This document shows, piece after piece, positions 1 through 32,921 of a stretch of DNA of 32,921 nucleotides. Below the pieces are notes generated by a model, which saw nothing but the letters and a program-made list of their open reading frames with translations, did not search any database and had not been told where the DNA came from. Source of the stretch: Phocaeicola sp. (lineage in GTDB: Bacteria; Bacteroidota; Bacteroidia; Bacteroidales; Bacteroidaceae); the NCBI GenBank assembly GCA_022764505.1, contig JALEQJ010000065.1, forward strand, positions 1 to 32,921. The letters run 5' to 3'. Both the position numbers and the translations under genes were made by a program. Every line of letters begins with the position of its first letter. The first letter of the stretch is position 1.

Positions 1-67
1 ACAGCGATTATCCTTGTTTTGAAGGCTAAAGTGACGTATTGTCTGACGTTCTCTTGAAACCTATTTG

Positions 68-141
68 TGGACCAGCCTGGGCTTGAACCAGGGACCTCCA
101 GATTATGAGTCTGTTGCTCTAACCAACTGAGCTACAAGTCC
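68..141 (-). tRNA. tRNA-Met (anticodon CAT), 74 nt
   Basis: Read on the minus strand this folds as a tRNA. It has a D-arm with GCTCAGTTGGTTAGAGC, an anticodon loop CTCATAA giving CAT, and a T-arm with GGTTCAAGCCC. The acceptor strands GGACTTG and CTGGTCC pair with one T-T mismatch and one G-T wobble. The discriminator is A and no CCA is encoded. CAT could also mark a lysidine-modified tRNA-Ile2, but the body resembles the elongator tRNA-Met of Bacteroidales as I remember it. It lies downstream of the CRISPR array on the same strand but has its own promoter. Confidence 0.9.
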
Positions 142-162
142 AAAATCAGTATTCCTGATTTT
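142..162 (-). other. Hairpin in the 5' leader of the tRNA-Met precursor
   Basis: AAAATCAG (142-149) and CTGATTTT (155-162) form an 8-bp stem with a 5-base loop. The stem touches the first base of the tRNA on the minus strand and lies downstream of the predicted promoter, so it would be in the trimmed 5' leader. It could also serve as a weak stop for transcripts arriving from the CRISPR array, but its run of T is part of the stem. Confidence 0.4.
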
Positions 163-170
163 TCTGTGTG

Positions 171-201
171 CAAAGATATATGCTCTACTCAGAATATGCA
201 A
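171..201 (-). promoter_or_regulatory. Promoter of tRNA-Met
   Basis: On the minus strand, TTG (201-199), exactly 20 bases, then TATCTTTG (178-171). This matches the Bacteroidetes sigma-ABfr pattern TTG-N19/20-TAnnTTTG. Transcription would start near 165, about 24 bases before the tRNA. Confidence 0.7.
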
Positions 202-405
202 GCTTTTTGTATGAAAATTTTAGTAGAAAATGATTGATAGATTTCAGAGGCAATATAACCTTTCTCTTTTCCATTGGCTTAGGAGTTATCCTATGCTTAC
301 AGATCCCTCTTTGAATATGGGTTATAAGTCCCTCATTGGGTTTATAATATAGAATGGTGTCTGTGTCTTTTATATCTCTGCACCATTCACAGAGCAACCA
401 GAACC
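202..405. other. Array-distal flank without a recognisable gene
   Basis: About 200 AT-rich bases separate the leader-distal end of the CRISPR array from the tRNA-Met promoter. Reading frames here are short, and the longest runs straight through a CRISPR repeat. I see no degenerate repeat copy, no anti-repeat and no convincing intrinsic terminator for the array transcript. Confidence 0.5.
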
Positions 406-1475
406 ATCTACAACAGTAGAAATTAAATAGAGTCAATAGACTCTAAGCCAACGGACGAGGTTATTTTCATCTACAACAGTAGAAATTAAATAGAGTCAAT
501 AGACTGGAAAAAGGTCAAGGCTTTGATGATATACCATCTACAACAGTAGAAATTAAATAGAGTCAATAGACTGCGGAGGGCTTAACTTTTTCCGAAGTTA
601 AATCTACAACAGTAGAAATTAAATAGAGTCAATAGACAACGTCGCCCAAAGCGGAGGCACTACGAATCTACAACAGTAGAAATTAAATAGAGTCAATAGA
701 CGTTATGAATGGGAGACAAAAGCGAGAAGATCTACAACAGTAGAAATTAAATAGAGTCAATAGACTCATTACGATGAAGCCAAGACAAAAAGATCTACAA
801 CAGTAGAAATTAAATAGAGTCAATAGACTGCAGTCGCGCCGGTTACCTTTGTAGTTGAATCTACAACAGTAGAAATTAAATAGAGTCAATAGACTGGTTC
901 AGGACGTGAACCCAAAGCACATATCATCTACAACAGTAGAAATTAAATAGAGTCAATAGACACAACTGCAACAAGAAATCATCGACCGGGATCTACAACA
1001 GTAGAAATTAAATAGAGTCAATAGACTCTTACAACCTCGTAAACACTCGTTTATCTACAACAGTAGAAATTAAATAGAGTCAATAGACTACATTAGACGA
1101 GTTTAGGCACGTGTCGGATCTACAACAGTAGAAATTAAATAGAGTCAATAGACCTGTTGTTCCTCAAAGGAATCCGAAATATCTACAACAGTAGAAATTA
1201 AATAGAGTCAATAGACAAAAATACAAGTGCAATGCAAATGCAATGATCTACAACAGTAGAAATTAAATAGAGTCAATAGACTCAAGGGTTGCTTGCGCTC
1301 CGGGTGACAAATCTACAACAGTAGAAATTAAATAGAGTCAATAGACACGAAATGTCCGGGGTCTGCGAAATGGTAATCTACAACAGTAGAAATTAAATAG
1401 AGTCAATAGACACCTAGAAGACGGCATGGAACATATGCTATCTACAACAGTAGAAATTAAATAGAGTCAATAGAC
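406..1475 (-). CRISPR. Type V-A CRISPR array, 17 repeats and 16 spacers
   Basis: Seventeen 36-base repeats start at 406, 469, 536, 602, 666, 730, 793, 859, 926, 991, 1053, 1118, 1181, 1246, 1311, 1376 and 1440. All look identical. The 16 spacers are 26-31 bases. Read on the minus strand each repeat ends in AATTTCTACTGTTGTAGAT, the Cas12a crRNA handle whose TCTAC/GTAGA stem Cas12a recognises and cuts beside. This fixes transcription as right to left, the same direction as the cas genes. The newest spacers should therefore be at the high-coordinate end (1412-1439 first), next to the leader. The distal repeat (406-441) is not degenerate. Spacer targets cannot be named from the sequence alone, and no match to the rest of the window was noticed by eye. 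Confidence 0.98.
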
Positions 1476-1640
1476 TCTGTTACTGCAAAGATAGATAATA
1501 AATAGTTATATACCAATAGTTACCTATTTATTTCTTGAAACAAGAAAATACCCCCTTCTTATGATGAATTTCTCGTAAGTTGTTTGTTATAAGTTGTTTA
1601 TGTGGATTTATGTTTTCTATAAAGACCTAGGTTTGTTTGT
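1476..1640 (-). promoter_or_regulatory. CRISPR leader
   Basis: This AT-rich 165-base gap separates the cas2 stop from the first (leader-side) repeat. Besides the promoter annotated separately, it holds an inverted repeat TTTCTTG (1531-1537) and CAAGAAA (1541-1547) around a 3-base centre. It also holds two direct copies of TAAGTTGTTT at 1576-1585 and 1590-1599. Leaders guide Cas1-Cas2 integration and drive array transcription; a link between these motifs and integration is inference. Confidence 0.75.
1486..1516 (-). promoter_or_regulatory. Promoter of the CRISPR array (pre-crRNA)
   Basis: On the minus strand, TTG (1516-1514), exactly 20 bases, then TATCTTTG (1493-1486). It is the same form as the tRNA-Met promoter in this window. 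The -7 box ends 10 bases before the first repeat (1475), so the transcript would start only a few bases upstream of it. The array can therefore be transcribed independently of the cas operon. Confidence 0.72.
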
Positions 1641-1913
1641 TTAGAAATAGACGATATCTGTATCTCTGTGGATCGCATTACCATATTTTTTGAGTTTCAC
1701 AGCAGATACATCAAAGATAATGACACTATCACTACCTTCAAATTTCTTGGCAAAAAGCTCTTCTATTTTGATGATAAGATTTTCCAATATTCTATTTGTA
1801 TGGTTTACTTCGTACACGGAATATTGTAGACGGATAGCTCCATGCTTGGTGAGCATCTTAGAAAATCTGTTTCTGAGCTTATCGTTTGTTATGTCGTAAC
1901 TGATGATGAGCAT
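1641..1913 (-). CDS. cas2: CRISPR-associated endoribonuclease/adaptation protein Cas2
   Basis: Ninety residues, the normal Cas2 length. The protein opens with the first strand of a ferredoxin-like fold followed by the conserved acidic turn (MLIISYDITND, Asp7). It then has a basic helix (RNRFSKMLTKHGAIRLQYSVYE) and a second strand near SVIIFDVS. Cas2 dimers bridge two Cas1 dimers to form the spacer integrase; any nuclease activity is not needed for that. It starts 6 bases after the cas1 stop and is the last gene before the leader and array, so it is surely co-transcribed with cas1. The start is the first ATG in frame and gives the usual N-terminus. Confidence 0.95.
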   Translation of the reverse strand: MLIISYDITNDKLRNRFSKMLTKHGAIRLQYSVYEVNHTNRILENLIIKIEELFAKKFEGSDSVIIFDVSAVKLKKYGNAIHRDTDIVYF

Positions 1914-1919
1914 ATACTA

Positions 1920-2900
1920 TTAAATGAGAAAAGAAGGGTACTGTGTGGCAGACTTTCTTTGCATAAAACATCTATAATAGGTTTGTACGTATCGGAAAAC
2001 ATCATTTTTGTAAGGGATCAGCGCATCAAAGAATACCTTTTGGTAGATGAGGTTCTTTTCTCTTTTGAGCCAAAACTCTCCTTTCTTAATCTCGAAATCT
2101 TTTTCACAAAACTGTTTTCTATTGAAAGCTGTTCTTACAGATTTTTCTATGATACAGCGGAAAGGTTCCATAAGATCGCAGACCAAGGATTTTCTTTTGA
2201 ACCATAGACGATGGAAAACGCCTACATAGAGATCAAATCCATACATTCTTAAAAAGCATTCTATATAATGAAAGAGTATGGTGTACCCTATGTCCAATGT
2301 AGCGTTTATAGCATCACATTTTACTCTGGGGCGTCTTGTTTTCCAATTTTGCATTTGGAAGAAAGCTGCGAAGTAGGCTTTAGAAGCAGCTCCTTCTATT
2401 CCCATAAGCTCAGAGTATTGAGTGCAAGATGATACAAGGGGGAGCAGTGTTTGACATTTTTGAAGTGCGGAGAGGGTTTGCTCGTCTTTTTTTCGTGTCT
2501 GTTCTAATGCTAGGATTTGGTTTTGAATTTTATTCCCGATGATGACTTTGGCTATTGTCAGGTCTTCTTTATCCATTTGGTGCTGACGTTCTCTGAGCAG
2601 ATAGTTGGCTTCTGCGGAATCACTCCAGTAGAATACGGGTCTTAAATTAGGTTTCATCACGGTCAATGCTACTCCGTATTTTTTGCACTTTTCTATGAGT
2701 GGTGTGGTTACGGTTATATGTCCTACGATGAACAAGGCTAAAATTTTTTGGAAAGGAATTTTTGTGAGTGTTTTCGTTTTTTCTCCGTCTTCTGTCTTTT
2801 CTTCCAGTAACAGTTCACCATTGCTTACACGGAGATGCCTTTCTTGTATGCCATTGATTACAAAAATGGTTCGGAATTGTATGTCTTTATGTGTAAACAT
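1920..2900 (-). CDS. cas1: CRISPR-associated integrase Cas1
   Basis: 326 residues, typical of Cas1. It is the metal-dependent integrase that inserts new spacers at the leader end of the array. The N-terminal beta domain (about 1-95) is followed by the alpha-helical catalytic domain. Visible catalytic motifs are MGIEGAASKAYF with Glu169, VFHRLWFKRKSLVCDLMEPFR with His230, and the acidic pair Asp242/Glu245. The start overlaps the cas4 stop by 14 bases, pointing to translational coupling. The order cas4-cas1-cas2 is the usual adaptation module of type V-A loci. All key residues are present, so it should be active. Confidence 0.96.
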   Translation of the reverse strand: MFTHKDIQFRTIFVINGIQERHLRVSNGELLLEEKTEDGEKTKTLTKIPFQKILALFIVGHITVTTPLIEKCKKYGVALTVMKPNLRPVFYWSDSAEANYLLRERQHQMDKEDLTIAKVIIGNKIQNQILALEQTRKKDEQTLSALQKCQTLLPLVSSCTQYSELMGIEGAASKAYFAAFFQMQNWKTRRPRVKCDAINATLDIGYTILFHYIECFLRMYGFDLYVGVFHRLWFKRKSLVCDLMEPFRCIIEKSVRTAFNRKQFCEKDFEIKKGEFWLKREKNLIYQKVFFDALIPYKNDVFRYVQTYYRCFMQRKSATQYPSFLI

Positions 2901-3453
2901 TTTCTAAGTCTGTTTTGTCGCAGAGGTTGCAATAAATACAATGTTTGCATTTATTGGGATTGATAGGGATAGCCTGTTGTGGGTCGTAGTGTAGAAATTC
3001 ATTTATGAACGATTGGAATTTCTGCTCGTCTGCTGTGGTAGGGAGCGGGATAGGTTTCATCTTATTGGTAGACATCTCGTAGAAAGCTATAGTATCCACC
3101 TCGTAACCCATTTCTACAAGGCAAAAGTATTGAGCCCATAGTTGATAAATTTGTCCTTGGTAAATGGTTGATAGCTTGTACTTGCGTTCTATGAGTTTTT
3201 TCTCCTTTAGCCTATATACATCTATTTTCCCCATAATCCGAAATCGTTCCGAATAGACAGGAAGGGATAAAATTTCGTCTTTCTTTGTAGAGGACGTTTT
3301 CGTGTCTGTGGCTTCGTGTGCCAATGCACCTCGTGTTTGAGGTGCTGCGTGATACAACTCCTGCTCCGTACTCATATACACATTATGCAGGTATATAGAG
3401 TATGGGCAGAAGATGAAATCATTGAGTGTAGATATGGGAATGTAATCAATCAT
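2887..3453 (-). CDS. cas4: CRISPR-associated exonuclease Cas4
   Basis: 188 residues from the ATG at 3453. The frame is open further upstream inside cas12a, but the family N-terminus (ISTLNDFIFCPYSIYLHN) begins just after this ATG, so I use it. Cas4 is a RecB-fold nuclease with an iron-sulphur cluster that trims prespacers and selects those next to a PAM. Cluster cysteines are Cys16 and a C-terminal group CKHCIYCNLC (169, 172, 175, 178). The nuclease core shows Asp78 in GKIDVYR, Glu89-x-Lys91 in LIERKYK, and a Q-rich helix near 100-110. His46 may be the first metal ligand. The start overlaps the cas12a stop by 8 bases, so translation is probably coupled. Confidence 0.94.
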   Translation of the reverse strand: MIDYIPISTLNDFIFCPYSIYLHNVYMSTEQELYHAAPQTRGALAHEATDTKTSSTKKDEILSLPVYSERFRIMGKIDVYRLKEKKLIERKYKLSTIYQGQIYQLWAQYFCLVEMGYEVDTIAFYEMSTNKMKPIPLPTTADEQKFQSFINEFLHYDPQQAIPINPNKCKHCIYCNLCDKTDLENVYT

Positions 3454-6400
3454 TCTTATAAGGTTTCTCTTGCACGAACTTGAGCCAATCCTTATTGGTA
3501 AGCGAAGGAAGTTTGGCGGTATCCTCTTTTTCACGAATGTGGCGTATGTTCCAGAGACCTTTTAAGGCGATGTGATAAGCGCCATTGGCATCTGCATCTT
3601 TAGGTAGGCTATCACCTGCCAGTCTACTATCGTAGAACTCTCCTTGATCATTGGCTACAGGAGAGAGGATATAGTCTTCGTTTGTATCTTTTCTGCTGTT
3701 ACGCATCTGTAGTGTGAGACGTAGTATGCGTAATAGCTCTTCAAAGAACTCTTTTTCATTGATGTTCACAATAGCATCTTTTAGATTCTCTCCGTGTTCG
3801 TATGCTATGCCTTTTTTAGATAGTAAGGCAGCCATTTCTTCTGTAAGATTTACATTCCGGTAATCCCATTGGTTGTTCTTATTTTGGAATGTTTCTATCC
3901 TACTGCCGTAGGTGGCTACTGTCCACTGTGTGCGTGTACCTTCTGCTTTTGTAGTGAAGTCTGGGGAGTAATCAAAAGCGAACTCAAAGTATCCTTTTTC
4001 CTTATTGTAAGAGATGGAGCCAAATTTATTGAAGAACTTTTGTGTTTTATCTCTGCCTTCGTATCTGGTGTTAAAGAGGTTTACAAAACCGGTGGTAGGA
4101 TCTATCTTGCTGGTGTTCCATGCAGGTATGTAGAAGAGGAAGCCGTTTTGTTTACCTTTATTCGTCATACTTTGCATAGGGTAGGTAAGCTGGTATGCAT
4201 GGAGTACGCCACCTGCTTCTTCTATCTCTTTTTTCTTGAAAACGAGGTAATTTAGTTTATCTGTGAGCTGTTTTTCAAACTTCTGATACACAGATTTTTC
4301 AATCTTCTGTCTACTTCGTTTGAAGCCCATATTTAAGTCTTCCAATACTACTATAGCATTGTGTTCTATGATCCACTGTGATATTTTATGCACTACCTGA
4401 CTGAGATAACCCTCTTTGAGATCTTTTATGCCTTCTATACTCTGCCAGTTGCGACGTTCTTCATCTCGTTTCTGTTCTCTTTCGTCCAAAATCTTTTGAT
4501 AGTTCGTTTCTTGTTTTTCTGAAGAAATGCAGTTGAGACTTTCCTGTAGTACGATGTTTCCCTTGCTGTCTATGATGCAGACATAGATAAGATGTCTTTC
4601 TCCTCTGTCTATACCCATAATGTGCAGGTCTTTTTCCTCTTTGATGAGTTCACAGACTTTATCATTGAGCTTTGTGTCATTAGCACTTTTGAAATTCATC
4701 GTAATAGGTACATGAAACTGGAATTTGTCTACCGTATATCGCTTATCCTTGATCAAATCGTATGTAAACATACAATCTTTTCCCTCGCTGCGTTTTCGTT
4801 TGATAGGAAGATTGGCAGGGTGGGTAGGTTTATCCGTAGTGATACTCTTCTCGCGATAAAACATTTCTGCTCCACCACTGAGTTTGTAAACCACATCTTG
4901 CAGATTTTTTTCGTGGAAAAGCATCTTCCAGTAGAGGGTATGGAGATTGGGCGTTCCTTTGCTATAGGTAGAGAAATCTTTGTTGTAAATTTGGAAGAGA
5001 TAGAGTTTTCCCTCATCTACTAATTGATTTATATAGGCTTCGGATACGTTTCTAAACGTGATTTTATAACCTTGATTGGATACTTCTGTATAGAAATCGG
5101 CAATGGTATCGTAGGTGGAAGTATCTGAGAATTGGAAATTAAAATGTTTCCAATCCGGGTGTTTGCCGATGGATTCTTTGAAGAAATCTATTAGCTTATA
5201 AAGGTCTTGTTTGTTAAATAGCTTTCCTTCTTTGACCTTGTTATCTTTCTTAAAAGTCTTATTATTATAAATATCTAAAACTTCTTGACTTGGTTGGTAG
5301 GTGGTTTTACCTTTCTCACTTGTAATAAGATCTTTAGGCAGATTTGCATATGGATTTGGCAACTGTTTATATTCCATTTTTTCGTAGCAAGCACCTTCTG
5401 TAGGAAGTGGTTCTTTCTTAAAACTCTTATTATATTTTTTGTTCATAATGGCGAGGTAGTAGTTTCCTCCTTTTCGTAAAATAATGCCATTATAGTCCTT
5501 TTCTTTATTTCTATCCCAGCCATTGAGTAGGGTAGAGTTCCCGAAATTGAGTTTTATTTTCTCTATGGAGTAAGGTTTCTGTGTGAGATAGCCACGCACT
5601 TTATTATATAGTGGAATAATCTCTTTCAGCGTATCCCATATATAATTGAGTTCTCCGTAGAAGTGTTCGTCCCTATCGGTTTCGTTACCTGCGCCTAACA
5701 GCGGTTTGATAAACCAGAGTAACTCATTGATACTGTCTAAGAATGCTTTGATACGGGCTATAGCCTCAGTGTCTTGTCCCAGTTTCTTTTCAGTACGAAT
5801 AGAACAGAAATCCTTGTAAGTTGCATAGATGTTGTCTATCAGGTTAGAAGTATCTCTCTCTTTTTGTCCTACTGTCATAAAGTAGTTTACAATACGACTT
5901 TCTGTATTCTTCTCCTTTTCTTGCTCCGCAATACAGGCTTGCAAGTGCGCAATGCTGCAGCTGCGTTCTTTTTTTAGTACTTTGTCTCTTTTCTCTTCGT
6001 ACTTTTTATTTATCTTCTCGTCTGCTATAGGTTTGATATATTTTCTATAATGTTCTTCTCTGGCAGATTGTATTTTGCTCCAGTTTCCGAATACCTTTTG
6101 AGAAATATCTGTAAGCTGGGTATCATTAGGCAGATAGATTCGGTCTAAGTCGTACTCACAGATACTTTTCAGCAGGGTTTGTATATGAGGAAGTAAGTCC
6201 TTTATGTTTTCTGTATAGAAGCCTTGTACAGCTTTGATAAGTTCTTGATCTTCTTCAAATGTTTCCGGGAGCCAAGAGAGTTGCTCTCTATCGCTCAATA
6301 TCTGTTTGTAGAGAGGTTTAAGTAGCGGAAGTCGTTTTTCTTTATGCTGTTGGTTGTATAAATTGATGGCTTCATTGAGCCCTTTTAATTCCGTTCCATC

Positions 6401-7156
6401 TTTGAGAACTATTTTCCCTATGAGGGCATTGTATAGAGCTATCCCTTTGGAAGATAGCGTATGTAGATAGTATGCAGGAGAGAAGAACTCTTCTATTTCA
6501 GATGTTTTGAGATAGTCTTGAGACTTAAATGCAGAACGGATATTTCCGATTTCTTTTTGTAGAGGTTCTTTCAGTTCTTGGAAGATGAGAATGTTCCCTA
6601 TGAACTTTGGCAGGTTTTCGTGAATGGCACGGTAGCCGATAGCTGTAGATTTTGCCTCATTAGAGTAGATGTTTCTTCTATTTTCGTGGAACCCGGTAAA
6701 ATAAGTGGTGAAATTATTGAATTCTTTCAAGAGTAGTTGTTCCTCTTCTGTTTCTACGAAGGTTGGGAGAATACTCTTGAACAGTTCTTTATCAAAGTTG
6801 TTCTTATAATTTTCGTGCTGAGTAAAAGCAGATACAAGTTTCTTTCTTAGTTGTTCTTGTAGCTTTTCTATCTCCTCTTGTTTTTCCTTATTTCTATAGC
6901 ATTCATAGTATTTTTCTATCAATTCTCTGATCTCTTTGCCAAGTGTACTTCCTGGCAAACTTTCCAAAGTACTATCTATAAAATGCTTGTGATAATTATC
7001 TATGAGCTTCTTGGCATCACGATAATTGTTTGCTCTTTTCTTATCTTCTTGAAGATAACTTGTAACATTTTCTATTGTCTTACCTATGGGACGTAGCTCA
7101 AATCTTAAGGTCTTACTTACAGGATAGAGATGGGTAAAGGAATTAAGTTTGTTCAT
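3446..7156 (-). CDS. cas12a: CRISPR effector nuclease Cas12a (Cpf1)
   Basis: 1236 residues, within the 1200-1300 usual for Cas12a. It processes the array transcript into crRNAs and uses each to cut PAM-flanked DNA. The N-terminus (LYPVSKTLRFELRPIGKT) is the conserved start of the WED-I/REC lobe. The C-terminal half holds the split RuvC nuclease: RuvC-I MGIDRGERHLIYV with Asp850, RuvC-II VVLEDLNMGF with Glu939, RuvC-III DADANGAYHIALKG with Asp1189. Arg1152 in LQMRNS matches the Nuc-domain arginine. His815 in FHVPIT lies where the crRNA-processing histidine sits in other Cas12a proteins. FLFYIPAWNTSKIDPTTGFVN is a near-invariant family stretch. From memory the closest relatives are Porphyromonas and Prevotella enzymes such as that of P. 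crevioricanis. First gene of the cas operon; no missing key residues. Confidence 0.98.
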   Translation of the reverse strand: MNKLNSFTHLYPVSKTLRFELRPIGKTIENVTSYLQEDKKRANNYRDAKKLIDNYHKHFIDSTLESLPGSTLGKEIRELIEKYYECYRNKEKQEEIEKLQEQLRKKLVSAFTQHENYKNNFDKELFKSILPTFVETEEEQLLLKEFNNFTTYFTGFHENRRNIYSNEAKSTAIGYRAIHENLPKFIGNILIFQELKEPLQKEIGNIRSAFKSQDYLKTSEIEEFFSPAYYLHTLSSKGIALYNALIGKIVLKDGTELKGLNEAINLYNQQHKEKRLPLLKPLYKQILSDREQLSWLPETFEEDQELIKAVQGFYTENIKDLLPHIQTLLKSICEYDLDRIYLPNDTQLTDISQKVFGNWSKIQSAREEHYRKYIKPIADEKINKKYEEKRDKVLKKERSCSIAHLQACIAEQEKEKNTESRIVNYFMTVGQKERDTSNLIDNIYATYKDFCSIRTEKKLGQDTEAIARIKAFLDSINELLWFIKPLLGAGNETDRDEHFYGELNYIWDTLKEIIPLYNKVRGYLTQKPYSIEKIKLNFGNSTLLNGWDRNKEKDYNGIILRKGGNYYLAIMNKKYNKSFKKEPLPTEGACYEKMEYKQLPNPYANLPKDLITSEKGKTTYQPSQEVLDIYNNKTFKKDNKVKEGKLFNKQDLYKLIDFFKESIGKHPDWKHFNFQFSDTSTYDTIADFYTEVSNQGYKITFRNVSEAYINQLVDEGKLYLFQIYNKDFSTYSKGTPNLHTLYWKMLFHEKNLQDVVYKLSGGAEMFYREKSITTDKPTHPANLPIKRKRSEGKDCMFTYDLIKDKRYTVDKFQFHVPITMNFKSANDTKLNDKVCELIKEEKDLHIMGIDRGERHLIYVCIIDSKGNIVLQESLNCISSEKQETNYQKILDEREQKRDEERRNWQSIEGIKDLKEGYLSQVVHKISQWIIEHNAIVVLEDLNMGFKRSRQKIEKSVYQKFEKQLTDKLNYLVFKKKEIEEAGGVLHAYQLTYPMQSMTNKGKQNGFLFYIPAWNTSKIDPTTGFVNLFNTRYEGRDKTQKFFNKFGSISYNKEKGYFEFAFDYSPDFTTKAEGTRTQWTVATYGSRIETFQNKNNQWDYRNVNLTEEMAALLSKKGIAYEHGENLKDAIVNINEKEFFEELLRILRLTLQMRNSRKDTNEDYILSPVANDQGEFYDSRLAGDSLPKDADANGAYHIALKGLWNIRHIREKEDTAKLPSLTNKDWLKFVQEKPYKND

Positions 7157-7182
7157 CTGTTTCGTTTTAAGGGTTTATTTCT

Positions 7183-7190
7183 CAAATATA
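7183..7190 (-). promoter_or_regulatory. Probable -7 box of the cas12a-cas4-cas1-cas2 operon
   Basis: TATATTTG on the minus strand (7190-7183) fits TAnnTTTG. Twenty bases upstream the -33 position reads TTT instead of TTG, so this may be a weaker promoter than that of the array. It leaves a 5' leader of about 20 bases before the cas12a ATG at 7156. Confidence 0.45.
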
Positions 7191-7360
7191 CAAAAAAATA
7201 CTTATACGAAAAATAAAAGTGAAAAATATTTATAGAATTTGAAGTGTGATTTTCCCTTCTTCTTTCTTTTCTACCTATACTCTTCTATATTCAACTTACG
7301 AAAACAAGCAGTTCTTTTTTGTACGTTCTTCTTCCTTTTTATATGGTTATAAACTATAGT

Positions 7361-7452
7361 TGATACGGAGCATATCTTATCGTGGTAGCAAGGCTTCTTT
7401 TCGTGATACGGAGCATACCTTATCACGATAGCGAGCATATCTTATCAGTATC
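7361..7452. repeat. Three imperfect tandem hairpin repeats
   Basis: Copy A (7361-7389) and copy B (7404-7432) share a 29-base unit with the core GATACGGAGCATATCTTATC. Copy C (7426-7452) is a shorter variant with GAGCATATCTTATC. Copy B is also an inverted repeat: CGTGATA (7402-7408) pairs with TATCACG (7421-7427), and an inner GG/CC pair extends the stem. Function unknown. The position, between a terminator and the cas promoter, fits a dispersed intergenic repeat family or a regulatory site. Confidence 0.65.
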
Positions 7453-7537
7453 TCTGCGTGAAGGTACTGTAGATAGGTTTTCTCGTAAATGAAAATAAGA
7501 CACGTTTTTGTAAAGAAGAGATTTGGAATTAACTAAA

Positions 7538-7585
7538 AACAGTAAAAGCCGGAATCTTCAGCTTTTACTGTTGATTCCGGCTTTT
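7538..7585 (-). terminator. Compound terminator with two competing stems
   Basis: Stem 1 pairs 7538-7549 with 7561-7572 (12 bp). On the minus strand it is followed by a run of T (CTGTTTTTAG). Stem 2 pairs 7544-7556 with 7573-7585 (13 bp, core GCCGGAATC). The two stems share bases 7544-7549, so they cannot both form fully. Parts of both could coexist as a pseudoknot. It lies 41 bases after the stop of the exported-protein gene and most simply ends that transcript, shielding the cas operon. Confidence 0.65.
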
Positions 7586-7626
7586 GTTAATGACTTCCCT
7601 TCTTGGGATTTATTATAATTGGGGAA

Positions 7627-8190
7627 TTATTCTACAGTGAATGTGGTTACTTTGAATGAGTTTTTTTCATTTTCAGTATTGGGATCTCCTAATACGATAC
7701 CATATTCACCAGGTGTGAGATCGTTTATGACAATGTAGTAAGAACTTTCTCCATATTTTTTAGCATTGTAATCTACGCTTGATAGATTGTTTTGTTCCGT
7801 CTTTGATAATGTGCCTGTTTCTGCCAACTGATAACGACGCTCTTTACCTTTTACTTCAAATTTGAGAATGTTGATAAATGAGTTTGGGTCTGTAATATTG
7901 TCTTTTGCTTTTATAATAAGACGTGTTGTAGATCCTCCTTTGGCTTTACTTGTAGACTTCTGTCCGGCAACTGTGAGACGAGATTTGACTTTCCCAATCC
8001 CAACGAGGTACAAACTTGCTCCGGCTTTTGTTTTCACAGTGGCGTTTTCACGAGCTAATAGTACGCCCTCGGAATCGCTTGTGAGAAGAAGTACTTGGTC
8101 TGCAAATTCTGGTTCTTGAACATTTACTTGTGCATTTGCTATGTTGACTGTGCTTAGCACAAACAACACAGTTAAAAGAAGTTTTTTCAT
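7627..8190 (-). CDS. Small exported protein of unknown function
   Basis: 187 residues. A clear signal peptide (MKKLLLTVLFVLSTVNIANA, cut before QVNVQEPEF) sends it to the periplasm or outer membrane; there is no lipobox cysteine. The mature part is about 165 residues. It is rich in short beta-strand-like stretches (VLLLTSDSEGVLLAREN, SYYIVINDLTPGEYGIVLG), and its middle is rich in Lys, Thr and Ser. The segment DLTPGEYGIVLGD looks like the edge of an immunoglobulin-like beta-sandwich; this is inference. I do not recognise the family, though similar short exported proteins are common in Bacteroidales. It stands alone: a terminator follows it, and the secA terminator (8353-8388) lies upstream. 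It lacks a T9SS C-terminal signal that I can recognise. Confidence 0.8.
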   Translation of the reverse strand: MKKLLLTVLFVLSTVNIANAQVNVQEPEFADQVLLLTSDSEGVLLARENATVKTKAGASLYLVGIGKVKSRLTVAGQKSTSKAKGGSTTRLIIKAKDNITDPNSFINILKFEVKGKERRYQLAETGTLSKTEQNNLSSVDYNAKKYGESSYYIVINDLTPGEYGIVLGDPNTENEKNSFKVTTFTVE

Positions 8191-8352
8191 AAGAGTAAAG
8201 GGTTTTATATTTTCTACGAAGATATATAATATGATCCAAACTACATAAAGAAAAATATTTTTTATAAGAGAACAGGAAGTAAGAGAACGTGATTCTTTCC
8301 ACTCGTTACTTTTTAGGTGTAATGCTTTTTAAAGAAAACCAAGTGCCTCAAG

Positions 8353-8388
8353 AAAAAAGGCATATCCCCGATTGGGAATATGCCTTTT
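8353..8388 (-). terminator. Intrinsic terminator after secA
   Basis: AAAAGGCATAT (8355-8365) pairs with ATATGCCTTTT (8378-8388), extended inward by CCC/GGG with one bulged base. On the minus strand the stem runs into TTTTTT. It starts 20 bases after the secA stop. Confidence 0.85.
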
Positions 8389-8407
8389 CTATATGAACAG
8401 AACTAAT

Positions 8408-11400
8408 TTATGCTTTTTTTCCGTGGCAATTCTTGAACTTTAAGCCACTTCCACAAGGGCAAGGATCATTTCTACCTATGTTCATTTCATTTCTATAGGG
8501 TTCTGTTTTCACCTCTCTGGTATCTTGATTGGCTACCGCTCTGTTGTCATTGTGGCGATTTTCTGTATATTGTTGGCGAGGTGCCGGACGCTCTTCCTTG
8601 GCTTCTTGCACTTCTTCCGTTTCCGGTACAGGGATATGCGCTCTGGTCAATACAGATATGGTATTGGTGTTGATTTTATTTACCATATTGGTAAAGAGAT
8701 TCACACTTTCCAATTTGAATATCAGCAACGGATCTTTCTGTTCGTAGCTGGCATTCTGTACCGAACGTTTCAAATCGTCCAACTCACGTAAGTTTTCTTG
8801 CCAACCTTCGTCTATAGTATGTAACAAAATGGCTTTTTCAAAAGATCTTACTACTTCTTTGGATTGTGTTTCGTAAGCCGTTTTGAGGTTTACAGAAACA
8901 TTGTACATACGTTTTCCGTCGGATACCGGAATCATAATATTCTCATAAGCGTGTCCTTGTAACTCGTATACTTGCTGTATTACAGGGTTGGCTATTTGTG
9001 CCATACGATCTGTTCTACGCTTATAGTTTTCCAAAGCAGCTTCAAAAGTTTTGGCTACCAATGTCTCTTTTTTACCATTTAAGAACTCTTCCTCTGTGAA
9101 AGGAGCCTCCATAGCAAGGTTTTTCAAGATAAAGAGTTTGGCATCTTCGTATGTGAGCTCTTCCAAAGCGTTGGCAGCGTTGCTATCCAGCATATTGACG
9201 ATGTCCATACCTATTCGTTCTCCCATTAAAGCGTGGCGACGCTTAGTATAAACAACAGTACGTTGTTTGTTCATTACATCATCGTATTCCAACAAGCGTT
9301 TACGGATACCGAAGTTGTTTTCTTCTACTTTCTTCTGAGCACGTTCTATAGACTTGGAGAGCATACTGTGTTCTATAGGTTCTCCTTCCTCAAAGCCCAT
9401 CTTGTCCATTACTTTCGCAATACGATCCGAAGCAAATAAACGCATCAAATCATCTTCCAATGATACGAAGAACACAGAAGAACCTGGGTCACCTTGGCGT
9501 CCTGCACGTCCGCGTAGCTGTCTGTCTACACGGCGAGACTCGTGTCTTTCCGTACCAATGATAGCCAATCCTCCGGCAGCTTTTACCTCGTCTGTGAGTT
9601 TAATGTCTGTACCACGACCTGCCATATTGGTAGCGATAGTAACTGCACCTTTTTGACCTGCCATAGCTACCACATTGGCTTCTTTTTGGTGAAGTTTCGC
9701 ATTCAGTACGTTGTGAGGTATTTTGCGCATTTGTAGCATTTTACTCAGCGTTTCCGAGATTTCTACAGAAGTAGTACCCACCAATACAGGTCTACCTTTC
9801 TCTACCATCGCAACTATTTCATCTATGACCGCCTTGTACTTTTCACGTTTGGTTTTGTAGACACGATCATTCATATCTATACGCGCAATCGGTCTATTGG
9901 TAGGAATCACTACCACATCAAGTTTATAGATATCCCAGAACTCACCGGCTTCTGTTTCTGCCGTACCCGTCATACCGGACAGTTTATGATACATACGGAA
10001 ATAGTTCTGTAAAGTAATGGTAGCGAATGTTTGTGTTGCCGCTTCTACTTTTACACCTTCTTTTGCTTCTACAGCTTGGTGTAGCCCATCGCTCCATCTA
10101 CGACCGTCCATAATACGTCCTGTCTGCTCATCTACGATCATCACCTTTCCTTCCAAGACAACGTAGTCTGTATCTTTCTCAAACATAGTGTAAGCCTTGA
10201 GAAGCTGGTTGATGGTGTGGACTCTTTCGGACTTTATGGCATAATTATTGATAATAGCGTCTTTTCGCTCTATTTTTTCTTCATCTGTCAAGCCCAATGT
10301 TTCCAAAGCAGAGAGTTCTGCAGCGATATCCGGTAGTACAAAGAGGGTAGGATCTTCCGAGTTTCCTGTGATGTATTCTATACCTTTATCTGTCAGTTCT
10401 ACGCTCTTATGCTTTTCGTCTATCACAAAATACAGCGGTTCTACAGCTTCTGGCATACGCTTGTTATTTTGCTCCATATAGATCTCTTCCGTTTTGAGCA
10501 TACCGGCTTTGATACCTTGCTCACTCAAGAATTTGATCAAAGGCTTATTCTTGGGCAATGCCTTATGACTGCGGAACAGGCTCAAGAAACCTTCTTCTAC
10601 TTCTGCCTTATTTTCAGAAGCGATCATACGTTTTGCATCTGCCAAGTATTGTGTAGCAAGTTTTCTCTGTACTTCTACGAGCTGTTCTACTTTTGGACGT
10701 AGTTGTTCAAATAGCTGTTCTTCTCCCTTAGGCACAGGACCCGAGATTATAAGAGGTGTACGTGCATCGTCTATCAGGACTGAGTCTACTTCGTCCACTA
10801 TGGCATAGTTGTGTTTGCGTTGTACCAGTTCTTTAGGACTGTGTGCCATATTATCACGCAAGTAGTCAAAACCAAATTCGTTGTTGGTTCCGAACGTAAT
10901 ATCTGCTAAATAAGCATTTCTACGTGCATCGGAATTAGGCTGATGCTTGTCTATGCAATCTACTTTCAGTCCATGGAACATATAGAGAGGTCCCATCCAT
11001 TCGGAGTCACGTTTTGCCAAGTAATCATTCACTGTAACTACGTGTACACCATTTCCTGTCAGCGCATTGAGGAATACGGGGAGTGTAGCAACCAATGTTT
11101 TTCCTTCCCCGGTAGCCATTTCTGCAATTTTTCCTTGGTGCAAGACTACACCACCGAACAATTGCACATCATAGTGTATCATATTCCAAATGGTTTCGTT
11201 TCCTCCTGCTACCCAAGAATTTTTCCAAATGGCTTTATCTCCTTCTATACGTACAAAATCTTTGCCTTGTCCGGCTAAGTCCATATCAAAAGGAGAGGCA
11301 GTTACTATTACTTCTCCGTTTTCAGCAAATCTTCTGGCTGTTTCTTTTACGATGGAGAAAGCTATCGGAAGAATTTCATTCAAAACTTCCTCGTATTTCT

Positions 11401-11689
11401 CCAAAATATCTTTTTCAAGCCTATCTATTTGGACAAAGATAGCTTCACGCTTTTCTATTTGTGTTTCTTCTATGAGTGCTTTTAATTCTGCTATTTTCTC
11501 TTCTTCTGCCACTGCAGAAGCCTTGATTTTTTTTCTTAACTCAAGGGTTTTAGCACGTAGCTCATCATTGCTGAGCTTTTCTATTTCGGTGTAAGTCTTT
11601 TTGATTTTCTCCACCCATGGTTGGATTTCTTTTCTATCGCGAGATGCCTTGTTCCCGAATAGCTTACTGATAAATTCGTTGAATCCCAT
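8408..11689 (-). CDS. secA: Preprotein translocase ATPase SecA
   Basis: 1093 residues, the long form typical of Bacteroidales. SecA is the motor that pushes unfolded preproteins through SecYEG. Visible are Walker A in [17 protein letters not shown] (GEGKT at 194-198), Walker B region [16 protein letters not shown] (Asp299), and the second helicase half with [16 protein letters not shown] and [17 protein letters not shown] long insert of roughly 320-450 lies between the first helicase motifs and the GMTGTAETE stretch. The C-terminus has the zinc-binding SEC-C motif [13 protein letters not shown] (Cys1077, Cys1079, Cys1088, His1089), which binds SecB or ribosomes in other bacteria. It is a single-gene unit with its own -7 box upstream and a strong terminator downstream. 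Confidence 0.98.
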
Positions 11690-11730
11690 TATTATATTGC
11701 TTTCTTTATTTTCAGATTTGTTTTATAGCA

Positions 11731-11738
11731 CAAAGATA
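11731..11738 (-). promoter_or_regulatory. Probable -7 box of secA
   Basis: TATCTTTG on the minus strand (11738-11731), 42 bases before the secA ATG. No TTG stands at the expected -33 position, so only the downstream element is convincing. Confidence 0.5.
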
Positions 11739-11778
11739 AGTCTTTCAGTGCTACCTTTATTATAATGTAGAGAGAATA

Positions 11779-13362
11779 TCATCTCATCACTTCCCACAAA
11801 GGAGAAGTCATAGCCGCATTGGGTGAGCGGATACGCAATATCCCTGCTAATGTCGGTGCTATAGTAGAAATGGAAACCGGTGTATAGATAACAGATGGCT
11901 TTACTCCATTGCCAAAAAAGAATACCGGTACGGATAGCGTACCGTAATAGGCTGTATAAGTGTATTGGTCATATTCATTGAAGAGAGACCAACCTGGCTG
12001 TAAGGCTATCTGTATATCTCCGGACCGCTGTGGGTGAAAATTATTTCGGGCATTTTCTATGTGTGGAAACCACACTCCTCGTCTTAGATCTGCAGAAGAA
12101 TATACGGCTTGTACACCACTCATAGAAAGAATGAAATGAGAAATTTCTTCTTGCAGTCTATTGAAGGCAAGTCCTTTCTTTTCTATAACTGGGCGATTTA
12201 GAAACAACTCATTTCTATAGCTGGCTTCTATGTATTCTCCTTCGCCATGAGTGGCTACAAGATACATATTTAGCAGGGCAACACAGCGTTGCATATGAAA
12301 CTCACCTGCCGGTATCTTCTGGTTTGTTCTTGGCGCTTCAAAGACATGTTTGCTTGGTGTGCCTGTAAGTAGAAACAGGGTGTTTTGCAGACCTACTTTT
12401 TTATCTATGAGGTCTATCAATTCTCCCAAAGACTTGTCTACACGCACATATGCATCTTGTATTTCCAAAGTAGTAGAAGCACTTTCTTTTCCGCTCAATG
12501 TACCTGCATAATAAGATAATGTAATCATATCCGGCACATTGTCTTTTCCTACTTCTGTATGCTCTAATAGATACTCAAATAGTCTGTTTACCTCATCGTT
12601 TACGAGAGGTGTTTCTTTGAAACGCTTGTATTGTTCTGACTTATAATCCGAGAATGTGTACTGAAAATCGGATTGCGAAGAGGGGAGTGGTAAATGCTGA
12701 TAGTCTGTAGTGGGGAGAGAAGGATACCACGTACGTCCTTTTATGCGTAAATCTAATGCTTGTGTGTCATTATACTTGGAAAGCCAATAAGGAAAAGAGC
12801 CATAATAGGTAGAGCCACTCCACTTTCCTGTTTCATCATTCAGCCAGAAAGCACCATCTGCTATGTGTCCTGCGGAGAAAACAGCGACTTCCCGAGAAGG
12901 AGATATAGAATAGACCAACCCTTTTCCTGATGTAGCTTGTTTAAGTTCGTCTGTAACAGAAGATGCCAATAGATTTTGTGGCGAAGTACTTTCTGAAGTG
13001 AAGTAACCTATGAAAGAGCGGTCATCTGTTGCTTTTATAGGGCGTAGTGTCTTTCTATCTAACCATTGAGAGCCTACAATTCCGTGTACAGACGGAACTG
13101 TTCCTGTATAAATGGTAGAAATGGAAGATGCTATGTCCGTAGGTATATAGGGATATTCTGTAGAGAGATAGATTCGTGCTTCTTTCTGTAATCGCTTAAA
13201 ACCTTTTGTACCATACAAGGAAGAAAAAGCTTCTATGTATTCGTTACGGAGCTGATCTATAGTTACACCCACTATTAGTTTGGGGATACCTACAGGAACC
13301 TCTGCTTTTAAGCCGGCCATAACAATAGCGGCTATCAACGATGTTATCAGACGTTCTTTCAT
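11779..13362 (-). CDS. Alkaline-phosphatase-fold protein, probably catalytically dead
   Basis: 527 residues with an N-terminal signal peptide (about 1-20). The fold is that of the alkaline phosphatase/nucleotide pyrophosphatase superfamily, PafA-like: GVTIDQLRNEY holds the first metal Asp (Asp36), followed by STIYTGTVPSVHGIVGSQW, GHIADGAFWLND, and a C-terminal VPVFFFGNGVKPSVIYTPVSISTIAPTLA. Most other metal ligands of PafA are replaced. The DxxGH-type motif reads SYYAGTLSG (Tyr284, Thr288). The LTADHG motif reads LTGTPS (Thr335, Pro336). The late histidine is replaced in the YTYTAYYG stretch, and the nucleophile site carries Ser82 after Ile81. So the fold is kept but hydrolysis is doubtful. 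It overlaps the DUF4105 gene by 4 bases (ATGA), so the two are coupled and probably act together at the cell envelope. Confidence 0.85.
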   Translation of the reverse strand: MKERLITSLIAAIVMAGLKAEVPVGIPKLIVGVTIDQLRNEYIEAFSSLYGTKGFKRLQKEARIYLSTEYPYIPTDIASSISTIYTGTVPSVHGIVGSQWLDRKTLRPIKATDDRSFIGYFTSESTSPQNLLASSVTDELKQATSGKGLVYSISPSREVAVFSAGHIADGAFWLNDETGKWSGSTYYGSFPYWLSKYNDTQALDLRIKGRTWYPSLPTTDYQHLPLPSSQSDFQYTFSDYKSEQYKRFKETPLVNDEVNRLFEYLLEHTEVGKDNVPDMITLSYYAGTLSGKESASTTLEIQDAYVRVDKSLGELIDLIDKKVGLQNTLFLLTGTPSKHVFEAPRTNQKIPAGEFHMQRCVALLNMYLVATHGEGEYIEASYRNELFLNRPVIEKKGLAFNRLQEEISHFILSMSGVQAVYSSADLRRGVWFPHIENARNNFHPQRSGDIQIALQPGWSLFNEYDQYTYTAYYGTLSVPVFFFGNGVKPSVIYTPVSISTIAPTLAGILRIRSPNAAMTSPLWEVMR

Positions 13363-14525
13363 TCTCTATATACAGCTAAATGACTCACTGAATTTACCCA
13401 AAAGCTAAGCACCAGTGGAAGTACGGCTAAATTGAAGTGTTGTGGGACAAAAAAATAGCCAAAGAGACACATAGTCAGCCACAATGTATTGGCAATAAAA
13501 TAACGCTTTCTACCAAGAGGTGTTGATAAGAAATGTATCCAAAATACAAATAATAAAGGTATGGGATTGAATACACAAATCAGCCAATTGGTTCCTACAG
13601 TAGGGTGAATAGAAAAAAAGAATAGAAATGCTATGATACACCCCATAATCCCTTGTATGCCATATAGCACAAAGTCATAGAATTTTAATATGGTTTTCTT
13701 TTTCCATTGATACCATGCAATGAACAGATTCAATAGGAAGAAGAGGGACATACAGAGTAATGGTGTGAAAAACGGAGCTTTGTGTGCCCGATCTTCTACA
13801 TCTATTAGTAATTTTTCGGATAATAACAGAGGGCGTGTATCACCTTTTGTAGAGATAATATATGCCGTCTGAAATGCCTGTTTTGTATGAAAAGGGGCAA
13901 ACATTTGTAATCTGCTGTTGATTCGTTTATCAGCAGTTTCGCCTAAGCAGAAATCTATGCCGAATTTTTCCCAAGGGTAAGTTTCAAGATGTTTATGTAC
14001 TATCTTCCGAAAGCTTGTTTTTGCACCTCTATCCGGATAGATGACTTGCCCGGAGATAATACTTTCTATCGCATCACGAGCTCTGGTAGTACAGTTGTCG
14101 TAGAAATAGTTATAGCGATAGGTGGATTGTGTAGGTTCTGCATTGTGTAGCAAGAAATACAATAACCTGAGTTTTTCCTCCGATGTGAGGTTTAATTCTT
14201 GTGTATAGACTTTCGTACCGCGGCCTCTATATTCCTGTTCAAAATGTGCATAAGGCACTACACCTAATTCATAGTCTGTTTCTCCTTTGACAAACCGATA
14301 TAAGAAATTCGGGGCATCAAAACTGAACATACCATAATTAAAGACTAAATCTTCTCCTGTGGAGTAGTTTTCGTAACGTATGGCTGTATGACCAAATAGT
14401 TCATAAACTTCTACGCCCGGTGCACAAGTTAGCAAAGAAAAACGCAGACTGTCTTTCTCTTGTGCCCACATTATTTGGAGGGAGAGTAATAGCCCAAGTA
14501 TATATAGAAAAATAAATTTCTTCAT
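13359..14525 (-). CDS. DUF4105 (Lnb N-terminal periplasmic domain) membrane protein
   Basis: 388 residues. A signal peptide (1-21, ending MWAQ) leads a periplasmic domain of about 22-240. Its motifs LLTCAPGVEVYELFGHTAIR (His46) and YDNCTTRARDAIES (Cys145) are the histidine and cysteine expected of a papain/NlpC-P60-like fold in this family. The C-terminal part (about 255-388) has roughly five hydrophobic helices, so the protein is anchored in the inner membrane with the domain outside. Function is not established; a thiol hydrolase or transferase acting on lipid, peptide or cell-wall substrates is an inference from the Cys/His pair. First gene of a two-gene unit with the degenerate phosphatase-fold protein, read from a good promoter just upstream. 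Confidence 0.85.
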   Translation of the reverse strand: MKKFIFLYILGLLLSLQIMWAQEKDSLRFSLLTCAPGVEVYELFGHTAIRYENYSTGEDLVFNYGMFSFDAPNFLYRFVKGETDYELGVVPYAHFEQEYRGRGTKVYTQELNLTSEEKLRLLYFLLHNAEPTQSTYRYNYFYDNCTTRARDAIESIISGQVIYPDRGAKTSFRKIVHKHLETYPWEKFGIDFCLGETADKRINSRLQMFAPFHTKQAFQTAYIISTKGDTRPLLLSEKLLIDVEDRAHKAPFFTPLLCMSLFFLLNLFIAWYQWKKKTILKFYDFVLYGIQGIMGCIIAFLFFFSIHPTVGTNWLICVFNPIPLLFVFWIHFLSTPLGRKRYFIANTLWLTMCLFGYFFVPQHFNLAVLPLVLSFWVNSVSHLAVYRE

Positions 14526-14542
14526 GTAATTTTATTCTGTCG

Positions 14543-14572
14543 CAAAAATAAGTCTTCTGCACGACCTTACAA
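14543..14572 (-). promoter_or_regulatory. Promoter of the DUF4105 gene pair
   Basis: On the minus strand, TTG (14572-14570), 19 bases, then TATTTTTG (14550-14543). Transcription would begin about 10 bases before the ATG at 14525. Confidence 0.6.
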
Positions 14573-14607
14573 AAAGATGCTACTTGATAATACTCTATAA
14601 AAATAAA

Positions 14608-14633
14608 AAAGAGTCTTCCTAAGAAGACTCTTT
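14608..14633 (-). terminator. Intrinsic terminator after the OmpA-family porin
   Basis: AAAGAGTCTTC and GAAGACTCTTT pair over 11 bp around a CTAA loop. On the minus strand the stem continues into TTTTTTATTTTTAT. It lies 30 bases after the porin stop codon. Confidence 0.88.
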
Positions 14634-14662
14634 CTATTCGTTAGTATAAAATATGCTCTATA

Positions 14663-15799
14663 TTATTTTGTAACTGTAGAGATACTTACGCGGTTCCAAC
14701 TTGGTTCTGAGAAGATGTTACCTACACCTTCGCCTGAAGTAGAAATTCTGTCAGCAGAGATTTTGTACTTCTTAACCAATACGTTCTTTACAGATTCTGC
14801 ACGTCTCAAAGAAAGACGGTCGTTGAATCTCTTGCTACCTTCTGGAGAAGTGTAACCCTTGATTACAACTTTTGCGTTAGAGTTGTTCTTCAAGTAAGTA
14901 GCAACGCGTTCTATTTGTACCATTTGTGTTCTGTCTACTACAGCTGAACCTTGACGGTAAGCAACGATAGCTTCTACAGCATCACCTTCTACTTTTGTTA
15001 CTTGAACTGGTTTGTTACGGCATTCTTCCAATTCTCTACGCAATTGTGCGATAGTAGCTGCATTTCCGCTCAATGCGCTTTCCTTAGAAGCAACTTCTGC
15101 TCTCAAACCGTTGATATCTGAGTTCAAACGATCGATTTCAGCTTGGTCGTATTCTCTTACGTAGCTCATATAACGAAGACCGTTGCTACCTTTGAAGTGG
15201 TAAGAAAGACCCGCCAACAATTGAAGGTGTGAGTTGTGAAGGTTCAATTTAGAAGTTTCAGCAGGGTAGTTCAAACGTGAAGCCAAGCCCCAAACGATAG
15301 CTGGTTTCAAGCTGAAAGTCCAAGCGCGTGAAGCACCAAGGTTGAAGTTCAAGTTAAGACCTGCACGTGCATTCAAACCGTGACCGTTACCGATTGAGTT
15401 CTTTGTAATGTCTCTGTTGAACCAAGTATAACCGATACCACCGGCAGCTTCTATTTCAAATACACGTGGTTTACCTGGGTATCCACCGAACAAGTTGTTC
15501 AAGTTTACACGGTTGATAAGAGTTGCGTTGATTTCATCAACTACTTGAGCTGCACCGGTTGTATTGAAACCAGCCAAGCCTTCTACTGTCAAACCAAATA
15601 CTGGAGTGAATTGCTTGCCAAGTTCGATACCTGCAAGACCACGGAATTTTTTATCGTGTCCTACTGATTTGTCTGATTTTACACCACCAGTCACACCGAA
15701 TGACCAGTCATCCCAAAATTTAGCACCAGAAAGTGCTGTTTGTGCGCTTGCGCTCACAGTTGCTGCCAAAAGAGCAGCTGCTAAAAAACCTTTTTTCAT
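14663..15799 (-). CDS. OmpA-family outer membrane porin/anchor protein
   Basis: 378 residues. The signal peptide MKKGFLAAALLAATVSASAQ is followed by an N-terminal beta-barrel (about 21-220) with alternating aromatic strands such as WDDWSFGVTGG and LQLLAGLSYHF. A short coiled coil (about 225-262) comes next. The C-terminal OmpA domain (about 270-378) contains VVIKGYTSPEGSKRFNDRLS and RRAESVKNVLV, the peptidoglycan-binding face. Length and architecture match the Omp40/41 (Pgm6/7) proteins of Porphyromonas gingivalis, which form heterotrimers linking outer membrane to cell wall. There two paralogues sit in tandem; here I see only one. It lies 46 bases after DUF5606 with no separate promoter seen, and ends at a strong terminator. 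Codon choice looks like that of an abundant protein. Confidence 0.93.
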   Translation of the reverse strand: MKKGFLAAALLAATVSASAQTALSGAKFWDDWSFGVTGGVKSDKSVGHDKKFRGLAGIELGKQFTPVFGLTVEGLAGFNTTGAAQVVDEINATLINRVNLNNLFGGYPGKPRVFEIEAAGGIGYTWFNRDITKNSIGNGHGLNARAGLNLNFNLGASRAWTFSLKPAIVWGLASRLNYPAETSKLNLHNSHLQLLAGLSYHFKGSNGLRYMSYVREYDQAEIDRLNSDINGLRAEVASKESALSGNAATIAQLRRELEECRNKPVQVTKVEGDAVEAIVAYRQGSAVVDRTQMVQIERVATYLKNNSNAKVVIKGYTSPEGSKRFNDRLSLRRAESVKNVLVKKYKISADRISTSGEGVGNIFSEPSWNRVSISTVTK

Positions 15800-15845
15800 A
15801 ATTCCAATTTTAATTATAGTTATAGCTACTATTTTCTATTTTACT

Positions 15846-16253
15846 TTAATCTTGTTTTTTAAATTCCAACAATACACCGCTATCGGATAGTATATTGTAC
15901 CATTGTACCAATTTCTTTATGTCAGAAAGACGTACACGTTCTTTGTCGTATTCCGGTAAAACTTCTTCCATAAATGAAGAAAAAACAGATGCTTCTCCTT
16001 TCTTTATATCCAAAGTAAGTCTTTCTCCGTGGTATCGTTCTTTTATAGCTATCAATACATCTTCAAGAGGTACTTCTTCATTATTTGTATAAATAGCAAT
16101 ATCTCCTAAACTTACAACTCGTTCAGTAGGATATATTGGGGTTCGTTTCTTTTCATCTGTCAAGGCTTCTGCTATCAGAAGGCTTTTTGTTTGAGAAATA
16201 AGCCGATACAAACCCGGCTTTCCCGATACGGATAGTATTGTTTTTAATATCAT
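15846..16253 (-). CDS. DUF5606 family protein
   Basis: 135 residues. The sequence TILSVSGKPGLYRLISQTKS at the N-terminus, VVSLGDIAIYTNNEEVPLEDVL in the middle and LPEYDKERVRLSDIKKLVQWYN near the C-terminus are the conserved blocks of DUF5606, a Bacteroidetes-specific cytosolic family. The first block may form a small SH3-like barrel and the last a helical part; that is inference. Function is unknown. It lies 42 bases after coaE, the same neighbourhood as in other Bacteroidales as I recall. A promoter in the 3' end of coaE could express it together with the porin. Confidence 0.88.
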   Translation of the reverse strand: MILKTILSVSGKPGLYRLISQTKSLLIAEALTDEKKRTPIYPTERVVSLGDIAIYTNNEEVPLEDVLIAIKERYHGERLTLDIKKGEASVFSSFMEEVLPEYDKERVRLSDIKKLVQWYNILSDSGVLLEFKKQD

Positions 16254-16275
16254 CGTTTCTAATCGAAATATGTTG

Positions 16276-16306
16276 CAAATATACGTGTCTGTTATTTATT
16301 GCACAA
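16276..16306 (-). promoter_or_regulatory. Promoter of DUF5606 and probably the OmpA-family porin
   Basis: On the minus strand, TTG (16306-16304), exactly 20 bases, then TATATTTG (16283-16276). The -33 box lies inside the last codons of coaE. No promoter was seen in the 46 bases between DUF5606 and the porin, so this one may serve both. Confidence 0.65.
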
Positions 16307-16916
16307 ATTTTTCTAAAGAAAAACGTTCGTAAAGCGTCGTTAATAGGGTTTTGAGTTTGCTCAATAGGGATTTCCCCTCTTCGTTGGTGATAATATAGTC
16401 CACTTTAGCAGTTAGGTTATCTTCCGATAACTGTCTGCGAAGTCGTTCTTTTACTTGTTCTGCACTTACTCCATCTCTTTTCATCACTCGCTGTATGCGT
16501 GTCTCTTCGGAAGCCGTGATGCCTACAGACACATCTACAAACTTATCAAAGCCGGACTCAAATAAAATGGCAGTCTCCATTCCTATAATAGGTACGTCTA
16601 TAAACTCTTTTTTCCATTCTAAGAATACACGATAAACCGCAGGGTGTACTATACCATTTATAATAGTAGCGTTTTTTTCGTTCTGAAAAAGAAATGAGGC
16701 GATATGTGTTTTATTCAGTTCTCCTGTAGGAAGATAAGCTTCTTCTCCCAATACGTCGATGAGTTGCTGTTTTACCTCATAATCTGAAGTCATCACTTTC
16801 TTGGCAGCGTTGTCTGTATCTAAAATGGGAACTCCTAATTCTCTAAGAACAGCCGCCGCATAAGATTTGCCACTTCCGATTCCTCCTGTCAATCCTATTA
16901 CAATTTGTTTATTCAC
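16296..16916 (-). CDS. coaE: Dephospho-CoA kinase
   Basis: 206 residues, the usual CoaE length. It phosphorylates the 3'-hydroxyl of the ribose in dephospho-CoA, the last step of coenzyme A synthesis, in the cytosol. The P-loop GLTGGIGSGKS is at 8-18. VPILDTDNAAKKV carries the acidic substrate-binding residue, and METAILFESGFDKFVD and RVMKRDGVSAEQVKERLRRQ are the family's lid and CoA-site blocks. The start overlaps the end of the YbbR gene by 8 bases, so the two are probably translationally coupled. The order nusB-yajC-ybbR-coaE is conserved in Bacteroidales. Confidence 0.96.
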   Translation of the reverse strand: MNKQIVIGLTGGIGSGKSYAAAVLRELGVPILDTDNAAKKVMTSDYEVKQQLIDVLGEEAYLPTGELNKTHIASFLFQNEKNATIINGIVHPAVYRVFLEWKKEFIDVPIIGMETAILFESGFDKFVDVSVGITASEETRIQRVMKRDGVSAEQVKERLRRQLSEDNLTAKVDYIITNEEGKSLLSKLKTLLTTLYERFSLEKFVQ

Positions 16917-17925
16917 TGTCTGTGGCTTTTTCTTCTATAAGATATTCTACTATAGCGGGAGATATGCGAACGTGTCTTACGCCTTTAGGGGCTTTTTTTA
17001 TGCTTAATGCAATCTTATCATCGTGTGTACCTAAAAGTTGTTCGTAAGATACCGAAATGAAAAAATCTTCTGCTGTGATATTACGAAAAGCGTGTAGTCC
17101 TACTTGAAATGTAACGTCTACTTTGTTGGGGAATGTACGCAGGAGCTTTCCTGATGGGAAGTTTACTCCTACAATAGGAATAGAGAGTGTTTTCTCTGAA
17201 TACATATCAACCCTTGCTTCCAACTTAACTATAGATGGGGTGTATTTTACGAAAGGGATAGGGCGTAGTTCTATTTCACGCTCTTCGTTTTCGGATATAT
17301 GCTGTAGCAACACCGGGTAAGTATATGCAGCGGAAAGTGTGTCCAATACAGAGGGTATGGCATATACCATCACTGAATCCGGATAGGTAAGTACATCGGA
17401 AAGATAGTATTGAGGGTGAGCAGAGATCGTACCTGTACATTTTACAGGAACTTTTTTCCCTTTGCCCAATACGTAGCTTACATTGATGGAATCAGGCTTG
17501 ATAGAAACCAACTTGGTGGTAGCTTCAAAACGGCTATTCAGCATTTTCAGTAACTCCGCTCCTCTAAAAGTAACCGTAGCAAAATCGTCGGTATTACTGA
17601 GTTGTTTAATATCTAAAGATAAAGGAGCTTCATATTCTTCCGAATTTCCCAGTAAATTCATACCTCTGTCTTCTACCTGTAGGATTAGCTCAGTCGGGAG
17701 TTCTGAAACGATAGTTGCATTTTTCGGTAATCCCACTATTTCTATCGGTATCTTTATTTCATGGAGATACTTGTCGTCCAGAAGTTGTAGCCACCTAAAG
17801 AAGAAAGCGATCAAAAAGAAAACAGAGAAGACCAAAACTTCCCTCATACTATGACTGAAGAGAAAAGTCTTGATCTTCTTATATGCTAAATTACAAGATG
17901 CTACTATGTCCTTGTAAGTGAACAT
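16909..17925 (-). CDS. YbbR-like domain protein
   Basis: 338 residues. A cytosolic N-terminal stretch (about 1-28) precedes one membrane helix (about 30-48, VLVFSVFFLIAFFFRWLQLL). A periplasmic part follows with two or three YbbR repeats, beta-rich modules of roughly 80-100 residues (for example IPIEIVGLPKNATIVSELPTELILQV and VPVKCTGTISAHPQYYLSDVLTYPDSVMVYA). In Firmicutes the YbbR protein CdaR regulates the cyclic-di-AMP synthase CdaA, but no cdaA is visible here, so that role should not be assumed. It sits between yajC (12-base gap) and coaE (8-base overlap) in one transcription unit. Confidence 0.9.
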   Translation of the reverse strand: MFTYKDIVASCNLAYKKIKTFLFSHSMREVLVFSVFFLIAFFFRWLQLLDDKYLHEIKIPIEIVGLPKNATIVSELPTELILQVEDRGMNLLGNSEEYEAPLSLDIKQLSNTDDFATVTFRGAELLKMLNSRFEATTKLVSIKPDSINVSYVLGKGKKVPVKCTGTISAHPQYYLSDVLTYPDSVMVYAIPSVLDTLSAAYTYPVLLQHISENEEREIELRPIPFVKYTPSIVKLEARVDMYSEKTLSIPIVGVNFPSGKLLRTFPNKVDVTFQVGLHAFRNITAEDFFISVSYEQLLGTHDDKIALSIKKAPKGVRHVRISPAIVEYLIEEKATDSE

Positions 17926-17937
17926 ACAGGAGCTATA

Positions 17938-18246
17938 TTATTTGCTTTGTTGTGCTTGGGCGTCTGCAAAGATCGAGTTACGATCTACTTTAATTTTAAC
18001 ACCGGAAGCTATTTCTACCACTACGGCTGTGTCTTCTATTTCTTTTATTTTTCCATAGATACCACCTGCTGTGATAACTGCTTGTCCTATTTCCAGGTTA
18101 TTGCGGAACTGGTTGAGTTCTTTTTGTTTCTTCTGTTGAGGGCGTATCATAAAAAAATACATAATACCAAAAACGAGTGCCATCATAATGAAGAAACTCA
18201 TATCAAATCCTCCTTTTGCCTGCAAAATCACGGTTTGTACATTCAT
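17938..18246 (-). CDS. yajC: Preprotein translocase subunit YajC
   Basis: 102 residues, the size expected for YajC. One N-terminal membrane helix (about 16-33, FFIMMALVFGIMYFFMI) is followed at once by the family hallmark RPQQKKQKEL. A small cytosolic beta domain comes next (IGQAVITAGGIYGKIKEIEDTAVVVEIASGVKIKVDRNSI). YajC associates with SecDF and the SecYEG channel and helps export. It lies 20 bases after nusB and 12 before the ybbR start, clearly within the same operon. Confidence 0.95.
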   Translation of the reverse strand: MNVQTVILQAKGGFDMSFFIMMALVFGIMYFFMIRPQQKKQKELNQFRNNLEIGQAVITAGGIYGKIKEIEDTAVVVEIASGVKIKVDRNSIFADAQAQQSK

Positions 18247-18266
18247 AAAAATATCTTTTTATAAGG

Positions 18267-19187
18267 TTATGCTTTAGTTAGTTTATTCTCTGCTTTGAGT
18301 CGTTTTACGATACCATCGAGTGTTCCATTGATGAATCCTCCACTGCGTGGGGTGCTGTAGAGCTTGGCTATGTCTACATATTCATTGAGAGATACGCTCA
18401 CAGGGATATTGGGGAAAGTGAGAATTTCTGCCAATGCTGTTTGCATAAGCAATACGTCCATCAATGCTACACGGTCTATTTTCCAGTTCTTTGTATTGGT
18501 GCTGATGAGATGTTTGTAGTATTCTCCATTCATAATGCTACGGCGGAAAAGGTCGCGAGCAAATTCTTTATCCTCTTCGTTGTTGTATTCCGGGAGTAGT
18601 TCTTGTTGCGCACCATTTGCCGGATTGAAACGTTTGATGGTCTTCAGTACGAATGTATCTACGATTTCTTTGTCATCATTCCAATACAAACTCATTTCTT
18701 CCAACACTTCGTCTATACGAGTGTTATTCTGAATCACAGCTTTGTAGATTTTTCTCCAAAACTCTCTGTCGGCTTCGTAGTCTGTCTCCGGAGTAGCCAT
18801 ATATTCTTTATAAATATCCGAAGCTACGATTTGTTCATACAATGCCTTTACCAAGTCTGAATCCCAAGTTTTCTTTTGAGAAACAAGGAAATATCCTAAC
18901 TGTACATTGATTCCTAACTGAGCAACAAATAAATTGTCTATGAATTTGGTGTTGGGAGAAAGTTCTTCTTCTGTAGCTGTTCTTTTATGCTTCGCATTGT
19001 CTATGAGTTTTGCGGAATATCTGGTGATTTCCAAGATGAGAAGCAACAAATAATGATACAAATCATAAGACTTTGAGAGACTGAAGAACAACTCTTTTTC
19101 TGCTTTGTCTATGTTTTTCTCTCCGTTCTGATAATAAGCATAAATTATCTGAACTATTTTCAAACGAATAAGAACTCTATTTATCAT
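18267..19187 (-). CDS. nusB: Transcription antitermination factor NusB (long Bacteroidetes form)
   Basis: 306 residues from the ATG at 19187. The frame is open to 19220, but the -7 box TATTTTTG at 19214-19207 lies inside that extension. The Bacteroides family N-terminus (MINRVLIRLKIVQIIYAYYQ) begins exactly at 19187. NusB joins NusE/S10 in the antitermination complex that protects ribosomal RNA transcription. The NusB fold is in the C-terminal 140 residues (DRVALMDVLLMQTALAEIL, IPVSVSLNEYVDIAKLYSTPRSGGFINGTLDGIVKRLK). The N-terminal half is the lineage-specific helical extension that makes it twice the usual length. First gene of the nusB-yajC-ybbR-coaE operon. Confidence 0.94.
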   Translation of the reverse strand: MINRVLIRLKIVQIIYAYYQNGEKNIDKAEKELFFSLSKSYDLYHYLLLLILEITRYSAKLIDNAKHKRTATEEELSPNTKFIDNLFVAQLGINVQLGYFLVSQKKTWDSDLVKALYEQIVASDIYKEYMATPETDYEADREFWRKIYKAVIQNNTRIDEVLEEMSLYWNDDKEIVDTFVLKTIKRFNPANGAQQELLPEYNNEEDKEFARDLFRRSIMNGEYYKHLISTNTKNWKIDRVALMDVLLMQTALAEILTFPNIPVSVSLNEYVDIAKLYSTPRSGGFINGTLDGIVKRLKAENKLTKA

Positions 19188-19206
19188 GTCTATAACTAAT
19201 GAGCCA

Positions 19207-19214
19207 CAAAAATA
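19207..19214 (-). promoter_or_regulatory. Probable -7 box of the nusB operon
   Basis: TATTTTTG on the minus strand (19214-19207), 19 bases before the chosen nusB ATG. The -33 position lacks a clear TTG. Confidence 0.5.
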
Positions 19215-19350
19215 CTCCATTTATTTCCACTCTACATAAGTATATCGCCCATATTTTTATTTTTTTTGAAAATAATAACGTACACTATCCAAAGAAACAC
19301 ATAAAAGTATAGAACTTCCTAAGTTTTCTACCGAGAAACACTTCTGTTTT

Positions 19351-19358
19351 TATCTTTG
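19351..19358 (+). promoter_or_regulatory. Probable -7 box of copA
   Basis: TATCTTTG at 19351-19358, 23 bases before the ATG. No TTG is present 19-20 bases upstream, which may mean an activator is needed; no metal-sensor operator was recognised. Confidence 0.5.
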
Positions 19359-19381
19359 TATCTCAATCTGAAAAGAAAGAG

Positions 19382-21607
19382 ATGACTACCTATTATCATA
19401 CAGAAAAAAGAATAAGTATTCCCATACTGAAGATGGGGTGCGCAGCTTGCGCTATCAATGTAGAGAAAACATTACAGCAAATAGAAGGAATAAAAGAAGC
19501 CTCTGTGAATTATGCTACAGCTACGGCACAAGTGGTATTCAATCCTCAAAAAATATCTCCGGCACAAATGAAAATGGCAGTTCAAGAAGCAGGGTATGAT
19601 CTTCTATTGCCGGAAGAAAGCAGTGCCGAGAATATAGAAACACAGCACATACTGCACTATAAACAAGCTTTGCATAAAGTGTATGGAGCTTTTGTTTTTG
19701 CTTTGCCCTTGTTTATAGTAGGTATGTTTTTTATGCACGAATCTTGGACACCTTGGGTTTCTTGTTTATTGGCTACTCCGATTGTATTCTGGTGGGGCAG
19801 AGATTTTTTTATCAATGCGTGGAAACAAATGAAAAGGAAATCTGCCAATATGGATACTCTTGTAGCACTGAGTACGGGTATAGCATATAGTTTCAGCTTG
19901 TTTCATCTGCTATTTCCTCACATTTTAGGGAGAGTAGATACGCATTCGCCTACTTATTTTGAATCCGCAGGAATGATTATCGCCTTTGTGTTATTGGGGA
20001 GATGGTTAGAGGAGCGAGCAAAGCAAAAAACATCATTGGCAGTGAAAAAACTCATAGGGCTACAGCCTACCCACGTTACGGTAATAGACTCGTCTACCCG
20101 ACAAGACTCAATAGTGGAAATTCAAGCTGTAACCGTAGGTATGTATATTCGTATCAAACCCGGAGAGCGCATTCCTGTAGATGGCAAACTCTTAGAAGGG
20201 CAATCTTATGTAGACGAAAGTATGCTCAGTGGAGAACCTGTACCGGTAAAGAAGAAAGCCGGCGACAGAGTTTTTGCAGGTACAGTAAATCAGCAAGGAA
20301 GTTTTGTATTTATGGCAGAGCAAGTAGGAGAAGAGACTATGTTATCACGCATCATTCATTTGGTGCAAGAGGCTCAGGGTAGCAAAGCTCCTATTCAGCG
20401 ATTGGTGGATAAGATAGCTGCTGTTTTCGTGCCTCTTATCCTTGTTATTTCTGTGCTTACATTGATTGCTTGGACGCTTTTGGGGGGAGAGAATGGTAGT
20501 ACGCAAGGTTTACTTTTTGCTATTACAGTCTTGGTTATCGCTTGTCCTTGTGCTTTGGGATTGGCTACTCCTACTGCTGTTATGGTAGGTATAGGGAAAG
20601 GAGCCGAATGGGGGATTCTTATCAAAGATGCAGAGTCTTTAGAGCGCATTAAACAAATAGATGTGTTGATAACAGATAAGACGGGTACACTCACCATAGG
20701 TAAACCTCAAGTGGTAGCTTCTGTATGGGAACAGCCCAAAGAAGCAGTGGCACCTATTCTATATAGTATGGAAAAACGTTCGGAACACCCCTTGGCACAA
20801 GCTATCTGTCAATACTTAGAGGGAGAACAGGAACTCCCACTCCAAATAGAGAACTTAGCAGGAAAAGGTGTAAGGAGCGTATGGGAACAGACGACTTATT
20901 ATGTGGGAAGTTTATCCTTGATGAAAGAATTGAACATACCTATAACCACTGCTTTGGAAAAGCAAGGTGAAAAATGGGAAAAAGAACATCATAGTATAGT
21001 CTGGGTGGCAACGGAACACAGAACAGTAGCTGTCGTGGCTATTCAAGATCAAATCCGAGATTCCTCTGTCAAAGCTATTCAGCAGATACAGAAATTGGGA
21101 GTAACAGTAGATATGCTCACAGGAGATCATCTCAAAGCTGCGCAATATATAGCACAAAAGTGTGGTATCTCTTATGTAGAGGCAGGGGTACTACCTGATG
21201 AAAAAGCCTCTTATATAAATAAAAAGCAAGCCGAAGGACATTGTGTAGCTATGGTAGGCGATGGTATAAATGATAGTGCAGCCTTGGCAATGGCAGATGT
21301 AGGCATTGCGATGGGAGCGGGGAGCGACATTGCTATAGAAAGTGCGCCCGTTACTATTATTCAGTCCGATTTGAGGAAAATAGCAGAGGCTATCTATCTT
21401 TCCAAGTCTACGGTACGCACCATCAGACAGAATTTGTTTTGGGCTTTCTTTTACAATCTCATAGGTATACCCATTGCAGCCGGAGTTCTTTATCCTATGT
21501 GGGGAATCTCGTTAAATCCTATGTGGGCAAGCCTTGCTATGACATTTAGCAGTGTAAGTGTGGTAATGAATAGCCTCAGACTGAAATACCTCTCGGTGAA
21601 ACAATAA
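19382..21607 (+). CDS. copA: Copper-exporting P1B-type ATPase
   Basis: 741 residues, the usual size for a CopA with a single metal-binding domain. It pumps Cu(I) out of the cytosol at the expense of ATP. The N-terminal HMA domain (about 9-75) carries [10 protein letters not shown] with Cys20 and Cys23. Six hydrophobic segments precede and flank the CPC metal site (Cys388-Pro-Cys390 in [13 protein letters not shown]). Next come the actuator motif MLSGEPVPV, the phosphorylated Asp432 in DKTGTLT, the nucleotide-binding SEHPLAQAI and the hinge [10 protein letters not shown] (from 626). The last helices contain [12 protein letters not shown] and [16 protein letters not shown], the Asn/Met/Ser set that marks Cu(I) specificity. 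It is divergent from nusB with its own -7 box; no copper chaperone or regulator is adjacent. Confidence 0.95.
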
Positions 21608-21629
21608 CAGCAAGCGAAAAGAGCCTAAA

Positions 21630-21712
21630 GTTTATTTTGCACTATGGTTTATATAAACTTCCATTGCGGTTTATATAAACTGTGGTACGAAATATGTAAA
21701 CTTCAATGCAGG
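21630..21712. repeat. Palindromic 22-base tandem repeat between copA and mfd
   Basis: The perfect 12-base palindrome GTTTATATAAAC occurs at 21647-21658 and 21669-21680, a period of 22 bases. Degenerate copies flank them on both sides (AAGTTTATTTTGCACTATGG from 21629, TATGTAAACTTCAATGCAGG from 21693). The units alternate with CACTATGG or CATTGCGG. No gene lies here; the copA stop is at 21607 and the mfd promoter at 21787. It may form cruciforms or bind a dimeric regulator; function unknown. Confidence 0.7.
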
Positions 21713-21786
21713 AATAATATTTGCTTCTGCCTGCCGTAATCAATCTTACAAAATCTTCACTATTCTCTAAAGTAGCAATAAAAGCC

Positions 21787-21794
21787 TATCTTTG
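21787..21794 (+). promoter_or_regulatory. Probable -7 box of mfd
   Basis: TATCTTTG at 21787-21794, only 10 bases before the chosen mfd ATG at 21805. The transcript would be nearly leaderless. It also rules out the longer frame that opens with TTG at 21721. The -33 region is weak. Confidence 0.5.
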
Positions 21795-21804
21795 TCCCTT
21801 ACTT

Positions 21805-24800
21805 ATGGATATAAAAGAGTTACAAAAACAGTATCAGAAACACCCCGGCGTGTCTGCACTCTTGCAAGCCTTACAGGGAGATAAACTCTCTTACATACAT
21901 CTGAAAGGAGGAAAAGGCTCCGGTTATGCACTTACTGCAGCTTGCACTTGGAAACTACACAAAACACCCTTCCTGTTTATTCTCCAAGATGCAGAGGAAG
22001 CGGGATATTTTTATCACGATTTGGTGCAGCTCTGTGGAGACCAAAATGTACTCTTTTTCCCTTCGGGTTATAAGCGTGCCATCAAGTACGGACAAAAAGA
22101 CCCTGCCAATGAAATTCTCCGCACAGAGGTACTCACGCATTTGCAAGAAGGCAAGAAAGTAGCCATTGTTACTTATCCGGAAGCCTTGTGCGAGAAAGTT
22201 GTTTCTCATCAGACTTTAGAAGAAAATAAAATTCATATAAAAAAAGGGGATATACTTTCTGTTTCTGCTTTGCAAACTCGTCTTATAGAGTTAGGATTTA
22301 TAGAAGTAGAGTATGTTTATGAGCCGGGGCAATTTGCACTTAGAGGGAGTATCTTGGATATATTCTCTTTTTCTTCAGAATATCCTTATAGAATAGACTT
22401 TTTCGGTGATGAAGTAGATAGTTTACGCATATTTGAGATTGAAACACAGCTATCTAAAGAACAATGCGATAGCATACAGGTAGTACCGGAAATGAGCTAT
22501 AGACAGGAATCCACACTCTTGGAATTTCTTCCGGCTGAGGCTGTTCTTTTCGTGAAAGATTTCTTGTATCTGTTTGAGAAATCCAAACAACTAAAGGAGG
22601 AAAGCTATGTTTCTCAAGTAGAAATAACTTCAGCAGAAGAAACAAAGACACTCCCCATAGCTTTGGGAGAAAGTATAGCTTCTCCCGAACAACTTTACAA
22701 AGAGGTGATGGCATTCCAAAGGGTAGATATAGCCCATCAGCCTTTTATGTCTGCACAAGCTACCATAGAGGTACAGCAATCTATTCAGCCTGTATTCAGA
22801 AAGAATTTTGATTTGTTGGCAAGTACTTTCCGAGATTTTTTACAGAGAGAATATACTATCTACATTTGTTCAGATAGTCCAAAACAAATAGAACGTCTGC
22901 AAGACATCTTTGCAGAACGAGAGGAAAACATTTCTTTCCAAGCTGTGAATCATACGTTGCACGAGGGATTTGTAGACCATACCGGCAAAATATGCCTCTT
23001 TACAGACCATCAGATCTTCGATCGTTTTCATAAGTATAATCTAAAAAGCGATAAAGTAAGAAGTGGAAAAGTAGCTCTTACGCTCAAAGAATTACAACTA
23101 TTTGAACCGGGAGATTATGTCGTGCATATAGATCACGGCATAGGGCAATTTGCAGGTTTAATGCGTGTACCTAATGGCAATAGTACACAAGAAATGATTA
23201 AACTCGTCTATAAGAACAATGATGTGGTTTTTGTATCTATCCATTCTCTCCATAAAATTTCCAAATACAAGGGTAAAGAAGGAGAACCGCCTGCCATCAG
23301 TAAATTGGGAACCGGAGCTTGGGAGAAGATAAAAGAACGTACCAAGAGTAAAATCAAAGACATAGCCCGAGATCTTATCAGACTTTACTCGCTTCGCAAA
23401 GCAGAAAAAGGCTTTAATTATAGTCCGGATAGCTTTTTGCAACACGAATTGGAGGCAAGCTTCCTCTATGAGGATACCCCCGACCAAATGAAGGCTACGC
23501 AAGAAGTAAAGCAAGATATGGAAAGCAGTAAGCCTATGGATAGATTGATTTGTGGCGATGTGGGTTTCGGAAAAACGGAAGTTGCCGTCAGAGCTGCATT
23601 TAAGGCTGTGGCAGACAACAAACAAGTGGCTGTCTTAGTTCCTACTACAGTCTTGGCACACCAGCATTACCAGACATTCTGCAAACGACTTCAGAATTTT
23701 CCTTGTAAAGTGGATTACTTGAGCAGGGCGCGCACTACAAAAGAAAGCAATCAACTATTGAAAGAGCTGGCAGAGGGTAAAATCCAGATATTGATAGGTA
23801 CGCATAAACTCATCGGTAAAAGTGTAAAATTCAAAGATCTTGGACTGCTCATCATAGACGAAGAACAGAAATTTGGAGTGAGTGTGAAAGAAAAACTTAG
23901 AGAAATGAAGGTCAATGTAGATACGCTTACTATGACAGCTACACCTATCCCACGTACACTACAGTTTTCTTTATTGGGGGCAAGAGACTTGTCTGTGATA
24001 CAAACACCTCCTCCCAATAGGTATCCTGTACAAACGGAAGTGCATACTTTCAATGAAGAAATCATCACAGAAGCTATCCAGTTTGAGATGAGTAGAAACG
24101 GGCAAGTATTTTTCGTAAGCAACAGGATACAAGGACTATCGGAACTGCAAGCCTTGATAGAAAAACAAATTCCCGATTGTAGAGTCTGCATAGCCCACGG
24201 GCAAATGTCCCCTACAGAAGTAGAAAAGCGTATTACAGATTTTGTAAATTACGAATATGATGTACTTATAGCCACTACTATCATAGAAAGTGGTATAGAT
24301 ATACCCAATGCCAATACCATTATTATCAATGGAGCACATAATTTTGGTTTGAGCGACTTACACCAAATGCGTGGGCGTGTAGGTAGAAGCAATAGAAAAG
24401 CCTTCTGTTATCTATTGGCACCTCACGCTTCACTTCTTACACCCGTAGCTCGTCGTAGATTGCAAGCCATAGAAAACTTTAGCGATTTGGGTAGTGGTAT
24501 TCATATTGCTATGCAAGACTTGGATATCAGAGGAGCAGGAAATATGCTCGGAGCAGAACAAAGTGGCTTTATTGCCGATTTGGGATATGAAACTTATCAG
24601 AAGATTTTGGCAGAAGCTATGCGTGAACTTAAGATGGAAGAATTTCCGGAAACCAATGGAGATGTACAAGACTGTGTAGAAGAAATAGAAGGGGACGATT
24701 TTGTAGACGAATGTACGGTAGAAAGTGATCTTGAAGTACTCTTCCCAGCCCAATATATACCAAGCAGTAGCGAACGAATGCTCTTGTATAGAGAGCTGGA

Positions 24801-25182
24801 CAGCCTTACACTTGATACCGAAGTTCAAGCCTACGAAGAAAAACTAAAAGACAGATTTGGTGCGCTCCCCAGTGAAGCAAAAGAACTCTTACGCATCGTG
24901 CCATTGAGACGCTTGGCTAAGAATTTAGGTTTTGAACGCATCGTATTAAAATCAGGTAAAATGCTCCTCTATTTTGTTTCTCGAGATGATAGTCCTTATT
25001 TCCAAAGTCGCGCATTCGATAAAATACTTCGATATTTAGCCTTTCACTGCAAAGATGGACTGCTCCAAGAGCAAAATGGGCGCAGAAGAGTCTTTATGAA
25101 AGATGTGAAGAATATGGAACAAGCTGTACATATCCTTCAAGAAATGGTAGCGGAAACTCCCTCTTCAACCGAAAATGGATAA
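21805..25182 (+). CDS. mfd: Transcription-repair coupling factor Mfd
   Basis: 1125 residues from ATG 21805, the usual length for Mfd. The frame is open 28 codons further upstream from a TTG, but the -7 box lies in that extension. Mfd releases RNA polymerase stalled at DNA damage and recruits UvrA. The N-terminal third resembles UvrB (LKGGKGSGYALTAACTW, then ALRGSILDIFSFSSEYPYRIDFFGDEVDSLR). The RNA-polymerase-binding CarD-like domain follows (FEPGDYVVHIDHGIGQFAGL). The RecG-type translocase has Walker A GDVGFGKTE (from 584), DEEQ (from 685), TMTATPIPRTL and the motif VI stretch MRGRVGRSNRKAF near 855-865. The C-terminal TRCF domain ends the protein. All motifs are intact. Confidence 0.97.
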   Translation: MDIKELQKQYQKHPGVSALLQALQGDKLSYIHLKGGKGSGYALTAACTWKLHKTPFLFILQDAEEAGYFYHDLVQLCGDQNVLFFPSGYKRAIKYGQKDPANEILRTEVLTHLQEGKKVAIVTYPEALCEKVVSHQTLEENKIHIKKGDILSVSALQTRLIELGFIEVEYVYEPGQFALRGSILDIFSFSSEYPYRIDFFGDEVDSLRIFEIETQLSKEQCDSIQVVPEMSYRQESTLLEFLPAEAVLFVKDFLYLFEKSKQLKEESYVSQVEITSAEETKTLPIALGESIASPEQLYKEVMAFQRVDIAHQPFMSAQATIEVQQSIQPVFRKNFDLLASTFRDFLQREYTIYICSDSPKQIERLQDIFAEREENISFQAVNHTLHEGFVDHTGKICLFTDHQIFDRFHKYNLKSDKVRSGKVALTLKELQLFEPGDYVVHIDHGIGQFAGLMRVPNGNSTQEMIKLVYKNNDVVFVSIHSLHKISKYKGKEGEPPAISKLGTGAWEKIKERTKSKIKDIARDLIRLYSLRKAEKGFNYSPDSFLQHELEASFLYEDTPDQMKATQEVKQDMESSKPMDRLICGDVGFGKTEVAVRAAFKAVADNKQVAVLVPTTVLAHQHYQTFCKRLQNFPCKVDYLSRARTTKESNQLLKELAEGKIQILIGTHKLIGKSVKFKDLGLLIIDEEQKFGVSVKEKLREMKVNVDTLTMTATPIPRTLQFSLLGARDLSVIQTPPPNRYPVQTEVHTFNEEIITEAIQFEMSRNGQVFFVSNRIQGLSELQALIEKQIPDCRVCIAHGQMSPTEVEKRITDFVNYEYDVLIATTIIESGIDIPNANTIIINGAHNFGLSDLHQMRGRVGRSNRKAFCYLLAPHASLLTPVARRRLQAIENFSDLGSGIHIAMQDLDIRGAGNMLGAEQSGFIADLGYETYQKILAEAMRELKMEEFPETNGDVQDCVEEIEGDDFVDECTVESDLEVLFPAQYIPSSSERMLLYRELDSLTLDTEVQAYEEKLKDRFGALPSEAKELLRIVPLRRLAKNLGFERIVLKSGKMLLYFVSRDDSPYFQSRAFDKILRYLAFHCKDGLLQEQNGRRRVFMKDVKNMEQAVHILQEMVAETPSSTENG

Positions 25183-25250
25183 TTCATTACGTATATCTAT
25201 TGTGAACTAAGCACCTTTTCGTCAGTGTATGGAGTTGGAAGCTTGAAAAA

Positions 25251-25676
25251 TCATTTAGGGCAACGTAGAGAATAGAGATAAAAATAGAAAAAGCGTAATC
25301 CGGTGAGAAATAAAGCACTGCCTAAACCTATATAAAAAAAGGCGATGAAGAAAGGTGATACCCAAGAGGTATGGCGGATATAGATACCCAGAGTGATCAT
25401 AAACGTCATAATGCACCAGCCACGCAGATCAAAAAATGTCCAAGGATAATTCTTCTCCGGCATAGATTGGATACGTTTTGTGTATTTATGATACAGTTTT
25501 CTGAATATAATTCCTCCGAATAGAAAAAACACACAGATGGCACAAAGCGATAATGCCCATATAGATGAGGATATATTTATCCACACAGTATAACCGATGT
25601 TTGTTACTTTATAACCTGCTATGCTCCAAAGCAGTCCGGCTAAAAATAGAAGTGTATTTCGTGAAACTTTTCCCAT
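25251..25676 (-). CDS. Small membrane protein of unknown function
   Basis: 141 residues from the ATG at 25676. A longer start at 25727 would translate through the tRNA-Asn terminator hairpin, so I reject it. Four hydrophobic helices are visible: LLFLAGLLWSIAGY, SSIWALSLCAICVFFLFGGI, GWCIMTFMITLGIYI and FFIAFFYIGLGSALFLTGL. Basic residues dominate the loop between helices 2 and 3 (RKLYHKYTKRIQ), which probably faces the cytosol. I do not recognise a named family; similar hypothetical membrane proteins occur in Bacteroidales. It lies tail to tail with mfd and downstream of the tRNA-Asn cluster, with no clear promoter of its own. Confidence 0.7.
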   Translation of the reverse strand: MGKVSRNTLLFLAGLLWSIAGYKVTNIGYTVWINISSSIWALSLCAICVFFLFGGIIFRKLYHKYTKRIQSMPEKNYPWTFFDLRGWCIMTFMITLGIYIRHTSWVSPFFIAFFYIGLGSALFLTGLRFFYFYLYSLRCPK

Positions 25677-25695
25677 TTCTTTCTCTCTATATAAA

Positions 25696-25735
25696 CGAAA
25701 AGCTGTATCAAAAACGGATTTTGACACAGCTTTCG
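25696..25735 (-). terminator. Terminator of the tRNA-Asn cluster
   Basis: On the minus strand CGAAAGCTGTGTCAAAA pairs with TTTTGATACAGCTTT plus CG over about 16 bp, including one G-T wobble, around a short loop (TCCGT). It starts immediately after the last tRNA-Asn (25736). The T-rich sequence TTTTCGTTTATAT follows. Confidence 0.75.
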
Positions 25736-25809
25736 CTCTTCAGGTTGGACTTGAACCAACGACCCTCTGATTAACAGTCAGATGCTCTAACCGACTGAGC
25801 TACTGAAGA
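25736..25809 (-). tRNA. tRNA-Asn (GTT), copy nearest the terminator
   Basis: 74 bases on the minus strand. Acceptor strands TCTTCAG and CTGAAGA pair fully, the discriminator is G, and no CCA is encoded. The anticodon loop CTGTTAA gives GTT. The D-arm (GCTCAGTCGGTTAGAGC) and T-arm (GGTTCAAGTCC) are normal. Identical to the two copies at 25829 and 25926. Confidence 0.96.
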
Positions 25810-25828
25810 AAGTATTTCTTTGGTTTTG

Positions 25829-25902
25829 CTCTTCAGGTTGGACTTGAACCAACGACCCTCTGATTAACAGTCAGATGCTCTAACCGACTGAGCTACTGAA
25901 GA
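25829..25902 (-). tRNA. tRNA-Asn (GTT), middle copy
   Basis: Identical in all 74 bases to the copies on either side, with anticodon loop CTGTTAA. It is separated from them by 19 and 23 bases with no promoter between, so the three are read as one precursor. Confidence 0.96.
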
Positions 25903-25925
25903 GTGATAGCATTTGCAAAAGGAAG

Positions 25926-25999
25926 CTCTTCAGGTTGGACTTGAACCAACGACCCTCTGATTAACAGTCAGATGCTCTAACCGACTGAGCTACTGAAGA
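25926..25999 (-). tRNA. tRNA-Asn (GTT), copy nearest the promoter
   Basis: Identical to the other two copies. It is first to be transcribed, about 22 bases downstream of the -7 box at 26029-26022. Confidence 0.96.
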
Positions 26000-26021
26000 A
26001 GGTTTTCCCTCAAATGCGATG

Positions 26022-26052
26022 CAAAGGTAGTAGGTTGTTTTGAAATATGCAA
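26022..26052 (-). promoter_or_regulatory. Promoter of the tRNA-Asn cluster
   Basis: On the minus strand, TTG (26052-26050), exactly 20 bases, then TACCTTTG (26029-26022), a full match to the Bacteroidetes pattern. Its -33 box abuts the -7 box of the divergent kinase gene. Confidence 0.7.
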
Positions 26053-26060
26053 TATCTTTG
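26053..26060 (+). promoter_or_regulatory. Probable -7 box of the PfkB kinase operon
   Basis: TATCTTTG at 26053-26060, 15 bases before the ATG at 26076. A TTG occurs at 26035-26037 but the spacing of 15 is short. The element directly adjoins the -33 box of the divergent tRNA promoter. Confidence 0.5.
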
Positions 26061-26075
26061 TAGAAAAAACAATAA

Positions 26076-27074
26076 ATGAACAAAGTTATAGGGATAGGAA
26101 ATGCCCTGGTAGATGCGTTGGCTATTATGCAAGATGATGCTTTGTTGGAGCAGTTGGCACTGCCCAAGGGGAGTATGCAGCTGATAAACAGAGATAAATT
26201 TTATCGTATAAGAGATGTAGCATCTGCTTATACTACGCATCGTTCTCCGGGAGGTTCTGCCAGTAATATGATACGTGCTTTGGCTACTTTGGGACATTCT
26301 TCCGGATTTATAGGAAAGGTGGGGGTAGATGAAGCCGGTGAGTTTTATCAGTCAGCCTTGCATCAGAAAGGTATTCAGAGTTTCTTGATTAAAAGTGATT
26401 TACCAACGGGTATTGCTTCTGCTTTCATTTCTCCGGATGGAGAACGTACTTTTGCTACTTATTTAGGAGCAGGGGCTACTTTGCAAGCAGAGGAGATAGC
26501 AGAGAGTGTGTATAAAGGTTATGATTATTTCTTTGTAGAAGGATATTTGGTACAAGACCACGCACTGATAGAATCTGCTTTGCGTACAGCGAAAGAACAG
26601 GGTTTGAAAGTTTGTTTAGACCTTGCCAGTTACAATATAGTAGAAGAAGATCTTCCTTTTTTTCAGCATTTGGTACAAAACTATGTAGATATCGTTTTTG
26701 CCAATGAAAGCGAGGCGAAAGCGTTTACAGGAAAATCGCCGTATAAAGCCATAGAAGAGATGGCTAAAATCTGCGAAATCGTAGTGATAAAAATTGGTAA
26801 GCGCGGTTCTCTCATCGGTAGAGGAGAGGAAATTATTCCTATAAAAGCTGTAGATGTACCTGCGCAGAAAGTAGAAGATACTACAGGAGCAGGAGACTTT
26901 TATGCTGCAGGATTTTTGCACGGATTATTACAAAATGTACCTTTGGATATTTGTGGGAGTATGGGGAGTTTGCTCTCTGCCAAAGTCATTCAGTATATAG
27001 GAGCAGATTTACCCGGTGATGAATGGCAGACTGTAAAGTGTAGTCTGAATACCCTGATAGATAAGTATAAATAG
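26076..27074 (+). CDS. PfkB-family sugar or nucleoside kinase (adenosine-kinase-like)
   Basis: 332 residues, the usual size of the family. It transfers phosphate from ATP to a hydroxyl of a sugar or nucleoside in the cytosol. The N-terminus GIGNALVDALA and the block RSPGGSASNMIRALATLG form the substrate side (PfkB signature 1). GKVGVDEAGEFY follows. The C-terminal signature EDTTGAGDFYAAGFLHGLL has the anion hole and the catalytic base Asp274. NESEAKAFTG and VVIKIGKRGSLI are further family blocks. Overall it looks most like the adenosine-kinase branch, but the substrate cannot be fixed by eye. It is followed after 19 bases by the S41 protease gene, so the two form an operon. Confidence 0.9.
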   Translation: MNKVIGIGNALVDALAIMQDDALLEQLALPKGSMQLINRDKFYRIRDVASAYTTHRSPGGSASNMIRALATLGHSSGFIGKVGVDEAGEFYQSALHQKGIQSFLIKSDLPTGIASAFISPDGERTFATYLGAGATLQAEEIAESVYKGYDYFFVEGYLVQDHALIESALRTAKEQGLKVCLDLASYNIVEEDLPFFQHLVQNYVDIVFANESEAKAFTGKSPYKAIEEMAKICEIVVIKIGKRGSLIGRGEEIIPIKAVDVPAQKVEDTTGAGDFYAAGFLHGLLQNVPLDICGSMGSLLSAKVIQYIGADLPGDEWQTVKCSLNTLIDKYK

Positions 27075-27093
27075 CTAATTAAAGAAAGAGAAT

Positions 27094-28794
27094 ATGATAA
27101 AGAAAAGAATACATCAGTGCCTGCTTATATTATTGAGTGTGAGTATAGGCGGAGGGCTTATGAGCTTTATGCCCGGTAATGAGAACAGACCGTTCAAGAC
27201 CTCAAAGAATTTGGAAATCTTTGCCGCACTCTTTAAGGAATTGGATATGTTTTATGTAGACACTTTGGATATAGACAAAGTGATACAACGAGGGGTAGAT
27301 GGAATGCTTTCTACCACAGATCCTTATACTTCTTATTATCCGGAAGACGAAGTGAGTACACTGAAGGAGATGATAACAGGAAAGTATGGAGGTATAGGTG
27401 CTGCCATTCGTTGTTTTGAAGGAGATAATTATGTTACCATTATGGAGCCGATGGAGGGTCTTCCAGCACAACAAGTGGGTGTAAAGGCTGGAGATATAAT
27501 TCTTTCCATAGGTGGGAAAGAAATGAAAAGAGGAAATCAGAAGGAGCCGGAGTTTACCGGTAAGGTGAGCGATGCCTTGCGTGGTGAGCCGGGTACTACT
27601 TTTGTACTACGTGTGAAGCGTCCCCAACTCAAAGATAGTATTGTAAAGGAGTTTAAGATTACTCGTAAAAATATCCGTCAGAGTCCTATTCCTTATGCCG
27701 GTATGCTCAAGGGAGATATAGCATATATTTCATTTGCGGAGTTTACGGAAAACAGTGCCAAAGATTTCAAGAAAAGTTTCATAGAACTGAAACAAAAAGG
27801 AGCTAAAAAGTTAATCATTGACTTACGAGGAAATGGAGGAGGCTCTCTTACAGAAGCTGTAGAAATAGTCAATTTATTTGTACCGAAAGGTTTGGAAATC
27901 GTGGCTACACGTGGAAAAATCAAGGCTACAGATAGGGTTTACTACACTACCGGCGAACCTGTGGATTTAGAAATCCCTATTTGTGTATTAGTAGATGGTG
28001 GAACAGCTTCTGCTGCGGAAATTGTGAGTGGATCACTGCAAGACTTAGATAGAGCGGTGATAGTAGGAGAGCGTACATTTGGGAAAGGTTTGGTTCAGAT
28101 GACCAGAGATTTACCTTATAATGGGCAACTGAAAGTTACTACCGGCAAGTATTATATCCCCAGTGGTAGATGTATTCAAGCTATAGATTATTCAAAGAAA
28201 AATGCCGATGGTACTGTTTCTCGAATAGCAGATAGTCTTACTACTGTTTTTCGTACTGTAGCAGGAAGACCGGTGAGAGATGGAGGAGGTATTCGCCCGG
28301 ACGTGGAAGTAAAGGGAGAGCGTATCCCCAATATTGTATTTTATTTGGCAAATAGCCCTTGGTTGTCTCAGTATGTAACACGTTATTGTCTTACCCATAC
28401 AGAGCCCAAAGAGGTGGCAGAAGTGCATCTCTCCGATGAAGATTATGCTACATTCAAAACCTTGTTGGTAGAAAAGAAATTCACTTACGATCGTCAGAGT
28501 GTTCGTTTTTTGGATCGTCTGAAAGAGCTGGCAGAAGCAGAAGGTTACTCAGAAGATACTAAGATGGAATTTGAAGCACTTCAGAAAAAGTTAAACCACG
28601 ATCTGAGTCGGGATTTAGAGAGCTTTTCTAAACCAATAAAAGAATTGATAGAAACAGAAATTATTACCCGTTATTTTTATCGCAGAGGAGTGGCATTGCG
28701 TAGCTTGGAAAAGAGTAAAGAGATGGACAAAGCTGTAGAATTACTCAATGATGCAAAGGCTTATGCTGAAATCTTAGCACCACCTGCTTCTTAG
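27094..28794 (+). CDS. S41-family C-terminal processing peptidase
   Basis: 566 residues. An N-terminal signal sequence or membrane anchor (about 5-27, IHQCLLILLSVSIGGGLMSF) places it in the periplasm. A helical lead (40-90, with DPYTSYYPEDE) is followed by a PDZ domain (about 95-180: GGIGAAIRC, GLPAQQVGVKAGDIILSIGG). The protease core uses a Ser-Lys dyad: Ser306 in DGGTASAAEIVSGSLQD and Lys331 in ERTFGKGLVQ. GDIAYISFAEFTENSAKDFK and KLIIDLRGNGGGSL are its core strands. A C-terminal helical region (about 430-560) is the Bacteroidetes extension. Such proteases trim or degrade exported proteins from their C-termini; the substrate is unknown. Second gene after the PfkB kinase, closed by a terminator. 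Confidence 0.94.
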   Translation: MIKKRIHQCLLILLSVSIGGGLMSFMPGNENRPFKTSKNLEIFAALFKELDMFYVDTLDIDKVIQRGVDGMLSTTDPYTSYYPEDEVSTLKEMITGKYGGIGAAIRCFEGDNYVTIMEPMEGLPAQQVGVKAGDIILSIGGKEMKRGNQKEPEFTGKVSDALRGEPGTTFVLRVKRPQLKDSIVKEFKITRKNIRQSPIPYAGMLKGDIAYISFAEFTENSAKDFKKSFIELKQKGAKKLIIDLRGNGGGSLTEAVEIVNLFVPKGLEIVATRGKIKATDRVYYTTGEPVDLEIPICVLVDGGTASAAEIVSGSLQDLDRAVIVGERTFGKGLVQMTRDLPYNGQLKVTTGKYYIPSGRCIQAIDYSKKNADGTVSRIADSLTTVFRTVAGRPVRDGGGIRPDVEVKGERIPNIVFYLANSPWLSQYVTRYCLTHTEPKEVAEVHLSDEDYATFKTLLVEKKFTYDRQSVRFLDRLKELAEAEGYSEDTKMEFEALQKKLNHDLSRDLESFSKPIKELIETEIITRYFYRRGVALRSLEKSKEMDKAVELLNDAKAYAEILAPPAS

Positions 28795-28820
28795 CAGATC
28801 TTCTTTGAAAAAGCATTATA

Positions 28821-28857
28821 GCCGAAAGTCTTGTTCTTATAGAGCAAAACTTTCGGC
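28821..28857 (+). terminator. Intrinsic terminator after the S41 protease
   Basis: GCCGAAAG (28821-28828) pairs with CTTTCGGC (28850-28857). The stem continues inward with one mismatch and one G-T pair to a tiny loop, about 16 bp in all. TTCTTTCATT follows. Confidence 0.8.
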
Positions 28858-29294
28858 TTCTTTCATTATACCTTTTCCTAAATCTATGTAGCTGGTGTGT
28901 AAGTTCCATAAATGTATCTTCTTTTTGCTTTAATCTCAAAGGTACGAAGACAGGAGCTCATACACTTTTTTCATACAATATTCAGAGAAGCTCCTTTATC
29001 GCTTCTCCGACATCAATTGACTACAGTAAGAGAACTATTGGAGATAAAACAGTACATTTGTGTTATGAAGTTACGAGAATAGTGTAATTTATTGGAAATG
29101 AGCGTAGGTTAATCGCTCTTGATAGTAATAGGTTACGATTTAGTTAGTTATCTACTGCATTATCCTTCTGCGCTTTGCGTAACCTTCAAAGAACTCTTTA
29201 CTGCAAAGATAAGACTAAAATCGGAATTATAGGATAAGTTTTTCATATATTTTCTCGATTAATGCACTTGTATTTTAGATTTAATATCTCGTGA
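28858..29294. other. 437 bases without a recognisable gene, with structured segments
   Basis: No coding frame is convincing. Three inverted repeats stand out: GAGAAGC/GCTTCTC (28985-28991 with 29001-29007), GAGCG/CGCTC (29099-29103 with 29114-29118), and GGTTACG/CGTAACC (29131-29137 with 29178-29184). A minus-strand TATCTTFG-like -7 box reading TATCTTTG lies at 29211-29204 and points leftward into them. A further TACCTTTG is at 28944-28937. A small RNA read on the minus strand is possible. The stretch also marks the border between the core genes and the vsr operon. Confidence 0.4.
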
Positions 29295-29714
29295 TTATTG
29301 TTGTTTGATATCTTCCAGTAACTTATTAAGTATTTTTATCCTATTATCAATCTTACTAATTTCACATTGCCATATAATTATAACTTTCCAGCCGAGTTTT
29401 ACAAGTAAATCGGAATTTTTATCATCACGTGATTTGTTGTTTGATATTTTTTCCTTCCAAAAATCTATATTTGAGGATGGTAATTTCCCCTTTTTACAAT
29501 TATGTCCATGCCAAAAACATCCGTTTATAAATATTACTGTTTTATATTTAGGTAAAACTATATCAGGTTTACCCGGCAATGTTTTGACATTAATACGATA
29601 TCTGAATCCTTTTGAAAATAAAAACTTACGAACTAAAATCTCCGGTTTTGTGTTTTTTCCGCTGATTTTAGACATAATATCCGATCGCTTTTGAGAAGAG
29701 AAAATATCAGACAT
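29295..29714 (-). CDS. vsr: Very short patch repair endonuclease Vsr
   Basis: 139 residues. Vsr nicks DNA beside T:G mismatches that arise when 5-methylcytosine deaminates, and normally travels with a cytosine methyltransferase. Key residues fall at the same numbers as in the E. coli enzyme: Glu25, the metal-binding catalytic Asp51 in GKPDIVLP, and the zinc site Cys66, His71, Cys73 and Cys117. His69 is also kept in NGCFWHGHNC. RSDIMSKISGKNTKPEILVRKFL is the DNA-binding N-terminus. It starts 4 bases after the stop of the receiver-domain gene, so it is the third gene of that operon. No methyltransferase is in view; one may lie beyond the right edge, or Vsr may act here as the nuclease arm of a different system. 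Confidence 0.96.
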   Translation of the reverse strand: MSDIFSSQKRSDIMSKISGKNTKPEILVRKFLFSKGFRYRINVKTLPGKPDIVLPKYKTVIFINGCFWHGHNCKKGKLPSSNIDFWKEKISNNKSRDDKNSDLLVKLGWKVIIIWQCEISKIDNRIKILNKLLEDIKQQ

Positions 29715-29718
29715 TGTG

Positions 29719-31251
29719 TTATTTAGCTTGTAATCTCAACCATTCGGATTCATTTAATCCTACACGGGACAACTGCGCACAATAATTATTCACAATACGT
29801 TGGGCATGCATTTCTTTTAAGTCTACAACCCATTCATATTGTTCTTGATGGATGGAAGTAAATAAATATTTACCATTATCATTCTTTACTGCATATATCG
29901 CCTGTTCATCATTATTTGCTCTGAATTTGATGGTTTTTAGAGCATACGAAGATTCGTTTATTCTAAATTTAGATTCTTTGCTGACTATAATTGAGCAATG
30001 CTCTTCATTTTGTTCTAACGGCAAGAATAAGAATCGTCTTTCTCCTTGTATTCGAACGGAATCACATCTTTGTTGCATACAAATGTAATAAAGATTAGAG
30101 CTAATTCTCTTTATAATTGTACCAAGCGTAAGAATCGGCCTTTTTTGTTGTGGAAGAAATATATTCTTATGATGAGTTAGTTTTGCAAAAGAAATATCGG
30201 AATCTTCTATTTGAATATCTCCATACTGGAAAAGTTGTGACGCAAGTTTAGGAGCCTTTTTCCCTAAACTTATTTTGGTCGCAGAGGCAATTTTGGTATT
30301 TAAATCAGGCGAATCGGCACTAATAATTTGACACAAAATTTCTTGATTGACGGTTAAATTTTTCCCGGCAAGGCTTATAGTCTTTTCCTCTATTCGATTG
30401 TGTATCCAATTCTCAACCCATGTATTTGTATCGATATTTTCGCTTCCAATTAATTCGGCTATCGCATCACCAAATAGTTGCACTAAAAGTTCTTTAGCGT
30501 CATTCGGATTAGGAAGATTGACTCGATGTCCTAAATAAGCCGGATCTAACTTAGGAGAAAAACTGCCTAAGATTTTTGATGTATTATTTCTAATTGTGGT
30601 TATTGCCGATAAAGCAAAGTTGGATAAAAGTCCGTTAGTTAGATTAGTAAACTCCGTCAATATTAACTCCGGAAGTTTATCATATTCTACAATCAATGGC
30701 TTGTATTCCGGTATGTGTTCGAATTTTTTTCCGGCTTTTGCACGGATTATGATACAGACATTTGAAGACTTTATCGTATAATCGTTAACTTTAAATGATT
30801 CCGAATCAATATTGTTTACAATGTCATCCTTAATGTCTGAAATCCTTGTTTCTCCCGTATATACTATGATTAATTTTAACTTATCAGTCCCGGCATCACT
30901 TGTAAGTTGTTTTAGTAATTTTAAAGTAAATTCTCCTCGAGGTTCATCATTATCTGCATCTGCATCAGGATCTAACTGTTGTTCCACGTCTCTTTCAATA
31001 TTTAAATACCAGTCTAAAATAACCACATCAGCTTTTTTCAAAATAACATTGTAGCTATCTATATCCGAAACGGATTTGGGTGCGTATATGGCACAAATTT
31101 TACCTGTTTTTGCAAATGCATTTGATACATCCAACGCACTAAAGGCATTATTGGTGGAGTCTTCTTTATATGCCTTGTCGTCAATAAATACTATATTTTG
31201 TATAAAGTTGTTTGCAATCTCTTTCGATTGTTCGATAAATCTGTCAGCCAT
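29719..31251 (-). CDS. Receiver-domain protein with a large uncharacterised C-terminal region
   Basis: 510 residues from the ATG at 31251. The frame is open further upstream, but that extension lies within the end of the ATPase gene, and this ATG is 4 bases after its stop. Residues about 17-150 look like a response-regulator receiver: acidic pair Asp24/Asp25 in IVFIDDKAY, phosphoacceptor Asp80 at the end of strand 3 (ADVVILDWYL), and a switch Thr132 in LIIVYTGE. The usual lysine after strand 5 is not obvious. An acidic insert (DPDADADNDEPRGEF, 94-108) follows the phosphoacceptor. Residues about 160-510 match no domain I know and contain no DNA-binding helix-turn-helix that I can see. It should receive phosphate from the kinase-like ATPase upstream. 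I recall a family named 'response receiver domain' of this type but could not check it. Confidence 0.8.
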   Translation of the reverse strand: MADRFIEQSKEIANNFIQNIVFIDDKAYKEDSTNNAFSALDVSNAFAKTGKICAIYAPKSVSDIDSYNVILKKADVVILDWYLNIERDVEQQLDPDADADNDEPRGEFTLKLLKQLTSDAGTDKLKLIIVYTGETRISDIKDDIVNNIDSESFKVNDYTIKSSNVCIIIRAKAGKKFEHIPEYKPLIVEYDKLPELILTEFTNLTNGLLSNFALSAITTIRNNTSKILGSFSPKLDPAYLGHRVNLPNPNDAKELLVQLFGDAIAELIGSENIDTNTWVENWIHNRIEEKTISLAGKNLTVNQEILCQIISADSPDLNTKIASATKISLGKKAPKLASQLFQYGDIQIEDSDISFAKLTHHKNIFLPQQKRPILTLGTIIKRISSNLYYICMQQRCDSVRIQGERRFLFLPLEQNEEHCSIIVSKESKFRINESSYALKTIKFRANNDEQAIYAVKNDNGKYLFTSIHQEQYEWVVDLKEMHAQRIVNNYCAQLSRVGLNESEWLRLQAK

Positions 31252-31255
31252 ATTT

Positions 31256-32921
31256 TTATTGCATTTTTTGAATCTTAAAAGTAACCGTAGAACCTTCCTT
31301 AGGTTGTGCCACGAATATATCATAGTTCTCTGCATTCAAAACCTCTTTACTGATACTCAACCCCAATCCTCTTCCATTGGGCTTTCTGGAAAATCTCAAT
31401 TCAAAGATTCGTTCCTTATCTTGGGGCTTTATTTCAATACCGTTATTGGAAATGTATATTCCCGTATCATCCGCATGCAGCCGAATAACTTTTTCAGGAA
31501 CATCACTTTGTTTCAACCAATAAATGGCATTATCAATGATATTAACAAATACAGGATAGAATGTAGAACGAAATCCGTGTATTTTTCGACCTGCAAACCC
31601 GTTAGTATGTTTAAAAGCTATATTGTGTCGTTCAAGGCGAGATTTGAACAAATCTATTAAAAATGTTTTTATATCCAATAAAGAAATGTCTTCTCTACGT
31701 CGATTCAATCGTCGGTTTAACGGGGTAAATAAATTTAAATAGCCATCCAAATGTTCGAAATTTACCTTGATATTTTTGTATATCCCTTCCAATTTGATGT
31801 CTACATCCGACCATGCTTTTAGATCTTTCAGACTATGTCGAATCGAATTAACCGTACCGTTGAACTCATGGTGCAATATCCCGACAGCCAGTCCTAATTG
31901 GCTTAATTCAACGTCCGATTGTAATCGTTCCCGCAATTCCTCCAATTCTTCCGAAGCGGCTTCCGCTATTTGGTCATTTGTAATTATTTGACCGTCTTCG
32001 TTTTTTTCAACATAAAAACTTTCAAATTGTCGAATTATACGTTCCATAACATCCGTATTTCGACTGCTTATGGATTCTATTTCAGCTTCCATTCTCTTGC
32101 GTTCCGTTACCAAATCAAAGTTATCGGCTTTATCGGTTGCTAATAATTTGAATTGATCCTTTACGCTTCGTATTTGATTATCCAAATCGATTATCAGCTC
32201 ATTCGTAAGATCCTTAATTTTACGAGAAACATCGGAAACAACATCATTAGTTTCGCTTTTCTTCTTTTTATTAAGAGACAAAGCCTCGGCTGAAATCAAT
32301 TCCACCGCTTGCTCCAACCGCTTTCGCTTACTTATTTCCAGATTCAGCTGTGCCGTATAATCATCAATTAGTCGATCGATATTTTCATTGATATTTTTAA
32401 ATATCGTTTGTTCCAAAATTTTAAACTCATTAAGGTATGTATCAAAATCTGCTCTCATTGATTTTGACATTGCAAATCCTTTGGGACTTGTTACCGATAT
32501 TCTTTTTTTATAATCGGCAACTTTTTGTCTCATGGCGAATTCCAGATCAATTATCTTCTGGCTTGCTTCATCCGCATCGTTAATGTATAAAACAGAATGT
32601 AAATCGTTCCTAAAATTCGTAAGTAGCCCTTCCAGTTCGTTTTCGAATTTATGTTCCGTTAAACCAGCAAAAAAGATATCGAGCTCACGAGCAAATCTTT
32701 CCTTTTTCGATTTAGCTAATTTATCCCGACGTTCAAGCGCGTTATGGTACGCATTGAACTCGTCTTTCTTCTGATTGAAAAATTCCGATTGTGCCGTTTT
32801 GTTTTTTTCGCTGAAAAAATCAGCGGCAAGTTGTACAAAGAAATTTTTTAAAATCGCTTGAAGTTGGCGATATGCTTTATTTTCAATAAAACCTTCGCGT
32901 CCGGCTTTCTCTACCAAACTG
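31256..32921 (-). CDS. Histidine-kinase-like ATPase, 5' end beyond the window
   Basis: At least 555 residues; the frame is open at the right edge, so the true start is outside. The N-terminal two thirds are long charged helices and probable coiled coils. A dimerisation/phosphoacceptor helix reads GILHHEFNGTVNSIRHSL (about 31843-31884). The GHKL ATP-binding domain follows with N-box FVNIIDNAIYWL (about 31517-31552), a G1-like IYISNNGIEI and G2 NGRGLGLSISKEVL (about 31338-31379). No membrane segment or sensor domain is seen, so it is probably a cytosolic sensor. ATP and DHp motifs together suggest true histidine kinase activity rather than a MutL-type ATPase. The gene ends 4 bases before the receiver-domain protein, its likely partner. 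Confidence 0.85.
   Translation of the reverse strand, partial: SLVEKAGREGFIENKAYRQLQAILKNFFVQLAADFFSEKNKTAQSEFFNQKKDEFNAYHNALERRDKLAKSKKERFARELDIFFAGLTEHKFENELEGLLTNFRNDLHSVLYINDADEASQKIIDLEFAMRQKVADYKKRISVTSPKGFAMSKSMRADFDTYLNEFKILEQTIFKNINENIDRLIDDYTAQLNLEISKRKRLEQAVELISAEALSLNKKKKSETNDVVSDVSRKIKDLTNELIIDLDNQIRSVKDQFKLLATDKADNFDLVTERKRMEAEIESISSRNTDVMERIIRQFESFYVEKNEDGQIITNDQIAEAASEELEELRERLQSDVELSQLGLAVGILHHEFNGTVNSIRHSLKDLKAWSDVDIKLEGIYKNIKVNFEHLDGYLNLFTPLNRRLNRRREDISLLDIKTFLIDLFKSRLERHNIAFKHTNGFAGRKIHGFRSTFYPVFVNIIDNAIYWLKQSDVPEKVIRLHADDTGIYISNNGIEIKPQDKERIFELRFSRKPNGRGLGLSISKEVLNAENYDIFVAQPKEGSTVTFKIQKMQ

Follow-up and report, generated by a model that had tools for sequence, protein, structure and literature searches.

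Genes at the contig end

The window, which is the whole 32,921-nt stretch of Phocaeicola sp. DNA analysed here, ends in three minus-strand genes. All three are real and their reading frames are correct, as the initial annotation described. The kinase and receiver genes are separated by 4 bases, and the kinase gene is incomplete because the contig stops at 32921. The features are as follows.

29050..29230, no strand: non-coding stretch resembling the end of a mobile element; blastn homology to the Hallella cassette has its boundary at about 29057
29295..29714, minus strand: Vsr mismatch endonuclease, 139 residues (PF03852, TIGR00632, PDB 1cw0 alignment, residue check)
29719..31251, minus strand: receiver protein, 510 residues, with a Response_reg_2 receiver, a helical middle and a conserved C-terminal domain
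29758..30144, minus strand: receiver C-terminal domain, residues about 370-498, predicted MazF/CcdB-type fold
31012..31014, minus strand: codon of the phosphoacceptor Asp80, invariant in 78/78 aligned rows (codon checked)
31256..32921, minus strand: kinase of the HATPase_c_3 - HEF_HK - HATPase_c type, C-terminal 554 residues, cut by the contig end
31268..31558, minus strand: kinase C-terminal HATPase_c domain, with SNNG as its G1 box
31700..31900, minus strand: HEF_HK dimerisation/phosphoacceptor domain, conserved His at 31868-31870 (codon checked)

The end of the window is a broken-off copy of a mobile, restriction-linked kinase-receiver cassette of an already described kind. According to the main text of Bellieny-Rabelo et al. 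2021 (PMC8011034), which put the HEF_HK family in print from sequence analysis, HEF_HK kinases (PF19191) lie beside Response_reg_2 receivers (PF19192) and are linked to C5 cytosine methylases; Vsr, where present, is most commonly found just downstream of the receiver, in genera that include Hallella, Prevotella and Bacteroides. The window copy has both Pfam domains of these elements, their order and the downstream Vsr, and its complete Hallella relative has the upstream C5 methylase as well; unlike the published elements, the window copy is cut by the contig end. In particular, the window kinase matches HEF_HK at 93.5 bits (Pfam cut-off 24.1), and the receiver matches Response_reg_2 at 88.5 bits (cut-off 27).

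The complete cassette in relatives

A copy in Hallella seregens (L006), 98.5% identical to the window, holds the whole cassette in the order XRE regulator, C5 methylase, 990-residue kinase, receiver and Vsr. Across the survey, a C5 methylase adjoins the kinase or the receiver in 20 of the 20 loci with both kinase flanks, though these loci are not independent: the kinases of L006, L052, L053, L054 and L055 are about 98% identical, and L054 and L055 themselves are 99.94% identical. The pair is tied to DNA modification, in line with the initial annotation. The cytosine methyltransferase that it expected nearby is present in the relatives, but was not found in the window's own assembly, where it would lie past the contig end.

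Excluded from these counts are the window, L034, L007 and L008 (whose assembly is shared with L052; L008 and L052 terminate in identical DNA), L009 and L033, which are truncated or decayed, and L032 and L035, which do not have PF19191/PF19192. The plasmid search gave 123 matching records, of which seven (H1-H3, H6-H9) were fetched and three used. The stop that appears in the alignment of the L037 methylase falls upstream of the ATG of its open frame.

A MORC/MutL-type ATPase in the kinase

In the full-length L006 kinase, a MORC/MutL-type HATPase_c_3 domain lies ahead of the HEF_HK part, as it does in most of the elements described in PMC8011034. The initial annotation had contrasted the window's ATPase with MutL/MORC-like ones; that contrast arose because the contig end cuts off the N-terminal domain, and the apparent lack of a MORC-like part is a truncation artefact. 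N-terminal ATPase boxes are present in 20 aligned full-length kinases (18 surveyed, plus L032 and L035), and the HEF_HK His is present in 21 of 21 aligned kinases. In 13 of these 21, including the window's, Asn takes the place of the G1 Asp in the C-terminal ATPase, and kinase activity is therefore not certain.

MORC/paraMORC restriction operons (Iyer et al. 2008, PMC2292703) likewise have an N-terminal GHKL ATPase adjoining cytosine methylases and Vsr; a DNA-looping model is proposed there for paraMORCs, and a term search of the main text found neither receiver nor response regulator. The cassette could be a paraMORC/MutL-like DNA-looping engine for restriction to which the kinase and receiver contribute chiefly as structure, a reading that would accommodate the N-terminal ATPase boxes and the degenerate G1 box of the C-terminal ATPase. 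However, a structural role would not need the strict conservation of the HEF_HK His, in 21 of 21 kinases, or of Asp80 and the other receiver residues, in 78 of 78 aligned rows, and we consider this reading quite improbable.

Vsr is an optional component

The window Vsr is well identified (PF03852, E 6e-35; TIGR00632, 146 bits versus a cut-off of 97.85; alignment to PDB 1cw0, E 1e-28). As initially reported, its catalytic residues (E25, D51, H69 and D97) are all present, together with C66, H71, C73 and C117, which we take to be the zinc ligands; positions 63/64 are I/N.

The initial annotation proposed that the phosphorelay turns on the Vsr nuclease against foreign DNA. Vsr does follow the receiver directly, with a 4-base gap in both the window and L006, and receiver-then-Vsr is the commonest Vsr arrangement in the main text of PMC8011034. 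Moreover, one receiver-Vsr fusion (P0019, a single member sequence) occurs among the 120 matches listed of 576; this could be a true fusion or an artefact of sequencing or assembly where the two genes meet. Kinase and receiver are linked as a pair. Vsr, however, lies within the cassette in 6 of the 18 loci complete past the receiver, and its position varies from upstream of the methylase in L044 to downstream of it in L030. In L041 and L044 the gene after the receiver is of the HNH_2 type, and in L046 an HNH_2 gene lies two genes away on the opposite strand. In 8 of the 18 cassettes, no nuclease was recognised directly after the receiver by a Pfam scan of chosen neighbours, by the records' annotation (L029, L031) or, for the rest, by the look of the open frames. 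Vsr is also common without the receiver: among 384 genomes of the phylum, 112 have it, and these include five of the nine receiver-positive genomes from another draw, of 392 genomes. As Vsr is both optional and separable, its gating is dropped as the leading reading, and we regard it as unlikely.

Vsr is most likely the methylase's repair partner. E. coli Dcm-Vsr shows the same pairing of a C5 methylase with Vsr repair, there without a kinase or receiver.

The receiver is the variable part

The receiver has an intact phosphoacceptor Asp80 and no DNA-binding domain recognised by domain scans, both in agreement with the initial annotation. It is also the variable, fast-changing part of the cassette, which is new here as far as could be searched. 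Between L006 and L054, for example, the receivers are 58% identical, versus 92-98% for the methylase, kinase and Vsr. Receiver alleles are mosaic, and the receiver is the sole broken gene in three loci, one of which, L055, has an indel that could be a sequencing error. The divergence may reflect plain recombination.

The 2021 authors speculate, in the main text of PMC8011034, that the two-component system controls the expression or activity of the restriction-modification genes. This is consistent with the published linkage to such genes (PMC8011034) and with the methylase beside the pair in all 20 flanked loci. It appears rather unlikely, however, since the receiver has no recognised DNA-binding domain, the L006 cassette has its own XRE regulator, eight cassettes have no recognised nuclease directly after the receiver, and a regulator is not expected to be the fastest-changing part.

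Receiver searches found no relative in phage records at E 0.001, none of its profile among PDB sequences at E 1, and, when the complete receiver was compared by Foldseek, no PDB or viral-model match under E 0.001.

A conserved C-terminal domain with a predicted toxin-like fold

The C-terminal domain of the receiver is conserved and has no Pfam model. Among its aligned relatives, G377, C396-D397 and R496 are invariant; in alignment A4 the C-D invariance is partly by construction, because rows were cut around the C...C-D pattern, and in 14 full receivers that were not pattern-cut G, C-D and R are likewise kept. The first Cys position of L032 is not a Cys. When C-terminal domains standing alone or fused in other ways were sought, 101 proteins came up, many on short contigs and likely fragments.

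The initial annotation called for a structure prediction of the receiver's tail. Comparison of the predicted C-terminal domain gives 49 toxin rows of the MazF/CcdB type with a best Z of 8.1, which is near the tool's "common" level, the MazF rows being many entries of one family. The 49 include 4of1, 5xe3, 7ewi, 7ewj, 1ne8, 7bye and 5xe2, presumed toxins whose titles do not name MazF, Kid or CcdB. Foldseek on the C-terminal part found no PDB match below E 0.001. Sequence profiles do not support homology: hhalign, run with small profiles, gives a probability below 1% both for a set of 15 MazF-type sequences, drawn from 30 fetched loci, and for F-plasmid CcdB by itself. The catalytic residues of MazF are Arg and Thr, and no counterpart of either was seen in the conserved columns. 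The domain may fold like a MazF/CcdB toxin, which is new here as far as could be searched; it appears undescribed in PMC8011034, because a term search of the main text found no output domain, effector domain, SH3, MazF or DNA-binding.

Mobile context

The DNA looks mobile, in line with the accessory insertion initially proposed, and there are signs of lateral transfer of the cassette. The match to the Hallella cassette ends near 29057, within the stretch at 29050..29230, of which some 150 bp recur in relatives at 73-97% identity. L091 and L092 have one side of this stretch in common and differ on the other, and in L006 a tyrosine integrase gene begins about 300 bp beyond it.

An addiction system, in which the toxin-like domain of the receiver is set off once the methylase is lost and the mobile element is therefore retained, would fit this context, the presence of the methylase at all 20 flanked loci, the fold prediction and the confinement of breakage to the receiver in three loci. 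We give it little credence, as a similar fold that lacks the catalytic residues is no proof of a toxin.

A candidate phosphorelay with a toxin-fold output

The reading we prefer, at a probability of roughly 45%, is that this mobile restriction-linked cassette couples a kinase sensing the state of DNA, through Asp80, to a MazF/CcdB-fold output, with Vsr serving repair only. By analogy, DNA state, for example unmethylated incoming DNA or methylase loss, would be sensed in the cytosol by the MORC/MutL-type ATPase at the kinase's N-terminus together with the long middle region. Sensing would lead to autophosphorylation of the HEF_HK histidine and phosphotransfer to Asp80, both conserved residues, and this may free or assemble the C-terminal domain as the putative output, acting on nucleic acid or a target protein. 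Vsr would be the methylase's V gene rather than the output, mending T:G mismatches that arise from deamination of 5-methylcytosine.

A more specific but doubtful version makes the receiver a phosphorylation-gated toxin, its receiver domain tied by a helical linker to a MazF/CcdB-fold effector that has a conserved C-D/R site. A MORC-kinase monitoring DNA modification would arm it, and mixing of alleles would diversify it, as expected for a component in an arms race. If true, the cassette would be a two-component system for abortive infection or modification addiction carried along with restriction-modification genes, Vsr would be merely a repair passenger, and bacterial MORC-type ATPases would be linked to a readable signalling output. 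The main text of PMC8011034 does not identify the output of the HEF_HK/Response_reg_2 family, and the domain with the invariant G, C-D and R offers a candidate. The specific question is whether, once DNA modification goes wrong, phosphorylation of Asp80 activates an effector of the MazF/CcdB fold.

Two known systems are comparable. By its general description, Detocs, a defensive two-component system, also combines a kinase and a receiver with an enzymatic output in phage defence; it differs in that its effector is an ATP-cleaving nucleosidase and, to our knowledge, it has no methylase. PorX, among the best receiver matches, likewise combines a receiver with a large output region other than the usual DNA-binding domain; its PglZ domain is a phosphodiesterase (as described in part of PMC12839542), whereas domain scans recognised no PglZ domain in the window receiver. 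PADLOC 2.0.0 assigned no family to the window kinase part and receiver, the L006 kinase or the L029 receiver, but the methylase and Vsr do match its models.

Kinase, receiver and Vsr genes at the contig end

The initial annotation described three tightly packed minus-strand genes for a kinase, a receiver and Vsr, and this description is borne out by Pfam domains above their cut-offs and by the 4 bases between neighbouring genes of the trio, which lies at the contig end:

31256-32921, minus strand: kinase fragment (Pfam HEF_HK and HATPase_c, both above cut-off)
29719-31251, minus strand: receiver (Pfam Response_reg_2 above cut-off)
29295-29714, minus strand: Vsr (Pfam Vsr above cut-off; NCBIfam concurs)

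The kinase is cut off because its contig, C26 of a 70-contig assembly, stops at 32921. No other contig of that assembly yielded the rest of the gene, and the assembly shows one Vsr gene and no C5 methylase. A Hallella seregens contig (L006) matches window positions 29057-32919 with 98.5% DNA identity, and its genes run from an XRE-type regulator through a C5 methylase, a kinase of 990 residues and a receiver to Vsr. The L006 kinase carries HATPase_c_3, HEF_HK and HATPase_c; with the full protein in hand, the contrast previously drawn with MORC-like ATPases vanishes.

Both the HEF_HK and Response_reg_2 domains were defined by Bellieny-Rabelo et al. 2021 (PMC8011034). That paper reports receiver-GHKL gene linkage of 91.6% in 644 regions, over-represented R-M genes and C5 methylases lying upstream; 83.3% of 222 kinases carried HATPase_c_3. 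Vsr was present in 20 genera, mostly directly downstream of the receiver, with Bacteroides, Prevotella and Hallella named. The window locus is a new, truncated copy of this known family; the open-access literature searched yielded no experiments on the family and no functional study of the kinase-receiver pair. The new leads are the toxin-like fold predicted for the receiver's C-terminal tail, and the mosaic divergence of the receiver within an otherwise constant cassette.

Signs of mobility in the cassette

The cassette has a G+C content of 35.5%, compared to 59.0% in the sampled Hallella flank, which points to acquisition by lateral transfer; relaxase and tyrosine integrase genes are found near the L006 copy. 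Homology to L006 ends at about 29057 in the window, where some 150 bp of non-coding DNA (29050-29230) recur in relatives with 73-97% identity. When two such relatives are compared (L091 and L092), one side of the stretch is common and the other is different, and the repeat probably marks where members of a family of mobile elements terminate. The distribution is patchy: within the genus, 5 of 61 genomes carry HEF_HK, and Response_reg_2 exceeds its cut-off in 9 of 392 genomes of the phylum.

The repeat is also seen at several sites in same-genus genomes (L091, L092 and L093; open frames were read in L091 and L092 only). Three tandem tRNA-Asn genes lie at 25735-25999 on the minus strand.

A constant methylase and a separable Vsr

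We surveyed 20 loci in which the sequence extends past the kinase on both sides (L006, L029-L031, L036-L046 and L052-L056), 18 of which are complete past the receiver (L052 and L053 excluded). A C5 methylase adjoins the kinase or receiver in all 20: in 19 it immediately precedes the kinase, and in L030 it is the gene next downstream of the receiver. The methylase that the initial annotation proposed to look for beyond the contig is present in L006 and in every flanked locus, but none was found in the window's own assembly. Vsr, whose co-occurrence with the kinase the initial annotation proposed as a check, is in the cassette in 6 of the 18 complete loci (L006, L030, L037, L044, L054 and L055), in three different positions. 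In a phylum sample, 112 of 384 genomes have Vsr; these include 5 of the 9 receiver-positive genomes from the separate sample of 392, two with Vsr adjoining the receiver. Vsr is thus separable from the cassette, and its long-known function in repair alongside the methylase best explains its presence.

Other neighbours vary. An HNH_2 gene follows the receiver in L041, L044 has both HNH_2 and Vsr, and in L046 an HNH_2 gene lies two genes away on the opposite strand. L038 has AAA-type genes, with Vsr about 5 kb off on the opposite strand, while downstream of the L036 receiver lie another C5 methylase and genes that we label McrBC-like. In 8 of the 18 loci, no nuclease was recognised directly after the receiver among the chosen neighbours scanned. 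Within L036:1770-8068, an AAA gene, a RhuM gene and a DUF2357/PDDEXK_7 gene come after the second methylase; the AAA protein matches PADLOC PDC-M26A.

A candidate phosphorelay

In the proposed mechanism, the MORC/MutL-type ATPase would sense DNA state, the HEF domain would phosphorylate receiver Asp80, and the receiver's C-terminal domain would act as output. Asp80 is conserved, the HEF His is kept in all 21 kinases aligned, and the N-terminal ATPase boxes are intact in all 20 full-length kinases aligned (18 surveyed, plus L032 and L035 from plasmids). A weak point is that, in the C-terminal ATPase (31268-31558 in the window), 13 of the 21 kinases have Asn where the G1 box should have Asp; activity may be shifting toward the N-terminal ATPase. 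Phage defence, a proposed role only, is another weak point.

Receiver damage and divergence

Three loci have a damaged receiver beside a full-length methylase and kinase: the L037 receiver is broken by an in-frame stop; the L053 receiver becomes divergent around residue 440 and terminates prematurely, on a contig that carries one open frame twice, once at each end; and the L055 receiver has a one-base indel, the sole gap in 12.7 kb versus L054. No broken methylase or kinase was seen among the 20 surveyed loci; outside them, both kinase and receiver are damaged in L009. Receiver-only breakage fits a costly output, though three cases are few. On a Pseudomonas syringae plasmid (L033:7001-10922), a decayed kinase and receiver are spread over several reading frames and separated by an IS5 transposase gene.

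Between L006 and L054, protein identity is 96.6% for the methylase, 98.2% for the kinase and 92.1% for Vsr, but only 58.1% for the receiver, whose first 60 residues (90%) and end (87%) enclose blocks of 35-67%. The window receiver shows the same conserved ends and divergent middle versus L054. Two metagenomic receivers, P0006 and P0009, were compared to window:29719-31251 and L054:6001-7539 (10 proteins compared); they are L054-like up to about residues 240 and 420, respectively, and window-like beyond, so that by alignment they are mosaic alleles with junctions near those residues. Receiver-only divergence and mosaics therefore imply that two types of receiver work with a single type of kinase, and that their alleles mix. 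Such variability fits a component that has to deal with targets or inhibitors; recombination alone could also account for it.

Shorter relatives with a HATPase_c_3 and HATPase_c kinase are found on Enterobacter (L032:6980-10202) and Campylobacter (L035:1-3205) plasmids, where the kinase adjoins a protein with a weak, below-cut-off Response_reg match; the tail of the L032 partner carries the conserved Cys-Asp (C-D) motif. In two IMG/VR 'viral' contigs, the surroundings of the cassette match those in a Phocaeicola plasmid record (L034, L054 and L055), so these contigs may be plasmids rather than viruses.
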